64,000 nt of DNA from Streptomyces sp. NBC_00464 (GTDB taxonomy: Bacteria > Actinomycetota > Actinomycetes > Streptomycetales > Streptomycetaceae), in assembly GCF_036013915.1 (NCBI RefSeq), contig NZ_CP107899.1:8088001-8152000 (forward strand). The letters run 5' to 3'. A model generated the notes under the pieces. The model worked only from the letters and a program-made list of their open reading frames with translations, was not told where the DNA came from and ran no database searches. The position numbers and the translations under genes were made by a program. Positions 1-64,000 of this stretch are shown one piece after another (within the stretch, counting starts at the first letter, position 1; every line of letters starts with the position of its first letter).

Positions 1-1387
1 TCCGGACGCATTCCTGTGCTGTACGGGCCTCGGCGAAGCGCGGCGCGAGTCCGAGCAGTGTTTCCGTGCCCGAACGGAGACCGCTGTGCGCGTTCCCCTT
101 GCCCCGGGCCAAACCGTCGGTGTGCAGTACCAGCACATCACCGGGCAGCAGGTGCAATTCGTCCTGCTCGTAGGCGACTCCGGACGCCGCTCCGAGGAGC
201 ACTCCGTCCGGAGGGGGAACCGGCCGCCCGGTTCCGTTGCGGAAAAGCAGTGGAGCCGGGTGTCCGGCCTGCGCCCAGTCCAGCCTGCGGGTGGCGGGGT
301 CGAACCGGCAGCACACCGCGCTGCCCAGGGCGGGCTGGATGGATGTCTCGAGTAACTGGTTGAGGTGCCCCATCAACGCTCCGGGCTCGATCCCGGCCAC
401 CGCCATGCCCCGCAGCGCACCCAGGATCATCGCCATGGCGGAGGTGGCCTGGATGCCGTGACCGGTCAGATCACCGACCGTGAGCAGTGTCCGGCCGTCC
501 GGCAGCTCCATGGCGTCGTACCAGCCGCCGCCGATCAGGGCGCTCGAATCCGACGGCAGATAGTGGGCCGCGATGTCCAGCGATCCGGGCCCCTGGTCCG
601 GAAGGCTGAGCGAGCCTCGCCACGGGGGGAGTACGGCCTCCTGCAGTTCCACGGCCATGCGGCGTTCGGTCCTGGCGATGTGCTGCTGGCGGTGGAGTGA
701 TTCCTGGGTCCGGCGTACCACCTGCCGACTGCGGTGCAGCGCGCTGACATCGCGCAGGACCGCCCACATGGAAGCGGTGCAACCGTCCGCGTCGAGGACG
801 GGCTCACCCATCATGTGCAGGGTCCTGATCCGCCCGTCGGTGTGCACGATGCGGAACTCGCCGTCTATCGGCTTGCCGTCGACCAGGCAGTCCGTCACCA
901 GCGAGGTGAGCAGAGGCTGGTCCTCGGGTACGAGCACGGAGGGCAGGTCATCCAGCGAGAGCGGCCCTGTCTCGGGTGTGCGGCCGAAGATCTGGAGCAG
1001 TTCGTCGGACCAGCTCACCTCATCGGTCAGCAGGTTCCATTCGGCGCTGCCCACCCGGCCGATCAGTGATCCCGGCTGTTCGGCGGCGGGCGAATCCCGG
1101 TCGGCGAGCAGCGTCGCCCCGGCCGCGAGCTGCTCGGAGGCCTCCGACGGAAGGCCCTGCCTGAGCTGTCCCAGATGTGCGCCGAGGTCGTCGAGCTGGT
1201 GGACCGCCAGGTCGCACAGGGCGCGCTGCCAGCGCAGTTGCGGGTCGTCCTCGTCGACGAGGGCGGTGTCGCGCCGCACCGCGTCCACATCGCCGCGCAG
1301 CCGATGCGTCCGGTTGATCAATGCGTCAACCGCATCGCGCTCGGGCGGCTGGGGGGCGGGGTGGTCCGCGGACGGATGGGGCGGCAT
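1..1387 (-). CDS. PAS-domain SpoIIE/PP2C-type protein phosphatase (3' end cut by window)
   Basis: Predicted soluble serine phosphatase of the kind that dephosphorylates anti-sigma-factor antagonists. Reading leftward from ATG at 1387 gives 462 codons that run off the left edge without a stop. A polar helical N-terminus (about residues 1-95) is followed by a PAS-like domain (about 100-220, with WNLLTDEVSWSDEL). A short helical linker leads to a SpoIIE catalytic domain from about 235. There GGGWYD (about 284) and VGDLTGHG (about 303) supply the metal-binding aspartates expected of PP2C enzymes. No membrane segment is visible. The PAS domain suggests a small-molecule or redox input, which is inference. 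Little beyond the last strands of the phosphatase domain should be missing. Confidence 0.92.
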   Translation of the reverse strand, partial: MPPHPSADHPAPQPPERDAVDALINRTHRLRGDVDAVRRDTALVDEDDPQLRWQRALCDLAVHQLDDLGAHLGQLRQGLPSEASEQLAAGATLLADRDSPAAEQPGSLIGRVGSAEWNLLTDEVSWSDELLQIFGRTPETGPLSLDDLPSVLVPEDQPLLTSLVTDCLVDGKPIDGEFRIVHTDGRIRTLHMMGEPVLDADGCTASMWAVLRDVSALHRSRQVVRRTQESLHRQQHIARTERRMAVELQEAVLPPWRGSLSLPDQGPGSLDIAAHYLPSDSSALIGGGWYDAMELPDGRTLLTVGDLTGHGIQATSAMAMILGALRGMAVAGIEPGALMGHLNQLLETSIQPALGSAVCCRFDPATRRLDWAQAGHPAPLLFRNGTGRPVPPPDGVLLGAASGVAYEQDELHLLPGDVLVLHTDGLARGKGNAHSGLRSGTETLLGLAPRFAEARTAQECVR

Positions 1388-1732
1388 GTCGTACTCCGAT
1401 ACAGGCGCGGTACAACCAGGTCTGAGGGTGGACCGAATACGACTGTCGCACAGCCCGCAGGCGCCCGTAAGGGGTTTGGCAACACTCGACGCGTTCTTGC
1501 ATCCGGCATATGCCAGCGGCTGGCCGGAACCCTGATTCGTCGAACACCCTTTCTGAACGCGGGTGTTGATGCAAGTCATCCGGCGCCCCGCGCCTGATGT
1601 GCGCCCGCGCTCGCTCTTTCGCGCGGCGTCGACGGACTCCCATCGGGGCATATGCGGGCGGGAGCCCCCGCCGGGGCGGGGGCTCCGGAATTCCGTGGGC
1701 CGGGCCACCGGGGGCGATGGCGGCCCGCAGTG
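1388..1732. other. Non-coding gap between phosphatase and small secreted protein
   Basis: Holds the promoter region of the leftward phosphatase and the terminator of the leftward small secreted protein (hairpin at 1661-1686). Open frames crossing it have no recognisable domain or ribosome binding site. I see nothing else in it. Confidence 0.6.
1661..1686 (-). terminator. Rho-independent-type hairpin after the tendamistat-like gene
   Basis: Perfect 11-bp stem (GGAGCCCCCGC, loop CGGG, GCGGGGGCTCC) about 47 nt past the stop of the leftward gene at 1733. It has no T-run, as is common in Streptomyces. Confidence 0.7.
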
Positions 1733-2026
1733 TCAGCAGAGGGCGATTCGGCCGTACGAGCCCATCTTCCACTTCCATTCGAGGGTCTCGCCGGGGGAGG
1801 TGGTCCAGCACGACCGGTCGGGACCGTTGTTGATCACCAGCTGGATGTGCATGTTCCGGCCGCAGTTGTTCGTCGTCCAGGCCGTCTTGTTCTGCTTGAT
1901 GACGTCGCGCGCCACGCAGGCGGGCGCGGTGTCCCCGGCAGCAGCTGCCGGGCCGGCCGCGGTCATCGAGCAGGCGGCGATCATCGCGGTGGCCGCAAGG
2001 GTGGTCAGGGTGTTCTTCAGGTGCAT
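1733..2026 (-). CDS. Small secreted four-cysteine protein, tendamistat (alpha-amylase inhibitor)-like
   Basis: 97-residue precursor with a hydrophobic export signal (about residues 1-30) and a roughly 65-residue mature domain. Cysteines lie at 37, 55, 73 and 97. The 18-18-24 spacing and the C-terminal Cys resemble tendamistat-type inhibitors (16-18-28), which fold as a two-disulfide beta sandwich. The segments around NNCG, SPGE and the terminal ALC align by eye. The Trp-Arg-Tyr triad that tendamistat inserts into amylase is not kept; a lone Trp (W50) sits nearby, so amylase inhibition is uncertain. IAAC at 16-19 could instead be read as a lipobox. The gene is monocistronic with its own terminator. 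Confidence 0.75.
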   Translation of the reverse strand: MHLKNTLTTLAATAMIAACSMTAAGPAAAAGDTAPACVARDVIKQNKTAWTTNNCGRNMHIQLVINNGPDRSCWTTSPGETLEWKWKMGSYGRIALC

Positions 2027-2205
2027 GGCTCACGTTCCTCGGGAGGCCGGCTGCGATGCCGGGCACAGCGATCAACGAGCGTCGCGGCCCCACGTGACGG
2101 CTGGCCGGCGAGTGCTGTGAGGTTCGGGTGCGGCGCCCGGAAGCCTGGTGGCGGAGTGTTCGACGGGGTGGGAATGCTCCCGGGTGCGCCCGCGTTACAC
2201 GACCA

Positions 2206-2233
2206 GAACGAAAACGAATCCCGTTCCCATCAA
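2206..2233. promoter_or_regulatory. Possible Zur-type operator upstream of rpmG-rpmE2
   Basis: GAAAACG-AATCC-CGTTCCC is an imperfect inverted repeat. Its left arm matches the AAAA-rich half of actinobacterial Zur boxes (TGAAAATGATTTTCA type), but the right arm is degenerate. The idea rests mainly on context: zinc-free L33/L31 paralogues are classical Zur targets. Confidence 0.35.
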
Positions 2234-2268
2234 GGGTTCGGGATCGCTGGAGAAGTCCGGAGGTGCTC

Positions 2269-2433
2269 ATGGCCCGCAGTGAAACCCGTCCCGTCGTCAC
2301 CCTCCGCTCGACCGCCGGAACCGGTCAGAGCTATGTGACGCGGAAAAGCCGTCGCAACAACCCCGACCGCCTGGTCCTGCGCAAGTACGACCCCGCAGCC
2401 GGGCAGCACGTCCTGTTCCGCGAGGAACGCTGA
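2269..2433 (+). CDS. rpmG: 50S ribosomal protein L33, zinc-free (C-minus) paralogue
   Basis: 54-residue basic protein with the L33 fold signature ([28 protein letters not shown]). It lacks the two CxxC zinc knuckles of the housekeeping form, so it is the zinc-independent paralogue. Such copies replace the Zn-binding protein on the large subunit when zinc is scarce. The start at 2269 is preceded by GGAGG at a normal distance. It is followed by the zinc-free L31 gene 68 nt downstream, so the two probably form a zinc-starvation operon. Confidence 0.95.
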
Positions 2434-2501
2434 CCGTAGCCCCGACCGACGCCGGGCGGCCTGCGCCGTCCGTCCGCTCTCGCACCAGGGAAGGAATGCC
2501 C

Positions 2502-2765
2502 ATGAAGTCCCGAATTCACCCCGTCTCCCGTCCGGTGGTCTTCCGTGACCGTGCCGCGGGGGCTGCCTTCCTCACCCGTTCCACCGCGCATTCCGATCAG
2601 CGGGTGACGTGGGAGGACGGCCGGAGTTATCCCGTCATCGATGTGGAGACCTCGTCGGCGAGTCACCCGTTCTACACGGGGACCCGGCAGGTGCTGGACA
2701 CGGCCGGCCGGATCGAGCAGTTCAACCGCCGTTACGGCGCCGAGGCCCCTGCCACCGGTGCGTGA
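2502..2765 (+). CDS. rpmE2: 50S ribosomal protein L31 type B (zinc-free)
   Basis: 87-residue L31 with the family core ([34 protein letters not shown]) and no cysteines, so it is the type B form. ATG codons occur at 2496 and 2502. AAGGA directly abuts the first but lies 6 nt before the second, so I choose 2502. Together with the upstream L33 paralogue it would free ribosomal zinc during zinc limitation. That role is established for the family and inferred here. Confidence 0.95.
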
Positions 2766-2893
2766 CGCCGCATCGTCGGCCCGGCTGTCCGTGCCGTGGA
2801 TCACAGTTCGGGGTGCGGATTCCCGGGAACGGGACCGGATGATTTATCGTTCACCTATATGTGGATGACGCGCTGAGCGCCCACACCAGAGCC

Positions 2894-2926
2894 GCCCCGG
2901 CTGGATTCCCCCGATCCGGCCGGGGC
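2894..2926. terminator. Strong bidirectional hairpin between rpmE2 and the DUF1275 gene
   Basis: A 13-bp stem with one mismatch (GCCCCGGC-T-GGAT, 7-nt loop, ATCC-G-GCCGGGGC). It sits between convergent genes and can serve both. Confidence 0.8.
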
Positions 2927-2943
2927 TTCCCCTTGTCCGTGGC

Positions 2944-3633
2944 CTACGCCCGGGCCGCTGCCGTGACGGCCCTCCGTCCGGCAGTTTCGACGAACAGAGC
3001 GGCGGCCGCCAGACCCGCGGCGGACACGGCGCCCGAAGCAGGCCACAGACGCACCGTCAGCGCGGCCAGTGCCGCGCCCGCCACGACGGCGAGCAGCCGG
3101 CCGGCGACCCAGCCGTCATCGTGACGCCACGATGCCCGGGCGAGCCGTGCGACGAGAGAGGTCAGCGTTCCGGTGAAGTAGTTCGTGGGCGTGGCCCGGA
3201 CACGGCCCTGGATGCCCATCGCGAGTCCCATGACCACCAGCAACCCCAGCCGGTCCGCGTCCGACGTGATCAGGCCGCACGCCCACAGCGCCGCGCCCAG
3301 GCTGAGCAGCACCACCTCGATCAGCAGCATGACGGGCAGCCGCCACCACACCCGCTCCCCGGCCACCGCGCCCCAGGCCACCCCGCACCCGTACGAGACC
3401 AGCGCGGTGACCACACGCAGCGCGACTCCCTCCTCGCCGGCCCCCGCGGCCGCGGCGCCCAGCAGTACCAGGTTGCCCGTCATCACACCGGCGAAGACCT
3501 GGCCGACGCAGATGAAGACGAAGGCGTCCGCTGCTCCGGAGGCCGCAGACAGCAGCAGAAGCGCCGCATGGGCGCGGGAACCGTCCGTGGCATCGCGGCC
3601 GGCCGGTTCGGTGGATGCGCTGGGAGTCGGCAC
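2944..3633 (-). CDS. DUF1275 (YoaK-like) integral membrane protein
   Basis: 229 residues with six or so hydrophobic segments. The DUF1275 signature is clear: GAADAFVFICVGQVFAGVMTGN near the N-terminus and a central segment ending in PTNYFTGTLT. The molecular function of the family is unknown; transport has been suggested only by topology. GTG start at 3633 with GAGG just upstream. It lies downstream of the photolyase gene on the same strand, but about 120 nt separate them, so co-transcription is uncertain. Confidence 0.9.
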   Translation of the reverse strand: MPTPSASTEPAGRDATDGSRAHAALLLLSAASGAADAFVFICVGQVFAGVMTGNLVLLGAAAAGAGEEGVALRVVTALVSYGCGVAWGAVAGERVWWRLPVMLLIEVVLLSLGAALWACGLITSDADRLGLLVVMGLAMGIQGRVRATPTNYFTGTLTSLVARLARASWRHDDGWVAGRLLAVVAGAALAALTVRLWPASGAVSAAGLAAAALFVETAGRRAVTAAARA

Positions 3634-3755
3634 GTCAGCATCCTCGCCGCCGCCCCGGCCTGCCCGGCGGCGTTGTCCCCGGCGTGGCGCGGCGGACCCG
3701 GCGCCGGAGCATTCCTGTGGGAGCGGGCGGCACCGGCTCCGGAGCGCGGTGGCGC

Positions 3756-5129
3756 TCAGTCCAGGCCGCGTGCCCGCCTGAAGCGGGACAGCCCGTCGGC
3801 CAGCCCCACCACCGGCTCCGGATAGTCCGGCCGGTCACGCCCCGACCTCCGCAGCTTCCACGGCTCATGCACGGCGGACCCGGACACCTCCGCCAGCTCC
3901 GGCACCCAGCGGCGGACGTAGCTGCCGTCCGGGTCGTATCGCTTGGCCTGGATCACGGGGTTGAGTACCCGGTTGGGGCGGCTGTCCGTGCCGGTCCCGG
4001 CCATCCACTGCCAGTTCAGCTGATTGTTGGCGACATCGCCGTCGACGAGCAGGTCCAGGAAGTGCCGTGCGCCGATGCGCCAGTCCACGTACAGCGTCTT
4101 GGTCAGGAAGCCGGCGGTGAGCAGCCGTCCGCGGTTGTGCATCCAGCCCTCGTGGCGCAGCTGGCGCATCGCCGCGTCGACCACGGGGTAGCCGGTGCGT
4201 CCCTGCCGCCAGGCCTCGATGTCCTCGGCGGCATCCGTCTCGGAGCGCCAGTGGTCGTGCCGGGTGCGGTAGTCCTGCCGGGCCGCGGCGGGCCGGGCCG
4301 CGAGGACCTGGTGGTGGAACTCGCGCCAGCACAACTGCCGGACGAAGGCCTCGGCCCCGGCCCCTTCAACGGTGCGGGCCCGGTGGACGAGCTCGACGGG
4401 GGACAGGGTGCCGAAGTGCAGGTGCGGCGAGAGCCGGGACGTCGCGTCGCCGGACAGGTCGTCGTGACCCTCCTCGTACGCCGCGAGCCCGTGACGCCGC
4501 CATGCGGTGAACCGTGTGCGGGCCTGACGCTCCCCGCCCTCGGCCAGACCCTCCGACACCCCGGAGACCGCGCTGCGGGCGGGCACGGCTTCCGACCCCG
4601 GACCGTCCGGGACCCGCACGGCCCGGGGCGCGGCGAAGGTCTCGCGTACCCGCTGCGCGGACCAGCGCCTGAAGTACGGCGTGAACACGGCGAAGTGGTC
4701 CGAGGCCGCCGGCGTCACGGCGCCGGGCGCGACCGCGGTGACCACGCCGTCGTGGACGTGCAGCCGCTGCCCGCCGGACGCCAGCGCCGCGCGCAGCCGC
4801 TCCTCGCGACGACGGGCGTACGCGCTGACGCCGGCCGCGAGATGGACGTCCGCCGCACCCGTCTCGGAGACGATCCGCCCCACCTCCTCGGCGACATCGC
4901 CCGAACGGATCACCAGCCTGCCGCCCCGCTCACGCAGCCCGGCGTCGAGATCCCGCAGACAGTCGGCAAGGAACGCCAGGCGGTTCGGGGCGCCGAACCC
5001 GGCCGCCTCGATCGCGCTGTCACGGACGAACAGCGGCACGATCTCGTCCGAGGAAGCGAGCGCCGCCCGCAGTGGTGGATGGTCGTGCAGCCGGAGATCG
5101 GCAGTGAACAGGACGACCGCTACGGTCAT
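3756..5129 (-). CDS. phr: Deoxyribodipyrimidine photolyase (class I)
   Basis: 457-residue flavoprotein that repairs UV cyclobutane pyrimidine dimers with blue light. The N-terminal antenna-cofactor domain begins VAVVLFTADLRLHDH. The FAD-binding C-terminal half has TSRLSPHLHFG, the CWREFHHQ segment, the RTGYPVVDAAMRQL motif and NQLNWQWMAG. ATG at 5129 is preceded by AGGAG; longer readings lack homology. It lies 56 nt behind the SDR/DUF2867 gene on the same strand, a frequent pairing in Streptomyces, so the two are probably co-transcribed. Confidence 0.95.
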   Translation of the reverse strand: MTVAVVLFTADLRLHDHPPLRAALASSDEIVPLFVRDSAIEAAGFGAPNRLAFLADCLRDLDAGLRERGGRLVIRSGDVAEEVGRIVSETGAADVHLAAGVSAYARRREERLRAALASGGQRLHVHDGVVTAVAPGAVTPAASDHFAVFTPYFRRWSAQRVRETFAAPRAVRVPDGPGSEAVPARSAVSGVSEGLAEGGERQARTRFTAWRRHGLAAYEEGHDDLSGDATSRLSPHLHFGTLSPVELVHRARTVEGAGAEAFVRQLCWREFHHQVLAARPAAARQDYRTRHDHWRSETDAAEDIEAWRQGRTGYPVVDAAMRQLRHEGWMHNRGRLLTAGFLTKTLYVDWRIGARHFLDLLVDGDVANNQLNWQWMAGTGTDSRPNRVLNPVIQAKRYDPDGSYVRRWVPELAEVSGSAVHEPWKLRRSGRDRPDYPEPVVGLADGLSRFRRARGLD

Positions 5130-5185
5130 GGCGCAACTCCTGGGAGGCCGGGGACATGCCATGCTGCCGTCCGCGGGCGCACCGG

Positions 5186-6712
5186 TCAGGGCGACACCGT
5201 GGCGCTCGCCGGTTCGGGTGACGCCGAGCCCGCCGCCGTACGGGCGATGTTGCGGGCCATCCCCCCGAACACGACCGAGTGGAAGGGCCACACGCTCCAC
5301 CAGTACGCGTGGCCGAGCAGCCCGCGCGGATGGAACAGCGCCCGCTGGCGGTAGCGCGAGCGGCCCCGGCCGTCGGGCTCCGCGTACATCTCCAGCCAGG
5401 CCAGGCCCGGCAGCCGCATCTCGGCGCGCAGCCGCAGCAGGCGGCCCGGCTCGATCTCCTCGACGCGCCAGAAGTCCAGCGAGTCACCCACGCGCAGCCG
5501 GTCGGTGTCCCGCCGCCCGCGTCGCAGTCCCACGCCCCCCACCAGCCGGTCGAGCCACCCGCGTACCGCCCAGGCGAGCGGGAACGAATACCAGCCGTGA
5601 TCGCCGCCGATCCCCTCGACGACCCGCCACAGCGCCTCCGGGGACGCGTTGACGTCGAGTCCGCGCACATCCGTGTACAGGCTGCCGCCGGCCCAGTCGG
5701 GGTCCGTGGGCAGTGGGTCGCTGGGCACCCCGGGCACGGATGCGGAGGACCACCGGGTGGTGACCCGTGCCTCCCGGACCCGTTGCAGTGCCAGCCGCAG
5801 CGCCTTGTCGAGGCCGAACGGCTGCCCGGGGCCGTCGGGGACGTACCGTGCGATGTCGTGTTCCCGGCACACCACCTCGTACCGCAGCGACTCGGCGAGC
5901 GGGCGGGCGATCGAGCGCGGCACGGGGGTGACCAGGCCGATCCAGTGGCTGGACAGCCGCGGGGTGAGCATCGGAACGGGGAGGATCAGCCGGTGCGGAA
6001 GGTCGGCGACCTCCGCGTAGCGCTGCATCATGTCGCGGTAGGTGACGATGTCGGGCCCGCCGATGTCGAAGGTGCGGCTCACCTCCCGCTCCATCCGGGC
6101 GCTGCCCACCAGATAGCGCAGCACGTCCCGCACCGCGATCGGCTGGATCCGCGTGGACACCCAGCTGGGCGTCACCATGACGGGCAGCCGCTCCGTGAGA
6201 TAGCGCAGCATCTCGAAGGAGGCCGACCCGGATCCGATGATGACCGCGGCCCGCAGAGCGGTGGTCGGGACGCCGGAATCCAGCAGGATCCTGCCCACCT
6301 CGGCCCGCGACCGCAGGTGCGGTGACAGCTCCTGTTCGGGTACGTCGTTAGGAGTGAGGCCACCGAGGTAGACGATCCGGCCGACCCCCGCCGCATGCGC
6401 CTGCTCCCCGAAGACCGTGGCGGCCCTGCGGTCCGTCTCCTCGAAGCCGCCGCCGGCCGTCAGGGCGTGCACCAGGTAGTAGGCCACGTCGATGCCCCGC
6501 ATGGCCGGGGCGAGCGACTGTGCGTCGGTGACGTCGCCTCGGACGATCTCCACCTCGCCCGCCCACGGGTAGTCCCGCAGCTTCTCCGGGCTGCGGGCCA
6601 GGCAGCGCACCCGGTACCCCGCCGCCAGAAGTTCCGGGACCAGGCGCCCCCCGATGTAGCCGGTGGCGCCGGTGACCAGACAGTGAGGCTCATTCCCGCG
6701 GTCGCTCGTCAT
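5186..6712 (-). CDS. NAD(P)-binding SDR-type oxidoreductase with C-terminal DUF2867 domain
   Basis: 508 residues in two parts. Residues 1 to about 300 form an extended/atypical SDR Rossmann domain: LVTGATGYIGG at the nucleotide site, then TRIQPIAVRDV as in NmrA-like members. Residues about 345-495 are a DUF2867 domain, which resembles the START/SRPBCC fold. The substrate is unknown. ATG at 6712 has GGAGA upstream. It precedes phr in what looks like a two-gene operon, which suggests a role in light or oxidative stress (inference). Confidence 0.9.
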   Translation of the reverse strand: MTSDRGNEPHCLVTGATGYIGGRLVPELLAAGYRVRCLARSPEKLRDYPWAGEVEIVRGDVTDAQSLAPAMRGIDVAYYLVHALTAGGGFEETDRRAATVFGEQAHAAGVGRIVYLGGLTPNDVPEQELSPHLRSRAEVGRILLDSGVPTTALRAAVIIGSGSASFEMLRYLTERLPVMVTPSWVSTRIQPIAVRDVLRYLVGSARMEREVSRTFDIGGPDIVTYRDMMQRYAEVADLPHRLILPVPMLTPRLSSHWIGLVTPVPRSIARPLAESLRYEVVCREHDIARYVPDGPGQPFGLDKALRLALQRVREARVTTRWSSASVPGVPSDPLPTDPDWAGGSLYTDVRGLDVNASPEALWRVVEGIGGDHGWYSFPLAWAVRGWLDRLVGGVGLRRGRRDTDRLRVGDSLDFWRVEEIEPGRLLRLRAEMRLPGLAWLEMYAEPDGRGRSRYRQRALFHPRGLLGHAYWWSVWPFHSVVFGGMARNIARTAAGSASPEPASATVSP

Positions 6713-6860
6713 GAGATCTCCGCATCGGTTCGTCGTGCCGTGCCCGCCGGGCCGTTCGCGTGCCGGCCGCTGCGACCAGTCTGGCCCGCGTCCGCCCGCG
6801 TCGCATGCGCCGGTGCGGCGGGGCAGGTGTGCCGCGGCCGGTCGGGGGCACCTGTCGCCC

Positions 6861-7514
6861 ATGAACGCAGAGGCAGGAAGAGGCACGCGCAACGTGACAC
6901 GGCACAGGGCATGGGGCCATGTTCTGCTCCAGATCACCATCCTGGTGACGGCCTTCGTGGCCATGGTCGGATTCTCCGTCGTGCTGGCAAAGGTGACGCT
7001 CACACCGTCGCCCGCTTCGGAGGATCTCGTGACGTCGAATCTCCACCCGGGACGCTCGCTCCGGCAGTACGCCGAGGACTACACCTTCCTCGCAGCCTGC
7101 AAACAGGCCGGTGGCAATCTCGTGCTGGGCATGCCGTTCGGCGTGCTGCTGCCCGTTCTCGTGCCACGACGGCTGCGCATGGTCCGCATGGTCCTGCTGA
7201 CCGTCCTGGTCATCGTCGTGGTCGAACTGGTTCAGGGAGCGCTGGTCGCGGGGCGGGCCTTCGACATCGACGACGTCATACTCAACACGACGGGCGCGCT
7301 GCTCGGCTATCTGCTGCTGGGCCGGCGTCTGAGTCACCGCTACCACGTGCTCGCGGCCGAACCGGGGCGCAAGGCCGCCCCGGCCCGGACCCGGCGGCCG
7401 AAGCCCGCCCGCCCCCGGACCACGAAGCGGACCGGCCGGGTGACCGCGACCTGGACCCGGATGCGGCAGGGAGTGCGGGCCGGAGTCACCCGCAGACGAG
7501 TCCGCAAGGGATGA
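6861..7514 (+). CDS. VanZ-like membrane protein with long basic tail
   Basis: 217 residues. A hydrophobic N-terminal segment and three further membrane segments carry VanZ-family hallmarks (NLVLGMPFGVLLP, VELVQG, FDIDDVILNTTGALLGY). About 50 Arg/Lys/Pro-rich residues follow at the C-terminus. VanZ itself affects teicoplanin susceptibility, but most Streptomyces homologues are uncharacterised. The start is chosen at 6861 because it precedes the first membrane segment by a normal length. It is divergent from the SDR gene. The basic tail would lie in the cytoplasm and could contact nucleic acid or anionic lipid (inference). Confidence 0.85.
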   Translation: MNAEAGRGTRNVTRHRAWGHVLLQITILVTAFVAMVGFSVVLAKVTLTPSPASEDLVTSNLHPGRSLRQYAEDYTFLAACKQAGGNLVLGMPFGVLLPVLVPRRLRMVRMVLLTVLVIVVVELVQGALVAGRAFDIDDVILNTTGALLGYLLLGRRLSHRYHVLAAEPGRKAAPARTRRPKPARPRTTKRTGRVTATWTRMRQGVRAGVTRRRVRKG

Positions 7515-7683
7515 CCCGGAGACGGGGCCCGACGGATGGGCCCGACGGCGGGGCAGCCGACCGGAAGCCGGCCGGCCACTCGATCGGCCCGTGGCCGATT
7601 GCGGGTCCGCACGGGCGGTCCCAGCGTGGGGTGACGCCACAGCGTGCCGTAGGCGTACGGATCACCCGCCGAAGGGGAGCGAC

Positions 7684-8466
7684 ATGGCCGACGCGCAGTG
7701 GAGTCCGGGACGCCGTGCAGGGGACGCGGAGGAGTTCCTGCCGGTGCTGGACATCATCGAGCCGGCCCGCCAGCGCAGGCTCACCGTCCTGTTCCGTCTC
7801 CTGCTGCTGATCCCGCACTTCATCGTGCTGTTCTTCCTGGAGGTCGCGGCCTTCTTCACCGTCGTGTTCGGCTGGTTCGCAGCCCTTGTCCTGGGCCGGC
7901 TCCCCGAGCCCGTCTTCCGCTTCCTTGCGGCGACCCTCGCCTACCGCACGAGGGTCGCCGCAAGCGGCATGCTCCTCGTCGACAGCTATCCGCCCTTCAC
8001 CCTGACCCAGCCGCCGGACCACCCCGTCCGGATCGACGTCCGTCCGACAGGTCTCAACCGGCTGGCCGTCTTCTTCCGGCTGATCCTGGTGATTCCGGCC
8101 GCCATCGTGCAGAGCCTGGCCACCTACGGCTGGTACGCCCTGGCGATCGTGTGGTGGCTGATCACCCTGATCCTCGGACGCATGCCCCGTCCTCTCTTCG
8201 AAGCCACGGCGGCCACCCTCCGCTACGAGATGCGCGTCTCCGCGTACGTGTCGATGCTCAGCCCCGCCTACCCCAAGGGATTCTTCGGCGAGGACGCCCT
8301 CTCCGTACCGGAACAGCAGGGGCGCTCCGCGACCAGGCCTCTGGTCATGAGCACCGCGGGCAAGGCGCTGCTGGTCCTTTTCCTCGTCCTCGGTCTCATC
8401 GGCAGCATCACGACGTCCGTGACCCGTTCGTCGTCCGACGACACCGATTACCACATGCAGGCGTAA
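7684..8466 (+). CDS. DUF4389-repeat membrane protein
   Basis: 260 residues with two tandem DUF4389 modules (about 25-110 and 120-210). Each has an RLxxLFRLxLxIPxxIV start, a following membrane pair and a TLRYExRV-type end. A single membrane segment lies near the C-terminus (about 229-247). The function is unknown. ATG at 7684 has GGGGAG upstream. The gene stands 42 nt before the DinB gene on the same strand. Confidence 0.88.
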   Translation: MADAQWSPGRRAGDAEEFLPVLDIIEPARQRRLTVLFRLLLLIPHFIVLFFLEVAAFFTVVFGWFAALVLGRLPEPVFRFLAATLAYRTRVAASGMLLVDSYPPFTLTQPPDHPVRIDVRPTGLNRLAVFFRLILVIPAAIVQSLATYGWYALAIVWWLITLILGRMPRPLFEATAATLRYEMRVSAYVSMLSPAYPKGFFGEDALSVPEQQGRSATRPLVMSTAGKALLVLFLVLGLIGSITTSVTRSSSDDTDYHMQA

Positions 8467-8507
8467 AGGCCTCGTGCGAACCACCCGCCGACAGGCATGA
8501 TCACCCG

Positions 8508-9023
8508 ATGACATGGACAGCACCTGAAGCCGCACGCACGGGCGGATCACTCGTCGCCGCAGAGCGGGAGATGCTCACCGGGTACCTCGGTTGGTTCCGC
8601 GCCACCCTCCTCCGGAAGTGCGCCGGCCTGACCGGCGAGCAGCTTGCCGAGCGGACCACACCGCCGTCGAACCTCTCGCTGCTCGGACTCCTGCGCCACA
8701 TGGCCAAGGTCGAACGCACCTGGTTCCGGCAGCGGTTCGCCGGTCAGGACCTCGCGCCGATGTACGACCCGCAGAAGGGCAAGGACGCGGACTTCGAGGA
8801 CCTCGATCCGGCCCGGGCCGCCGAGGACTACGCCCGGCTCGTCGAGGAGTGCCGCCTGGCGGACGAGATCGTCGCCGGCGCGTCGTTCGACGACACGTTC
8901 GTCCACAACGGAGAGGTCTTCTCGCTGCGCCTCGTGCACGTCCACATGATCGGCGAGTACGCGCGCCACATCGGCCACGCCGATCTGGTGCGCGAGCGGC
9001 TGGACGGAGTCACCGGGGACTGA
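8508..9023 (+). CDS. DinB / DUF664 family protein (paralogue 1)
   Basis: 171-residue four-helix-bundle protein of the DinB superfamily. Conserved segments are NLSLLGLLRH with its metal-site His, VERTWF, and VHMIGEYARHIGHADLVRE with two more His. The three histidines are the expected metal ligands. Many actinobacterial members are mycothiol-dependent transferases; the substrate here is unknown. A close paralogue lies at 43999-44550. Confidence 0.9.
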   Translation: MTWTAPEAARTGGSLVAAEREMLTGYLGWFRATLLRKCAGLTGEQLAERTTPPSNLSLLGLLRHMAKVERTWFRQRFAGQDLAPMYDPQKGKDADFEDLDPARAAEDYARLVEECRLADEIVAGASFDDTFVHNGEVFSLRLVHVHMIGEYARHIGHADLVRERLDGVTGD

Positions 9024-9140
9024 GGGGACCGCGAACGGAGTCGGCGCGGCCGCGGAGCCGCACGCGTGCGTAGCCCTACCGATCCAGCCACTTCGCGCGC
9101 TGGGCCTCTCTTCGCCGAACTCCCTTTCCCTGCCGTGCAC

Positions 9141-9168
9141 TTGACGGCCACGCCCCGATAGGTATGGT
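9141..9168 (+). promoter_or_regulatory. Candidate promoter of the LPMO gene
   Basis: TTGACG (9141-9146) and TATGGT (9163-9168) are spaced 16 bp. The -10 box is overlapped by the DasR-type operator. Transcription from here would give a leader of about 165 nt before the LPMO start. Confidence 0.55.
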
Positions 9169-9178
9169 CTAGTCCAAG
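9164..9178. promoter_or_regulatory. DasR-responsive element (dre)-like operator
   Basis: TGGTCTAGTCCA at 9165-9176 matches the core of the Streptomyces dre consensus (TGGTCTAGACCA) with one difference and sits directly over the -10 box. DasR is the GntR-type repressor released by glucosamine-6-phosphate, so the chitin-active LPMO downstream is a logical target. Confidence 0.85.
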
Positions 9179-9190
9179 TGCAGGGCCGGT

Positions 9191-9224
9191 GTCGGACACG
9201 CCCCGTTTCCGGGGTGTGTCCGAC
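9191..9224 (+). promoter_or_regulatory. Long hairpin in the LPMO 5' leader
   Basis: A 15-bp stem (GTCGGACACGCCCCG, loop TTTC, CGGGGTGTGTCCGAC) with a single G-U position begins about 15-20 nt after the predicted transcription start. No T-run follows. It could stabilise the leader, act as an attenuator, or end transcription arriving from the DinB gene. Confidence 0.6.
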
Positions 9225-9343
9225 CACGCAATCCTGCCGTGCCCTTCGCGCCTCTTGGCCCCACACCTGAGAGGCTGGACTGCCGCTTCCGGGCTTCCCC
9301 ACAGTCCGCCCGCGTGCAGCGACGCCTCATGTGAAGGAGAAGC

Positions 9344-9859
9344 ATGCACGCGAAAAGGAAGACTGCCGCAGTCATCGGTGCCTTACTCGCACCGGTGCTC
9401 GCCCTGAGCCTCCCGGCGAGCTCCGCCAGCGCCCACGGCTACATCTCGTCACCCCCCAGCAGGCAGGCCCAGTGCGCCGCCGGAACGGTCAGCTGCGGCG
9501 ACATAAAGTACGAACCCCAGAGTGTGGAAGGCCCCAAGGGGCTGACCAGTTGTAGCGGCGGCAACAGCAGGTTCGCCGAACTCGACGACGACTCCAAGGG
9601 CTGGCAGGTCACTCCGGTGAGCCGGAGCACCTCCTTCCAGTGGGTGCTGACGGCTCGTCATTCCACCAGCACCTGGCAGTACTTCGCCGGTGGCCAGAAG
9701 ATCGCCGAATTCAACGACAACGGCGCGCAGCCCGGTGCCACCGTCACCCACCAGGTGGACTTCGGCAGCCACACCGGAAAGCAGAAGGTCCTCGCGGTGT
9801 GGAACATCGCCGACACGTCCAACGCCTTCTACGCGTGCATCGACGTCAACGTCAGCTGA
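9344..9859 (+). CDS. Secreted AA10 lytic polysaccharide monooxygenase (chitin-active type)
   Basis: 171-residue precursor of a copper enzyme that oxidatively cleaves crystalline chitin or cellulose. The signal peptide (1-30, ending SSASA) is cut to expose His31 as mature His1. The second histidine-brace residue is His106 (LTARHST), and the axial Phe lies in NAFY (about 162). Four cysteines (44, 51, 70, 165) can form two disulfides. It is a single catalytic domain of the CBP21-like length, with motifs (YEPQSVEG, LTARHST, VWNIADTSNAFY) typical of chitin-active enzymes. A DasR-type operator overlaps its promoter. GAAGGAGAAGC precedes ATG at 9344. Confidence 0.95.
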   Translation: MHAKRKTAAVIGALLAPVLALSLPASSASAHGYISSPPSRQAQCAAGTVSCGDIKYEPQSVEGPKGLTSCSGGNSRFAELDDDSKGWQVTPVSRSTSFQWVLTARHSTSTWQYFAGGQKIAEFNDNGAQPGATVTHQVDFGSHTGKQKVLAVWNIADTSNAFYACIDVNVS

Positions 9860-9898
9860 ACACCCGCACCACCCGTCACACGGACACCGGCAAGAACA

Positions 9899-9930
9899 GG
9901 AGCCCCCGCCCTGCGTAGGGTGGGGGCTCC
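9899..9930 (+). terminator. Terminator hairpin after the LPMO gene
   Basis: A 14-bp stem with one mismatch (GGAGCCCCCGCCCT, loop GCGT, AGGGTGGGGGCTCC), 40 nt past the stop codon. Confidence 0.8.
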
Positions 9931-9990
9931 GACGGCGTCGCCGGGATACGGCCCGCGACTCGATGTGCGGGGCGGACGGAGGACGACACC

Positions 9991-10503
9991 ATGGCCGACC
10001 AGTGGGTCAGGCTGGAACTCGACCTGAGCGCATTCGACGCGAACCGGTTCGAGCAGTACGTGACCAAGTGCCGGGACGAAGGCATCCGCCTGACCACGCT
10101 CGCCGAGCTGGGCGACACCCCGGAGCACCGGCGCGCGCTGTACGAACTCAACAAGGAGTGTTCGGCCGACATCCCGGAACGGGGCGAGTTCTTCTCGTAC
10201 GAGGAATTCTGCACGCGCCGGTTCGACGTCCCTTCCTACGATCCACGCGGCGTCGTGATCGCGCGGGACGGCGACGACTGGATCGGCATGGCGGCCACTT
10301 CCCGCCACGGGGACTTCCTCTTCAACGAGATGACCGGGGTGCGGGCGTCATACCGCGGCCGGGGCATCTCCGTCGCCATGAAGACGTTCGGGATGCGATT
10401 CGCCACGGTGTGCGGCGTGCGCAGGATACGTACCTTCCACCATCCGGCGAACGACAGCGCCATAGGGATGAACCGGACCATGGGCTACGCCGACACCGAA
10501 TGA
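9991..10503 (+). CDS. GNAT-family N-acetyltransferase
   Basis: 170 residues with one GNAT fold. The acetyl-CoA pyrophosphate loop is seen as VRASYRGRGISVAMK (motif A). The later NDSAIGMNRTMGY segment is motif B-like. The acceptor is unknown. ATG at 9991 is preceded by GGAGGA. It stands alone after the LPMO terminator. Confidence 0.88.
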   Translation: MADQWVRLELDLSAFDANRFEQYVTKCRDEGIRLTTLAELGDTPEHRRALYELNKECSADIPERGEFFSYEEFCTRRFDVPSYDPRGVVIARDGDDWIGMAATSRHGDFLFNEMTGVRASYRGRGISVAMKTFGMRFATVCGVRRIRTFHHPANDSAIGMNRTMGYADTE

Positions 10504-10638
10504 CGCGCGTCGGCCGCTCGATGGAACCGACACGTCGGCGGGACCGGGATTTTTCGGTGGTCGGTGTTGTTGAAGCCATGATGAGGGTCCGCGGCCGACA
10601 GGACGCCGCGGACGGACGTCGACGACGGGACAGCTGCC

Positions 10639-11085
10639 ATGCCGCTTCAGGGCGAGTACGAGCCGAGCCCCACCCCTTGGGTGCGTGACCAGGTCGAGCA
10701 GTACGAGAGTTCGGGCGGGACGGAGGGGACGACCATGCGGGACATGCCGGTGATCGTCCTGACGACACTGGGTGCCAAGAGCGGGAAGATCCGCAAGACG
10801 CCCCTGATGCGGGTCGAGCACAACGGCTCGTACGCGGTGGTCGCGTCACTGGGCGGGGCTCCGAAGCACCCGGTCTGGTACCACAACCTCACAGCCGATC
10901 CGCGCGCCGAACTCCAGGACGGCCCGGTGCGCCAGGACATGACCGCCCGTGAGGTGACCGGGGACGAGAAGGCGCTCTGGTGGGAGCGTGCCGTCGCCGC
11001 GTATCCCGACTACGCCGACTACCAGGAGAAGACCGACCGGCAGATCCCGGTCCTCGTCCTGGAGCCCGTGGACGGCGGCCACTGA
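10639..11085 (+). CDS. Deazaflavin (F420)-dependent nitroreductase-family oxidoreductase
   Basis: 148-residue split-barrel protein of the Ddn/DUF385 family. Hallmarks are [24 protein letters not shown], the [17 protein letters not shown] segment and the C-terminal [22 protein letters not shown]. Members bind coenzyme F420 and reduce quinones or nitro compounds; the substrate here is unknown. The closing motif is close to that of annotated actinobacterial members, so family assignment is firm while the reaction is not. Confidence 0.92.
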
Positions 11086-11276
11086 GCGACACGGGCCGGT
11101 GCGGACGGGCCGAACGCGACCCGGCAGGGATGCGGCCGGCCCGTCGGACTGCGCGGAGCCGGCCGGGGCACCACACTTGCCGGCCGGCCGTTGCGCACCG
11201 GCGCGGGGCAGTGCGACGGGATACTCTCCAGCACGGCTCCTGAGGCGTGGGGCCGAGCGGAAGGATGCACAACCAG

Positions 11277-11675
11277 ATGACAGAGAACTCCGAGCTGGTC
11301 GCGTTCGTCCGGGCGCGCCTCGACGAGGAAGAACAGGTCGCACGCGCGGCCGGCGGCCAGGGCTGGCGGTGCCCGGCCGAGGTACCCGGCGAGATCCACG
11401 ACCGGACCGGTGCCATCGCGTTCACCCTGAGGACGCACGGCTACGACCACCACATCGCCCTGCAGGATCCCGCGCGAACCCTCCAGCGCATCGAGACCAG
11501 CCGGGTGCTCCTGGACGAGTACGCGGAGGTCGCCGCCCTGGACGTCGACCGCCCCGAGCGCGACTTCCCCTCGGGCCGGGCCTTCGGCTTGGGGTTCGTG
11601 GTCCGGCAGATGGCCGCAGAACACGCGGGGCACCCCGGCTACCTGGTGAAGTGGCTGCCCCGGTTCACGCAGTAG
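11277..11675 (+). CDS. DUF6221 family protein
   Basis: 132-residue acidic soluble protein of a Streptomyces-restricted family of unknown function. It begins with the family-typical LVAFVRARLDEEE. DPARTLQRIE and a His-containing C-terminal helix ending GYLVKWLP follow. An upstream ATG at 11265 abuts the GGAAGG motif, so the family-consistent start at 11277 is preferred. Nothing in the sequence indicates a catalytic activity. Confidence 0.8.
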   Translation: MTENSELVAFVRARLDEEEQVARAAGGQGWRCPAEVPGEIHDRTGAIAFTLRTHGYDHHIALQDPARTLQRIETSRVLLDEYAEVAALDVDRPERDFPSGRAFGLGFVVRQMAAEHAGHPGYLVKWLPRFTQ

Positions 11676-11792
11676 GGCCACCGTGCCGGGGAAGGGTCCG
11701 CCTCCCGCGGCACCCGCACGGACGGGGCGGCTGCCCCTCGTACCGGCACGAGGGGCAGCCGGCCGGCGGGCGACCGGGCGGACCCGGGCAGG

Positions 11793-11981
11793 TCAGAGGG
11801 GGTTCGTGCCGCCTTCGCCCTTGGTGGACACCTGATCGCTCCGCTCCTGGAGCCGGCGCGCCTTGTCCTCAAGACGCCGGCGCTCCTGCGGATCGGAGAC
11901 ACGCTCGGCCGCCTCCTTCATTTCCTGTGCCTTGGCGCGTATACGCTCCGCGCGGCCGCCGGTTTCATCCGCAACACTCAT
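11793..11981 (-). CDS. DUF6381 small coiled-coil protein
   Basis: 62-residue highly charged helical protein (RAERIRAKAQEMKEAAERV, then DPQERRRLEDKARRLQ). Proteins of this type recur in many copies in Streptomyces; their function is unknown. AGGAG lies 6 nt before ATG at 11981. It is convergent with the DUF6221 gene and divergent from the lipoprotein. Confidence 0.82.
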   Translation of the reverse strand: MSVADETGGRAERIRAKAQEMKEAAERVSDPQERRRLEDKARRLQERSDQVSTKGEGGTNPL

Positions 11982-12305
11982 GATCGCTCCTGGGTCTCGG
12001 GGGGAGAGCCGACCACACCAGCGAATCAGCGCGCCCGCACACCTGCATCTCGAACGGTCACCCGCCGCTACGGAACGCGGCGCGCAAACCGGTCGTGCCG
12101 GAGCGGCCCCTTGCGACCCCTGTGGGGGAGACGCTCTTTGACCGGACGACGGCGGGTGACCGGGCCGAGAACGTCGGCCCCGGACCCTGGTGCGGCCCGG
12201 GCCGCACCTTCTGGCAGGATCGTGCGCCTGAACGCACCACCCGGGCCCGGGAGTCGCAAGTTCCCGCCGGGTGGACGAGCAAGTTGAACGGGGAACGAGG
12301 AAGAT
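11982..12305. other. Divergent promoter gap
   Basis: 324 nt between divergently transcribed DUF6381 and lipoprotein genes. It must hold both promoters, but I recognise no operator, hairpin or coding signal in it. Confidence 0.5.
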
Positions 12306-12896
12306 ATGCGTACGTGGACTCGCGTCATGCCTGCGGCGATGGGCGCTCTGGCGCTGGCCGTGGTGCTGAGCGGCTGCAACGGCACGGATTCGGCCAAGGG
12401 GAGTAAGGGATCCGGCTCCGAGGGGGGCGGCGAGAAGGTCTACAGCCTGGGTGAGGCCAGCCCGCCGCAGAAGAGCACCATGAAGGAGTCGAAGGACAGC
12501 ACGTACACGGTCACGCCCACGAAGGTGGAGACGGGAACGAAGGCCGACCTGGACAAGTCCGGTCTGGACACGGACAAGGACAAGAGTCCCAGGGTCCCCG
12601 TATATGTGTGGGCGACCGTGACGCACAAGAGCGGCAAGGCCATGGAAGTCGGCGACATGGACGACGACCTGGTCGTGGAGACGGACAAGGGCCAGCGCAC
12701 GAGGGCCCTCATCGTCATCATGGGCGAGGCCAAATGGCCCAACTGCCCGGCGCCCGACGGGATCAAGAAGCTGAGCGCGGGGCAGTCGGAGAAGATCTGC
12801 AAGGCCTTCCTGATCCCCGAGGGGCAGAAGGCCGCCGCGGTCCAGCTGAGCCAGGGCTTCTCCGCCGAGCCGCTGGAATGGCCGGTCAAGAGCTGA
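12306..12896 (+). CDS. Secreted lipoprotein of unknown function
   Basis: 196 residues. The signal peptide ends in lipobox LSGC (Cys24). A low-complexity Gly/Ser/Lys linker (about 28-43) precedes a lysine- and aspartate-rich beta domain. Two further cysteines (in NCPAP and KICKAF) probably form a disulfide. The fold resembles the Ig-like DUF4352/telokin type exported lipoproteins of actinobacteria, but I cannot name a family with confidence. GAGGAAG precedes ATG at 12306. Confidence 0.85.
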   Translation: MRTWTRVMPAAMGALALAVVLSGCNGTDSAKGSKGSGSEGGGEKVYSLGEASPPQKSTMKESKDSTYTVTPTKVETGTKADLDKSGLDTDKDKSPRVPVYVWATVTHKSGKAMEVGDMDDDLVVETDKGQRTRALIVIMGEAKWPNCPAPDGIKKLSAGQSEKICKAFLIPEGQKAAAVQLSQGFSAEPLEWPVKS

Positions 12897-12945
12897 CCGC
12901 CGACGGGCCCCGCCGCGGCCCGCGCCGGTGATCCGAGCACGGACG

Positions 12946-12981
12946 GAGTGCACGTACCGAGGAGAGAGGGGACGTGCACTC
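12946..12981. repeat. Inverted repeat after the lipoprotein gene
   Basis: Perfect 10-bp arms, GAGTGCACGT and ACGTGCACTC, separated by 16 nt. It lies about 50 nt past the lipoprotein stop and 140 nt before the NIPSNAP gene. Either a terminator or an operator is possible. Confidence 0.5.
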
Positions 12982-13118
12982 TGCCGTGTTCAGTCGGTCG
13001 CGCCCGCAGCAGGACACACGTCGGACGGCGGTGAGTCTGCCTGGGATCTGCCCCGCGGCTGAATCTCCGCATCGTCCGCGGCATCCACCCGTCCGGGATG
13101 TGCCTCCGCTGAGGCATC

Positions 13119-13442
13119 ATGTCGTCGGTGATCACCATTCATCTGAAGTACGAGATCGACCCCGACCGCATCGAGGACTTCGAGGAGTACGGCCGTCGAT
13201 GGGTCGTACTCGTCAACCGGTTCGGCGGCACCCACCACGGCTACTTCCTGCCCAGCGAGGGTGACAGCGACATCGCGTACGCGCTCTTCTCGTTCCCCGG
13301 CTTCGCCGAGTACGAGCGCTACCGGACCGACAGCACCACCGACCCCGAGTGCCAGGCCGCATTCGAGCTGGCACGCCGCACGCGATGCATCCGACGGTAC
13401 GAACGCCGCTTCCTGCGCCCCCTCGACGTGACGGAGAAGTGA
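13119..13442 (+). CDS. NIPSNAP-family ferredoxin-like-fold protein
   Basis: 107 residues with the NIPSNAP/dimeric alpha-beta barrel pattern (LKYEIDPDRIEDFEEYGRRW, GYFLPSEGD, ALFSFPGFAEYERYR). The biochemical function is unknown for the family. It is followed after 5 nt by the MOSC-domain gene, so the two are probably co-translated. GAGG precedes ATG at 13119. Confidence 0.88.
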   Translation: MSSVITIHLKYEIDPDRIEDFEEYGRRWVVLVNRFGGTHHGYFLPSEGDSDIAYALFSFPGFAEYERYRTDSTTDPECQAAFELARRTRCIRRYERRFLRPLDVTEK

Positions 13443-13447
13443 GTGCC

Positions 13448-13993
13448 ATGACGGCGCGCGTGACAGCTGTGAGCAGCAACGGGACGTACGCGTTCAGCAA
13501 GCCGAACCGGGCGGGCATCACTCTGCTCGCCGGTCTCGGCGTCGAGGACGACGTCCATGCCGGGGAGACCATCAGGCACCAGTTCCGCATGACGTACGAA
13601 CCGGAGCTGCTCAATCTGCGCCAGGTGCACCTCATGCACGAGGAACTCTTCGACGAACTCGCCGGAAAAGGGTACGCCGTTGCCCCGGGTGAGCTCGGCG
13701 AGAACATCTCCACCCGGGGGATCGACCTGCTCGGCCTGCCCACAGGCGCGCTGTTGAACCTGGGCGGGGAAGCGATCGTGGAAGTCACGGGGCTGCGCAA
13801 CCCGTGCGCGAAAATCAACACGCTTCGGCCGGGCCTGCTGAACGAGATGTTCGAGATCGATCGTGCGACCGGGGACTTCACCTTCAAGGCCGGGATCATG
13901 GGCGTGGTCCGGCAGGGAGGCCGGGTACGACCCGGCGACCCGGTCGGCGTCGATCTGCCCGCAGGCCCGCTCCGGCCGCTGGAGCGCGTCTAG
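13448..13993 (+). CDS. MOSC-domain protein
   Basis: 181 residues built around one MOSC domain (molybdenum cofactor sulfurase C-terminal type). PGELGENISTRGIDLLGLPTG and GLRNPCAKI carry the conserved Cys (about 119). Stand-alone MOSC proteins are linked to Moco-dependent reductions such as N-hydroxylated base detoxification (YiiM-like); that role is inference here. It is coupled to the NIPSNAP gene and ends 28 nt before the convergent deformylase. Confidence 0.9.
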   Translation: MTARVTAVSSNGTYAFSKPNRAGITLLAGLGVEDDVHAGETIRHQFRMTYEPELLNLRQVHLMHEELFDELAGKGYAVAPGELGENISTRGIDLLGLPTGALLNLGGEAIVEVTGLRNPCAKINTLRPGLLNEMFEIDRATGDFTFKAGIMGVVRQGGRVRPGDPVGVDLPAGPLRPLERV

Positions 13994-14021
13994 GGTCGGC
14001 GGACCGGCCCTGCGAACGGCG

Positions 14022-14681
14022 CTACTTGCCCAGCTTCTCGGCCACGGCCGCCCGCCGGGCGAACATCTCGTCCTTGGACGCCGCCATCTCCCGCAGGGCC
14101 GCCCTGCGCTCCCGCTGGGCCAGCCGGTCCAGATACAGCTGACCGCGAAGGTGGTCGGTCTCGTGCTGAAGGCATCGCGCGAAATAGCCCCGGCCCTCGA
14201 TCACCAGCGGTGCGCCGTCCTTGTCCCGGCCTCGTACGACGGCACGGTCGAGGCGGGGCACCATCCGGTAGGGACCCGGAACGGACAGACACCCTTCGGA
14301 CTCCTCGACCAGACGGCGCTCTCCGGCCGGAACCTCGACCAGGACCGGATTGGCGATGTGCCCGACATGACGTACTCCCCACTCGTCCGTGATGTCCCAC
14401 ACGAACAACTGCAGATCCACGTCGACCTGGTTGGCCGCAAGTCCCGCGCCTTCCGCCACCTGGTTCGTGGCGAACATGTCGTCGATCAGTTGCGACAGTT
14501 CCGGCGTGCCGAACCGGGTGACCTCCGGACACCGACGCCGCAGGATCTCCTCCCCGACCACGGTGATGCGTCGCACCGAACCGCGTCGGACCTCCGGAGC
14601 GAGCCGCGGATAGGACTCCACCGGTTCTCCCAGGACACGCACCCGGCGGTCCTGGGCAGTGTTGTCGAGCCGAACCGTCAT
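14022..14681 (-). CDS. def: Peptide deformylase
   Basis: 219-residue Fe/Zn metalloenzyme that removes the N-formyl group from nascent proteins. All three motifs are present: GAGLAANQ (78-85), EGCLS (129-133, metal Cys131) and HETDH (173-177, two metal His plus catalytic Glu). About 35 extra N-terminal residues precede the core. Streptomyces usually carry several def genes; this one is not beside fmt, so it is likely an accessory copy. It is divergent from the ArsR-like gene at 14792. Confidence 0.96.
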   Translation of the reverse strand: MTVRLDNTAQDRRVRVLGEPVESYPRLAPEVRRGSVRRITVVGEEILRRRCPEVTRFGTPELSQLIDDMFATNQVAEGAGLAANQVDVDLQLFVWDITDEWGVRHVGHIANPVLVEVPAGERRLVEESEGCLSVPGPYRMVPRLDRAVVRGRDKDGAPLVIEGRGYFARCLQHETDHLRGQLYLDRLAQRERRAALREMAASKDEMFARRAAVAEKLGK

Positions 14682-14765
14682 GGAACATCAACGCCTTTCG
14701 CACCCGCTCGGACGGCGGCCGGAGCAGTAGGCCGCGGCCATTCCGCTGGGCAGCTTGACCGATTG

Positions 14766-14792
14766 CTTTGCAAAGTAGCACTCTTTGCAAAA
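14766..14792 (+). promoter_or_regulatory. Paired TTTGCAAA palindromes abutting a start codon
   Basis: CTTTGCAAAG (14766-14775) and CTTTGCAAAA (14783-14792) are centred 17 bp apart. The second overlaps the first base of ATG at 14792. No ribosome binding site is present, so the mRNA may be leaderless, and bound repressor would block its own transcription start. Autoregulation is inferred. Confidence 0.65.
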
Positions 14793-15367
14793 TGAGCGAC
14801 GAGAACCGCCAAGTTCCCTGCGTGGACCCACTGCTGCATCGCGCCCGCCGACAACTGCCCGATCACCCGCTGCGTGTTGCCCTCCTGGACCTGCTCGCCG
14901 AGGTCGGCACGGTTACGTCCACGGAGGCCGCCGTCCGCCTCGGCCACAGTTCCGGACTGTGTTCGTTCCATCTGCGCCAGCTCGCCCGGCACGGCCTCAT
15001 CGAGGAAGCGCCGCACAACGGTGGCCGCGCGCGGCCGTGGCGGCTTCGCTGGGAGCAGTCCGGGAGGAGTGGCGGACCGTACACGGAAGAGCCGGAAGAA
15101 GGTGCCGCGTCGGCACGCGAACTGGAGGACGCGAGCCATCAGCACTGGCTGGATCACCGGGAGCAGGCACCGGAGGAGTGGCAGCACGACGAGTCCTTCA
15201 GCGCCGTGGTCCACCTCACCCCGGCGGAGATGGCCGAACTCGGTGCCGCGATACGCCGCCTGCTGGCCGGCTACCGCGACCGGGACCAGGGGCTCGCCGG
15301 CCTCCGGCCCGACGGCACGGAGGCCGTGGCCGTGGTCACCCGGCTGTTCCCGCTTCTCGGCCGGTGA
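14792..15367 (+). CDS. ArsR-like winged-helix transcriptional regulator
   Basis: 191 residues. An N-terminal winged helix-turn-helix (about 25-95: HPLRVALLDLLAEV, SSGLCSFHLRQLARHGLIEEA) is followed by an acidic linker and a C-terminal helical region (LTPAEMAELGAAIRRLLAGYRDR). That last motif is typical of Streptomyces regulators that often control MFS exporters. No metal-binding cysteine motif is visible. The gene probably represses itself through the twin TTTGCAAA sites at its start. It is divergent from def. Confidence 0.88.
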   Translation: MSDENRQVPCVDPLLHRARRQLPDHPLRVALLDLLAEVGTVTSTEAAVRLGHSSGLCSFHLRQLARHGLIEEAPHNGGRARPWRLRWEQSGRSGGPYTEEPEEGAASARELEDASHQHWLDHREQAPEEWQHDESFSAVVHLTPAEMAELGAAIRRLLAGYRDRDQGLAGLRPDGTEAVAVVTRLFPLLGR

Positions 15368-15427
15368 GCCGCCCGCCCGAGCGCGCGCAGCCCGACGACC
15401 GGGGCGATCGGCGGAGGAGGGCCCGGT

Positions 15428-15802
15428 CTACGCCTGCTCCCCAGGGGCGCCTGCCGCCGTGTCGATGACCGCGTCCAGGACCTCGCGGGAGCGGACCAGA
15501 TCGTTGATCATGCAGTCGATGCGGTCCCGTTCGGTGGTGAGCTCGGTGACCAGCAGCGGGGTGGCGTGCAGAGACGGACCGCCGTCCTCGTCGCGCATGC
15601 AGGGCAGAATCCGTGCGATCTTCGAGCTGTGGAGACCGGCCGCGTAGAGCTCCTGGATGCGGATGACCCGGTCGACGGCTCTCGCGGGGTAGTCACGGTG
15701 ACCGCCCGGGGTCCGGTCGGCCGCCAGCAGCCCTTGTTCTTCGTAGTAACGCAGTGAACGCTCACCGACACCTGTGCGAGCCGCCAGTTCACCGATCCGC
15801 AT
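15428..15802 (-). CDS. MerR-family transcriptional regulator
   Basis: 124 residues. The MerR N-terminus (MRIGELAARTGVGERSLRYYEEQGLL, then GHRDYP) is followed by a dimerisation helix. Two cysteines (in PCMRD and DCMIN) could act as a thiol or redox sensor, which is inference. The start is taken at 15802 from family alignment. It is divergent from an old yellow enzyme gene, a classical regulator-target arrangement. Confidence 0.93.
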   Translation of the reverse strand: MRIGELAARTGVGERSLRYYEEQGLLAADRTPGGHRDYPARAVDRVIRIQELYAAGLHSSKIARILPCMRDEDGGPSLHATPLLVTELTTERDRIDCMINDLVRSREVLDAVIDTAAGAPGEQA

Positions 15803-15817
15803 GTCCACCCCCACGAC

Positions 15818-15849
15818 TTGAATCTCACATCAATGTCAGGTTCTACGGT
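15818..15849 (+). promoter_or_regulatory. MerR-type promoter of the OYE gene
   Basis: TTGAAT (15818-15823) and TACGGT (15844-15849) have a 20-bp spacer, the over-long spacing MerR regulators act on. The spacer region is bracketed by CTTGA and TCAGG arms (15817-15840). The predicted transcription start falls on the ATG at 15856, so the mRNA would be leaderless. Confidence 0.6.
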
Positions 15850-15855
15850 ACCGGC

Positions 15856-17049
15856 ATGACGCACACGCAGCAGGCACCCGCCACATCCCGTCTCTTCGAA
15901 TCCGCCCGGCTCGGTGGCCTCGGACTCGCCAACCGCCTGGTCATGGCTCCACTGACACGTAACCGCGCAGGGACCGACGGCGTCCCTGGCGAGCTGATGG
16001 CCACTCACTACGCACAACGCGCCTCGGCCGGCCTGATCATCGCCGAGGCCGCGACTCCGAACGCCGTCGGGCAGACCTACCCCCGCATCCCGGGCATCCA
16101 CAGTCCCGCGCAGATCGCCGGATGGCGCCGGGTGACCGAAGCGGTACGTGCGGCCTCCGGCCGGAGCCCGATGTTCCTCCAGTTGCAGCACGGCGGCAGG
16201 GTGGGCCACCCCGATACCAGCGGCCACGTCCCGCTTGCACCGTCAGCCGTGCGCTGTCCGGAGACGCTGACGACACCGAGCGGGCTCCAGGAAGCTGTCG
16301 CGCCTCGTGAGATGTCGTCGCGGGACATCAGGTCCACCATCGCCGATTTTGCCGCGGCCGCCCGCAACGCCGTCGAAGCGGGTTTCGCCGGTGTGGAGGT
16401 GCATTCCGCCAACGGCCATCTGCTGCACCAGTTCCTGGCCGGGAACACCAACCGCCGGACGGACGAGTGGGGCGGCCCGGCAGCGAACCGGACCCGCTTC
16501 ACCGTCGAGGTGGTGCGGGCCGTCGCGGAGGCGATCGGCCCGGAACGGGTCGGCGTACGCATCTCGCCCGGAGCAGGTGTCAACAGCGTGGAAGAGGGCG
16601 ATACCGAGGCCATCTACGCGGCGCTTCTGCCCGCACTCGCGCGCATCGCCCCGGTCTATCTGCATCTGGTCCGGGCCGATCCGGACCTGCCCCTCTTCTC
16701 GGAGATCCGCAAGGCATGGCCGGGCACGCTGATCGCCAACCCGGCGCTGTCACGCGAGGAGGCAGCGGCCGACGGCGGCATGAGGCGAGGGGAACGGCTC
16801 CTGGCGGAGGGCGCCGACCTGATCGCGCTGGGCCGCGGCTTCCTCGCCAATCCCGACCTTGTGGAGCGACTGCGCACCGGCGCACCGCTCAACGAGATCC
16901 GCCCGGAGTTCCTGATGCACGTACACGGGGAGGAGGGGTACAACGACTATCCCCCGCTCGGACGCGCGGGGCGTGTCAGCGGCCTTCGGCCTTCGGAGGA
17001 CGGCGGCGTATCAGTTCCGAGAACCTCCGCCGCGGGGGCCGGGCGATGA
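15856..17049 (+). CDS. Old yellow enzyme family FMN oxidoreductase (alkene reductase)
   Basis: 397-residue (beta/alpha)8 barrel NADH:flavin oxidoreductase that reduces activated C=C bonds. Key features are NRLVMAPLTRNR, FLQLQHGGR, the substrate-binding HSANGHLLHQF (His-x-x-Asn), LAGNTNRRTDEWGG and the FMN phosphate loop ALGRGFLANPDLV. Homologues end soon after the YNDYPPL segment; here about 25 further residues follow because no stop occurs until inside the convergent DUF1707 gene (74-nt overlap). It is probably induced by the divergent MerR regulator. Confidence 0.95.
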   Translation: MTHTQQAPATSRLFESARLGGLGLANRLVMAPLTRNRAGTDGVPGELMATHYAQRASAGLIIAEAATPNAVGQTYPRIPGIHSPAQIAGWRRVTEAVRAASGRSPMFLQLQHGGRVGHPDTSGHVPLAPSAVRCPETLTTPSGLQEAVAPREMSSRDIRSTIADFAAAARNAVEAGFAGVEVHSANGHLLHQFLAGNTNRRTDEWGGPAANRTRFTVEVVRAVAEAIGPERVGVRISPGAGVNSVEEGDTEAIYAALLPALARIAPVYLHLVRADPDLPLFSEIRKAWPGTLIANPALSREEAAADGGMRRGERLLAEGADLIALGRGFLANPDLVERLRTGAPLNEIRPEFLMHVHGEEGYNDYPPLGRAGRVSGLRPSEDGGVSVPRTSAAGAGR

Positions 17050-17614
17050 TGTCGCCGCCGCGGGACTGTCCGGTCAGCTGTACGTGCAGGGAGCGGCGCG
17101 CACCCTGACCGGAATCGGGACTGATCTTGATCTCCCCGCTGCTGCGTACCAGGCCGTCCGTGTCGACGACGATGCCCGGCCTGGTCACCAGAATCAGGTT
17201 TCCCCCGACGCGCAGGTCGACATCGATGTGAAGAGTGCTGTGGGTGATCACCGCGTCGGTGAAATCGAGCTTCGCGTCGCAGAACATCAGCCGGATTTCC
17301 ATCCGGCGCGGAACGAGCCAGCGGCCCGTTCGGCTGACATCGCCGAAACGCTGGTCGATCCTGACCACCTCCTTCGCCTGCGGTGGCATTCCCTCCGGGG
17401 GCAGGTCGGCGGTCAGCCCGGCCAGCTCGCCCATGGTGCGAGCAGACAGGGCGGCGTCCAGGCGCTCGTCCAGCTCGTCAGCGGTGAGCCGGCCGTCCCC
17501 GGCGGCAACCTGAAGGATCTCCACGACCTGGTCCCGATCCCGGTCGGATGCCCGTAGCTCGGGCCTTGTGCCATGTCCTGAAGAGTCGTCGGCCGACTGC
17601 AGTTCACCCGTCAT
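16976..17614 (-). CDS. DUF1707 domain protein with C-terminal cell-wall-stress-like domain
   Basis: 212 residues. The DUF1707 module lies at about 20-75 (RASDRDRDQVVEILQVAAGDGRLTADELDERL). A beta-rich domain with repeated short strands follows (about 95-170: MEIRLMFCDAKLDFTDA, LHIDVDLRVGGNLILVTRPG). That pattern resembles LiaF/YvqF-type C-terminal domains that respond to envelope stress. The C-terminus is very basic. No membrane segment is seen. Its 3' end overlaps the convergent OYE gene by 74 nt. Confidence 0.88.
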   Translation of the reverse strand: MTGELQSADDSSGHGTRPELRASDRDRDQVVEILQVAAGDGRLTADELDERLDAALSARTMGELAGLTADLPPEGMPPQAKEVVRIDQRFGDVSRTGRWLVPRRMEIRLMFCDAKLDFTDAVITHSTLHIDVDLRVGGNLILVTRPGIVVDTDGLVRSSGEIKISPDSGQGARRSLHVQLTGQSRGGDIIARPPRRRFSELIRRRPPKAEGR

Positions 17615-17737
17615 ACATGCATTTTGGCCGAGGGGCCGGGGCCGTGCAACGGCCTTGATCGCGAGTGCGCACCTGGCCGACGGGTCGAGGCTGTGCGCAC
17701 ACGGAACGGCAGGCCGGATGAAGCGGTCGGGCTGCGC

Positions 17738-18652
17738 TCAGCGGACCGGCCTGTGCGCCGGATCCTGGGAGCCGGCCGCGGCACGCAGCAGGTCGCGCAG
17801 TTCCAGGGCGGCCGGGAGCGGGGTGGTGGGCAGTGCGACGTGTACGGTCCGGCGCAGAGCGGGGTCCGTGAGGCGGCACAGGGCCAGTGTGCCGGGGACC
17901 GCCCGTGCGGCCAGCGAGGGGACCAGGGCCACCCCCAGCCCCGCGGCGACGTAGCCGAACTTTCCGGTCCATTCCGCGATGCGGATGACCTTCCTGGGGG
18001 TGAAGCCCGCTCGGGCGCAGGCGTCCGCGAGCATCGTCGGGCGGTCACCGTACGCGCTCTGGAGCCAGGCCTCGTCCCGCAGTTCGCGAAGGCCGAACGT
18101 ACCGGCTTCCGCCAGCCTGTGGCCCCGGGGGAGTACGACGCACAACTCGTCCTCGCACAGCACCGTCGTGGTGACACCGTCGGCCTGCGGCAATCCGGAC
18201 GGGTAGTCGCTGACGACGGCCAGGTCGAGGGCGCCGTCCATGAGCCGCCGCATGAGGATGTCGGTCGGACCCTCGGATGCCGCGACCTCGACACCCGGCC
18301 GGGTGTCGAGGAGCGAACGAAGGGCTCCGGGTACCAGGGAGATGTTGGCGGTGGCGAACGCACCGACGTGCAGCAGCCCGCCCTGACCGGCGTGGAGAAC
18401 GGCCAGTTCGCGTTCAGCCGTCGCCAGCCGGTCCAGCACGTCGGTCGCGTGCCGGTGCAGCGCGCGACCGGCGGGATTGAGTCGTACGCCCCGGGGCAGC
18501 CGGTCGAACAGCGGGCCGCCCGCCTGCAGTTCCAGCGCCGCGATCCGCCGGGACACGGCGGACTGCGTGTAGTTGAGCCGAATCGCCGCCTGTGTGAACG
18601 AACCGCACTTCGCCACGGCCACGAGCAGCCGTAGCGCCTCGTTCTCGAACAT
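17738..18652 (-). CDS. LysR-family transcriptional regulator
   Basis: 304 residues: an N-terminal winged helix (GSFTQAAIRLNYTQSAVSRRI, LFDRLPRGVRLNPAGRAL) and a periplasmic-binding-protein-like effector domain from about 90. It is divergent from an M20 peptidase gene whose expression it probably controls. A T-N11-A inverted repeat lies in the shared gap. Confidence 0.94.
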   Translation of the reverse strand: MFENEALRLLVAVAKCGSFTQAAIRLNYTQSAVSRRIAALELQAGGPLFDRLPRGVRLNPAGRALHRHATDVLDRLATAERELAVLHAGQGGLLHVGAFATANISLVPGALRSLLDTRPGVEVAASEGPTDILMRRLMDGALDLAVVSDYPSGLPQADGVTTTVLCEDELCVVLPRGHRLAEAGTFGLRELRDEAWLQSAYGDRPTMLADACARAGFTPRKVIRIAEWTGKFGYVAAGLGVALVPSLAARAVPGTLALCRLTDPALRRTVHVALPTTPLPAALELRDLLRAAAGSQDPAHRPVR

Positions 18653-18717
18653 CCGCTCACCACCTCCCGGCTATCGACTGCCTCGCCCGTCATTCTCGCC
18701 CCTCGCATTCCTCGGAC

Positions 18718-18733
18718 GCATGGCTTCCATGCA
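18718..18733. promoter_or_regulatory. Candidate LysR-type operator
   Basis: GCATGG-CTT-CCATGC is a perfect 6-bp inverted repeat and contains a T-N11-A spacing (T18721, A18733), the usual LysR-type recognition geometry. It is 65 bp from the lysR start and about 145 bp from the peptidase start. Confidence 0.5.
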
Positions 18734-18878
18734 ATCCCGTCGCTGGTGGAATGCCATGCCCCGCCCTAACGTCGTTCGCACGGCGGTGTTGCAGCACTGA
18801 TACGCGTTCCGCCCCTTCATCCACGGTCCAAGTAGCCCTAGGGAGAAGTGTGTTGTTACAACGGCAAGCGATGACGAG

Positions 18879-20027
18879 GTGTACCCGGTGACGGGGGAGA
18901 GGGAGGGCGTCCTCTCCCTGCCGACGATGCTGGCCGACGTGGAGGAACTCGTGCGGTGCGAGTCCTTCTCGTCCGACCTGGTGGCGGTGGCGCGCAGCGC
19001 GCGGGTGGTCGGCGCCCTCGGGGCGAGGCTGCTGGGTGTCGCGCCGGAACGGATCGTGACCGGGGGCGTGAGCCACCTGCGATGGACCTTCGGCACCCCG
19101 AAGGTCCTGCTGGTCGGGCATCACGACACGGTGTGGCCCATGGGCTCGATCCGGAGCCGTCCCTGGTCGGTGGCGGCCGGCAGAGCGCGGGGGCCCGGGG
19201 TTCTGGACATGAAAGCGGGTCTGGTGCAGATGTTCCACGCGCTGGCATCCCTCCCCTCACCGGAGGGGGTGTGTGTGATCGTCAACGGGGACGAGGAGGT
19301 CGGCTCCACGACCTCCCGGCAGCTGATCGAGCAATCCGCCGCCGGGTGCGCGGCCGCGTTCGTGCTGGAGGCGGCAGCCGACGAGAGGGGCGCGCTCAAG
19401 ACCGCCCGCAAGGGCACGTCGCGCTACGAGATCGTGGTGCACGGCAAGGCCGCGCACGCGGGCCAGGAACCCGAGAGGGGAATCAACGCCACCGTAGAGG
19501 CCGCTCACCAGGTACTGTCCGTCGCCGGCCTGGGAGTCTCTGCCGCCACGGCCGCGGACGGTGGCCCCCTGGGCCCGGCAACCATCACGCCCACGCTCCT
19601 GTCGGCGGGAAGCGCACGCAACACCGTTCCCGCACAGGCGCGGCTGACGGTCGACGTACGGGCGCCCAGCGCGGCGACGCAGGAGGCGATCGACGTGCTG
19701 GTACGAGGGCTGACACCCCGGATCCCCGGTGCGCGACTGGAAGTGCGGGGCGGTGGACAGCGGCCGCCCATGGGCCCGGAGTCCTCCGCCGTGCTGTTCG
19801 CCCTGGCGTCGAGGATCGCCGTCGAACAGGGGCAGGAACCGCTGAGGGGGGCGTCCGTCGGTGGCGCATCCGACGCCAACTACACCGCGGCGCTGGGCTG
19901 TCCGACGCTGGACGGACTGGGAGCCGTGGGCGCCGGAGCGCACGCGGACTCCGAGTACGTCGATGTCACCCGGATGGTTCCCCGGGCCCAGCTGCTCGCC
20001 GAACTCGTCGCGCGTACGAGGCGATGA
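18879..20027 (+). CDS. M20-family metallopeptidase (carboxypeptidase G2-like)
   Basis: 382-residue cytosolic di-zinc hydrolase. Metal and catalytic motifs are in order: GHHDTVWP, GPGVLDMKAG, NGDEEVGS (catalytic Glu and metal Glu), EAAADERGALKTARKG, and GAGAHADSEYVD near the end with the last metal His. The dimerisation lid carries HAGQEPERGINA. The pattern fits the glutamate carboxypeptidase/CPG2 branch, which removes C-terminal glutamate or similar residues. GTG at 18879 is used; the start is uncertain by a few residues because no clear ribosome site precedes it. Confidence 0.9.
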   Translation: MYPVTGEREGVLSLPTMLADVEELVRCESFSSDLVAVARSARVVGALGARLLGVAPERIVTGGVSHLRWTFGTPKVLLVGHHDTVWPMGSIRSRPWSVAAGRARGPGVLDMKAGLVQMFHALASLPSPEGVCVIVNGDEEVGSTTSRQLIEQSAAGCAAAFVLEAAADERGALKTARKGTSRYEIVVHGKAAHAGQEPERGINATVEAAHQVLSVAGLGVSAATAADGGPLGPATITPTLLSAGSARNTVPAQARLTVDVRAPSAATQEAIDVLVRGLTPRIPGARLEVRGGGQRPPMGPESSAVLFALASRIAVEQGQEPLRGASVGGASDANYTAALGCPTLDGLGAVGAGAHADSEYVDVTRMVPRAQLLAELVARTRR

Positions 20028-20085
20028 GGTGCTTCTTCGTGCCGGGCAAGTGGACCGTGACACATCCTCCAAGGAGACGATTCGG

Positions 20086-20583
20086 ATGAGACCAGGTGTG
20101 AACGGGTTCGGTATGGGCGAGGCGTGCGGCGACTACGCCGTCGCGGGAGTGGGTGGCGCGCTGGCGCAGACGGGAAGGCGGATGCTCATGACGCTGTGTC
20201 TGGTGCTGCTCGTCCTCCTGGCCGTCAAGCAGCCCACGGGGGCGTTGGCCAAGGGCGTTGTCGTCACCGGGATCATGCTCGCCGTGTGGGGGCTGACCCG
20301 CGCATGGGGCCTGGTGTCCGCCCGGCTGGGGCTCCGCAGGTGCTACCTGTTCCCGGGCGGCCTGGTCGTCACCGGCCTGTTCGGCCGGCCGCGAGGGGTC
20401 GTGGCATGGAGCGAGGTGACGGCGCTCAACGTGATGGTCACGGGGTCGCTCCTGATGGCCTTCCACCGGTTCGAGGTCGAGAGACGAGGGGCCGGACGCC
20501 TGGCGTTCCTGGCCATGGGCATGGAACCGGGGCTGGTCGAACCTCTGCTGAGCCGGGCGGCAGCGAACGGCGTGGGGCGCTGA
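20086..20583 (+). CDS. Small membrane protein with PH-like domain (DUF6585-like)
   Basis: 165 residues. Two membrane segments (about 32-47 and 57-76) are followed by a short beta domain (CYLFPGGLVVTGLFGRPRGVVAWSEVTAL, then FHRFEVERR). This matches bacterial PH-like membrane proteins in which a Trp-containing strand precedes a hydrophobic one. The function is unknown. AAGGAGA precedes ATG at 20086. It follows the M20 gene by 58 nt and may share its transcript. Confidence 0.8.
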   Translation: MRPGVNGFGMGEACGDYAVAGVGGALAQTGRRMLMTLCLVLLVLLAVKQPTGALAKGVVVTGIMLAVWGLTRAWGLVSARLGLRRCYLFPGGLVVTGLFGRPRGVVAWSEVTALNVMVTGSLLMAFHRFEVERRGAGRLAFLAMGMEPGLVEPLLSRAAANGVGR

Positions 20584-20631
20584 CCCCGGTCTCGACCGCG
20601 GCCAGCGCCCCGTCCGGGTACCGCAGTCGGC

Positions 20632-22284
20632 TCAGCCGGCCAGATTGCGCAGGAACCGTGCCGCGACCGGGCCCGCGTCGGCACCGCCGGACCCCCCGTC
20701 CTCCAGGAGGACTGCCCATGCGAGGTCGGAGTCGCCCTGGTATCCGATCATCCAGGCGTGGGTGCGGGGCGGCTTCCCGGTACCGAACTCAGCCGTTCCG
20801 GTCTTCGCGTGGGGGCTGCCGGGGAGCTCCCGCAACGCGTGGGCGGACCCCGAGGTCACCGTGGCGCGCATCAGCTCGCGGAGCTGACCGGTGACCTCGG
20901 CGCCGAGCGCCGCCGGTGCGGTGAACCTCTTCTTCACCGCGTCCGGCACCAGCACCGGCTGGTTGAACGTTCCGCTCTTGACGGTGGCCGCGATCGACGC
21001 CATGACCAGCGGAGACGCCTGGACACGTGCCTGACCGATGGTGGCGGCGGCCTTGTCGTTGTCGCTCGTCGTGGCAGGGACACTGCCGTCGTACGTGGTC
21101 GTGCCGACGTCCCAGCTGCCGCCGATTCCGAACGCCTGGGCCGCGTCCCGCAGATCGGTGCTGGAGAGCTGGCTGCGGGCGTTGACGAAGTATGTGTTGC
21201 AGGACTGGGCGAAGACATCGGTGAAGGTCGAGCCGGCAGGGAGGGAGAACTGTCCCTGGTTCTCGAAGCGCTGACCGTCGACGTGCGCGAACTTGGGGCA
21301 GGCCGCGGCATCTGTGGGCCGGGTGCCGCCCTTCAGCAGAGCCGCTGTGGTGACGACCTTGAAGGTGGAGCCGGGCGGGTAGCGCCCTTCGAGCGCGCGA
21401 TTGAGGCCACCGGGCCGGTTGACGGCGGCGAGGATGTGGCCATTGCGCGGGTTGACGGCGACGATGGCCGCGTTGTTCTTGACCTCGGCCACGGCATCGG
21501 CCGCCGCGGTCTGGATGCGCGGGTCGATGGTGGTACGAACCGGACGGCCTTCGGCCGGCGCGGCTGAGCCGAGGTTCTTGATCGCGAGCCCGCTCTGCCG
21601 GTCCGCGACGACGAGGGACTTGCCGGCCTTCCTGCCGCCGGAGAGCACCTTGTCGTACCGGGCCTCCAGCCCCGATGTGCCCTTGCCGCTGACCGGGTCG
21701 ACGATGCCCACGAGTGACGCGGCCTGAAGCGGCCGCCCCCGGCTGTCGAGGACCTTGGCCCGGGTGCCGTCCGTCTTGAGCGCGAGTGTCTGCCCCGGAC
21801 TCAGTTCCGGGTGGATCATCGGCGAGGTGAATTCGACCTTCCACGTCCCGGACGTGCGGTTCACCTCGGCCCGGGAGCGCCAGGTGATCTCGCCCGCACC
21901 CGGAACCTCCATGGCCACGGAGAAGGGGAAGAGCACTTTCCCGTCCTCCTTCTTCTGGCCGTCGCCGCTCACCAGGGTGGTCCTGGACGGCTTGAGGTTG
22001 GTCAGGACCGACGTGAGGAGCGACGCGGCGTTGTCGGGTGTGTCGGTATGGCGCGCGGCCCCTTTGGCGTCGTGCCCCGCCCATGCTGCGAGGAATGCCG
22101 TCATGGGCTTCCGGGCGGCTGTCACCTGCGGATCGTCCTCCTCCGCGTCGCCGCCCAAGAGGCTGAAGGCGACGTAACCGCCTGCGGCCAGCACGAGAAG
22201 GGCGGCGACGATGCTGAGCAGTCGCCTTCCGCGGCGCCGCGGCCCGTATCCCGTGTGAGTGTTCCGGCTGCCGGCACGCGTCAA
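20632..22284 (-). CDS. Penicillin-binding transpeptidase with NTF2-like N-terminal domain
   Basis: 550-residue class B PBP that cross-links peptidoglycan outside the membrane. From the TTG start at 22284 (GGAGAG upstream) there is a cytosolic basic stretch and a membrane anchor (about 22-40). A MecA_N/NTF2-like domain follows (about 50-160), then a linker domain (about 165-245). The transpeptidase domain has STFK (306-309), SCN (361-363) and KTGT (494-497). The NTF2-like domain is the one found in low-affinity PBPs such as PBP2a. It is divergent from a LysR/BlaB-like pair, which suggests beta-lactam-responsive control (inference). Confidence 0.93.
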   Translation of the reverse strand: MTRAGSRNTHTGYGPRRRGRRLLSIVAALLVLAAGGYVAFSLLGGDAEEDDPQVTAARKPMTAFLAAWAGHDAKGAARHTDTPDNAASLLTSVLTNLKPSRTTLVSGDGQKKEDGKVLFPFSVAMEVPGAGEITWRSRAEVNRTSGTWKVEFTSPMIHPELSPGQTLALKTDGTRAKVLDSRGRPLQAASLVGIVDPVSGKGTSGLEARYDKVLSGGRKAGKSLVVADRQSGLAIKNLGSAAPAEGRPVRTTIDPRIQTAAADAVAEVKNNAAIVAVNPRNGHILAAVNRPGGLNRALEGRYPPGSTFKVVTTAALLKGGTRPTDAAACPKFAHVDGQRFENQGQFSLPAGSTFTDVFAQSCNTYFVNARSQLSSTDLRDAAQAFGIGGSWDVGTTTYDGSVPATTSDNDKAAATIGQARVQASPLVMASIAATVKSGTFNQPVLVPDAVKKRFTAPAALGAEVTGQLRELMRATVTSGSAHALRELPGSPHAKTGTAEFGTGKPPRTHAWMIGYQGDSDLAWAVLLEDGGSGGADAGPVAARFLRNLAG

Positions 22285-22435
22285 GGTGCTCTCCGTTCTG
22301 GGTCCGGCCTGATCGGCCTGCCGGAGACGACCCCCGGCGTCCACGGGGGCGCAGCCGTGCGGGCGGGTCTTCGCAGGCCCTGCCGAAGCCCTCGCGGGCA
22401 ACCCCCGCCGGGAGTCAAACCCGCTGCCCGACCGA

Positions 22436-22457
22436 ATGTCGAATACGCTCTCGACAT
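22436..22457. promoter_or_regulatory. Candidate LysR-type operator between PBP and LysR/BlaB-like pair
   Basis: ATGTCGA-N8-TCGACAT is a perfect 7-bp inverted repeat. It lies 45 bp before the LysR start and 152 bp before the PBP start, placed to control one or both divergent units. Confidence 0.6.
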
Positions 22458-22501
22458 CAAGGGGATTCGCAAGTCGTATCGCTGCATGTCAGGGGGGCGC
22501 A

Positions 22502-23374
22502 GTGCTGACAGAACGGCACCTGGAAATCTTTGTCGCGCTGGCGGAGGAGGAACACTTCGGCACGGCGGCCCAGCGGGTGGGCATCACCCAGCCACCGCTC
22601 TCGCAGGGCCTGCGCAGGCTGGAGGCACTGCTCGGTGTTCGCCTGTTCGATCGCGAGCGGGGGGTGTTCCTCACCGAGGAGGGGGCCCTGCTGCTTCCGC
22701 ACGCCCGCCGGGCTCTGGCGGCGCTCGCGGAACTCCGGGAGACCGGCGCCCGCGAGCACGCGGACGGCCGTCGGCTCCGACTCGGGCTGACCCCCGAGGT
22801 GCCGACGCCGCTCGCAGCCGATGCGGCAGCCGCGCCGGTCCGGGCCGGCGAGCGGACCAGGATCGGCATGGTGACGGCGTCGACGGCCACGCTGCTCGGC
22901 GACGTCGAGGCCGGGCGTCTCGACCTGGCGGTGATCCGGCATCCTTCGGTTCTGCACGGTCTGTCCGCAGGCCGCGTGATCCTTCTGCCGACCTGGGTTC
23001 TTGTCCCCGACGGCCTCGAACAGGCCGGTGGCGCAGTGCCGTTGGGACTCCCGGTCGCCGTGCGTCCGCGCGCCGAGGCGCCGGCGGCCCATGACCTGTT
23101 CATCGACACCCTGGCCGGCCGCGGGCGCCGGGTGGAGACCGTGGTGGTCGCCGATGAGCGCGCCGGTCTCGCCATGGTCGCGTCAGGTCAGGCGGTGCTG
23201 GTGACGGCGGACGGCGCGCTGACGGCCTCCGGAGTCGTGCGCCGCGCGGCGACGGAGCCCCCGCTGCCTCTGCGGCTGCGCGTGGTGTGGAACCCGCGAC
23301 GTCCGGGTTCGAAGGAGACGGCGAGGACGGCGCAACTGCTGGAGAACGCATTGGCCCGGAAGGCGGCGCTGTGA
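22502..23374 (+). CDS. LysR-family regulator, BlaA-like
   Basis: 290 residues. The N-terminal helix-turn-helix ([39 protein letters not shown]) is followed by a short effector domain. GTG at 22502 follows a G-rich ribosome site. An ATG 66 nt upstream in frame would add non-homologous residues. Its stop overlaps the start of the next gene by 4 nt, so the two are translationally coupled. In S. cacaoi, BlaA (LysR) and BlaB (serine beta-lactamase-like) together switch on beta-lactamase genes; the gene order here matches that pair. Confidence 0.9.
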
Positions 23375-24285
23375 AGGAAATGCGGCGCGGCATCGGTGTG
23401 GAGCGCACCATCCGCGCCATGTTCGACGACGCGGGTGTCCGGGGCTGGCTCCACGTGGCGGAACTGCACCGCCCTTCGGCCCAGGTGGCCATCGACCCCG
23501 ACGAACAACTGCCGATGGGTTCGGTCTACAAGGTGCCGCTCATGGCGGCCTTCTGCCGGCTCGCGGATGCGGGTCTGATCGACCCCTGCCGTCGGCTGAC
23601 CCTGGAGCCCGCAGACCGCGTCCCCGGCCCGACCGGCGTCTCCATCCTTCGCGACGCCGTCACCATGTCACTGCGCGACCTGGTGACGCAGATGATGAGC
23701 ATCTCCGACAACACCGCGGCCGCCGCCGTTCTCCGGGCAGTCGGCGCCGACGTGGTCGACGCCATGTGCCGGGACCTGGGCATGCCTGACACCCGCATCC
23801 ACGGGGGCGTCGTCGGCACGCTCCGCCGGCTCGTCGCCGAAACGGGTGCCCGGTCGCTGGACGCTGCGATGGCGCGCGTGAGCGACAACGACGCCGTCGT
23901 GCCGGTGGACGTGTACGACCCTGCGTTCAAGGCGTCCAGCACGGCGTCGGACATGGCCCGACTTCTGCGCGCGATCTGGACCGGCCGGGCCGCCTCCGAA
24001 GAGCGCTGTGCCTACATGCGCGAGGTCATGCGCAGCCAGCCGTGGACGCACCGGCTCGCCTCCGGGTTCCCCTATGACGACGTCACCGTCTACGGGAAGA
24101 CCGGCACCTTCGGTGCGATGCGCCACGAGGCGGGTGTCGTCGAACTCGCGGACGGAAGCACCTACACGGCGGTGGTGTTCACCCAAGCCGCCCGTGCCGA
24201 CAGCAAGTTGCCCCGCGCCGACGCCGTGATCGGGGCGGCGGCGCGGGCCGCTGTGGAGGAACTGCAGGGAACCCTGGACGCCTGA
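23371..24285 (+). CDS. Cytoplasmic class A beta-lactamase-fold protein, BlaB-like
   Basis: 304 residues with the serine-hydrolase triad of motifs SVYK (51-54), SDN (112-114) and KTG (243-245). There is no signal peptide, which is unusual for a beta-lactamase but expected for BlaB-type regulators. The ExxLN motif that carries the deacylating Glu166 of class A enzymes is not seen between SDN and KTG. Acylation by a beta-lactam without turnover is therefore plausible. GTG at 23371 overlaps the LysR stop; ATG at 23380 is an alternative. An intracellular beta-lactam or muropeptide sensor is inferred. Confidence 0.88.
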
Positions 24286-24376
24286 GAGCGTTCCGTGTCG
24301 CGGCCGCGCCGACGAGGCGTGGGGAACCGTCGCCTGCCCGCCGCGGACACGGCTGGGCACCGCTTTTGGTGCGCGG

Positions 24377-25084
24377 TCAGGCGAACAGCCTGCTGGGGTG
24401 AGAAGCGCGACGGGCGGCTGCCAGCAGGGCGTGGATCCGGGGGCCGGCGTGGCCCAGCTCGGTCATCGGCGTTGCGAACGGCAGCCGTACGTCGCGCCGT
24501 GTCCGGCGGTACTCCAAGCGCAGGGTGACGCCGTACCGGTCCAGCGCGACGGGCAGGGCGCGCAGCATGCTCCTGTCCGGCCTGGGGCGGACGAGACGCA
24601 GCAGTAGCGGAACCAGTTCTGCATGACTGTCCATGAGGTGGGTCAGCATGTCCGCCTCATGTGTGGTGATGGGATCGGGGGTTGCGGACTGCAGCGCGGA
24701 CAGCGGGACGAACGTGCGGCCGCTGTCGTCGTCGAGAACCGCTTGGCCGAACTCCATGCAGATGCTGTTTGTGGCATCGGCGTCGTAGTGGGCGGCCAGC
24801 AGCCCGGTCAGCGTGACGCGGGCACGCAGCCGGTCGCGTACGGGCGTGGGTGCGATGTCCGTGAACTCCAGCCGGACCGGGACGGGCGCTGACGGATGTG
24901 CGGGGCCCGTCCCGGACGGTTCGTGGAGGTGGATGCGGCCCATGGCGCCCGTCCCGTCGAGGCGGTGGACCTCGACGGGGTCGAGGCCGTCACTCACCAC
25001 CGTCATCGAATGCGCTGCGATGAGGATCGACCGCATGCGTTCGGCGGGAGTCGGCTGCGGGCTGCTGGCGCTGGAAGGGCGCAT
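24377..25084 (-). CDS. DUF2470 domain protein, iron-regulated
   Basis: 235 residues. The N-terminal part contains ERMRSILIAAHSMTVVSDGLD as in DUF2470/HugZ-like proteins, a fold found in heme-degrading and heme-binding proteins. The C-terminal half (HEADMLTHLMDSHAELVPLLLRLV) repeats the His-rich helical theme. AGGAG precedes ATG at 25084. An iron box lies 40 bp upstream, so it is probably made when iron is scarce and may act in heme-iron use (inference). Confidence 0.85.
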   Translation of the reverse strand: MRPSSASSPQPTPAERMRSILIAAHSMTVVSDGLDPVEVHRLDGTGAMGRIHLHEPSGTGPAHPSAPVPVRLEFTDIAPTPVRDRLRARVTLTGLLAAHYDADATNSICMEFGQAVLDDDSGRTFVPLSALQSATPDPITTHEADMLTHLMDSHAELVPLLLRLVRPRPDRSMLRALPVALDRYGVTLRLEYRRTRRDVRLPFATPMTELGHAGPRIHALLAAARRASHPSRLFA

Positions 25085-25123
25085 CCAAGGTCTCCTGAGG
25101 GGCAGATGGCGAGATCCGGTTAC

Positions 25124-25142
25124 TTAGGCATGCCTAACCTAA
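25124..25142 (-). promoter_or_regulatory. Iron box (DmdR1/IdeR-type operator)
   Basis: Read on the minus strand: TTAGGTTAGGCATGCCTAA. It matches the 19-bp actinobacterial iron box (TTAGGTTAGGCTNACCTAA type) except for three central positions. It is positioned just upstream of the DUF2470 gene. Confidence 0.85.
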
Positions 25143-25520
25143 CCTATTGGTTGGAGCGGTGGGACGGGTCGGGGGGCGGCGGGGTCGGGTCTCCGGCTGT
25201 CGACCGCCGGAACCGCTGACGGGCGGGACTCCGGTTTCGGCCGCCTCGAAGTCCCGTCCGTGTAAAGGTTTTCCGCTGGTTCCCTCGTTGATGAGGGCGA
25301 CCGCCGGAGGGGCCGCCGCGCCAGGGAGCCGGTGCGTGGCCGGGCGGGGCGCGTCGACGATCCGCGTGGGCCGCGGAGGTGCTGCTCCATTCGGCGCCGC
25401 GCGGCCGCGGCCGAGTGGCGGCCCGTCCGGGGGGCACCTAGCGTCGCCCAAGTCGAGGGGCATTGCTCGCTTGTGCGGACAAAAGGTCCACAGCTGCCGC
25501 TCGAGAATCCGGAGAACCTC
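25143..25520. other. Intergenic gap upstream of the sortase operon
   Basis: 378 nt with no credible coding frame. It should hold the promoter of the exported protein/sortase pair near its right end, where the sequence becomes locally AT-richer around 25480-25490. I recognise no specific operator. Confidence 0.5.
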
Positions 25521-26042
25521 ATGCGCGTGATACGTGCTGCTTCTGTCGCCCTGCTCGGTGCCGCCGCATTCGGAGTCGCTGCTCCGGCGGCCCTTGCCGA
25601 CGACGGGAACCACAACATCACGTCGTTCGGCTTCACCGTCTCCCCGTCGACGGTGGCCCCCGGCGGCACCGTGACCCTCAACGCCACCGGGTGCGAGGTC
25701 CCGTCCGTGACCGTCACCTCGGGTGTGTTCGACACCGTCACTCTTGAGGAGGGGCGTTCGGCCACCGCACGCGTCGATGACGACGCCAAGCCCGGTGCCG
25801 AGTACGAGGTCACCTTCGACTGCAAGGGGGAGAAGGGGACCACACCGCTGACCATTCGCGAGGGCTCCGGCCACCACGACCAGACGGGTTCGGTGATGCC
25901 CGGCAACGGCGTCCGTGCCGGTGCCGGTGGCAGCCTCTCCGGCATGAGCCCGGGAGAGGTCGGCGCGGGAGCCGCACTCGTCGTGGGCGCGCTCGGATTC
26001 GGCGCCCACAAGATGCGCCGCCGTTCCGGCGGCAACGCCTGA
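25521..26042 (+). CDS. Exported Ig-like protein with C-terminal membrane anchor
   Basis: 173 residues. The signal peptide (about 1-26, ending ALA) precedes a beta-rich domain of about 90 residues with a Cys pair (in TGCEVP and FDCKGE). A Gly-rich linker follows, then a hydrophobic helix (about 145-163) ending KMRRRSGGN. The layout is that of a sortase substrate, yet no LPXTG-type motif is present; the sequence just before the helix is GMSPGEVGAG. GGAGAACCTC precedes ATG at 25521. It lies 73 nt upstream of a class F sortase, so the two are probably one operon. Confidence 0.85.
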   Translation: MRVIRAASVALLGAAAFGVAAPAALADDGNHNITSFGFTVSPSTVAPGGTVTLNATGCEVPSVTVTSGVFDTVTLEEGRSATARVDDDAKPGAEYEVTFDCKGEKGTTPLTIREGSGHHDQTGSVMPGNGVRAGAGGSLSGMSPGEVGAGAALVVGALGFGAHKMRRRSGGNA

Positions 26043-26115
26043 CCGCGAGAGCGCCGACGGACCGGGCCTTCGCGGGCCCGGTCCTGGCACCACAGGACCG
26101 AAATGCGGTGAAGAC

Positions 26116-26868
26116 GTGCACAGAGCCGTGTGGCACGAGTGGATCGAACCCGCCGAACCTCCGGAACGGGCACGTCGGGGCCTGTTCGGCCGGCGTGCCG
26201 CCGCCGATGGAAAGGGCGGAGGCGACGGGGGTGGTGCCCGGCGCGGGCCCGGCTGGGGCACGCTCGTCGTCGCCCTGCTGCTCGGTCTGTCCCTGATCCG
26301 GCAGGGCGTCGGAGGCGACGACGGTCCCCCGCAACCCGCGTCGGCCATGGGCGACCGGACCGGCGCCTCGGGTGCCGGTACCTGGCTGAAGGGATCGCCC
26401 CCCGACCCCCTCACCCGCTCGCTTCCCGAACGGATCACGATTCCCTTCCTCGACGTCGACGCCCCGGTCGGAAAGGTCGGCCTGGGCGTGGACGACTGGA
26501 TCGACGCACCGCCACTGACGGACGACAACCTGGCGGCCTGGTACGACGGTTCCGTCACTCCCGGCGAACGCGGCACTTCCGTGCTCGTGGGCCATGTGGA
26601 CAACAAGGCCGGCCCTGCGGTCTTCTACGGACTCGGCGCACTGGAGAAGGGGCGCCGCATCGAGGTCCGCCGCACCGACGGCACCACGGCCGTCTTCTCC
26701 GTGTACGCCGTGGAGGTCGTCAACAAGGCCGCATTCCCCGCCGACCGCGTCTATGCGAACACCTCCGACCCGGAGTTGCGCGTGCTCACCTGCGGCGGCG
26801 GCTTCTCCCGGAAGGCGGGCTACGACGGCAATGTCGTGGCATACGCGCGCCTCACGGCCGTCCTTTGA
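26116..26868 (+). CDS. Class F sortase
   Basis: 250-residue membrane-anchored cysteine transpeptidase. A basic N-terminus is followed by one membrane segment (about 48-62) and the sortase barrel from about 105. The catalytic His is in LVGHVDN and the Cys in LTCGGGF; an Arg follows in SRKAGYDGN. Actinobacterial class F enzymes attach surface proteins to peptidoglycan. The only neighbouring candidate substrate is the exported protein just upstream. GTG at 26116 is the assumed start. Confidence 0.92.
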   Translation: MHRAVWHEWIEPAEPPERARRGLFGRRAAADGKGGGDGGGARRGPGWGTLVVALLLGLSLIRQGVGGDDGPPQPASAMGDRTGASGAGTWLKGSPPDPLTRSLPERITIPFLDVDAPVGKVGLGVDDWIDAPPLTDDNLAAWYDGSVTPGERGTSVLVGHVDNKAGPAVFYGLGALEKGRRIEVRRTDGTTAVFSVYAVEVVNKAAFPADRVYANTSDPELRVLTCGGGFSRKAGYDGNVVAYARLTAVL

Positions 26869-26911
26869 CCGGGGCTGCCGGGGCTTCGGGGGGCGTTGAG
26901 CCGCAAGCGTG

Positions 26912-27252
26912 TCATGGGCCCTGAGTGCCCTGAGGCCCCTGGCGAACGTCGTCGGGGAGGCCGGCCAGGATCAGGGCGACGGCCTCGGCCGCACCGTTCA
27001 CCTCCCCCCCTGAAGGGCACGAAGTAGCGGCTCCGCATGGGCGGCCTCGACGAGCTGATGCGGCATGGTGCCCTGTCGGCGCGTGGTGGACTCACGCAGT
27101 CGGCGTCAGCGCGCCGGTACGGCTTCGCCACGCTCATGGCACTCGGCTTGCACGGCGTTCTGCAGGGATCCGGACCGCACCACATCGGGAGAATGCGCCG
27201 CGTAGAAGTGCAGGGGATCGTTCGGCGCGGTGCTTTGATGCTGCTCGGTCAT
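26912..27252 (-). pseudogene. Probable decayed gene with in-frame stop and G7 frameshift
   Basis: From ATG at 27252 a 48-codon frame (MTEQHQSTAPNDPLHFY, then AAHSPDVVRSGSL) stops at 27106-27108. The same frame then continues protein-like (TMPHQLVEAAHAEPLLRALQ) to a run of seven G at 27010-27004. After a one-base shift there it reads on as NGAAEAVALILAGLPDDV to a stop at 26912. Two breaks in a continuous-looking protein suggest a pseudogene. I do not recognise the family. The first 48 codons could also be a real small protein. Confidence 0.4.
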
Positions 27253-27370
27253 GCGGCCGAGTGTTTGTTCCAGGCCGTGGCGGCGTCATGCCGGCCCCGG
27301 AGAGATCGCGCGATGGGCTGCGTCCGTTTTCTTCAAGAGAAGGATGGAAGCGACCGATATTCTCGCCGTT

Positions 27371-27781
27371 ATGAACAGCACCGCAGGAGAATCGCGCCAT
27401 ATCGGCATCCACATCGACAGCCCCGTCGCGGCTGTCTACGCCTACGCCTCCGATCCGGCCAACCTCCCGAAGTGGGCGCAGGGGCTGGGAGGTTCCATCG
27501 AGGAGATCGACGGCCAGTGGGTCGCGGAATCCTCCCCGATGGGGCGGGTCGTCGTCGCCTTCACTCCCCACAACGAGTTGGGCGTGCTCGACCACGACGT
27601 CACGCTGCCCTCCGGGCAAACCGTCCACAACCCGGTTCGTGTGATTGCGGACGGCACGGGAAGCGAAGTGGTGTTCACCCTGCGGCGGCAGCCGGGGATG
27701 AGCGACGCCGACATGCGGCGCGACGCCGACATGGTCGCTGCCGACCTGGCCCGGCTCAAGGAGCGGACGGAGTCCGCCTGA
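27371..27781 (+). CDS. SRPBCC-family protein
   Basis: 136-residue helix-grip protein (START/Bet v1-like). It opens SRHIGIHIDSPVAAVYAYASDPANLPKW as in Streptomyces polyketide-cyclase-like SRPBCC proteins. It ends with the long C-terminal helix DADMVAADLARLKE. The ligand is unknown. ATG at 27371 is favoured by alignment; an in-frame ATG at 27344 would add nine residues. It converges on the ArsR gene at 27813. Confidence 0.88.
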   Translation: MNSTAGESRHIGIHIDSPVAAVYAYASDPANLPKWAQGLGGSIEEIDGQWVAESSPMGRVVVAFTPHNELGVLDHDVTLPSGQTVHNPVRVIADGTGSEVVFTLRRQPGMSDADMRRDADMVAADLARLKERTESA

Positions 27782-27812
27782 AGGACCGTCGCTCTCCCGG
27801 GCGGTCCGACCG

Positions 27813-28193
27813 TCAGGCCGGCGGGGTCCACGCTGTGACCAGGTCGAGGAGCCCCGGGAAGTGGGCGTCGAGGTCGTCGACGCGTACATGACTGCGGCGC
27901 TCCAGCCCGTACTGCCGCTGGCGGGTGATTCCCGCCTCCCGCAGCGCCTTGAAGTGGTGTGTGAGAGAGGACTTGGGCCGGTCGAAGCCGAACCAGCCGC
28001 AGGGGTGGTCGAACTGTTCCGACTCCAGGAGGAGCTTGCGGACGATCGTCAGTCTCAAAGGGTCGCTGAGCGCGGCGAGAACCGTCTCCAGACGGAGGTC
28101 CTCGACAGCCGGTTCCGGTAGCGGCTCGGGCAGGCCGGGCGGCTCCGGAAGCACCTTGTGGGCGACGGTTGCGGTGCGGGCGGTCGGAGACAC
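27813..28193 (-). CDS. ArsR-family transcriptional regulator
   Basis: 126 residues with one winged helix-turn-helix (LSDPLRLTIVRKLLLESEQ, KSSLTHHFKALREAGI, then the wing GLERRSHVRVDDL). No classical metal-binding Cys pair is present; a lone CGWFGFDRP segment sits just before the recognition helix, as in a Streptomyces subfamily paired with MFS pumps. GTG at 28193 follows GGAG. It is divergent from an MFS transporter, with operator-like repeats between them. Confidence 0.92.
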   Translation of the reverse strand: MSPTARTATVAHKVLPEPPGLPEPLPEPAVEDLRLETVLAALSDPLRLTIVRKLLLESEQFDHPCGWFGFDRPKSSLTHHFKALREAGITRQRQYGLERRSHVRVDDLDAHFPGLLDLVTAWTPPA

Positions 28194-28221
28194 GGTCGCT
28201 CCTCATGGCTCGATTCCTATG

Positions 28222-28270
28222 TACGACTTCAATCGTACTGCATGTTAAGTTCGATTCAACTCGTACTGCA
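28222..28270. promoter_or_regulatory. ArsR/MFS operator region
   Basis: GTACGA-N6-TCGTAC (28222-28239) is a perfect inverted repeat. TCGTACTGCA occurs twice in direct orientation, at 28234-28243 and 28261-28270. The region covers the start area of both divergent genes, consistent with dual repression by the ArsR protein. Confidence 0.65.
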
Positions 28271-28289
28271 GGACTCGGGAGGAACAGTC

Positions 28290-29555
28290 ATGTCCAGAAC
28301 TCGGACCGCATCCGTCCGTGCCGTCGGCCGCGTGGGTCGCCAAGGCGGCCCCGTACAGACCGACGGGCGCACCGCTGCCCCGCTGTCGTGGGTGTGGCTC
28401 GCCGCGTGGCCGGTCACGGCCGTGTTCGTTCTCTCGAACGCCGCAACGCCGTTGTACGTGTTGTGGCAGCGCGACTTCGGCTTCTCCAAGGGCACCCTGA
28501 CCGTCGTGTTCGCGTTCTACATCCTTGGCCTCATCGGCTCGCTCCTCGTTTCCGGTGTGGTATCCGACCGGATCGGGCGCAAGCCGGTGCTGCTGCCCGC
28601 CCTGGTGCTTGCCCTGCTCGCATGCCTGGTCTTCGCGACTGCCACCGGCGTGGCCGCGCTGATCGTGGCCCGGCTGCTCGCCGGCGTCGCTGTCGGCGCT
28701 GTGGTCTCGGCCGGGATGGCTGCGGTGACCGACGTGGCCGGTCCCGAACGCAAGCGGCTCGCCGCCCTGCTCGCCTCGTGCGCGATGGTCTTCGGCGCCG
28801 GCCTCGGCCCGTTCCTGGCCGGGATCCTTTCCGAGACCCTGCCCGCGCCGACCGTCACCGTCTTCGCCGTCGAGGCCGTGCTGCTCGTCACCGCGGTCCT
28901 TGTGGTGCTGCGCATGCCGATCCAGCGCTCTCCTTCGCCCGCGAAGGGAGCCTGGATGCGCGTGCCCTCCGTGCCGCGAGGTCACGGCCGTCAACTCATC
29001 CAGGGTGTTGCCGTGTTCGCGCCCGGACTCGCCGCAACCTCCTTCGTGCTTTCGCTCGGCCCTTCGCTCCTCTCCGGACTGCTGGGCACCACCAGCCGGA
29101 TCGTCGCGGGCGGCATGGCGTTCGCCATGTTCCTCACCGCCACCGGAGTGCAGTTCGCCGTCCGGCGTTTGCGCCGGCACGCCATTCTCACGGCCGGTGC
29201 GACCGGCACCGCGATGAGCATGATCACGCTGATCGTCGCGGTGCGCACCTCGTCGGCGCCGATCCTCCTCGCCTCGGCGCTGCTTGCCGGGGCCGGTCAG
29301 GGTATGGGACAGCTCGGTGGCCTGTCGCTGCTCAATTCCGCCGTGCCTCCCCAACGCCTTGCTGAGGCCAACGCCGCGCTCAATGTGGGGGGTTACGTCC
29401 TTGCGGGTGTTCTGCCCGTGTCCGCCGGCTACCTCAGCGACGCCGTGGGCCTGACCGGCGGTGCCACAGTGTTCGGCGTGGTCCTCATGAGCCTTGCGGT
29501 CATCGGAGGGCTGGTGGTCCGGACCGGCCGGGACAAGGCGCCGGAACCGGCCTGA
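28290..29555 (+). CDS. MFS transporter (drug-efflux type)
   Basis: 421 residues with about 12 membrane segments. The cytoplasmic loop 2-3 signature is seen as GVVSDRIGRKPVL, and RLLAGVAVGAVVSAGMAAVTDV follows. A central loop separates the two six-helix halves. Likely a proton-driven exporter; the substrate is unknown. GGGAGGAACAG precedes ATG at 28290. Control by the divergent ArsR regulator is probable. Confidence 0.92.
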   Translation: MSRTRTASVRAVGRVGRQGGPVQTDGRTAAPLSWVWLAAWPVTAVFVLSNAATPLYVLWQRDFGFSKGTLTVVFAFYILGLIGSLLVSGVVSDRIGRKPVLLPALVLALLACLVFATATGVAALIVARLLAGVAVGAVVSAGMAAVTDVAGPERKRLAALLASCAMVFGAGLGPFLAGILSETLPAPTVTVFAVEAVLLVTAVLVVLRMPIQRSPSPAKGAWMRVPSVPRGHGRQLIQGVAVFAPGLAATSFVLSLGPSLLSGLLGTTSRIVAGGMAFAMFLTATGVQFAVRRLRRHAILTAGATGTAMSMITLIVAVRTSSAPILLASALLAGAGQGMGQLGGLSLLNSAVPPQRLAEANAALNVGGYVLAGVLPVSAGYLSDAVGLTGGATVFGVVLMSLAVIGGLVVRTGRDKAPEPA

Positions 29556-29625
29556 GGGCCCCGACGGGACATGAGTCGCGATGCTCGGATCCCGCCAACC
29601 GTTCCGGGGTGGGCTACCGGCAGGC

Positions 29626-29862
29626 TCATACGTCCCACCACGGTTCGGAGGTGAGCGGCACGACGTCGTACTGCGGGCACGGCGTGGTGATGCACTGCTT
29701 GGGTGCGGGGACACAGACGTACCCGGTGGGCGCGGCGACGGACGCGCAGGGGCCCGCCTGCGCCGGGGCGGAGCCATCCGTGGCGTGCACCGGGCCGGCC
29801 AGGGCGAGAGACAGGGCGGTCGACGTGACTGCCGCAGCAGTGCGCATCAGGTTCTTGGTCAC
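29626..29862 (-). CDS. Small secreted cysteine-rich protein
   Basis: 78-residue precursor. A signal peptide (about 1-27, ending VHA) leads to a roughly 50-residue mature peptide with four cysteines (in GPCAS, YVCVP, KQCIT and TPCPQ) and a C-terminal aromatic cluster PWWDV. No family is recognised. The start is GTG at 29862; ATG at 29847 would shorten the signal peptide. It converges on the MFS gene. Confidence 0.7.
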   Translation of the reverse strand: MTKNLMRTAAAVTSTALSLALAGPVHATDGSAPAQAGPCASVAAPTGYVCVPAPKQCITTPCPQYDVVPLTSEPWWDV

Positions 29863-30058
29863 GAACGACAGGGATAGCCGCCGTCCTGCCCGGGCGGTAG
29901 TCCCTGGCGGCCCGAGTCACCCGCCTGGGCCGACGAATTCCCCGCAGAAGGGGACTCCTTGCCGACAGTGGCTCTCTGCTTGTTCCTTCTGCTCCGTCTG
30001 TTGTGCCGATGGGTGACGGGGCAGGTTCAAACGGCGCGAAATCGAGAAGGTGAGAGGT

Positions 30059-30793
30059 ATGAGTTCACTCTCGCGCACCACTTCACCACCGTCCGAGCGA
30101 TTGCGCCGGCCGCGGAGCGGGAGGACAGCCCGGAGGGCTCGCATACTCCGCCGGAATGTCCTTGTCCCGGTCGCGATCGTGTCGTTCACGGTTGTCGCAG
30201 CCGGCTGCGACGGCACCTCGGCCTCCGCCGGACCGCCCGGGGCGACGGGCTCCGTGTCCGGCGGTTCCGCGCAGGAGGCCGAAATCCCATCCGGCGGGGC
30301 CTCCTCCGCCCCTGCCTCGGCTACCGTCGCCCCGGAAGAATCCACTGCCCAGGATCCCGCCGCCGGCAGAACCACTGCCGGGGCCGGTTCGGCTGCCCGG
30401 CGCTGTACGGCCGACGGCCTGACCATGCGTCTGGGCCGCGCCGACGCGGGCGCCGGACAGATCTACTACCGGCTCACCTTCGCGAACAAGTCCACAACTG
30501 CGTGCACGCTGCGTGGCTTCCCCGGTGTCTCACTGATCAGGCGGGACGGCAGCGCGATCGGTGTGCCGGCCGAGCGCGAGGGCGCCATGCGGGATCGAGC
30601 GGTGATCGGTCCCGGAAAGAAGGCAGAGGTAACTCTGCACACCCTGAACCAGGGCATCACGGACTCGGGCTGCTGGAGCCGGCCCGACTACCTGCGTGTA
30701 TACCCGCCCGGCTCGAAGGACGCCCTGACCCTGCGGGCCTCCCAGCTCCACATCTGCGGCGACCGCTTCACGACCACGGCAGTGGACCGCTGA
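30059..30793 (+). CDS. Lipoprotein with DUF4232 domain
   Basis: 244 residues. A long basic N-terminus (about 30 residues, many Arg) precedes the export signal with lipobox AAGC (Cys50). A Ser/Ala/Gly-rich spacer follows to about 120, then a DUF4232 beta domain (LRLGRADAG-like start, YYRLTFANKSTTACTLRGFPGVSL, and a conserved C-terminal Cys). The function of the family is unknown. ATG at 30059 lies 8 nt after AGAAGG. Confidence 0.88.
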   Translation: MSSLSRTTSPPSERLRRPRSGRTARRARILRRNVLVPVAIVSFTVVAAGCDGTSASAGPPGATGSVSGGSAQEAEIPSGGASSAPASATVAPEESTAQDPAAGRTTAGAGSAARRCTADGLTMRLGRADAGAGQIYYRLTFANKSTTACTLRGFPGVSLIRRDGSAIGVPAEREGAMRDRAVIGPGKKAEVTLHTLNQGITDSGCWSRPDYLRVYPPGSKDALTLRASQLHICGDRFTTTAVDR

Positions 30794-30824
30794 CAGGGTG
30801 TACGAGACATCTCGGCCCGGTTCC

Positions 30825-30862
30825 GGGGCTCGTGCCCGGTCCCGGAACCGGGCACGAGCCCC
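30825..30862 (+). terminator. Terminator hairpin after the DUF4232 lipoprotein
   Basis: A perfect 16-bp stem (GGGGCTCGTGCCCGGT, 6-nt loop, ACCGGGCACGAGCCCC), 32 nt past the stop. Confidence 0.88.
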
Positions 30863-31040
30863 CGGCCTCGACGGTGGGGTGGTTCGTCTGCTTCTGTCGC
30901 CGGGAAGGGGCAGCCGCACCGGCGGCACGATCAGCTGAAGGCCGCCTCGACGTCCGGCAAATGCCCAGGTGGGCAACCGAGTTCGAAGCCCGGCCCGAGA
31001 CCGTCCCTCACATGCCCGACCTGACGATAGCGTGATCGGC

Positions 31041-31856
31041 ATGACAGCCGAGGGCGATGAGACAGAGGCCGAAGCACTGGTCGGCGGCATGGCGAACGCG
31101 GGCGCGGTATTCCGCCGAGGCGCCTTGGTGGAACGCCCGGCACCGCGCACCGCGCGCGCCCTTCACGCCCACCTCCTCACGCTCAGGGAACAGGGCTTCG
31201 ACGGCGCTCCGATGCCCGTAGGTCTCCCCTCTGATGGCCGTGAGCAGCTGACGTTCATCCCCGGCGACGTCGCTCTGCCGCCGTTTCCGCGCTGGGTGAT
31301 GACGCAGACCGCGCTGAGATCGGTGGGAAGCCTGCTGCGGCGCCTGCACGAGGTCAGCGAGTCCGTTGCGGTCGACACATGCGCCGAATGGCCCCGGGCC
31401 CTGGCCGATCCGGAGGGAGGAACGATGCTGTGCCACAACGACGTGTGCCCGGAGAACGTCGTCTTCCGCGACGGCCGTGCCGTGGCCGTGATCGATTTCG
31501 ACCTGGCGGCACCCGGCCGACCACTGTGGGACGTCGCCATGACGGCCCGCTACTGGGTGCCCATGCTCGATCCCGTGTCCGCGGCAGGTGTCCATCCCGA
31601 AGGGCTGGATGTTCCGGCGCGATTGCGGATCCTCGCCGAGAGCTACGGTCTCGCCGCCCAGGAGCGGGCTGAACTGCCCGGCGTCATCGAACAGGCCACC
31701 GCATCCTGCCGGGCCTTCGTCGAAGACCGGGTGGCCGAAGGCGACCCCGTCTACGCCCGGGCGCTGACCGAGCGCGGTGGGTGGCAACGATGGGACCGCA
31801 TACAGGAGTGGCTGGTGGCTCACCGTGAGGTGTTCACCGCTGCCCTGCTGGACTGA
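31041..31856 (+). CDS. Aminoglycoside-phosphotransferase-like kinase
   Basis: 271 residues with the APH/choline-kinase fold. The catalytic loop is CHNDVCPENVVF and the metal-binding segment is VIDFDLAAPGRPLWDVA. The N-terminal lobe is short and its glycine loop is poorly conserved. The substrate is unknown; many Streptomyces copies are not resistance genes. ATG at 31041 is used. It is monocistronic after a strong terminator. Confidence 0.88.
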   Translation: MTAEGDETEAEALVGGMANAGAVFRRGALVERPAPRTARALHAHLLTLREQGFDGAPMPVGLPSDGREQLTFIPGDVALPPFPRWVMTQTALRSVGSLLRRLHEVSESVAVDTCAEWPRALADPEGGTMLCHNDVCPENVVFRDGRAVAVIDFDLAAPGRPLWDVAMTARYWVPMLDPVSAAGVHPEGLDVPARLRILAESYGLAAQERAELPGVIEQATASCRAFVEDRVAEGDPVYARALTERGGWQRWDRIQEWLVAHREVFTAALLD

Positions 31857-31989
31857 CGGGGCAGAGGCCAAGGAACAAGCGCAGCGAGTACGCGTCCTTC
31901 GGCCGCACCTCGGGCACATCTCGCGATGAACGAGCCCGTCCTCCCTTTGCCGAAGACACAGGATCAGCATCTTCTCGCTGACACCGGCG

Positions 31990-32290
31990 GACCGCGCGCT
32001 GCCCGGGCTGCAACCCTCCGACGAGCAGCACCGTGCACGCGCCGACGGTCAGCAGCCCGCCGGCGAGAAACGCGCCCCGCATGTCGGCGAACGACAGGAT
32101 CATCCCCCCCGAGTGCCGCGCCCGCCGCGATCCCGGCGTTGCAGCAGCCGGAGTGGGCCGCGAGCGCCACATCCGTGCGGCCCGGTGCGCAGAGCGGCAT
32201 CGCGTTCCGGGTGGTCATGAACACCGGTCCGATCGCAGCGCCCCTCAGCACCAGGAACACCACCGCGCCGCCACCGGCTTCAGTTCCCTG
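31990..32290 (-). pseudogene. Remnant of an MFS transporter C-terminus, frameshifted
   Basis: One frame from about 32287 reads FLVLRGAAIGPVFMTT, then CAPGRTDVALAAHSG and AGIAAGAALGG down to about 32105. The next frame from about 32109 continues GGMILSFADMRGAFLAGGLL, then TVGACTVLLVGGL. Joined, these form the last three membrane segments of an MFS drug transporter. The break lies in a run of seven C (32104-32110). The first eight or nine helices are absent; the adjacent PucR gene occupies that side. Confidence 0.7.
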
Positions 32291-32374
32291 GCGCGGGACA
32301 CGTGCGCGCGAACGGCTGCGCCCCGTACACACTGCATGCCTTACGAGCATCCTGACGCCGGTGGAGCGGACGGG

Positions 32375-33604
32375 TCAGTGCGTGCCGAGCTTGAGAGCCC
32401 GCACTCCGGCGTAGAGCGCGGCGACGTCGGCGGGCCGGAGCAGGGAGCGGCCGGTGAGACGGGAGACGCGGTCGAGCCTGTTGCGGACGGTGTTGCGGTG
32501 ACAGTAGAGGGCCTCCGCGATTTCGGTGGTGGAGCCGGTATCGGAGTCCAGCCACGCCGTGAGCGTCTCCATGAGGTCCTTCCGGTCCGGTGCGGCCAGG
32601 ACCGGATCGAGCAGGGTGATGCTCAGCCGCAGTGCCAGGTCGTGCCCCGCCGCGACCAGGGCCGCGGCCGGGTCGTGATCGAGTGTGACCGCCCGGTGCG
32701 TCCCGGAAGGCAGCGAGGCCCGGGCCAGCGTGGCGAGGCGAAGCGCGTCGGCGCTCTCCCTCAGCCGCGTGTACACAGGGCTCAGGCCCGCGCGCCCCGT
32801 GACCGCGGTGCCGACCGCCTCCAGGACCAGCGCAGGTCCCGGAACACGGGCGGAACCGGAGGAGAGCGCGGGGTCGGGCAGCGCGACGATGCCCGCCAGA
32901 CCATCGGGGCGGGGCCGCCACGCCGAACGCAGTCCGCTGCGCAGCAGGGCCTGTTCCATCGCGGTGACGTCGCTGTGCTCGGCGACGACGCAGATGTACG
33001 GCCCTTGCTCGGGCAGACCGAGGGAGGCTGCGGTGCCGCCGAGTCTCGCCCAGTCGGCCGTCTTGCCGGTGAGGAGTGCGTCGAGCAGCAACAGCCGCTG
33101 AAGTTCGTCGGCCCGTGCCAGGCCGACCAGGGTCTCCCGGTAGACGTCGTTGACCGTCTGCGATGCGGCATCCAGCAAGGACCAGATCGACATGGAGGCC
33201 TGGGCGATGTCGTCCATCGTCGTGCCGGGCTGTTGTGTGGCGCGCTCGATGAGGGCATGGGCCATCAAGCGGTAGCCGATGCGGAAGGCATGCAGGACCG
33301 CGTCGAGCGGAACGCCCTGCGTGGCCCGACGGCGTACACACTGCCGGGTGGAGTCCGTGCGCACCGGCCGGTGGTCGGCCATGCACGTCAGCTGCTCGTG
33401 CAGATTGCGCTCGTTGAAGTCGCGTACGTCGGCCCGGACCTCCTCGCTCAACTGCGCGTAGGGGGCGATCTCGGCGGTGATCGCACGGAACAGGTCGTCA
33501 GCGAGGGCATCGACCCGCTCCACCAGCTCCGCGGCACACACCGACAACAGCGGAGGAACGATCAGGCCGCCATCGGCATGCTGCTCTGGCATGCCGGCCA
33601 GCAT
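32375..33604 (-). CDS. PucR-family transcriptional regulator (copy 1)
   Basis: 409 residues: an N-terminal sensor region rich in helices, a GGDEF-like middle domain and a C-terminal PucR helix-turn-helix (EIAEALYCHRNTVRNRLDRVSRLTGRSL). ATG at 33604 is chosen; another occurs 12 nt downstream. It is divergent from an acyl-CoA ligase, and a perfect palindrome lies between them. PucR-type proteins commonly activate catabolic genes in response to their substrate. Confidence 0.92.
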   Translation of the reverse strand: MLAGMPEQHADGGLIVPPLLSVCAAELVERVDALADDLFRAITAEIAPYAQLSEEVRADVRDFNERNLHEQLTCMADHRPVRTDSTRQCVRRRATQGVPLDAVLHAFRIGYRLMAHALIERATQQPGTTMDDIAQASMSIWSLLDAASQTVNDVYRETLVGLARADELQRLLLLDALLTGKTADWARLGGTAASLGLPEQGPYICVVAEHSDVTAMEQALLRSGLRSAWRPRPDGLAGIVALPDPALSSGSARVPGPALVLEAVGTAVTGRAGLSPVYTRLRESADALRLATLARASLPSGTHRAVTLDHDPAAALVAAGHDLALRLSITLLDPVLAAPDRKDLMETLTAWLDSDTGSTTEIAEALYCHRNTVRNRLDRVSRLTGRSLLRPADVAALYAGVRALKLGTH

Positions 33605-33628
33605 ACGGTTCACCGACTGGACCGCAAT

Positions 33629-33644
33629 TGTGCAGTCGCACAAG
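33629..33644. promoter_or_regulatory. Candidate PucR operator
   Basis: TTGTGC-AGTC-GCACAA is a perfect inverted repeat, 25 bp from the pucR start and 88 bp from the ligase start. A related half-site (TTGCACAAA, 35380-35388) recurs before the secreted hydrolase. Confidence 0.6.
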
Positions 33645-33731
33645 GCGGCTGCCTGATCCGAGGTCGTCCGCCCACGGCGCACGGGGCCTGTTGTGCCCCA
33701 GCATTTCCTCACGAGCCGCTGAGGAGAACTG

Positions 33732-35261
33732 ATGCTGAACCTGTCGTCCCTGCTGGAACACAGCGCCCAGGAGTACCCCGAGCGAACCGCGCTGGTCCTC
33801 GGTGACACCCGCCTGACCTACGCCGAGCTGCTGTCACGGTCCAAGGACATCGCCGACACGCTGAGGGGCCTCGGCGTGGGAAGGGGCGACAAGGTGGCGC
33901 TGTCCTGTCCGAACGTGCCGGACTTCCCGGCCGCCTACTTCGGCATACTCCGAGCCGGAGCGGTCGTGGTGCCTCTCAACGTGCTGCTGCGCCCGCAGGA
34001 GGTCGCCTACCACCTCACCGACTCCCGTGCGAAAGCTCTTCTCTGCTTCGAGGGCACACCCCAGCTGCCCCTGGCCGAGATGGGGAAGGCGGGCTTCGAC
34101 CAGGCGCCCGACTGCGAGCACTTCCTTCTGCTGCACCGGATCGAGCACACGAGTTCCGGAATTGCCGAGCCCGCTGAGATGGTGGCCACCGAGGCAGAGG
34201 ACACCGCCGTGATCCTTTACACGAGCGGCACGACGGGACGGCCCAAGGGAGCCGAGCTCACGCACCGCAACATGGCGATGAACGCCATGGTCGCCGACCG
34301 GCTGTTCACGGCGGCGGAGGACGAGGTGATGCTGGCCTCGCTCCCGCTGTTCCACGCCTTCGGTCAGAGCGCGGTGATGAACACGGGCCTGCTCCGGGGC
34401 GCCACCCTCGTCCTGCAGCCCCGTTTCGACGCGGAGGAGGCCCTCCGGCTGATGCACCGTGAAGGCGTCACGTTCTTCGCGGGGGTTCCGACGATGTACT
34501 GGGCCCTGCTCGGCGCGCTCGGAGCCCTCGACGAACAGGCACCGCCCGCGCACCTGCGTACTGCCGTCTCCGGGGGAGCCGCCCTGCCCGTCGAAGTACT
34601 CCGGCAGTTCGGAAAGATCTTCGGGGTGGGAGTGCAGGAGGGGTACGGACTGTCGGAGACCTCGCCCGTCGCCTGCTTCAACCCGCCCGGACTGCCGCCG
34701 AGGCCCGGGTCCATCGGCCGGCCGGTGTGGGGCGTGCAGATGAAGCTCATCGACAACTCCTGGCAGGCCGTCCCGGGCGACGGTCCGGGCGAGATCGCGA
34801 TCCGCGGTCACAACATCATGAAGGGCTACTACCAGCGGCCCGACGACACGGCCACGGTGGTGCGTGACGGATGGTTCCGTACCGGAGACATCGCCCGGCG
34901 CGACGCGGACGGCTACTACTACATCGTGGACCGGGTCAAGGACCTGATCATCCGCGGTGGCTTCAACATCTACCCGCGCGAGATCGAAGAGGTCCTGATC
35001 ACGCATCCGGCCGTGAGCATGGCCGCCGTGGTCGGAGTACCCCATGCCACGCACGGAGAAGACGTCAAGGCGTTCGTCATTCCCGCGCCCGGAGCCCAGC
35101 TGAGCGAAGAGGAACTGATCGCCTGGTGCCGCGAGCGCATGGCGGCCTACAAGTACCCCCGCAGCGTGGAGTTCCGCGACAGCCTGCCCCTGACATCCAC
35201 CGGCAAGATCCTCAAGCGTGAACTGACCGCGGAGGCCGGCGGGGGAGCCGGGCCCGCCTGA
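33732..35261 (+). CDS. Long-chain acyl-CoA synthetase (AMP-forming)
   Basis: 509-residue adenylate-forming enzyme that activates carboxylic acids to CoA thioesters. The P-loop is LYTSGTTGRPKGAELTH. Also present are the substrate-pocket region VPTMYWALL, the QEGYGLSETSPV motif, the GWFRTGDIARRDADGYY hinge, and the C-terminal catalytic Lys in TSTGKILKREL. It fits the FadD branch; chain length is not readable. GAGGAG precedes ATG at 33732. It probably acts with the two hydrolases downstream to degrade ester-derived acids. Confidence 0.95.
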   Translation: MLNLSSLLEHSAQEYPERTALVLGDTRLTYAELLSRSKDIADTLRGLGVGRGDKVALSCPNVPDFPAAYFGILRAGAVVVPLNVLLRPQEVAYHLTDSRAKALLCFEGTPQLPLAEMGKAGFDQAPDCEHFLLLHRIEHTSSGIAEPAEMVATEAEDTAVILYTSGTTGRPKGAELTHRNMAMNAMVADRLFTAAEDEVMLASLPLFHAFGQSAVMNTGLLRGATLVLQPRFDAEEALRLMHREGVTFFAGVPTMYWALLGALGALDEQAPPAHLRTAVSGGAALPVEVLRQFGKIFGVGVQEGYGLSETSPVACFNPPGLPPRPGSIGRPVWGVQMKLIDNSWQAVPGDGPGEIAIRGHNIMKGYYQRPDDTATVVRDGWFRTGDIARRDADGYYYIVDRVKDLIIRGGFNIYPREIEEVLITHPAVSMAAVVGVPHATHGEDVKAFVIPAPGAQLSEEELIAWCRERMAAYKYPRSVEFRDSLPLTSTGKILKRELTAEAGGGAGPA

Positions 35262-35512
35262 CCTCCTGCAGAGGTACGCGAGCGCCGCTCACGAGGACGC
35301 CCGGTTCCGGCATCCGCCGACGAGGCCGCGGCCCGGCAAGGCAGGGCACCACCGACGCACGACCGACGGCTTCGGCACATTGCACAAACTCCGCCGTCGG
35401 TGATTGCCGCGATTGCGCAGAGACGGCCGCCGATCGCTCCCACAGGATGTGCCATCAGGCACCGATGTGATCCGGATGAATCAATCAGCTCGCCCCGACG
35501 TCAGGAGTCGCC

Positions 35513-36382
35513 GTGTTGTGGAGAAGGAAACTGCTCGTCCCGCTGGCCGCGCTCACCCTCGTTCTGTCCGCGTCGGCAGGCGCGGGCGCAGCGCCGTCAC
35601 CCGCACCCACCAGTGCCCCCACGGCGTCGGCCGCCGGTGACTTCGGTGCCCCCGGGCCGTACGCCACCGCTGTGGAAGTAGGGGCCGTCACCACCCTGTA
35701 CTACCCGCGCGACATCGCAGACAGCGACCGCCGCCACCCCGTGATCGTGTGGGGCAACGGCACGTTCGCCTTCCCCGTCGTCTACCGGGACCTGCTGCTG
35801 CACTGGGCCAGCCAGGGCTTCATCGTGGCCGCGGCGAACACTCCGCAGTCCAACCTCGGCATCTCCATGCGGGCGGGCATCGACATGCTCACCCGCAGGG
35901 ACGCCGACCCGGACAGCATCTTCCGCAACCACGTCGACCTGGAGCACATCGGCGCATCGGGGCACTCACAGGGTGGCGCGGCCGCCATCGTCGTCGGTTC
36001 GGACCCTCGTATCGACACCATCCTGCCGATCCAGCCCGGCCCGCTGGCCGACATCAACTCCGTGCACGTCCCCGCGCTCCTCATGGCCGGTGAGAAGGAC
36101 AGCATCGTCTTCCCCTTCCTCGTGAAGGCCTTCTACAACGCGGCCGACCACATACCGGCCCTGTACGGGGAAGTACGCGGAGCCGACCACTTCACGGTCG
36201 TGGGTGACGCCGGCCCGTTTGCCGCGCCGACCACGGCGTGGTTCCGTGCCCAGCTCATGGGCGACCAGACGGCCCGTGCCCAGTTCTTCGGCCCCGCGTG
36301 CGGCATCTGCACCGACACCACCACCTGGTCCGACGTCCGCCGCAACGACCTGGCCCTGAACATCCCGGCCGTCACCCCGTAA
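35513..36382 (+). CDS. Secreted alpha/beta hydrolase (polyesterase/lipase-like)
   Basis: 289-residue precursor. The signal peptide (about 1-26) and a Pro/Ala/Ser spacer precede an alpha/beta hydrolase core. The nucleophile elbow is GHSQGG, the acid Asp lies in AGEKDSIV, and the His in GADHFTV. A C-terminal Cys pair (ACGIC) closes a loop, as in secreted cutinase/PET-hydrolase-like and dienelactone-hydrolase-like enzymes. The substrate is unknown; extracellular ester or polyester is the likely class. GTG at 35513 follows AGGAG. Confidence 0.88.
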   Translation: MLWRRKLLVPLAALTLVLSASAGAGAAPSPAPTSAPTASAAGDFGAPGPYATAVEVGAVTTLYYPRDIADSDRRHPVIVWGNGTFAFPVVYRDLLLHWASQGFIVAAANTPQSNLGISMRAGIDMLTRRDADPDSIFRNHVDLEHIGASGHSQGGAAAIVVGSDPRIDTILPIQPGPLADINSVHVPALLMAGEKDSIVFPFLVKAFYNAADHIPALYGEVRGADHFTVVGDAGPFAAPTTAWFRAQLMGDQTARAQFFGPACGICTDTTTWSDVRRNDLALNIPAVTP

Positions 36383-36500
36383 CGGGCGTCCTCCGCGTGA
36401 GGGCATCACAATGCCTGTGGTGCCCGCTCTCCCTCCGTATCCGCCTCCCCTGTCCGCTCCCGCGACGGGGGAGGCGGGCACACCTTGTGAAAGGACCGAC

Positions 36501-37901
36501 ATGGACGTCATCGCGACCACGTGCCAAGGCAAGGTCCGCGGCCGCGTCCGGGAAGGAATCTCCACCTTCCTCGGAATCCCCTACGCCGCCGCGCCGTTCG
36601 GAGCCCACCGCTTTCGCGCCCCGGCACCCGTCGAACCCTGGGAGGGGCTGCGCGACGCGCTGGAATACGGGCCGACCGCGCCGCAGCGCCCCTACCGGCC
36701 GCCTCTCGGCGAGCTGATTCCCGACGTGGACATCCCCGGGGAGGAGTGCCTCAACCTCAACATCTGGGCCCCGGACGCCGGTGGCGGACAGCTTCCCGTG
36801 ATGGTGTGGATCCACGGAGGATCCCTGCGCAACGGTTCGGGCTCCGTGCCGCTGTACGACGGCCGGGCCTTCGCACGCGACGGCGTGGTCCTTGTCACGG
36901 TGAACTACCGGCTCGGCGTCGAGGGGTTCGGAGTGTTCCCCGACGCACCTGACAACCGGGGCCTGCTGGACCAGATCGCTGCCCTGACCTGGGTGCGGGA
37001 GAACATCGAGGCCTTCGGCGGCGACCCGGACAACGTCACGGTGTGCGGAGAGTCGGCCGGGGCCATCAGCATCGCCGCCCTGATGACCAGCCCTCGCGCG
37101 GCCGGCTTGTTCCACCGGGCGATCCTGCAGAGCGGACCTCCGCAGACGGTGCCGCGCAGCCGGGGCGCGAAGACCGTGCAGGCGATGGCGAAGACGCTGC
37201 GGGTGCCCGCGACGGCGGAGGCGTTCGCGGAGGTGGACCGCGCGATGCTGCTGGACGTACAGAACGAGATCATCGGCAAGGCCGATCCGATCAGCGGCGG
37301 CCCCGGATTCCACCTGGTGGTCGACGACGACGTGGTCCCGGCAGAACCTTCGCTGCCCACGGTCGATCTGCTGATGGGCACCAACCGGGAGGAGTACCGG
37401 TTGTGGTTCGTGCCGAGCGGGGCGGTGGACCGCGTCAGCGGGTTCTCGTTGCGGCTGGCCCTGCTGAAGTTCCGGATCCCAGGGCGTGTTGCCCGGCTGT
37501 ACAGGGCGGCCAGACCGGGCGCGAAGCCCGGGGTGATCCTCGGCGAGATGGCTACGGACCTGCTGCTGCGAGGGCCCCTCAACCGTCTTGCCGACGCGCG
37601 GCCGGCACGGACGTTTCTGTACGAGTTCGCCTGGCGCTCGCCCGTACTGGAACTCGGTGCGTGCCATGCGCTGGAGATCGGCTTCGTCTTCGACAACCTT
37701 CGCCACGGTGAAGGGCTCACCGGACCGGATGCGCCTCAGCCGCTGGCCGACGTCATGCACCGGGCATGGATCGCCTTTGCTTCCTCGGGAGACCCGGGCT
37801 GGTCCGCCTGGGACGCGCGCCGGCCGGTCATGGTCTTCGACCATCCCGATACGGGTGTGGTTCTCGCGCCACGCCAGGAGGAACTGCAGGCCTGGCTCTA
37901 G
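36501..37901 (+). CDS. Carboxylesterase type B
   Basis: 466-residue cytosolic esterase. The N-terminal ISTFLGIPYAAAPFGAHRF and EECLNLNIWAP signatures are present. The oxyanion-hole stretch is WIHGGSLRNG, the nucleophile elbow GESAG, and the catalytic His in GACHALEIGFVF. No export signal is seen, so it likely hydrolyses imported esters. It follows the secreted hydrolase on the same strand (118-nt gap). AAAGGA precedes ATG at 36501. Confidence 0.94.
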   Translation: MDVIATTCQGKVRGRVREGISTFLGIPYAAAPFGAHRFRAPAPVEPWEGLRDALEYGPTAPQRPYRPPLGELIPDVDIPGEECLNLNIWAPDAGGGQLPVMVWIHGGSLRNGSGSVPLYDGRAFARDGVVLVTVNYRLGVEGFGVFPDAPDNRGLLDQIAALTWVRENIEAFGGDPDNVTVCGESAGAISIAALMTSPRAAGLFHRAILQSGPPQTVPRSRGAKTVQAMAKTLRVPATAEAFAEVDRAMLLDVQNEIIGKADPISGGPGFHLVVDDDVVPAEPSLPTVDLLMGTNREEYRLWFVPSGAVDRVSGFSLRLALLKFRIPGRVARLYRAARPGAKPGVILGEMATDLLLRGPLNRLADARPARTFLYEFAWRSPVLELGACHALEIGFVFDNLRHGEGLTGPDAPQPLADVMHRAWIAFASSGDPGWSAWDARRPVMVFDHPDTGVVLAPRQEELQAWL

Positions 37902-37981
37902 CGGCCACCCGGCTCCCTCGGGCCGCGGTGCCGGTCCGTCGTGGTCCGGTCCGCATCGGGCCCGGCCCGATCGGTCACCTG

Positions 37982-39133
37982 TCAGGCGAGATCCCTGGCG
38001 ACGAGCGCCGCTTGGAGCAGCCGCGCCTCGGCAGGGACCGCGAGGTCGAGACCGGTCAGCGCGCTCACCCGGTGCAACCTGTAGTCAAGCGTGTTGCGGT
38101 GGACGCACAGCTCCATGGCGCTCCGGCGGCGGTTGTGGCCATGGTCGACGAACACCCGCAGCGTCTCCAGCAGATACGGATGTTCCTCCAGCGGGTCAAG
38201 CTTGGCGGCCAGCCGCAGCAGGGCGTCACCGGGGCGCGCGAGCTGGTACTCAAGCAGTACGTCATCGAGCCGGTACAACCCGGGTGGGCGGTCAAGCCGC
38301 TGTACGAGCTCCAGCACGCGCCCCGCCTCCGCAGCGGCTGCGGGAACAGCCGCCGGATCAACGGCCGGGGCAGCAGCGGCGAACACGCGCTGTCCCACCT
38401 CCTTCCCGAGTGAGGCCGGCAGGCCGAGCACGTCGCAGCCACCCGGCAGCAGCGCGATCCCGGCGACGTGATCCATCAGCACCGGGACACCGGCGCGGGC
38501 CTCCAGAGAAGACTGCACCAGCCTGGCCGGCGGATTCGACTCGAATGACAAGGCGATCACCTCGTGCTCGCCGGTCACTGTGACCCCGGCCGCCTCCGCC
38601 AGCTCCTCGTACGGCCGACCGGCCAGCAGGGCGGTCAGCAGTGCGCGTCGTACCCGCTTGTCCTCGCTGTGGATGTCCTCCTGCGCGTTGCGGTGAGCGA
38701 GTACGACAGCGGGCATGGCCGCGTGCAGCCAGGCCAGCAGTCGAGCACCCGCCCCGGCCAGCTCTTCGGGCTCCGCCGTCTCGGCCAGGACCTGCCACCA
38801 GACCTCGGCACCGATGAGATAGGCGGCGATCACGGCCTCAAGGGGCACGCGCTCCTCGGCCCGGCGCCCGGACCACTCGATGAGCCGGGTCAGGTCGACC
38901 GAGTCCATGGCGCCGTCATCGCGCAGGGCGCGCAGCAGCAGCTCGTGTACCGCCGTGATCGACCGCGTCACCTCACCGTCGAGCGTGCGTCGCGGCAGTT
39001 CCCCGTAGAACGGTACTTCCGCAGCACAGCGAGCGACCACGGTCGCGGTGAGATGGCCGCTGCGAACAGCCATCCGTGCATGTAGGCCAGGCATCGGCGC
39101 ATCGTCACACTGCCCCGTGCTTCCGTCAATCAC
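37982..39133 (-). CDS. PucR-family transcriptional regulator (copy 2)
   Basis: 383 residues with the PucR C-terminal helix-turn-helix (NRRRSAMELCVHRNTLDYRLHRVSALTGL) and a degenerate GGDEF-like middle part. Starts at 39133 (GTG, with a G-rich site upstream), 39094 and 39073 (ATG) are all possible. It converges on the carboxylesterase, so the esterase/ligase block is bracketed by two PucR genes. Confidence 0.9.
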   Translation of the reverse strand: MIDGSTGQCDDAPMPGLHARMAVRSGHLTATVVARCAAEVPFYGELPRRTLDGEVTRSITAVHELLLRALRDDGAMDSVDLTRLIEWSGRRAEERVPLEAVIAAYLIGAEVWWQVLAETAEPEELAGAGARLLAWLHAAMPAVVLAHRNAQEDIHSEDKRVRRALLTALLAGRPYEELAEAAGVTVTGEHEVIALSFESNPPARLVQSSLEARAGVPVLMDHVAGIALLPGGCDVLGLPASLGKEVGQRVFAAAAPAVDPAAVPAAAAEAGRVLELVQRLDRPPGLYRLDDVLLEYQLARPGDALLRLAAKLDPLEEHPYLLETLRVFVDHGHNRRRSAMELCVHRNTLDYRLHRVSALTGLDLAVPAEARLLQAALVARDLA

Positions 39134-39790
39134 CGCTCACCCCGATGAGACGACCGGCACGCATGGAACGAGCGTAAAGAACGCGCTTGCTTCGCGTGGA
39201 TCATCCGGCGTGATGCGGGAACCATGGCCTCGGAGCTCTCTGACCGTGCCGTGAATCCACCTCTAAATCCAGCGATCGTAGGGCAGTTGGTGCACGAGTT
39301 GGAGCGCTTCCGTGGGCAGGGGTGTCCAGAGCCTTGCCAGCCCAGCTGAAGCAGTCCTATTCTCACGACGAGAAAGCGCTTTCCATTTCTCAGAACTCCG
39401 TTCCGGTGACAGTGAGGCCACGGCGGCTGCCGCGACCTCGCGAGCGAGCCGCCATTGATCCGGTGCGGGCTGTACCCACGGTGTCGACATGCCGTGGGGT
39501 CGGGGATGTGCGCCATGACGACGGCGCACCGTGTAACTCTGCACGGTTTCAAAAGGCGGCGGCTTCCTGCGGTGACGGTGGCGGTGATCCCGCAGCCGGC
39601 GCCGACGTACGCGCAGCTCCTGGCCGCAATGGCGCGGCCCGTTCGATCGCACCGAAGAAGAGCACCCGCAACCGCGCCGATCAGAGCTTGTCCGGCAAAG
39701 AGTCGGTAGCCGGCGAACGCCGCGCTACTGAATGTCATGGGCATGCCATTTTCGCGCTCCGGCCCAGAAGACGAACAGGGAGAAACCCTC
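39134..39790. other. Long gap upstream of the pectate lyase
   Basis: 657 nt with no domain I can recognise. It includes a LacI-type palindrome at 39372-39383 and a 41-codon frame at 39224-39349 (MASELSDRAVNPPL start). That frame uses codons unusual for Streptomyces and has no convincing ribosome site. Local stretches are AT-richer than the flanks. It may be decayed or acquired DNA, or a long regulatory leader. Confidence 0.45.
39372..39383. promoter_or_regulatory. LacI-type operator palindrome
   Basis: GAAAGCGCTTTC is a perfect 12-bp palindrome with the central GCGC typical of LacI-family repressors of sugar and plant-polymer genes. It lies about 410 bp before the pectate lyase start, so the transcript would have a long leader. 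Confidence 0.5.
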
Positions 39791-41347
39791 ATGAAAAGGC
39801 GAGTCGCACTGCGACTGTATGCGGCGCTGACCACGGCCGCTCTTGCCGCCGCGACCGGTGCCGTCGTGTCGATGCCCTCGGCATCGGCCGCGACCGGCGG
39901 GGCCACCGGCTACGCAACCCAGAACGGCGGCACCACCGGCGGCGCCGGCGGGCAGACGGTCCGGGCCACCACGGGCACCGCGATCCACCAGGCCCTGTGC
40001 AGCCGGGCCAGCAGCAGCACCCCCATCGTCATCGAGGTCGAGGGGACCATCAACCACGCCAACACTGCCAAGGTGTCCGGCGACAGCTGCAACACAGCGG
40101 CCGGTGTGATCGAGCTCAAGCAGATCAGCAACGTCACGATCGTCGGTGTCGGCAGTGGCGCCGTGTTCGACCAACTGGGCATCCACATACGTCAGTCCAG
40201 CAACATCATCATCCAGAACGTGACCGTCAAGAACGTCAAGAAGTCCGGCTCGCCCACGTCCAACGGCGGTGACGCCATCGGCATGGAGAGCGACGTCCGC
40301 AACGTCTGGGTCGATCACGCCAGCCTGGAAGCATCGGGAGGGGAGTCGGAAGGCTTCGACGGCCTCTTCGACATGAAGGACAACACGCAGTACGTGACGC
40401 TGTCCTACAGCACCCTGCGCAACTCCGGACGCGGTGGCCTCATCGGGTCGAGCGAGACCGAACTGTCGAACGGCTTCGTCACGTTCCACCACAACCTGTA
40501 CGAGAACCTGGACTCCCGCACCCCCTTGCTGCGCGGTGGCATCGCCCACATCTACAACAACTACTACGTGAAGCTCAACGAGTCCGGGATCAACTCCCGG
40601 GCCGGGGCCCGCGCCAAGGTGGACAACAACTACTTCAAGGACTCCAAGGACGTCCTGGGCACCTTCTACACCGACGCGGCCGGGTACTGGCAGGTCAGCG
40701 GCAACACCTTCGACAACGTGACGTGGTCCGCCCCCGGAGCCGAGAACAACCCGGCCGGGCCCGACCCGAAGTCCAACACCACCGTCAGCATCCCCTATGC
40801 CTACAGCCTCGACGCGGCATCCTGCGTGCCCGGCATCGTGGCCCAGACGGCCGGCGCCAACAAGGGGCTGAAGGTGTCGGACGGCAACTGCTCGACGCAG
40901 ACGCCGACCCCGGACCCGACCGACCCGACCCCGGACCCGACCGACCCCACTCCGGACCCGACCGACCCGACCGACCCGGCCGGGACGAACCTCAGCATCG
41001 GCGCAGGCTCGGACGGGACCAGCAAGGCCGACGGCACGAGCTACGGCAATGTGCGGGACGGTGACCTGAGCACCTACTGGTCGCCCGCCGGAGCCACCGG
41101 CTCGATCTCGGTCAAGTGGGCCTCGGCCACTGCCGTTTCCTCGGTCAACATCCGGGAGGCCTCGGGCTCTGCCGGCAGCATCGGATCCTGGAAGGTGGTC
41201 AACGGCGACACCGGGGCCGTACTGACCTCCGGCACTGGCGCGGGCGCCATCACGATCCCGAAGACCTCGTTGCGCAAGCTCACCTTCGAGATCACCGGCT
41301 CGACCGGCACCCCGAAGATCGCCGAGTTCGAGACCTACGCCGGATAG
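39791..41347 (+). CDS. Secreted pectate lyase (PL1) with C-terminal F5/8-type-C-like domain
   Basis: 518-residue precursor that cleaves pectate by beta-elimination with calcium. The signal peptide (1-33, ending ASA) leads to the PL1 parallel beta-helix (about 35-370). It contains VWVDH, the Ca-binding Asp region GLFDMKDN, and the catalytic Arg segment DSRTPLLRGG. A Pro-Asp-Thr-rich linker (about 371-397) follows. A discoidin-like domain (about 398-518: GSDGTSKADGTSYGNVRDGDLSTYWSP) probably binds carbohydrate. GGGAG precedes ATG at 39791; a longer reading from 39737 lacks signal-peptide character. Confidence 0.95.
   Translation: MKRRVALRLYAALTTAALAAATGAVVSMPSASAATGGATGYATQNGGTTGGAGGQTVRATTGTAIHQALCSRASSSTPIVIEVEGTINHANTAKVSGDSCNTAAGVIELKQISNVTIVGVGSGAVFDQLGIHIRQSSNIIIQNVTVKNVKKSGSPTSNGGDAIGMESDVRNVWVDHASLEASGGESEGFDGLFDMKDNTQYVTLSYSTLRNSGRGGLIGSSETELSNGFVTFHHNLYENLDSRTPLLRGGIAHIYNNYYVKLNESGINSRAGARAKVDNNYFKDSKDVLGTFYTDAAGYWQVSGNTFDNVTWSAPGAENNPAGPDPKSNTTVSIPYAYSLDAASCVPGIVAQTAGANKGLKVSDGNCSTQTPTPDPTDPTPDPTDPTPDPTDPTDPAGTNLSIGAGSDGTSKADGTSYGNVRDGDLSTYWSPAGATGSISVKWASATAVSSVNIREASGSAGSIGSWKVVNGDTGAVLTSGTGAGAITIPKTSLRKLTFEITGSTGTPKIAEFETYAG
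40902..40980 (+). repeat. Tandem repeat encoding a TPDPTDP linker
   Basis: Imperfect copies of a 21-nt unit (ccgaccccggacccgaccga type) encode the Pro/Asp/Thr linker between the catalytic and C-terminal domains of the pectate lyase. Copy number is likely to vary between strains. Confidence 0.85.
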
Positions 41348-41367
41348 CGGCAGTTCTCGCACCGCCT

Positions 41368-41396
41368 GTCCGGATCCGGCAGCGACGGATCCGGAC
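41368..41396. terminator. Hairpin after the pectate lyase gene
   Basis: Perfect 11-bp stem (GTCCGGATCCG, 7-nt loop, CGGATCCGGAC), 20 nt past the pectate lyase stop. Confidence 0.75.
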
Positions 41397-41428
41397 GGAT
41401 GGCGGGAAGCGGCGCACGTGGATGCGAC

Positions 41429-41460
41429 GCCGGTATGACCGCTGTGGCGGTCATACCGGC
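41429..41460. terminator. Hairpin after helR (convergent)
   Basis: Perfect 14-bp stem (GCCGGTATGACCGC, loop TGTG, GCGGTCATACCGGC) just past the helR stop on the minus strand. With the preceding hairpin it insulates the two convergent genes. Confidence 0.8.
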
Positions 41461-41465
41461 CGGCG

Positions 41466-43607
41466 TCAGGACGTGAGGATGACGAGTTGCCGGGTCGCCC
41501 GGGTCATCGCGACGTAGCGGTCGACCGCTCCTTGGATGCCCTCGCCGAATGCTTCCGGGTCGATGAGGACGACCAGGTCGAATTCGAGCCCCTTGGACAG
41601 CTCCGGGGTCAGCGAGCGGACCCGGGGCGTCGCCCGGAACGCGGGATCGCCGATGACGCAGGCGATCCCCTCGGCATGTGCGGCAAGCCACGTGCCGAGG
41701 ACCGTGTCGAGCTCGGCAGCCGATCCGTGGACGACGGGAATACCGCTGCTGCGGATGGACGCAGGCACGTTGGCGTCGGGGAGCGCTGCCCTGATGACCG
41801 GCTCGGCCTGCGTCATCACTTCTTCCGGCGTCCGGTAGTTGATGCTCAGGGATGCCTGGTGGATCCGGTCGAGACCGACCCGCTCCAGCCGCTCCTGCCA
41901 TGACTCCGTGAAGCCGTGCCGGGCCTGGGCGCGGTCCCCGACAATGGTGAAGCTCCGCGACGGGCAGCGGAGCAGCAGCATCTGCCATTCCGCATCGGTC
42001 AGTTCCTGGGCCTCGTCCACGACGATGTGCGCGAACGGCCCGGTGAGCAGGTCCGGCTCCCCGCCGGGCAGCGAGGATCCGTCGACCAGGGTGTCCTTCA
42101 GGTCCTGCCCGTGCAGCATCGTCACCGCGCCTTCGCCATCGGCATCGGCCTCCAGCAGGGCGTCGATGACGTGGGACATGTGCTCGCGCTCGGCGGCGAC
42201 GGAGGCGTTGTGCCGGCGCCTGCGCAGCGACGTCTCCGGGTCACCGAGCCGCTGACGTGCCGCGTCCAGGAGCGGCAGGTCGGACACGGTCCAGGCCTGG
42301 GCGTCCGCGCGCTGCAGTCGTGACACGTCGTCGCGGCTTAGCCAGGGGGCACAGGTGCGCAGGTAGGCGGGTACCGACCACAGGTCTGCGACGAGGTCGG
42401 CCGCTTCGACCAGCGGCCACGCGCGGTCGAAGACCGCGAGCAACTCCCGGTTCTGCAGGAGGGACTTGTGGAGCAGCTCATCCGGAACATCGCCGTCGTG
42501 CCTGTCCACCAGGATCGTGACCAGCTCCTCCAGGACCTGGTCACGCGCCTCGTTGTGCGGGGTGCCGGGCGCGGCTTCGAACGCCACAGCCCAGTCGTCG
42601 GCGCTCAGCCGTATGTCGGACCACTGGGTCGTGACCGTCATCCCCTTGGCGGGGGGCTCTTCGTAGAACCTGACGGCGGGCTCGATCGCCTTCACCAGAT
42701 CCGCGGAGGACTTCAGACGGGCCACGTCCGGGTCCGCCTCGGCCACAGCTGTGGCTCCCTCGGCGACGAGGTTGCGCAGGGTGCAGGTCTGCACGCCCTC
42801 CTCCCCGAGGCTCGGCAGCACGTCGGCCACATAGCCCAGGTAGGGCTCGTGCGGACCGACGAACAACACGCCGCCACGGTGGTGGCCGAGGCGGGGATCG
42901 GAGTAGAGCAGGTACGCGGAACGATGCAGAGCGACGACGGTTTTTCCGGTCCCCGGACCGCCGTCGACGACGAGTGCGCCACGGGATCCCGCCCGGATGA
43001 TGGCGTCCTGGTCTGCCTGGATGGTGCCGAGTACATCGCGCATTCGTGCCGACCGGTTGCCGCCCAGGGTGGCGATGAAGGCGGACTGGTCGTCGAGCGC
43101 CGCGTGCCCGACCACTCCGCCCGGGGTGAACACCTCGTCCCAGTAGTCACTGATGCGGCCACGGGTCCAGCGATACCTGCGGCGGCTGTCCAGCCCCATC
43201 GGGTTGGCATGGGTGGCTCCGAAGAACGGCTCGGCCGCGGGGGAGCGCCAGTCGAGCAGCAGCCAGCGGCCCGTGCTGTCCGTGAGCCCGAGCCGTCCGA
43301 CGTAGACGGGCTCGGGGTCGTCCGTGCCGACCATGTGCCCGAGACACAGGTCGAGGCCGAACCTGCGCAGCGTACGCAGCCGGCCGGTCAGCCGGTGGAT
43401 CTCGATGTCCCGGTCCATCGCCTGACGGCCCATGCCGCCGGGCGACCTGCGCGCGGCGTCGAGGCGCGCGGACAGTTCGGCGATCGACTGCTCAAGGCAC
43501 TCGGCGATGGCCGCGAAGTGCTTCTCGTCGCCGGCGGTCAGCTTCGGGTCGGCCTTGGGGGAGAGGCGGTCGGGAAGGTCGAACGCGCTGGTGGTCAGTG
43601 GGTTCAT
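41466..43607 (-). CDS. helR: HelR: HelD-like RNA polymerase-recycling motor ATPase (rifamycin tolerance)
   Basis: 713-residue superfamily 1 helicase-like ATPase. The N-terminal helical pair (about 25-90) corresponds to the arm that enters the RNA polymerase secondary channel. Walker A is GGPGTGKT (216-223). VDEAQELTDAEWQ is the Walker B/motif II, then GDRAQARHG (III), LSINYRTPEEV (IV) and the C-terminal VAMTRATRQL (VI). HelR-type proteins free RNA polymerase from DNA and from bound rifamycin, giving tolerance; this is known for close Streptomyces homologues. A rifamycin-associated element lies about 200 bp upstream, which supports the HelR rather than the general HelD assignment. Confidence 0.88.
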   Translation of the reverse strand: MNPLTTSAFDLPDRLSPKADPKLTAGDEKHFAAIAECLEQSIAELSARLDAARRSPGGMGRQAMDRDIEIHRLTGRLRTLRRFGLDLCLGHMVGTDDPEPVYVGRLGLTDSTGRWLLLDWRSPAAEPFFGATHANPMGLDSRRRYRWTRGRISDYWDEVFTPGGVVGHAALDDQSAFIATLGGNRSARMRDVLGTIQADQDAIIRAGSRGALVVDGGPGTGKTVVALHRSAYLLYSDPRLGHHRGGVLFVGPHEPYLGYVADVLPSLGEEGVQTCTLRNLVAEGATAVAEADPDVARLKSSADLVKAIEPAVRFYEEPPAKGMTVTTQWSDIRLSADDWAVAFEAAPGTPHNEARDQVLEELVTILVDRHDGDVPDELLHKSLLQNRELLAVFDRAWPLVEAADLVADLWSVPAYLRTCAPWLSRDDVSRLQRADAQAWTVSDLPLLDAARQRLGDPETSLRRRRHNASVAAEREHMSHVIDALLEADADGEGAVTMLHGQDLKDTLVDGSSLPGGEPDLLTGPFAHIVVDEAQELTDAEWQMLLLRCPSRSFTIVGDRAQARHGFTESWQERLERVGLDRIHQASLSINYRTPEEVMTQAEPVIRAALPDANVPASIRSSGIPVVHGSAAELDTVLGTWLAAHAEGIACVIGDPAFRATPRVRSLTPELSKGLEFDLVVLIDPEAFGEGIQGAVDRYVAMTRATRQLVILTS

Positions 43608-43998
43608 GTCAGCAGTTCCGATCCGAGGTCGAGCCCGGGAATTCCGTCGGTGCGCACTTCCGCGCGTCGGTGTGCGGTGCCCTCCACCGCAAGGCGGGCC
43701 CCACCGGGCCGCCGTCGCCGGGCAGCCCGCGAACCGGCAAAAACATATGCACTCCGTGGATCTCCCATTCCGCGACTTCTGGCATCGACGAGTGATTGTG
43801 CGGTATGGCGGGGGCCTTGCGGCAAGCCCCCCACTGCGCTATAAATTGAGAGTGGCGAGAGGTGGGTACTCCCTGTCGCTCTCTTTCGGCGGTAGTGACT
43901 GCGCCCCGGCCGAACAGGCGGGTGGGTGAGAAGAACCGCCTCACTCAAGGCTTCGACGTCCGGCTGTCGGGCCCCCGGCCCGGGTGGACGATGAGGGC
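43608..43998. other. Divergent gap between helR and the second DinB gene
   Basis: 391 nt, non-coding. It holds the rifamycin-associated element at 43810-43832 and, next to it, a locally AT-rich segment (TATAAAT at about 43841) that may serve as a promoter for the rightward gene. Confidence 0.55.
43810..43832 (-). promoter_or_regulatory. Rifamycin-associated element (RAE) upstream of helR
   Basis: A 23-bp palindrome with one mismatched pair, centred on TTGC-G-GCAA and flanked by G5 and C5 runs. It matches the known actinomycete RAE (GGGGCTTGC/GCAAGCCCC type), which is needed for rifamycin-induced expression. On the minus strand a CACAAT box follows 19 nt after its TTGCCG. Confidence 0.85.
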
Positions 43999-44550
43999 AT
44001 GACCACATCAAGTAGACGAGCCGAGGTATTCGTCGGCACCGAGCCCGACCGTCGGTTCAACGGGTCCACGACCGGCGACGAACGGTCCATGCTGGTCGAT
44101 TTCCTCGGGGATCAGCGCGCGACGCTGGAGATGAAGTGTGCCGGTCTGGAGGGGGAGTTGTCCCTGCGGTCCGTGGAGCCGTCCACGCTGTCGCTGCTCG
44201 GCCTGGTCCGGCACCTGGCGGAGGTGGAGCGACGCTGGTTCCGCCGGGTACTGGCCGGGCAGGATGTCCCGCCCCTCTTCTGTTCAGAGGACAACGCCGA
44301 CGGTGACTTCGATGCGGTGACTTCCGGTCCTGAGCCGGTCGCGGCATCCTGGGCGGCCTGGCGGGCCGAGGTGGCGTTCGCTGATCGCTTGGTCGGCCAG
44401 GCACCGCACCTCGACATCAACGGCCATGACTCCTGGCGCGGAACGGTGTCGCTGCGCAGCGTGCTGGTCCACATGATCGAGGAGTACGCCCGCCACAACG
44501 GACACGCCGACCTGCTGCGCGAACGGATCGACGGACCCAGGGGGTTGTGA
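43999..44550 (+). CDS. DinB / DUF664 family protein (paralogue 2)
   Basis: 183-residue DinB-superfamily four-helix protein. The metal-site histidines are in LSLLGLVRHLAEVERRWF and VHMIEEYARHNGHADLLRE. The core is clearly paralogous to the protein at 8508-9023, but the N-terminus is about 20 residues longer. The family includes mycothiol-dependent enzymes; the substrate is unknown. ATG at 43999 is chosen; an in-frame GTG lies at 43984. Its 3' half is overlapped on the other strand by a probably truncated gene. Confidence 0.9.
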   Translation: MTTSSRRAEVFVGTEPDRRFNGSTTGDERSMLVDFLGDQRATLEMKCAGLEGELSLRSVEPSTLSLLGLVRHLAEVERRWFRRVLAGQDVPPLFCSEDNADGDFDAVTSGPEPVAASWAAWRAEVAFADRLVGQAPHLDINGHDSWRGTVSLRSVLVHMIEEYARHNGHADLLRERIDGPRGL

Positions 44551-44918
44551 GGCCCCGGGCCGAGCAGTTCGGCTCCCTTGAGCGGCAGCCCACGCAGAGC
44601 CTGGACCTCGGGAAGAGGTTCAGGCCGCCACTGCAGGTCGAAGCCGGGCCAACACACAGCATGGGTGGGGTCGATCATGTTCCACGTGAGGGAGAGATCG
44701 CCGAGCCTGTGGTGGTTGATCTCGACCTGCTCGCCGTCGAAGTCGAACAGAACCGGGCAGTCGCTGAACCACTCGTCATCCCTGAGGTCCCAGACCATCC
44801 AGACTCTCGTGAGCGTCCGGCCGGCCAGGCCACGCAGCCGATTTCCATGTCTTTGCACGATGTCACTACGGCCGTCCAGCCATGCCGGCCGGTAGCCCGC
44901 GATACCGAAATCGAACAT
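44112..44918 (-). pseudogene. 3'-truncated gene reading through antisense to DinB
   Basis: The first ~120 residues look like a real conserved protein (MFDFGIAGYRPAWLDGRSDI, then RVWMVWDLRDDEWFSDCPVL). From about 44555 downward the frame is simply the antisense of the DinB gene (SRSRSACPLWRAYSS and similar), with no domain and odd composition. The natural C-terminus seems to have been lost where the DinB gene ends. I do not know the family's function. Transcription probably continues from the AraC gene, 4 nt upstream. Confidence 0.6.
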
Positions 44919-44922
44919 GACG

Positions 44923-45408
44923 TCATCCTGGCAGAGGCGCCGCAGCGGCCGGGTCCGGCCCGACCGCAGGAATCCCCTGCCCCGCGACCGGTCGCGTCGC
45001 CTGATGCGGCACCTGCGGTGTCATTCCCGCGGTGGTGCCCGTCACACGGCGCCGGTAGACATGGGGCGGTACGCCGACGAGTTCGGTGAAGTGCGTACGG
45101 AAGACGCCCGGTGAGGGGCAGCCGACCGTGCGGCCGGTCTCGGCGACGCCGAGATCACCGTGAAGCAGCAGCGCAGCCGCGCGCTCGATGCGACGGGCCA
45201 TCAGATAGGCGTACGGCGACTTGCCGTAGGCCAGCCGGAACTGGCGGCTGAGATGCCCGGCCGGCACGTTCGCGCTGCGGGCCAGTATTTCGACGTTCAG
45301 CGGCTGTGCGTACTCCCGGTCGATCCGGTCGCGGACGCGCCGCAGCCGTGCGAGGTCGCTCAGGCGCTGCGCCGCGATGCGTGCGCGCGCCCACGCGGGT
45401 TGACACAT
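44923..45408 (-). CDS. AraC-family transcriptional regulator
   Basis: 161 residues, almost only the two-helix-turn-helix DNA-binding domain: DREYAQPLNVEILARSANVPAGHLSRQFR, SPYAYLMARRIERAAALL, and the second motif VAETGRTVGCPSPGVFRTHFTELVGVPP. There is no sensor domain, as in short AraC regulators next to glyoxalase-fold genes. GGAG precedes ATG at 45408. A low-complexity Pro/Ala tail ends the protein. It is the likely regulator of the VOC gene 129 nt upstream. Confidence 0.9.
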   Translation of the reverse strand: MCQPAWARARIAAQRLSDLARLRRVRDRIDREYAQPLNVEILARSANVPAGHLSRQFRLAYGKSPYAYLMARRIERAAALLLHGDLGVAETGRTVGCPSPGVFRTHFTELVGVPPHVYRRRVTGTTAGMTPQVPHQATRPVAGQGIPAVGPDPAAAAPLPG

Positions 45409-45537
45409 GCGAGCTCCGTTTCGTCGACGTCCGTGCCTGCCCGGAATGCGGGCACCGGGCGGGCGGGGGCCGGCCACCGGTCTCCTTGCCGGCGGTCGCG
45501 GCACCGGCCAAGGAGGCCGGACCGGTGACCGGACGGT

Positions 45538-45948
45538 TCAGCGAAGCTCCTGGATGCGGACCAGGTTGCCTGCGGGATCGCGGAAGGCGCAGTCGCGGAT
45601 GCCGTAGGGCTGCTCGGTCGGCTCCTGGACGACCTCGGTGGTGCCCGCCTGCACCTTCTCGAACGTGGAGTCGAGGTCCGGGGTGGCCAGCAGGATCCAT
45701 CCGTAGGTGCCCTTGGCCATCATTTCGGTGATGGTGCGGCGCTCGTCCTCGGTGATGCCGGGGTCGACGGCAGGCGGCGCCAGCAGGATGGACGTGCTGG
45801 GCTGGCCGACGGGCCCGACCGTGATCCAGCGCATCTTGCCCTGTCCGACGTCGCTGCGGACCTCGAAGCCGAGAACGTCGCGGTAGAAGGCCACGGACGC
45901 GTCCGGGTCGTCGTGCGGCAGGAAGGTCGTGTGAATGCTGATGTCCAT
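45538..45948 (-). CDS. VOC (glyoxalase/bleomycin-resistance) family protein
   Basis: 136 residues with paired beta-alpha-beta-beta-beta modules. HTTFLPHDDPDASVAFYRDVLGFEVR supplies the first metal-site His. TDYGWILLA-like strands follow, and the end is YGIRDCAFRDPAGNLVRI with the metal-site Glu nearby. The substrate is unknown. ATG at 45948 is chosen by alignment; one at 45957 is also in frame. It sits upstream of the AraC gene on the same strand, a recurrent pairing in Streptomyces. Confidence 0.9.
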   Translation of the reverse strand: MDISIHTTFLPHDDPDASVAFYRDVLGFEVRSDVGQGKMRWITVGPVGQPSTSILLAPPAVDPGITEDERRTITEMMAKGTYGWILLATPDLDSTFEKVQAGTTEVVQEPTEQPYGIRDCAFRDPAGNLVRIQELR

Positions 45949-46050
45949 GACGATCATGCTAGAGCCGCCCCTGGGACCCGCGCTTCTTGATTCCTGACCG
46001 ATCCCGCCCCGTTCCTCGGTCTTCTTCCCGGACGCGGCGGCCTCCCGCTC

Positions 46051-46587
46051 TCAAACCCGCCCCTGCTGTCCACCGTCCCGTACAGCCTTTTCGAGGAGCG
46101 TGAACGACTTGGGCGGACCACCCGGCTGGGGTTTGCCCTCCTTGTGCCCGACAACCCGATACCCGGCGTCGAGGTAGTACGCCTTCAGACGGGCGTTACC
46201 GGCCAGGCAGTCCAGACGTACCAACGGGCGGCCCACCTCGGCCACGCGGCGTTCCGCCATGCGCAGCAGCTGCAGGCCCGTCCCGGTCGGGACACTGCTG
46301 TGATCCACCATGAGCCGGTGCACGTAGCCGGCCGTCGGCGACTGCGGCCCCCAGGCATCCTCGTCCTCCCACCACACCTCCCAGGCGCCGACCACGCGAC
46401 CGGCAGCCTCCGCGAGCCACACCTCTCCGGTCTCCGAGATCCGGCGGAAGTGGTCCTCGCTCAGCTCGCCGGGCTGCCACTGGCCCGTGATGCCCCGGGC
46501 AAGCATCCAGCGCGCGGCGTCGTCGCGCAGCCGTACGACAGCGGCAAGGTCGACATCAACGGCAGGACGGAAGAGCAGCGTGTTCAT
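46051..46587 (-). CDS. GNAT-family N-acetyltransferase
   Basis: 178 residues of one GNAT domain. It starts FRPAVDVDLAAVVRLRDDAARWM. Motif A is degenerate (VHRLMVDHSSVPTGTGLQLLRMAE, keeping the V-H-R-L strand and the glycine turn). Motif B is NARLKAYYLDAGYRVVG. The acceptor is unknown; the ARGITGQW segment near the start is typical of a Streptomyces subfamily. Confidence 0.9.
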   Translation of the reverse strand: MNTLLFRPAVDVDLAAVVRLRDDAARWMLARGITGQWQPGELSEDHFRRISETGEVWLAEAAGRVVGAWEVWWEDEDAWGPQSPTAGYVHRLMVDHSSVPTGTGLQLLRMAERRVAEVGRPLVRLDCLAGNARLKAYYLDAGYRVVGHKEGKPQPGGPPKSFTLLEKAVRDGGQQGRV

Positions 46588-46657
46588 CTCGCGATCTTCG
46601 CACGGGCGTTCCCCGCACCCGTCGACCCTTCGGGCGCACCGGCGAGCGAACGGTGCG

Positions 46658-47461
46658 TCAGGGGCGACGCCCCCACGCGGAGATCATGGGAGCGGTGGCC
46701 AGGTCGAGACGTCCGGTGGCGACGTTGGCCAGATGGAGGTCGATCTCCTCGTCGGTGGCGAGCCCCTCCGACACCAGAAGGGGCCGGATCTGCCGAACGG
46801 TCGCTGCCTCGAGGACGGAACACGCCGGCGAGGTGATCGGGAAGTACGCGTCGGCCTGTACCTCCTCCAGACCGGCCTCACGCAGCAGCCTGGGCAGGGT
46901 CCGTCCATACGTGAGGTCCGCGCCGCGAGCAGCCATCAACGCGCGGAAGCCGGAGCGCAGCCGGTTGGCGAGCCGCTGTTCGGGGCCGGACTCGTCCGGG
47001 CACAGCAGCGGCTGCAGCCCCGGGTCGGCATCCTCCAGGAGCAGCCGGCCGCCCGGCCGCAGCGCCCGGACCATCCGGCGCAGCGCCTCGGCCCGATCGG
47101 TGACGTGCACCAGGACCAGACGGGCGTGGACGAGGTCGAAACCGCCGGGAGGCGGCGGGTCGGCGGCCACATCGTGGCGTACCACCTCGATCACGCCGTC
47201 GGTGACGCCCTGGGTCCACGACACATCGATGTCCGTGGCGACCACCGCCCCGGCCGGCCCGACCCGCTCCGCCAGCCCCAGGGGTACGGAGAGGGAGCCG
47301 GCACCGACCTCCCAGCACCGCATGCCGGTGGTGATCCCGAGCCGGTCGACATGCCGGAACGTCACCGGATCGAACAGCTCGCTGAGAGCGCCGAAGCGGA
47401 TTCCTGCCTCGGACTGCTGGTTGTCCAGAAGGTATCCGTGTTCCGTGTCGTGTTCGGCCAT
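46658..47461 (-). CDS. Class I SAM-dependent methyltransferase
   Basis: 267 residues. The SAM-binding motif I is CWEVGAGSLSVPLGLA (E-V-G-A-G-S), followed by VVATDIDVSW (motif II acidic residue), HDVAADPPPPGGFDLVHARLVLVHV and ALRPGGRLLLEDAD. The opening YLLDNQQSEAGIRFGALSELFD is typical of Streptomyces small-molecule methyltransferases. The substrate is unknown. ATG at 47461 is used. Confidence 0.92.
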   Translation of the reverse strand: MAEHDTEHGYLLDNQQSEAGIRFGALSELFDPVTFRHVDRLGITTGMRCWEVGAGSLSVPLGLAERVGPAGAVVATDIDVSWTQGVTDGVIEVVRHDVAADPPPPGGFDLVHARLVLVHVTDRAEALRRMVRALRPGGRLLLEDADPGLQPLLCPDESGPEQRLANRLRSGFRALMAARGADLTYGRTLPRLLREAGLEEVQADAYFPITSPACSVLEAATVRQIRPLLVSEGLATDEEIDLHLANVATGRLDLATAPMISAWGRRP

Positions 47462-47678
47462 GGTGCGATCCTGCCAGAAGCCGCAGATGGGAGCGGGGTA
47501 CGGGCCCAAGCCGGGAGGCCGTCCGGAAGGCGCCCTCGGGTCCTGCGGTGTGCGGGCGTCAGACTGCGGCGGCGCTCACCACCTCTCCGTATCCGTGGGC
47601 TACGACGACTTCGTGAGCCGCGCGACGACCTCTGGCACGATCGGTGGCGATCGGACCTCATGCCGGGCAGGAGTCGCC

Positions 47679-48758
47679 ATGGAGAATTACGAGGCACCGG
47701 GTTTCGCGCGTGCAGCGGCCCACACGGCGGTGGGGGAGGAACTGTCCCTGCTGAGCGATCGCGCACTGGGGGAGATGGTCGCCGCCGCGCCGGAACTCGG
47801 TTCGGGAATCGGCGGCAGGCGGGCCGAGACCGAGGTGGCAGGTGTGCGCGTCTTCGTGAAGCGGGTCCCCCTGACCGATGTGGAGTTGTCGTCGGAGCAC
47901 GTCCGCTCGACAGCCAACCTGTTCGAGCTCCCCCTCTACTACCAGTACGGCGTGGGTTCGGCGGGATTCGGCGCCTGGCGTGAGCTGGCGGCTCACCTGA
48001 CCACTACTGACTGGGTCCTGAGCGGCGAGCACACGGGATTCCCGCTGATGTACCACTGGCGGGTCCTGCCGGATCGTGCACCGGACGGCTTCGTCGACGA
48101 GTTCGGAGGCATTGAGGGGGCCGTGGCCCATTGGGAGGGGTCCTCTGCCGTACGCCGTCGGCTGGAAGCCATCGGGAGGTCCTCGTCCAGCCTGGTGCTG
48201 TTCCTGGAACACATTCCCCGGACGCTCGGAGCCTGGCTCCGGGCGGCCCGCGACGGGACCGTGACGGAGCCGGACCTCGACGCTTCCTATGTGTGGGTGG
48301 AGGACGCGCTCCTGCGCGGGACGGAGTTCATGAGCTCACGCGGGCTGGTGCACTTCGATACGCACTTCGCCAATGTGCTCACCGATGGCCGGCAGGTCTA
48401 CTTCGCGGATTTCGGCCTCGCTCTCAGCCGCGGCTTCGACCTCTCGCGGCAGGAGACCGCCTTTCTCACCGACCACCTCCTGTACGACCGCGCCTACGCC
48501 CCCTGCCACCTGCTGCGCCACCACCTGCCCGAAGCAGTGGGTGGTGGGGCGGAGCTCGGGCCCTTCCTCCGGGACTGGATCGCCGGACGCCGCCCGACCG
48601 GTGTACCCCCGGGGATCGGCACGATCATCGAACGCCATGCCCCGCAGGCCGTGGTGCTCGACGAGTTTCACCGTCAACTGGTGAAGGAGAGCAAGCGCAC
48701 CTTGTTCCCTGCAGCCGAGATCCGGCGCACCCTGGCCAGGACCTCGGCGCCGGAGTGA
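47679..48758 (+). CDS. Protein-kinase-fold (phosphotransferase-like) protein
   Basis: 359 residues. An N-terminal lobe contains GVRVFVKRVPLTDVE with a candidate ATP-binding Lys. The catalytic loop is LVHFDTHFANVL (H-x-D-x-H-x-x-N) and the metal segment YFADFGLALS (D-F-G). This is the layout of eukaryotic-like/aminoglycoside kinases, with HFD replacing HRD. The substrate is unknown. AGGAG precedes ATG at 47679. Confidence 0.85.
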   Translation: MENYEAPGFARAAAHTAVGEELSLLSDRALGEMVAAAPELGSGIGGRRAETEVAGVRVFVKRVPLTDVELSSEHVRSTANLFELPLYYQYGVGSAGFGAWRELAAHLTTTDWVLSGEHTGFPLMYHWRVLPDRAPDGFVDEFGGIEGAVAHWEGSSAVRRRLEAIGRSSSSLVLFLEHIPRTLGAWLRAARDGTVTEPDLDASYVWVEDALLRGTEFMSSRGLVHFDTHFANVLTDGRQVYFADFGLALSRGFDLSRQETAFLTDHLLYDRAYAPCHLLRHHLPEAVGGGAELGPFLRDWIAGRRPTGVPPGIGTIIERHAPQAVVLDEFHRQLVKESKRTLFPAAEIRRTLARTSAPE

Positions 48759-48937
48759 GGGCCTGGTCGGAGAGCAGGACCCGGCCTGGCTGGTGGGGCG
48801 CCGGAAGCAGGCCTGACCGGCGTCGAACGAATCGTCCGGGGTGCCCGTCGTGAGTGATCAGCAGACCTTCCGCAGGTTCCGGGCGGGTGTCAGGGCGGCC
48901 CCGGTTCATGTGCCGAGCGGGACCGCCGGCCGATCCG

Positions 48938-49906
48938 TCAGTCCAGCCGGGTCAGATCCGGCCGCAGCCGTTGCCAGACCGGATGGCGCAGACGGCCGGC
49001 CCTGGTCCATTCCGTCGCGGTGACCTCGGCGACCAGCCGCGGCTCCACCCAGTGCGCACCGGTCACGTCGACCGGGTCCGCGAACGGGGATGCCGATCGT
49101 GCGATGACCGCGAAGTACGCCTTGAGTTCGCTCTGTTCACGCTCGGACATTCCCGATCCCACTGATCCCGCGTACCGCAGCCCGGCAGGACCGGCCACGC
49201 CGACGAGCACCGCCCCCGGCACACCCGCATCGGCGCCCCGTCGCTGGGTCCAGCCCCCGATGACCACGTCCAGGGTCTCCACCCGCTTGGTCTTGCGCCA
49301 GTGAGCCGATCGGGTGCCCGGCGTGTAGGGCGAGGAGAGCCTCTTGGCCACCAGACCCTCCAGGCCCTCACGGACCACCGCCTCCCACACCTGTGCCCCG
49401 CGGCCGTGCACATACGAGGGTGCCGACCAGTGTGCTCCGGCAAGGCCCAGCACGGCCAAGACCTCGCGGCGCTCGCCGTACGGGGTGTCGAGCAGCTCAT
49501 GACCGTCGATGTACATGACGTCGAAGATCATCAAATGGGCCGGACAGTCCAGCGCGAGGCGGCCCGCGCGGCGTGCGTTGACCACGCCCATGCGGCTCTG
49601 GAGCAGGCCGAAGTCGGACCGCCCCGAAGCGTCGAGGGCCACGAGTTCACCGTCCAGGACCACACCGCGACCGCGTAGCTCGTCGCCCAGGGCCTGCAGT
49701 TCCGGATAGGTCACGGTGATGTCGTTGCCCGCCCGCGAGGTCAGCCGCACCGAGCCGTCGCCCGTGGTGCTCAGGATGCAGCGGACACCGTCCCACTTGG
49801 TCTCGAACGCCCAGTCCGTGTCGGGCACGGGCAGCGGACCCGGCACGGCCAGCATCGGTGCGATCGGCGGCGGCGACCAGAGAGGGCCGGAAGGATTCGG
49901 GACCAT
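48938..49906 (-). CDS. ATP-dependent DNA ligase
   Basis: 322 residues. The adenylation domain has the nucleotidyl Lys in FETKWDGVRC (KxDG), SRAGNDIT, VLDGELVALD, FDVMYIDG, EGLVAKRL and HWRKTKRV. A C-terminal OB domain begins at about 205 (DVVIGGWTQRRG). No primase or nuclease domain is attached, so it matches the stand-alone LigC-like ligases of actinobacteria linked to repair or end-joining. It converges on the kinase-like gene. Confidence 0.94.
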   Translation of the reverse strand: MVPNPSGPLWSPPPIAPMLAVPGPLPVPDTDWAFETKWDGVRCILSTTGDGSVRLTSRAGNDITVTYPELQALGDELRGRGVVLDGELVALDASGRSDFGLLQSRMGVVNARRAGRLALDCPAHLMIFDVMYIDGHELLDTPYGERREVLAVLGLAGAHWSAPSYVHGRGAQVWEAVVREGLEGLVAKRLSSPYTPGTRSAHWRKTKRVETLDVVIGGWTQRRGADAGVPGAVLVGVAGPAGLRYAGSVGSGMSEREQSELKAYFAVIARSASPFADPVDVTGAHWVEPRLVAEVTATEWTRAGRLRHPVWQRLRPDLTRLD

Positions 49907-50055
49907 GGCCCGATGATCGGACGCCCGGCAGATCTGCGCAGAACTGGGCTGTCGGCTTCGGTACCGACGACAGCACCAGGATCCCGAACCGGGCGGTCTC
50001 CGGGCTCCATGAGGCGGATCCGGTCCCGCCGAGTCCTGAGAGCCTGCACAATTCT

Positions 50056-52083
50056 GTGGTGATCACTGATGACCCGTACCTGTGGCTGGAAGACATCGAA
50101 GGCGAGGCCGCGCTCGCCTGGGTGGCCGAGCGGAACGCCGAGACGGAGGCCGCGCTGGCGGGCGGCGCCGGGTTCGCCACGCTGAAGGACCGCCTGCTGG
50201 AGGTACTGGACGCGCCGGACCGGATCCCCTACACCTCGCGCCACGGAGAGTTCCTCTACAACTTCTGGCGGGACGCGGAACACGCACGGGGTGTGTGGCG
50301 GCGTACGACACTGGACCAGTACCGCACGGACGCTCCCCGGTGGGAGGTCCTCCTCGACGTCGATGAGCTCGCCGCCGCGGAGGACACGAAGTGGACATGG
50401 GCCGGTGCGCGGGTCCGCCATCCCGACTGCGGCCGGGCCCTGGTCTTCCTCTCGCGCGACGGCGGGGACGCCGTGGTGGTCCGCGAGTTCGACCTCGGCA
50501 CCCGGACCTTCCCCGAGGACGGTTTCCAGGTGCCCGAGGCGAAGACCCGGATCGGCTGGATCGACGCCGACACCCTCTTCGTCGGCACGGACTTCGGGCC
50601 CGGCTCGCTCACCGAATCCGGCTACCCGCGGACGGTCCGCCGATGGAGCCGCGGCACACCGCTCGAAGCGGCCGAGCCGGTCTTCGAGGGCGAGGCGCGG
50701 GACGTGGCGGCCGGGGGCTGGCACGACCCCACACCCGGTTTCGAACGGGACTTCGTCTTCCGGTCGATGGACTTCCACCACAGCGAGAGGTATCTCCTCG
50801 CCCCTGACGCCTCGCTCGTCAGGATCGACGTCCCGGACGACGCCAGTGCGTACGCCCATCGCGAGCATCTGATCGTCACTCTGAAGTCCGACTGGCTCGG
50901 ACAGCGTGCGGGCTCACTGCTGGCCTTCGGCTTCGACGCCTTCCTGGCGGGCGACCGGGCCCCGGAGGTGCTGTTCACCCCGGACCCGCGGACGGCTCTG
51001 GCCGGGCACTCGTGGACCCGCCACCACCTGATCCTGGCGACGATGCACGATGTCAGCACCCGCATCGAGGTGCTCACCCCCACCCCCGGCGCCGGGTGGG
51101 CGCGCGAGCCGCTCGCGGACGTCCCCGCGTTGTCCGCCGTCACCGTGGTGGACACGGACCCGGACGTCTCCGACGAGTTCTTCCTGGACGTGTCGGGCTT
51201 CCTGCAGCCGTCCACGCTCTACCGCGGGACGATCGGGAGCCGCGCGGAGATCCTCAAGCAGGCTCCGGCCCGCTTCGACGCGGCCGGCCTGACCGTGGAG
51301 CAGTTCTTCGCGATCTCCGAGGACGGCACGCGAGTGCCGTACTTCGTGATCGGCCCGGACCGCACCCGCACGGGCCCCGGCCCCGCCCTGATCCACGGAT
51401 ACGGCGGCTTCGAGATCTCGCTCACCCCCTACTACGGCGCGGTGACGGGCCGGGCGTGGCTGGAGCGCGGCGGAGCCTACGTGATCGCGAACATCCGGGG
51501 CGGCGGTGAGTACGGGCCGGGCTGGCACCGGGCGGCGCTCGGTGCGGACCGGGTACGGGCTTTCGAGGACTTCGCGGCTGTCGCCGCCGACCTCGTCACG
51601 CGGGGTATCACCACCCCGGCGATGCTGGGCGCCACGGGGGGCAGCAACGGCGGACTGCTCATGGGTGCGATGGTCACCGGCTACCCGGAACTGTTCGGCG
51701 CGATCGTCGCGCAGGTCCCGCTGCTGGACATGCTCCGCTTCCATGAGCTCCTCGCGGGTGCCTCCTGGATCGCCGAGTACGGCGACCCCGACAACCAGGA
51801 CGACCGCGAGCACCTGCGCGGGCTGTCTCCCTACCACCGGCTGGCCGCGGGCCGGGCCTACCCGCCGCTGCTCCTGACGACCTCCACCCGTGACGACCGC
51901 GTCCACCCGGGCCACGCCCGTAAAGCGGCCGCACGGCTGCGCGAACTCGGCCACCGGGTCCTGCTCCACGAGAACACCGGCGGTGGTCACGCGGGCGCCG
52001 GCGACAACGAACAGTCCGCCCACAACAACGCTCTGCTGCACACGTTCCTGTGGCAGCACCTCTCCCCGCCGGCCCTCGGCTGA
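50056..52083 (+). CDS. Prolyl oligopeptidase family serine peptidase (S9)
   Basis: 675 residues. A seven-bladed beta-propeller occupies most of residues 50-420. The alpha/beta hydrolase domain has the nucleophile in GGSNGGLLMG, the Asp in TRDDRVHP and the His in GGGHAGAG. IHGYGGFEISLTPYY and ANIRGGGEYGPGWH are family signatures. No signal peptide is present, so it acts in the cytosol on short peptides. Adjacent GTG codons at 50056 and 50059 are both possible starts. Confidence 0.94.
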   Translation: MVITDDPYLWLEDIEGEAALAWVAERNAETEAALAGGAGFATLKDRLLEVLDAPDRIPYTSRHGEFLYNFWRDAEHARGVWRRTTLDQYRTDAPRWEVLLDVDELAAAEDTKWTWAGARVRHPDCGRALVFLSRDGGDAVVVREFDLGTRTFPEDGFQVPEAKTRIGWIDADTLFVGTDFGPGSLTESGYPRTVRRWSRGTPLEAAEPVFEGEARDVAAGGWHDPTPGFERDFVFRSMDFHHSERYLLAPDASLVRIDVPDDASAYAHREHLIVTLKSDWLGQRAGSLLAFGFDAFLAGDRAPEVLFTPDPRTALAGHSWTRHHLILATMHDVSTRIEVLTPTPGAGWAREPLADVPALSAVTVVDTDPDVSDEFFLDVSGFLQPSTLYRGTIGSRAEILKQAPARFDAAGLTVEQFFAISEDGTRVPYFVIGPDRTRTGPGPALIHGYGGFEISLTPYYGAVTGRAWLERGGAYVIANIRGGGEYGPGWHRAALGADRVRAFEDFAAVAADLVTRGITTPAMLGATGGSNGGLLMGAMVTGYPELFGAIVAQVPLLDMLRFHELLAGASWIAEYGDPDNQDDREHLRGLSPYHRLAAGRAYPPLLLTTSTRDDRVHPGHARKAAARLRELGHRVLLHENTGGGHAGAGDNEQSAHNNALLHTFLWQHLSPPALG

Positions 52084-52114
52084 CCCGGGCGGACCACCCG
52101 GGCGCGCCCCGCCC

Positions 52115-52573
52115 TCACGGGGTGCAGGCTTCGGCGATCGCCAGGCTGTTCTCGTAGAGGTGGTGCCGGGTGACGCGGCCGCCCTCGACGGTGAGGTGGA
52201 GTGCGAACGGACCTTCGAAGGACTTGCCCGTCGACCGTACGGTTCCCGACAGGTGCCCCATCAGGACGGCGTCGGTGCCGTCGACGAGAAAGGTATCGAC
52301 GGAGGCGCGCGCATCCTCGGTCACCGTGTGCGCCGCCAGCTCGCCCGCCTGGGCTGCGCATTCGGCGGCGGTGGACCGCGGCCGGATCCACGGGACCACG
52401 GGGTTCTCGGCCAGCAGCCAGTCGACGTCATCGGCGAAGAGCGCGACCATCCGCTCGGTGTCGCCTGCCAGCCGGGCGGCAAGGAACTCCTGTACGACAG
52501 CCCGGGTGGCGTCAGCCGTGGGAATCTCGATCGGTGCCGAACTCGGTGTGCGGGTAGGGGGAGTGACGTTCAT
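52115..52573 (-). CDS. SnoaL-like / NTF2-fold protein
   Basis: 152 residues with the SnoaL/ketosteroid-isomerase-type alpha+beta cone (VVQEFLAARLAGDTERMVALFADDVDWLLA, VVPWIRPRSTAAECAA, then three strands ending HHLYEN). The ligand is unknown. AGGAG precedes ATG at 52573. It lies on the same strand as the ArsR-like gene at 52720 with a 146-nt gap, and converges on the peptidase. Confidence 0.88.
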   Translation of the reverse strand: MNVTPPTRTPSSAPIEIPTADATRAVVQEFLAARLAGDTERMVALFADDVDWLLAENPVVPWIRPRSTAAECAAQAGELAAHTVTEDARASVDTFLVDGTDAVLMGHLSGTVRSTGKSFEGPFALHLTVEGGRVTRHHLYENSLAIAEACTP

Positions 52574-52719
52574 GGTGGGCTCCTGGCGGCTGGGGCCGGC
52601 TGCCGGCGGGGGTTCCCGTCGCTGTGCTCGATCCTGCCGGGAGAGGCGAGCGCCGTCGATTACCTGGGAGGTAATCCACGGCCGGACCCCCGCCTCGCCG
52701 CTTCTTCCCCCGTGCCGCC

Positions 52720-53397
52720 TCACGTGACCTCCGCTCCCAGCAGTTCCCGGAACGCCTCGGCCCCCACCTCAGTCACCTTCACCGCCCGCCCTGAGCCGAT
52801 CCGTCGCACCCACTGCCTCTCCAACGCCGTGGCGCACAGGGCCGCTCCCGCCGCTCCGGCCAGATGTGACCGGCGCTCGGTCCAGTCCAGGCAACTCCGC
52901 ACCAGGGGCCGGCGAGCGCCCTCGGGATGCCGGTAGCCCAGGGCGTCGGCCAGCCAGTCCAGGCCTGCCGGGGTGACGGCCGGCCCGGCATCGTCGGAGA
53001 CAAGCCCCCGGGAGACCATGGCGTCGGCGAGGGTCACACCCAGTTCACCGGCCAGGTGGTCGTAGCAGGTCCGGGCTCGCGCCTCGGCGCCCGCCTGCAC
53101 CGATTGGCGCAGGTTCCGCGGTCGGGGGCTGCTCGGGGCGTACGAGGCGACCGCCTCGATCAGGGCAGCCGCCTCCGGGCCGGCCAGTCGCACATAGCGG
53201 TGCCGACCCTGCCGCTCCTCGGCCAGGATCCCGCCCTCGACGAGACGGGAGAGCTGCTCGCTCGCGGTGGAAGCGCTGACCCCGGCGCCCCGGGCGAGTT
53301 CGCCCGCGGTCCAGGCGCGGCCGTCGAGCAGGGCCTGACAGAAGGTGGCCCGGGTGTGGTCGGCGAGCAGGGCGGCCGTTTCGGAGAGCGAGGACAT
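52720..53397 (-). CDS. ArsR-like winged-helix transcriptional regulator
   Basis: 225 residues. The N-terminal winged helix (TRATFCQALLDGRAWTAGELARGAGVSASTASEQLSRLVEGGILAEE, wing GRHRYVRL) is followed by a C-terminal domain of about 130 residues (ARTCYDHLAGELGVTLADAM, CLDWTERRSHLAGAAGAALC). That extension has the CYDHLAGxxGV motif of Streptomyces ArsR regulators. It is divergent from the P450-ICL/PEPM fusion gene, with an operator-like repeat in the 65-bp gap. Confidence 0.92.
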   Translation of the reverse strand: MSSLSETAALLADHTRATFCQALLDGRAWTAGELARGAGVSASTASEQLSRLVEGGILAEERQGRHRYVRLAGPEAAALIEAVASYAPSSPRPRNLRQSVQAGAEARARTCYDHLAGELGVTLADAMVSRGLVSDDAGPAVTPAGLDWLADALGYRHPEGARRPLVRSCLDWTERRSHLAGAAGAALCATALERQWVRRIGSGRAVKVTEVGAEAFRELLGAEVT

Positions 53398-53420
53398 GCA
53401 GCCATGATGCCCCCACAACG

Positions 53421-53438
53421 GTTCGGACCTCGCCGAAC
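53421..53438. promoter_or_regulatory. Operator-like repeat between ArsR and the P450-ICL fusion
   Basis: GTTCGG-ACCTCG-CCGAAC is a perfect inverted repeat; the arms extend to 9 bp with one mismatch. It is centred in the 65-bp divergent gap, so a bound repressor would cover both promoters. Confidence 0.7.
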
Positions 53439-53462
53439 GGTTCCAGCCCTAGCGTCGGAACC

Positions 53463-55061
53463 ATGACGCACACGACGCATGAGTTCGATCGTTTCGAGGA
53501 CGTACGGTCTGCGCTGGCCGACCCGGCTCTCGTCCCCGACAGGCCCGCCGCGGACGACGGTCCGGCCGGGGCGAGTGTCGCCTGGCTGCGCGCCACAGTG
53601 GCCCGGTTCAGCCACGGAGAGCCACACCGCCGGCGGCGGGCTCTGGCCGAGGCCGAGCTGGCCCGTCTGACGCCTGAAGCACTGCGACGGGCGGCCGCCG
53701 TGGCGCCCGCGGGAGAGACCCGGGTCAGGGTCGTGCGTACCCTGGCCGAAGCCCTGGGAATGCCGCGGCCCACGGCCGTGGCCGAGGCGGTGATCGTGGT
53801 GGCCGGCGTCTACTTCGGTGGTGACGACGCAGCCGCTGACGAAGCAGTGGCCAGGCTGGTGCAGTGGCTGGCGCCACCCCCGTCGAACGAGGCCGCGCTG
53901 GAGTCCGCAGCCAACCTCATCGGTCTCCTGCTCCAGGCGTGCGAGGCCACGGCAGCGCTCGTCGATGCCGCTTCCGACAGCGGTGACCTTCCGCTCTCCA
54001 GGGTCCTGCGGGACCTGCCGCCGGTACGTGGCATGCGTCGCGTCGCCGTTGGAGCGACCACGGTCAAAGGCCGGGAGATCGCCGGAGGTGACGTGGTGCT
54101 CCTCGATCTGGCGACCGCCAACCGCGCACACCCGGTGCCCCTTGCTTTCGGCGCCCCGCCCCGCATCTGCCCCGGCCGGGCCCACGCCCTCGCGCTGACG
54201 GACGGGCTGCTTCAGCGCCCCCTCACCCCGTTCGCCCGCCTGCACCACCGGACCGCCCCACTGCTGCTGCCCAACGCCTGGGACTACGCCTCAGCCGCAG
54301 CACTGGCAGCCGAGGGCTTTGCCGCCGTGGGCACCACGAGCCTGGGCGTAGCCGCTGCCGCCGGCCTGCCGGACGGGGCGGCCGCGACGTTCGAGGCGAC
54401 CTTGGCGCTGACTTGCCGCCTGGGAGAGGGCCGTTTCCTGTTCACCGTCGACGCCGAAGGCGGGTTCAGCGACGACGCGCAGGAAGTGGCCGAGATGGCC
54501 AGGATCCTGTACGACGCGGGCGCGGCCGGCATCAACCTCGAGGACGGCCGCGCCGATGGCACACTCGCGCCGATGGAAGTGCACGCGGCAAAGATCGCCG
54601 CGGTCAAGAGCGCGGTGCCTGCGCTGTTCGTCAACGCACGCACCGACACCCACTGGGCGGCCCGCCAGGAGGACGAGACCGCGACGCGCCTCGCCCTGTA
54701 CGAACAGTCCGGCGCCGATGGGGTGTTCGTGCCGGGGCTGTCGGATCCGGACGGCATTGCCGAGCTGACCTCGGCACTCGTCGTACCGCTGAACATCCTG
54801 TACACACCGACCGGCCCCACGCTCCCCGAACTGGCCGCGCTCGGCGTGCGCAGGGTCAGCCTCGGTTCGCTGCTCTACCGCAGGGCGCTCGCGACGGCTG
54901 TGGCCACGGCGACCGCCATCCGGGACGGACGGCCGACGGATGCGAATGCCCCGTCCTATGCCGAGGTTCAGGCACTGGCAGGCGGGCGGCGGGGCCCGTC
55001 CGACGTCGCCGGCCCGGGCAACCGGCAGCCAGGGCCGGTCGCTCCGGCATCTGCTCCGTAG
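53463..55061 (+). CDS. Fusion of a reduced cytochrome P450-like domain with an isocitrate lyase/PEP mutase domain
   Basis: 532 residues in one uninterrupted frame. Residues 1 to about 255 are P450-like but far short of the usual 400. An I-helix-like AANLIGLLLQACEATAALV (149-167), PPVRGMRRVAVG and a heme-ligand loop FGAPPRICPGRA (Cys236) are present. The Glu of the ExxR motif is missing, and about 20 residues before the heme loop are deleted. From about 257 a full ICL/PEPM barrel follows: LLLPNAWDYASA, VDAEGGFSDD, INLEDGRADG and NARTDTHW. No start signal exists near the junction. The substrate is unknown; such domains cleave or form C-C or C-P bonds next to carboxylates. Confidence 0.88.
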   Translation: MTHTTHEFDRFEDVRSALADPALVPDRPAADDGPAGASVAWLRATVARFSHGEPHRRRRALAEAELARLTPEALRRAAAVAPAGETRVRVVRTLAEALGMPRPTAVAEAVIVVAGVYFGGDDAAADEAVARLVQWLAPPPSNEAALESAANLIGLLLQACEATAALVDAASDSGDLPLSRVLRDLPPVRGMRRVAVGATTVKGREIAGGDVVLLDLATANRAHPVPLAFGAPPRICPGRAHALALTDGLLQRPLTPFARLHHRTAPLLLPNAWDYASAAALAAEGFAAVGTTSLGVAAAAGLPDGAAATFEATLALTCRLGEGRFLFTVDAEGGFSDDAQEVAEMARILYDAGAAGINLEDGRADGTLAPMEVHAAKIAAVKSAVPALFVNARTDTHWAARQEDETATRLALYEQSGADGVFVPGLSDPDGIAELTSALVVPLNILYTPTGPTLPELAALGVRRVSLGSLLYRRALATAVATATAIRDGRPTDANAPSYAEVQALAGGRRGPSDVAGPGNRQPGPVAPASAP

Positions 55062-55160
55062 TCTGCGCAGGTGGGGGCCGCCCAGGAGGGGCAGGTGTCA
55101 CCATGCGGTCTGCCGGTCCGGAGGATACGGTGCCCGGACCGGCACGGAGGAGGACGGGAC

Positions 55161-56414
55161 ATGGCCAGCAGGGTGACCGAGGGTCTGCCGCTCATACGCG
55201 AGGACCTTGCCGACTTCTACCGGGACCTGCACCGCCACCCGGAGTTGTCGCTTCAGGAGACCCGAACTGCGGCTCTGCTGGCGCAGCGTCTGCGGGCCGG
55301 AGGATTCGACGAGGTCACCGAGCAGGTGGGCATCACCGGCGTGGTGGGCGTCCTGCGTAACGGGGACGGTCCGGTGGTGATGCTGCGCGCGGACTTCGAC
55401 GCGCTGCCGGTCGAGGAGAAGACCGGGCTACCCTACGCCAGCACGGTCCGAGCCGTGGACGGGGACGGCCATGAAGTGCCCGTGATGCACGCCTGCGGGC
55501 ACGACATGCACGCCGTCTGCCTGACGGGCGCCGCCGCTCTGCTCGCCCGAGCGCGCGAACAGTGGAGCGGCACCCTGCTGGTGGTCTTCCAGCCGGCCGA
55601 GGAACTGGCCGTCGGCGCCCGCGGAATGGTTGACGACGGGCTGTTCGAACGCTTTCCCACGCCGGACATCGTCCTGGGTCAGCACGTCGGACCCCTGCCG
55701 GCCGGATTCATCGGTTACGGCGAGGGGCCGGTGATGGCCGCCGCCGACTCGCTGAACATCACGCTTCACGGCCGGGGCGGCCACGGATCCCGGCCGGAGG
55801 CGGCGATCGATCCGGTGCTGATGGCGGCCAACGTCGTCACCCGGCTTCAGGGCATCGTCGCCCGCGAGGTCCCACCGGCAGAGACCGCCGTGGTGACGGT
55901 GGGGCGCCTGAAGGCCGGCACCAAGGACAACATCATCCCGGAGACCGCCGAACTGGGCGTCAACATCCGCGCTTTCACCCCGGCCGTACGCGACCTGATC
56001 CGTAGCGCGGTGGAGCGCATCGTGGCGGGGGAGTCGCGGACGAGCGGTGCGCAGAAACCGCCGGACTTCACCTGGTTCGCGTCCGCACCCGCTCTCGTCA
56101 GCGATCCGGAGGCCACGAAAGCGACCGTGGCGGCGTTCTCCGAACACTTCGGCGCACAGCGGATTCTGCCGATGCCACAGGTGAACGCGAGCGAGGACGT
56201 GGGTGTGTTCGGCGAGGCGCTCGGCGTGCCGACGGTGTTCTGGTTCTGGGGCGGGCTGGAGACGGAGCCGACGGTCGCCGCGTTCGCCGAGGGACGTATG
56301 GACGAATTGCCGGGCAACCATTCCGCGCTCTTCGCACCGGTCATCGAGCCGACTCTGAGTACCGGCGTGGAAGCGCTGGTCGTGGCCGCGATGACCTGGC
56401 TCGGCAAGGCATGA
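55161..56414 (+). CDS. M20-family amidohydrolase (hippurate/IAA-amino-acid hydrolase type)
   Basis: 417-residue di-metal hydrolase. HRHPELSLQE and the HACGHDMHA metal motif are present, then QPAEELAVGARGM with the catalytic Glu, LGQHVGPLPAG, the dimerisation-domain GRGGHGSRP, and the last ligand His in NHSALFAP. It belongs to the AbgB/HipO branch that cleaves N-acyl amino acids. GGAGGAGGAC precedes ATG at 55161. It follows the P450-ICL fusion by 99 nt and may share its transcript. Confidence 0.94.
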   Translation: MASRVTEGLPLIREDLADFYRDLHRHPELSLQETRTAALLAQRLRAGGFDEVTEQVGITGVVGVLRNGDGPVVMLRADFDALPVEEKTGLPYASTVRAVDGDGHEVPVMHACGHDMHAVCLTGAAALLARAREQWSGTLLVVFQPAEELAVGARGMVDDGLFERFPTPDIVLGQHVGPLPAGFIGYGEGPVMAAADSLNITLHGRGGHGSRPEAAIDPVLMAANVVTRLQGIVAREVPPAETAVVTVGRLKAGTKDNIIPETAELGVNIRAFTPAVRDLIRSAVERIVAGESRTSGAQKPPDFTWFASAPALVSDPEATKATVAAFSEHFGAQRILPMPQVNASEDVGVFGEALGVPTVFWFWGGLETEPTVAAFAEGRMDELPGNHSALFAPVIEPTLSTGVEALVVAAMTWLGKA

Positions 56415-56622
56415 CAACGACCACCCGGGAGATCGGCACCCACTCACCCGGACCCGGACCCGCAGCGGGCAGTGAGCCGGCAAGGTCGTCAAGCATGACG
56501 TGAACTCCATCAGCATCGGAGGACTCGTCGCTCTCGGCCGGATGGAGCAGAGCCGCGCGCGGGCTGCGCATCGGCGGGCGAAGCTGGACGTTCCACCGCG
56601 CTCACGCCTCAGGAGTCCTTCC

Positions 56623-57795
56623 GTGCTGCTTCCCGGCTTCCCGCAGGTCCGCCTGCCGCTCGTCGCCCTGCTGGCCGCTGCCTGCGTGGCCGGGCCGGTG
56701 CATGCCCCGGCCCACGCCGAGGACGCCCCCGCCGACCACAACCGCGCACTGCGAAGGCAGTTGCAGGAACTGACCACCGCGCCCGGCGGGCCGCCCGGTG
56801 CGATTGCCGTCCTCAAGCGCGGGTCCCGCACCGAGGTCGTCCGGGCCGGCGTGGCCGAGACACGCACCGGCCGCGCGATCGAGGCCACCGACCACATGCG
56901 TATCGCCAGTACGGCCAAGGCGTACAGCGGCGCGGTCTCCCTCCAGCTCGTCGACCGCGGGAAGCTGCGCCTGAACGACACCATCGGCCAGGTGCTTCCC
57001 CGGCTGCCGCGCGCCTGGCACCGGGTCACGCTGCGCCAGCTCCTGAACCACACCAGCGGACTGCCGGACTACACCGCAGACCCCGAATTCCTGGACCTGG
57101 TGACCGCGAACCCGCGCCGCCACTTCGACTCCCGCCGGCTGGTGGACTTCGTCGCCGCCGAGCCGCTGGTGTTCCGCCCCGGGGCCCGGTATGCCTACTC
57201 CAACTCCGACAACATCGCCGTGGCCCTGATGGCGGAGGCAGTGACAGGCCGCCGCTACGAGGATCTGCTCGCCCGGCTCGTGTACCGCCCGCTGGACCTG
57301 CGCAGCACCAGTCTGCCGCAGGGCTACCGGATGCCCGAGCCGTACATGCACGGCTACGACGTCACCCCGCCGGACTCGCCCGAGGACCTCAGCGAGGTAC
57401 TGAGCGCGTCCGGCGTCTGGGCGTCGGGCGGGATCGTCTCGACGCCGAAGGACATGACGGCCTTCATCCGCGGCTACGCCGGCGGGAGGCTGATCTCCGA
57501 CCGGACACGCCGACAGCAGCTGAACTGGGTGGACGGCGCATCCGAACCCGCAGGCCCGGGGGAGAACAAGGCCGGTCTGGCGATCTTCCGGTACACCACC
57601 CGCTGCGGTGTGGTGTACGGCCACACGGGGAACTTCCCGGGCTACACGCAGCTCATCGCAGCCACCCCGGACGGCAAGCGGTCACTGACCTTCTCCCTGA
57701 CCACCCAGGTCAACAAGACGAACAAACCCGAACTGCTGGAGCGCGTCCGGGCCGTGGAGGAGAACTTCGTCTGCGCGCTGTTGCGCAAGGCGTAA
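56623..57795 (+). CDS. Secreted serine hydrolase / D-alanyl-D-alanine carboxypeptidase-like (S12)
   Basis: 390-residue precursor. The signal peptide (about 1-32) leads to a class C beta-lactamase-type fold. The nucleophile motif is STAK (in IASTAKAYSG), the second YSN (YAYSNSDN) and the third HTG (GHTGNFPGY). The Streptomyces R61 DD-peptidase has the same three motif classes (SxxK, YxN, HTG), so DD-peptidase or esterase activity is plausible. GTG at 56623 lies 7 nt after AGGAG. Confidence 0.92.
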   Translation: MLLPGFPQVRLPLVALLAAACVAGPVHAPAHAEDAPADHNRALRRQLQELTTAPGGPPGAIAVLKRGSRTEVVRAGVAETRTGRAIEATDHMRIASTAKAYSGAVSLQLVDRGKLRLNDTIGQVLPRLPRAWHRVTLRQLLNHTSGLPDYTADPEFLDLVTANPRRHFDSRRLVDFVAAEPLVFRPGARYAYSNSDNIAVALMAEAVTGRRYEDLLARLVYRPLDLRSTSLPQGYRMPEPYMHGYDVTPPDSPEDLSEVLSASGVWASGGIVSTPKDMTAFIRGYAGGRLISDRTRRQQLNWVDGASEPAGPGENKAGLAIFRYTTRCGVVYGHTGNFPGYTQLIAATPDGKRSLTFSLTTQVNKTNKPELLERVRAVEENFVCALLRKA

Positions 57796-57921
57796 CCCGG
57801 ATGCGGGCGGGACCCGCTTCCCTCGCCGTCGACCTCCGGGCGTATCGGGTACAACCATCCTCCCCGTCCGTGAGTCACATCAAGTGGGAGTATTCCGCTC
57901 TCAAAGACATAAGGGGGATAA

Positions 57922-58371
57922 ATGGGAGGCATGCGTAATATCGCGGTCGCCGGGGCGTTGAGCACACTGGTGGTGGGCGCCACGGTCGTGTGCGGAACGG
58001 CCGCTTCCGCGGCACCCAACGTCACTCCGCAGGGCGTCTGCGGCAAGGCGTACAAGACCGTCAACTCGGTGCCCGTCGGCTCGCTGGGCACCGTGTATCT
58101 GACGTACAACGCCACCAACGGGAAGAACTGCGTTGCGACCATCCGTGCCAACCCGGGCACGGCCAAGGAGATGGCCACGTACATCTACGTGCCCGACACC
58201 GACGAGTGGGCCGGGGACTCCGGGAACTACACGTCGTACGCGGGTCCGGCCTACGTCTACGGCAAGGGCCACTGCGTGAGTTGGGGTGGCAGCATCGCCA
58301 ACGTGTACGTGTCGGTGGACAACTCCAACTGCGCGGCGCGCGTCGAGCGCCGGGTCACCGAGATCCGCTGA
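57922..58371 (+). CDS. Spore-associated protein A-like secreted protein
   Basis: 149-residue precursor. The signal peptide (about 1-31, ending ASA) precedes a beta-rich mature domain with three to four cysteines (GVCGKAYK, NGKNCVATI, KGHCVSWGG, NSNCAARV). It matches SapA, a protein of Streptomyces aerial hyphae and spores whose role is unknown. ATG at 57922 follows AGGGGG; the ATG nine bases later is too close to GGAGG. It stands alone. Confidence 0.88.
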   Translation: MGGMRNIAVAGALSTLVVGATVVCGTAASAAPNVTPQGVCGKAYKTVNSVPVGSLGTVYLTYNATNGKNCVATIRANPGTAKEMATYIYVPDTDEWAGDSGNYTSYAGPAYVYGKGHCVSWGGSIANVYVSVDNSNCAARVERRVTEIR

Positions 58372-58553
58372 TCCGGGCCTCCCGAGGCGGTCCGCCGGCC
58401 TTGTGGGAGGTGGGATGACGCCGGTCTTCCAGGAGGCCGGCGGGCCGCAGCAGCCGGTCACGGCCGCCACCACGCACCTTCAGGTCGAAGAGGAGCGGGG
58501 TGGCGGCCGCGACGATGTCCATGGCCCGGCGGCCCCCTTTCGGCGACCGTCCG

Positions 58554-59444
58554 CTACAACTCGTCGCCGAAGGCTTCGGCCAGAAGGCGCCATTCGGCTC
58601 GTGGCAGGCCCGCGCTGCCCTCGTCGGAGGTGAGCACCTGAAGTGCGACGTGGTCGGCGCCGGCATCGAGGTACTGCCGGGTCCGGGCCTTCACCTGCTC
58701 GGCGTCGCCCAGGGCGAAGAGGGATTCGAGGAGACGAATGCTTCCGCCGCCCTCGAAGTCGCTCTCGGTGAATCCCAGGCGCAGCAGGTTGTCGGTGTAG
58801 TTGGGCAGGCCGAGGTACCTCGCCAGCATGTTCCGCGCGGTGGTGCGGGCCCGGTCGAGGTCGGTGTCGAGTACCACGGACAGTTCCGGGGCGAGCAGTG
58901 CATCGGGCCCGAGTGCCTCGCGGGCCTCCGCCGTGTGTTCGGTGGTGACCAGATAGGGGTGGGCTCCCAGGGCCCGACCGGCCGCGAGCTTCAGCATCTT
59001 CGGACCGAGCGCCGCCAGTACCCGATGTCCCGAGTCCACGGGTGGGGCAGCGGAATCCAGTGCGTCGAGGTAGGCGACCATCGCGCTGTACGGTTTCGCG
59101 TACTGCGGCACCATCGGGCCGTGGCTGACCCCCAGGCCGAGGACGAACCGGCCGCGGGCGCTCGCGTCGAGCGTCGCGATCCGGGCTGCCACCTCCGCCG
59201 CGGTGTGGTTCCAGATGCTCAGGATGCCCGTGGCTACCGTGACCGAACGGGTGGCGGCGACGACAGCGGCCGCGTCGTCGGCAGAGGGGCTGCCCCCGAG
59301 CCAGAGCGTGCCGTATCCCAGGTCTTCGAGCTCGGCGACCGCCTCCACGATCGCCGCCTTCCCCGCGTCGTCCGCCCGTGACTGGTGCAGCGCACCGCTC
59401 CAGATGCCGACCTGTCCGTACGTCTCACGTGTCTCAGAAGTCAT
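58554..59444 (-). CDS. LLM-class F420-dependent oxidoreductase
   Basis: 296-residue luciferase-like (beta/alpha)8 barrel. Hallmarks are VGIWSGALHQSRADD, the ELEDLGYGTLWLGGSP segment, LSIWNHTAAEVAARIATLD, RFVLGLGVSHGPMV and the C-terminal YLDAGADHVALQVL. This fits the F420-binding LLM subfamily common in actinobacteria (TIGR03620 type). The substrate is unknown. Confidence 0.93.
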   Translation of the reverse strand: MTSETRETYGQVGIWSGALHQSRADDAGKAAIVEAVAELEDLGYGTLWLGGSPSADDAAAVVAATRSVTVATGILSIWNHTAAEVAARIATLDASARGRFVLGLGVSHGPMVPQYAKPYSAMVAYLDALDSAAPPVDSGHRVLAALGPKMLKLAAGRALGAHPYLVTTEHTAEAREALGPDALLAPELSVVLDTDLDRARTTARNMLARYLGLPNYTDNLLRLGFTESDFEGGGSIRLLESLFALGDAEQVKARTRQYLDAGADHVALQVLTSDEGSAGLPRAEWRLLAEAFGDEL

Positions 59445-59541
59445 ACGGTGATCAACAGCGACGTGCGCCCGCTATTCCCCACATGGCGCGCTGCACGCGG
59501 TGCGGGCCCGCGAACCTTCGAGAATGCGGTCATGTGGTCGA

Positions 59542-60201
59542 TCAAACGGCTTCTGGCTGCGCTTTGCGGGCGAGGATCTGAACCTCCTGGAACTGCCGCC
59601 GGTCGGTGGGCCGAGGCTCGCGAACCAGTCGGCCCACCTCGGTCAAACCGCATGTGCGCAGCATCGTGGCGAGGTGATCCGGCCACCATCGATAGGCGGG
59701 CGCGACGGTGTGATCGAAGACCTGCGTCGGGTGAGACGGATCGTCGCTCGCCGAGAAGCCGATCAGAAGATGGCCGCCGGGTGCCAGCACGCGATGGAAC
59801 TCATCCAGGATGGGAGGGAGTTCCCGCGGCGGTGTGTGGATGACGGACCAGCGCGCGAGTACGCCGGCCAACGCGCCGTCGGCAATGTTCAGTGCGGACA
59901 TGGAGCCCACGTCGAACCGCAGGTCGGGATGGGCCTGTCGAGCCAGCTCGATCATCGCGGGAGAGGTGTCAAGGCCAAAAGCTGTCAGGTTCAACTCGTC
60001 CAGATGGGCAGTGATATGACCCGGTCCGCACCCGAGGTCCGCGACGTGACCCCCACCCGCACGTACGAGCTCGGCGAAGGCGTCCAGGATCGCGCGGTCC
60101 AGGGGGCTGTCGCGCAGCGAGTCGCGGAACAGCTGCGCATAGGTGAGGGCAACAGCGTCGTAAGCCTCGCGAGTGGCGCTGAGGGCATCGTGTTCGACCA
60201 T
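59542..60201 (-). CDS. Class I SAM-dependent methyltransferase
   Basis: 219 residues. Motif I is VADLGCGPGHITAHL, followed by FGLDTSPAMIELAR, FDVGSMSALNIADGALAGVLARWSVIH and LAPGGHLLIGFSASDD. It opens TREAYDAVALTYAQLF, typical of small-molecule methyltransferases in Streptomyces. The substrate is unknown. It lies 97 nt behind the LLM gene's start on the same strand, so it is separately promoted or in a loose operon. Confidence 0.93.
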   Translation of the reverse strand: MVEHDALSATREAYDAVALTYAQLFRDSLRDSPLDRAILDAFAELVRAGGGHVADLGCGPGHITAHLDELNLTAFGLDTSPAMIELARQAHPDLRFDVGSMSALNIADGALAGVLARWSVIHTPPRELPPILDEFHRVLAPGGHLLIGFSASDDPSHPTQVFDHTVAPAYRWWPDHLATMLRTCGLTEVGRLVREPRPTDRRQFQEVQILARKAQPEAV

Positions 60202-60472
60202 GCTCGCGACAGTAGTTCCTGACCCGGAGGCGAAGCGAAGCGATGCGCGGAGTCTCGCCGATCTGCCGGTCCGGTCTGTGGTGGGAGCTCGGCGAGGTCG
60301 CCGGCTTCCAGGCCGGAGTGCGGCATATTGGCTTCCGGATTTCCGGAGTCGGAACCGGTGGCGCAGTCGGCCGAACGAGATCTGTTTCCCTTATTTCGAG
60401 GAGAGAAACGCTTGATTTCGAGTGCATGGTGGGCGGCGGTCGGGGCACACGATGTTCTGGAGGTTGATAACT

Positions 60473-60643
60473 ATGGTTCCCCTGCTTCTCGTTCTACTGC
60501 TCGCTCTCGTTCTTTTCGGTGCCGGATTCGCTCTGAAGGCTTTGTGGATCGTGGCAGTGATCGTGCTGGCTGTCTGGCTGCTCGGCTTCGTCATGCGTTC
60601 CGCCGGAGTGGGTGGCCGCCGTGGCCGCTGGTACCGATGGTAG
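60473..60643 (+). CDS. Small hydrophobic membrane protein
   Basis: 56 residues with one or two tightly packed membrane segments (PLLLVLLLALVLFGAGFA, then WIVAVIVLAVWLLGFVM) and a short basic tail GRRGRWYRW. Near-identical hydrophobic proteins are scattered through Streptomyces genomes and are often stress-induced. GGAGG lies 9 nt before ATG at 60473, and a strong terminator follows. Confidence 0.85.
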   Translation: MVPLLLVLLLALVLFGAGFALKALWIVAVIVLAVWLLGFVMRSAGVGGRRGRWYRW

Positions 60644-60665
60644 GCATCGGCGACCGGTCAGCGAT

Positions 60666-60702
60666 GCGGGGTGTCTCCGGCGTTCAGCCGGAGACACCCC
60701 GC
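60666..60702 (+). terminator. Terminator after the small hydrophobic protein
   Basis: Perfect 15-bp stem (GCGGGGTGTCTCCGG, 7-nt loop, CCGGAGACACCCCGC) followed by GTTT, 22 nt past the stop. Confidence 0.88.
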
Positions 60703-60885
60703 GTTTCGCTGTCCGGGGGAGACCGCACCGGATCCGGCCTGCGCATGGATTCGGCAGCGGATACCCCGGATGGGCATCAGGGAATCCGTACAGGGTTTTC
60801 CGTACAGATGTAAAGCGCTGTCGCCCGGTTTGCATCCCGCCGCAGGCGGGCGGAATTCAAAGGGTGTATCCCCACGATTCGATTT

Positions 60886-60912
60886 CCGCTGGAGGGCGAC
60901 GCCCTCCAGCGG
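60886..60912. repeat. 27-nt perfect palindrome in the pre-catalase gap
   Basis: CCGCTGGAGGGCG-A-CGCCCTCCAGCGG: 13-bp arms around a single base. With no loop it is better suited to protein binding or cruciform extrusion than to termination. Confidence 0.7.
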
Positions 60913-61314
60913 ACCGGACTGGGCGGTCCAGGCCGAAGGCGCAGCTCGCCCGAACGGCGGACGAGCATGGCGAGGAGCGCATAGAGCGTGGAGGCCGGCT
61001 CAGGCAGCCGTCGCCCTCCTCCGGTCGCAGCGTGGCGGTGGCGCCGCCCTTGGGATCCGGCCTCTCCGCGCTTCGCCGCCCAGCCCCGTGGTCGGACGGA
61101 GACGGGGTTACGAAGAGTGAGTCGGCCGATTCGGGACGAGGGGGACTCCGCGGGCGGCGCGCCTTGCAGGGAGGAGTCGGGCAGAATGGCGAAATATTCC
61201 TTTCGTCCATGTTTGGCATCGTTCAATCCGGGCGAAACGAGCCAGCGCGACGCCGTTCCGCTCTTCTGGCGTGACCGGATACGCACTCACAGCAGCACGA
61301 TGGAGGGCAGCCTG

Positions 61315-62838
61315 ATGACCGACGCTTCACGTGAGCCGACCACCTCCGATTCCGGGGCCCCGGTGGAGAGCGACGAACACTCGCTCACCGTCGGACCGGG
61401 CGGCCCGATCCTTCTGCAGGACGCCTACCTGATCGAGCAGATGGCGCAGTTCAACCGCGAGCGGATCCCTGAACGCCAGCCCCATGCCAAGGGCAGCGGA
61501 GCCTTCGGGCACTTCGAGGTCACCGGTGACGTCAGCGCCTTCACCAAGGCGGCCGTGTTCCAGCCCGGAACGAGGACCGAGCTGGTGACCCGGTTCTCCA
61601 CGGTCGCGGGCGAGCGAGGCAGCCCGGACACCTGGCGGGACCCCCGGGGCTTCGCGGTGAAGTTCTACACCAGCGAGGGCAACTACGACATGGTGGGTAA
61701 CAACACCCCCGTGTTCTTCGTCAAGGATCCGATGAAGTTCCAGCACTTCATCCGGTCCCAGAAGCGCCGCGCGGACAACAACCTGCGCGACCACGACATG
61801 CAGTGGGACTTCTGGAGCCTCTCGCCCGAGTCCGCCCACCAGGTCACGTGGCTGATGGGCGATCGCGGGATCCCCCGCAGCTGGCGCCACATGAACGGCT
61901 ACACCTCCCACACCTACATGTGGATCAATGCGCAGGGTGAGCGTCACTGGGTCAAGTACCACTTCAAGACCGACCAGGGCATCGAGTTCTTCACCCAGCA
62001 CGAGGCCGACCAGATGGCCGCGGCGGACACCGATTACCACACCCGGGACCTCTTCGAGCACATCCGCGACGGCGAGTTCCCGAGCTGGACCCTGCACGTA
62101 CAGGTCATGCCGTACGAGGACGCCGCGGAGTACCGGTTCAACCCGTTCGACCTGACCAAGGTGTGGCCGCACAGCGACTATCCGCTGATCGAGGTCGGCC
62201 GGATGACCCTGGACCGCAACCCCACCGACAACCACGCAGAGATCGAGCAGGCGGCCTTCCAGCCGAACAACCTGGTCCCCGGCATCGGCCCCAGCCCGGA
62301 CCGCATGCTGCTGGCCCGGCTGTTCGCGTACGCGGACGCCCACCGCCACCGGATCGGCGCCAACTACCAGCAGCTGACCGTCAACGCACCCGTCGTCCCT
62401 GTGAACACGTACTCGAAGGACGGGGCGATGGCGTACCGCAAGACGGCCGATCCCGTCTACGCGCCGAACTCCAAGGGCGGGCCCGCGGCCGATACCGCCC
62501 GTTACGGCAGCCCGCCCAGTTGGTACGCCGACGGAGACATCACCCGGGCCGCCTATGTCTCCCACTCCGAGGACGACGACTGGGGCCAGGCCGGCACCAT
62601 GGTGCGTGAGGTCCTCGACGACGCGGCTCGAGAGCGTCTGGTGGACAACGTCGTGGGCCACCTCCTCAACGGGGTGACAGAGCCCGTTCTGCGACGCGCC
62701 TTCGAGTACTGGTCCAACATCGACAAGTCGATCGGCGAGCGGATCGAGCAAGGGGTACGCGCCAAGGCGGACGCGAAGGACCCCAAAGCAACGGAGCAGG
62801 GCAACCCCGCACGACGGAACATGCAGGCCAAAGCCTGA
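61315..62838 (+). CDS. Heme catalase (monofunctional)
   Basis: 507-residue enzyme that disproportionates hydrogen peroxide. The active-site His57 is in [10 protein letters not shown]; the distal Asn is in [12 protein letters not shown]. The heme-ligand Tyr339 is in [14 protein letters not shown]. The length and the absence of a C-terminal flavodoxin-like extension fit a small-subunit catalase. GGAGGG lies 7 nt before ATG at 61315. No CatR- or OxyR-type operator could be recognised upstream. A terminator follows. Confidence 0.96.
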
Positions 62839-62842
62839 TGGC

Positions 62843-62867
62843 GGCCGCGCAGAGCCTCTGCGCGGCC
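62843..62867 (+). terminator. Terminator after catalase
   Basis: Perfect 11-bp stem (GGCCGCGCAGA, loop GCC, TCTGCGCGGCC), 5 nt past the catalase stop. Confidence 0.85.
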
Positions 62868-62979
62868 CTCACCGCCTGCGGAATGCGCAGCTGTACGCGG
62901 GACGCCGCAAGCGTCCCGCGAAGCCCGCACGAGCGGTCCGGTTCGAAAGCACTTCGGCTCATCGATAGCCTGCGTCATC

Positions 62980-63414
62980 ATGATGCGCTCGTGGATTCTG
63001 CCGATGCTTTTCGTGCTCTGCGGCTTGATGGTTGCGACCGGTGTGTTCCTCGGGGGAAGCTCCGGGGAAGGCGCAGCGATTCTGTTGATGTTCGTGCTGC
63101 TCGCAGCCGTGAACTCGTCCCTGATCTTCCCGAGATCAATCGGCGCGCAGGAGGCGCAACGCCGCAGCGCGGCCGACGGCAGGCCGGTCATCTTCTGGCG
63201 GCCGGGGTGCACGTACTGCCTGCGACTGCGCACCCGGCTGGGTCGCAGCGCCCGCCGAGCGCACTGGGTCGACATCTGGCGTGACCCGGCTGGAGCGGCG
63301 GTGGTGAGAGAAGCGTGCGACGGCAATGAGACCGTGCCAACGGTCTTCGTGGGGGGCCGGCCGCACATCAATCCCGATGTTGAATGGGTACGCGGACAGA
63401 TCTCCTCGCAGTGA
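62980..63414 (+). CDS. Membrane-anchored glutaredoxin/mycoredoxin-like protein
   Basis: 144 residues. Two membrane segments (about 5-24 and 31-50) are followed by a glutaredoxin-fold domain with the active site PGCTYC (Cys77, Cys80). The cis-Pro loop is ETVPTVFVGG and the end is PHINPDVEWV. The C-x-x-C with Thr-Tyr resembles actinobacterial mycoredoxins, which reduce mycothiol mixed disulfides. Membrane anchoring next to catalase suggests redox repair at the membrane (inference). ATG at 62980 is used; the ATG three bases later is equivalent. Confidence 0.9.
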   Translation: MMRSWILPMLFVLCGLMVATGVFLGGSSGEGAAILLMFVLLAAVNSSLIFPRSIGAQEAQRRSAADGRPVIFWRPGCTYCLRLRTRLGRSARRAHWVDIWRDPAGAAVVREACDGNETVPTVFVGGRPHINPDVEWVRGQISSQ

Positions 63415-63530
63415 TCGGGCGTGATGCCGGGTCGGGTGTCCCGGACCCGGCCTTGACCCGTCAGGCCGGAACCGGCGAGTAGTCTGCGCCGGTCCGGGGC
63501 GGCTTCGCCTCCTCCCACCGGAGGGGCATG

Positions 63531-64000
63531 TCAGCCCGCGTCGCGTCGCTGAAGAAGGTACGTCGCGGTCAGCGCAACGGCACGGTCCTCGTCATGCGAC
63601 AACTCCACCAGTGCACGTGACGCCGTTGCCCCCGGGACGGCGGCCAGCGCCTGGGTCAGCCGTCCACGCGCAGGGGCCTGTGCGGTGTCCCGGGCGAGGC
63701 GGTCGACGAGCCCGGTCGCGATCTCATCCGCCGTTGTGGTGTCGCTCGCCAGAAGGCTCAGCGCATCAGCCGCATCGGTGTCGTTCTCTCCTTCCACGAT
63801 CATGTCGATGAGCGTCGGGACCAGATCGGCTGCTCCACGTGCCCCGAGTGCCAGAGCCGCATACCTGCGGACCACGATGTCGGGGTTTGCGAGGGCCTGT
63901 CGCAGCTGGGCAGTTGCCTCCTCCCCAGGCATCTCGGCGAGGGACCGAACCGCACGTTCCCGCACCGCGGCCACCGGTGCGGCGAGGCCCTCCGCCAGCA
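63531..64000 (-). CDS. HEAT-repeat protein (5' end cut by window)
   Basis: About 156 residues of the C-terminal end, with stacked HEAT-like helical pairs (AVRERAVRSLAEMPGEEATAQ, RRYAALALGARGAADLVPTL, DAADALSLLAS). The frame stays open to the right edge (LAEGLAAPVAA precedes), so the gene begins outside the window. Such repeats are protein-interaction scaffolds; no catalytic domain is visible in this part. Confidence 0.85.
   Translation of the reverse strand, partial: LAEGLAAPVAAVRERAVRSLAEMPGEEATAQLRQALANPDIVVRRYAALALGARGAADLVPTLIDMIVEGENDTDAADALSLLASDTTTADEIATGLVDRLARDTAQAPARGRLTQALAAVPGATASRALVELSHDEDRAVALTATYLLQRRDAG

Follow-up and report, generated by a model that had tools for sequence, protein, structure and literature searches.

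EryCII belongs to the P450-derived activators without Cys and heme and keeps the I, J, K, K' and L helices, according to PMC3391682, while the CYP157 proteins of Streptomyces have lost the Arg of the ExxR motif and kept its Glu, as described in PMC3599690. We found no description of a P450-like protein paired with a PEPM barrel in the open-licence PMC papers searched, and within this scope the original prediction that no characterised enzyme is known to have such an architecture stands. The window considered here is a 64,000-nucleotide stretch of the 8.96 Mb genome of Streptomyces sp. NBC_00464, in which a single ATG-initiated ORF of 532 codons (53463-55061, forward strand) encodes a protein with a stripped-down P450 front half and a lyase-type back half. 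The one frame proposed earlier is thus confirmed, with PF13714 in the back half and a predicted P450 fold in the front half. Its features are as follows.

53463..55061, + strand: fused gene, P450-like N domain plus PEPM-type barrel, 532 aa (ORF, Pfam, homologues)
53463..54224, + strand: predicted P450-fold domain, residues 1-254 (AF2 model; Foldseek and VIA matches)
53625..53639, + strand: C-helix HRRRR, residues 55-59, with heme-propionate-type His/Arg (H55 and R59 in 118/118 long fusions listed)
53889..53978, + strand: I helix, residues 143-172, with QACEAT (Thr163 kept, acid position Ala162)
54000..54011, + strand: K-helix ExxR position, here RVLR, residues 180-183 (R180 in 116/118 long fusions listed)
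54147..54176, + strand: heme-thiolate loop FGAPPRICPG (Cys236 codon 54168-54170)
54222..54227, + strand: fusion junction, residues 254-255 (L254 opposite the start Met in locus L071, whose barrel gene is separate)
54231..54920, + strand: PEPM/ICL-superfamily barrel (PF13714), residues 257-486 (profile match)

The sole Pfam match in the protein is PF13714 (PEP_mutase) at residues 257-486, with 223.4 bits against a cut-off of 31.5, which places the barrel in the PEPM/ICL superfamily as expected. It aligns best with 4lsb, 4mg4 and 2ze3, and none of D330, E360, D361, N391 and R393 varies over the 68 rows of alignment A1. None of the 50 PDB matches listed for the full-length model is described as having a P450 part, the C half filling this list. 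The superfamily name should not be taken to mean isocitrate lyase activity because the catalytic Cys loop is missing; the KKCGH loop of the petal death protein (1zlp), which we take to be the catalytic loop, falls opposite a gap in the barrel here. Isocitrate/methylisocitrate lyase was rejected on this gap and on TIGR02317 (49.7 vs 354.4 bits), and C-P bond forming PEP mutase on TIGR02320 (23 vs 319.55 bits).

Taken alone, the N half of the window protein lies below every Pfam family threshold, PF00067 included, and gives weak P450-type NCBIfam matches. The profile of alignment A2 (96 rows) retrieves P450s from the PDB (best E 1.2e-13), with CYP164A2 (3r9b) as best match and P450BioI (3ejd/3ejb) as nearest solved folds, and of its 96 members 55 reach PF00067 with E values of 0.01 or below. 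An AF2 model of residues 1-256 (pLDDT 94.7, pTM 0.91) matches P450s in Foldseek and VIA, searches that speak to P450 likeness and not to the absence of some other fold. The heme loop (block 231-240) is poorly defined in the full-length model (pLDDT 58) and reaches 93 in the N-only model. Among the relatives, P0271, P0272, P0138 and P0273 pass the Pfam p450 cut-off, P0159 and P0225 miss it, and the Kitasatospora fusions P0271 and P0272 exceed the cut-offs for both p450 and PEP_mutase. The PDB profile search, the A2 members and the predicted structure agree on a P450-like N domain, the predicted fold being that of a P450 and not an unrelated one. In our reading of the model the substrate-lid regions seem shortened and the J helix is apparently missing.

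All 120 listed N-half matches of similar protein size (at least 251 matches in total) carry PF13714, and the 118 of these fusions longer than 480 aa (P0015 and P0039 excluded for length) were used for residue counts. H55, R59, T163, R193 and C236 are each present in 118/118, A162 in 117, R180 in 116 and R183 in 112. The heme-ligand loop with Cys236 and the I-helix-like segment, both anticipated by the original prediction, are confirmed, the loop being of the FGxxxRxCxG type. The ExxR Glu is absent, again as claimed, and Arg takes its place in 116 of the 118; similarly, the acid-alcohol pair retains its Thr in all 118 and has Ala at the acid position in 117. The gap ahead of the heme loop is smaller than the roughly 20 residues first suggested, amounting to 15 when measured against P0271 and P0272, which keep the meander. 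As side observations, the fusions P0016 (617 aa) and P0005 (570 aa) carry long low-complexity inserts in the loop preceding the I helix, consisting in P0016 of PGSTQVG-type repeats.

In 118 further proteins listed by the search with the N domain alone, the Cys position holds Cys in 111 (gap 5, Ser 1, Ala 1), the ExxR Glu position is mixed (Glu 55, Arg 18, Ala 16, Asp 11, Ser 4, Gly 3, gap 5, besides six other letters) and the H55 position is Tyr in 2 of 108 covering proteins. In 81 locus rows (the window and the best 80 of 265 loci), the 78 rows that cover the Cys position all have Cys and the 80 that cover H55 all retain it; the ExxR Glu occurs in 18/77 covering rows, and of the 79 rows covering the acid position 75 have Ala and 4 have Pro. 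The I-helix Thr and Gln are fully conserved. Taken together, these counts indicate that family members differ in whether they have the ExxR Glu and the meander, whereas the Cys ligand is nearly constant. Nine heme-type positions, picked by us from general P450 anatomy, the source also of the roles given to H55 and R59, have a mean conservation of 0.96 vs 0.57 for all positions, and 0 of 100,000 random sets scored as high. The N domain is under purifying selection, with NG86 dN/dS values of 0.26-0.49 (n=6 pairs). Judged from these residues, the N domain probably binds heme via Cys236. The original prediction had left the choice between a heme protein and a heme-free scaffold undecided; the conserved Cys and heme-propionate-type residues now favour heme, short of proof.

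One genome per species was scanned for related loci, and the best 80 of 265 were compared; those placed taxonomically belong to the Actinomycetota. Linkage was recounted by tblastn over all 80, with barrels counted at 60 bits or more and no further than 3 kb downstream, because the gene caller had placed the N gene in just 63 of them. Of these best 80 loci, 39 are fused, 28 have a barrel gene next downstream and 13 have no barrel inside 3 kb, two of the latter (L065 and L094) being cut by a contig end; in 21 of the 28 split loci the N and barrel genes overlap by 4 bases. With 39 loci fused and 28 split, the family is not consistently two genes, as it would have to be to speak against a genuine fusion. 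No start codon occurs at the junction, so that the earlier exclusion of two overlapping genes is upheld (zero in-frame ATG, GTG or TTG at residues 250-256). The separate barrel gene of L071 (Kitasatospora sp. MAA4, a split pair in which ExxR is retained) begins MTPFAALHRADTPLLLPNAWD where the fusion has LTPFARLHHRTAPLLLPNAWD, that is, MTPFAALH vs LTPFARLH, and because this barrel start aligns with the junction residues we read the junction as the mark of an old gene border. On a tree of 80 rows (the window and 79 of the best 80 of 265 loci, L094 being too short), the fused state has to change three times, and starred branches force at least two of these changes; the tree does not distinguish fusion from fission. 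Fused rows sit in a largely Streptomyces main clade (support 81/55 only) and are also found in Kitasatospora sp. Root107 and Herbihabitans. In L048 (10001-11565, Streptomyces sp. TP-A0874) the barrel part is split over two reading frames (389 aa and a second piece).

In relatives the two halves are encoded side by side, so that joint action is very probable and a shared pathway highly likely. Among the 30 commonest neighbour clusters listed, an ArsR-type gene and the barrel adjoin the N gene; the remaining listed clusters are generic (response regulator, transporters) or limited to few related loci. A search of the best 80 of 265 loci with simple regular expressions turned up no ferredoxin-type 3Fe-4S motif and, with a loose 2Fe-2S expression, 31 candidate matches. 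A defence-system reading was dropped, the fused protein having no match among the PADLOC models. In L065, L066, L067 (5197-7608), L069, L072, L078 and L080 a large gene upstream of the P450-like gene appears from its sequence to resemble geosmin-type terpene synthases.

The barrel can dispense with the N domain: 18 of 20 regions around related barrels (54-66% identical), drawn from genomes without a close N-domain match, had no N-domain match at E 1e-3. The remaining two are L130, cut by a contig end, and L127, where an ordinary 403-aa P450 gene lies upstream of, and on the same strand as, a stand-alone barrel gene 55% identical (2784-5565). Conversely, Cys is retained in 11/11 covering rows without a barrel gene (12/12 counting L065) among the best 80 of 265 loci. 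Five Catenulisporales loci (L070, L073, L074, L075, L079) have the N domain with its Cys and no adjacent barrel gene found, and the best barrels in Catenulisporales genomes with the N domain are just 41-45% identical, which speaks for the N domain having an activity of its own. The P450-like protein bears an extra C-terminal part in ten split loci and L065 (best 80 of 265). Whether this part is DinB-like is a weak lead, because DinB_2 matches 5/96 A2 members and three proteins with the extra part (P0138, P0159 and L112) gave no DinB match. A stretch similar to it, with the same weak DinB-like name, immediately precedes a related PEPM barrel gene in L112 (3522-4744) and L114 (1045-2246), where the P450-like part is missing.

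Upstream of the fused gene lie the following elements.

52720..53397, - strand: divergent ArsR-type winged-helix regulator, 225 aa from an inner ATG (HTH_20, PDB matches)
53421..53438, no strand: inverted repeat GTTCGG-N6-CCGAAC, putative ArsR operator (exact site unique in the genome)
53450..53455, + strand: TAGCGT, -10-like hexamer (ends 7 bases ahead of the ATG)

The regulator, scanned as 52720-53418, matches HTH_20 with 41 bits vs a cut-off of 27 and has SmtB-type PDB matches; HTH_metalloreg reaches 49.1 bits, under its cut-off of 55. In PADLOC its matches to the models Csa3 and PDC-M05A are confined to the first 85 residues. By tblastn an ArsR-type relative is found in 47 of the best 80 of 265 loci, 43 times divergent upstream: in 22/39 fused loci (all divergent), 21/28 split loci (17 divergent, 4 same strand) and 4/13 others. 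Between the ArsR-type and fused genes the putative operator reads GTTCGGACCTCGCCGAAC, with one exact copy in the 8.96 Mb genome. At two mismatches or fewer and no more than 400 bp upstream, the palindrome occurs in 70 of the best 80 of 265 loci vs 0.035 expected, as computed from the remaining sequence of those loci, and ten loci lack it at that stringency. It is common to the upstream regions of fused and split forms, with near copies ahead of relatives in Streptomyces, Kitasatospora and Micromonosporaceae, and probably serves the divergent ArsR-type regulator as its operator. Related barrels that lack an N domain can also have it, exactly in L129 (ArsR-type gene and barrel) and with one mismatch in L112 (DinB-like gene and barrel), so the barrel and regulator may be the more constant element and the P450-like part one of its partners; L126 and L127 have no copy at one mismatch or fewer. 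Judged by eye and uncounted, a similar -10-like hexamer stands in many other loci, and the transcript may be leaderless, which would explain the weak ribosome site.

The reading we favour, still tentatively, is that a P450-derived N domain of ~250 residues acts as an enzyme together with the PEPM/ICL barrel, the pair being made on ArsR-type derepression. The N domain would hold heme through Cys236, a step with good support, and may, with less support, be an enzyme and more than a prop; catalysis by this domain has somewhat less than, or at best, an even chance. It could act on a small carboxylate, oxidising or rearranging it through a peroxide or shunt route or using electrons that a general donor supplies; the barrel, which is Mg-dependent, would cleave the product or make the substrate. 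The pair would be produced on demand when the ArsR-type repressor leaves the palindrome. With Ala at the acid position in 117/118 long fusions listed, ordinary O2 activation is doubtful. CYP152 uses a carboxylate-assisted peroxide route, and a route like it would fit acid substrates. A more specific version, somewhat unlikely as it stands, is a two-centre enzyme in which a minimal heme-thiolate core treats a small acid and passes the product directly to the PEPM-type barrel; the core chemistry would be peroxide- or carboxylate-assisted, managing without ExxR, meander and classic acid, and the barrel would perform C-C or C-X cleavage.

Several other readings have to be weighed against a catalytic N domain. 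The P450-fold domain could instead bind heme together with a gas or ligand (NO, CO, substrate) and switch the barrel while oxidising nothing. The lost acid, the lack of a ferredoxin motif nearby, the shortened lid and the close coupling to one enzyme all suit such a sensor; however, the N domain has no adjacent barrel in 11 of the 78 uncut loci (best 80 of 265), the ArsR-type regulator already provides sensing, and the I-helix Thr and Gln are fully conserved. Sensing by the N domain is unlikely, though the strongest of these alternatives. That the domain is a heme-free scaffold or allosteric activator of the barrel, like EryCII and DesVIII for glycosyltransferases, is less probable again. P450-derived activators offer a precedent (PMC3391682), the ExxR, the meander and, in our reading, the J helix are gone, and there is some TIGR04515 likeness (19.6 bits here, 63.2 for P0272, far under the cut-off of 343). 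The pattern of loss is the reverse, however, since EryCII is without Cys in that same paper and here other parts are lost while Cys stays, in all 118 long fusions listed and 78/78 covering rows, along with the His/Arg set; EryCII-type heme loss is accordingly disfavoured. An ordinary P450 monooxygenase that merely happens to share transcript and reading frame with a lyase from its own catabolic pathway is improbable, even though P0271, P0272 and some of the split forms still have both ExxR and meander and exceed the Pfam p450 cut-off. The missing acid (Ala 75, Pro 4 in 79 covering rows) and the absence of a 3Fe-4S ferredoxin motif in the best 80 of 265 loci tell against it, as does an ExxR Glu in just 18/77 covering rows. 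Finally, a sequencing error or chance frame joining two genes, which the two-gene form in relatives might suggest, can be dismissed given 39/80 fused loci (best 80 of 265), recurrence in 118 long protein clusters listed and P0001, the closest homologue, a near-identical fusion in the record of another strain, Streptomyces sp. BE230 (98% over the N half).

These proteins amount to a natural test of how far a P450 can be pared down, with the Cys and propionate-type contacts staying while the ExxR Glu and meander are missing across much of the family. They link P450-type chemistry to the PEPM/ICL superfamily, and fusion, operon and common palindrome together make the pathway testable. If true, the two-centre enzyme would rank with the smallest functional P450 cores and represent a new oxidase-lyase pairing.

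Compared with the cytochrome P450 superfamily (PF00067, ~400 residues), the N domain has ~250 residues, is without the ExxR Glu, meander and I-helix acid, and is joined to a lyase-type barrel. The barrel is shared with the short-loop PEPM/ICL members 4lsb, 4mg4 and 2ze3 (DFA0005), which are barrels alone and whose entry titles name no reaction. Like CYP157, this is a Streptomyces P450 without a standard ExxR, but here it is the Glu that is missing, the Arg remaining in 112/118 long fusions listed. With EryCII and DesVIII (TIGR04515) it shares a P450 fold tied to a single partner enzyme, whereas it does not qualify as a glycosyltransferase activator (19.6 vs 343 bits): it keeps the Cys, has no meander and apparently no J helix, and is paired with a PEPM barrel.
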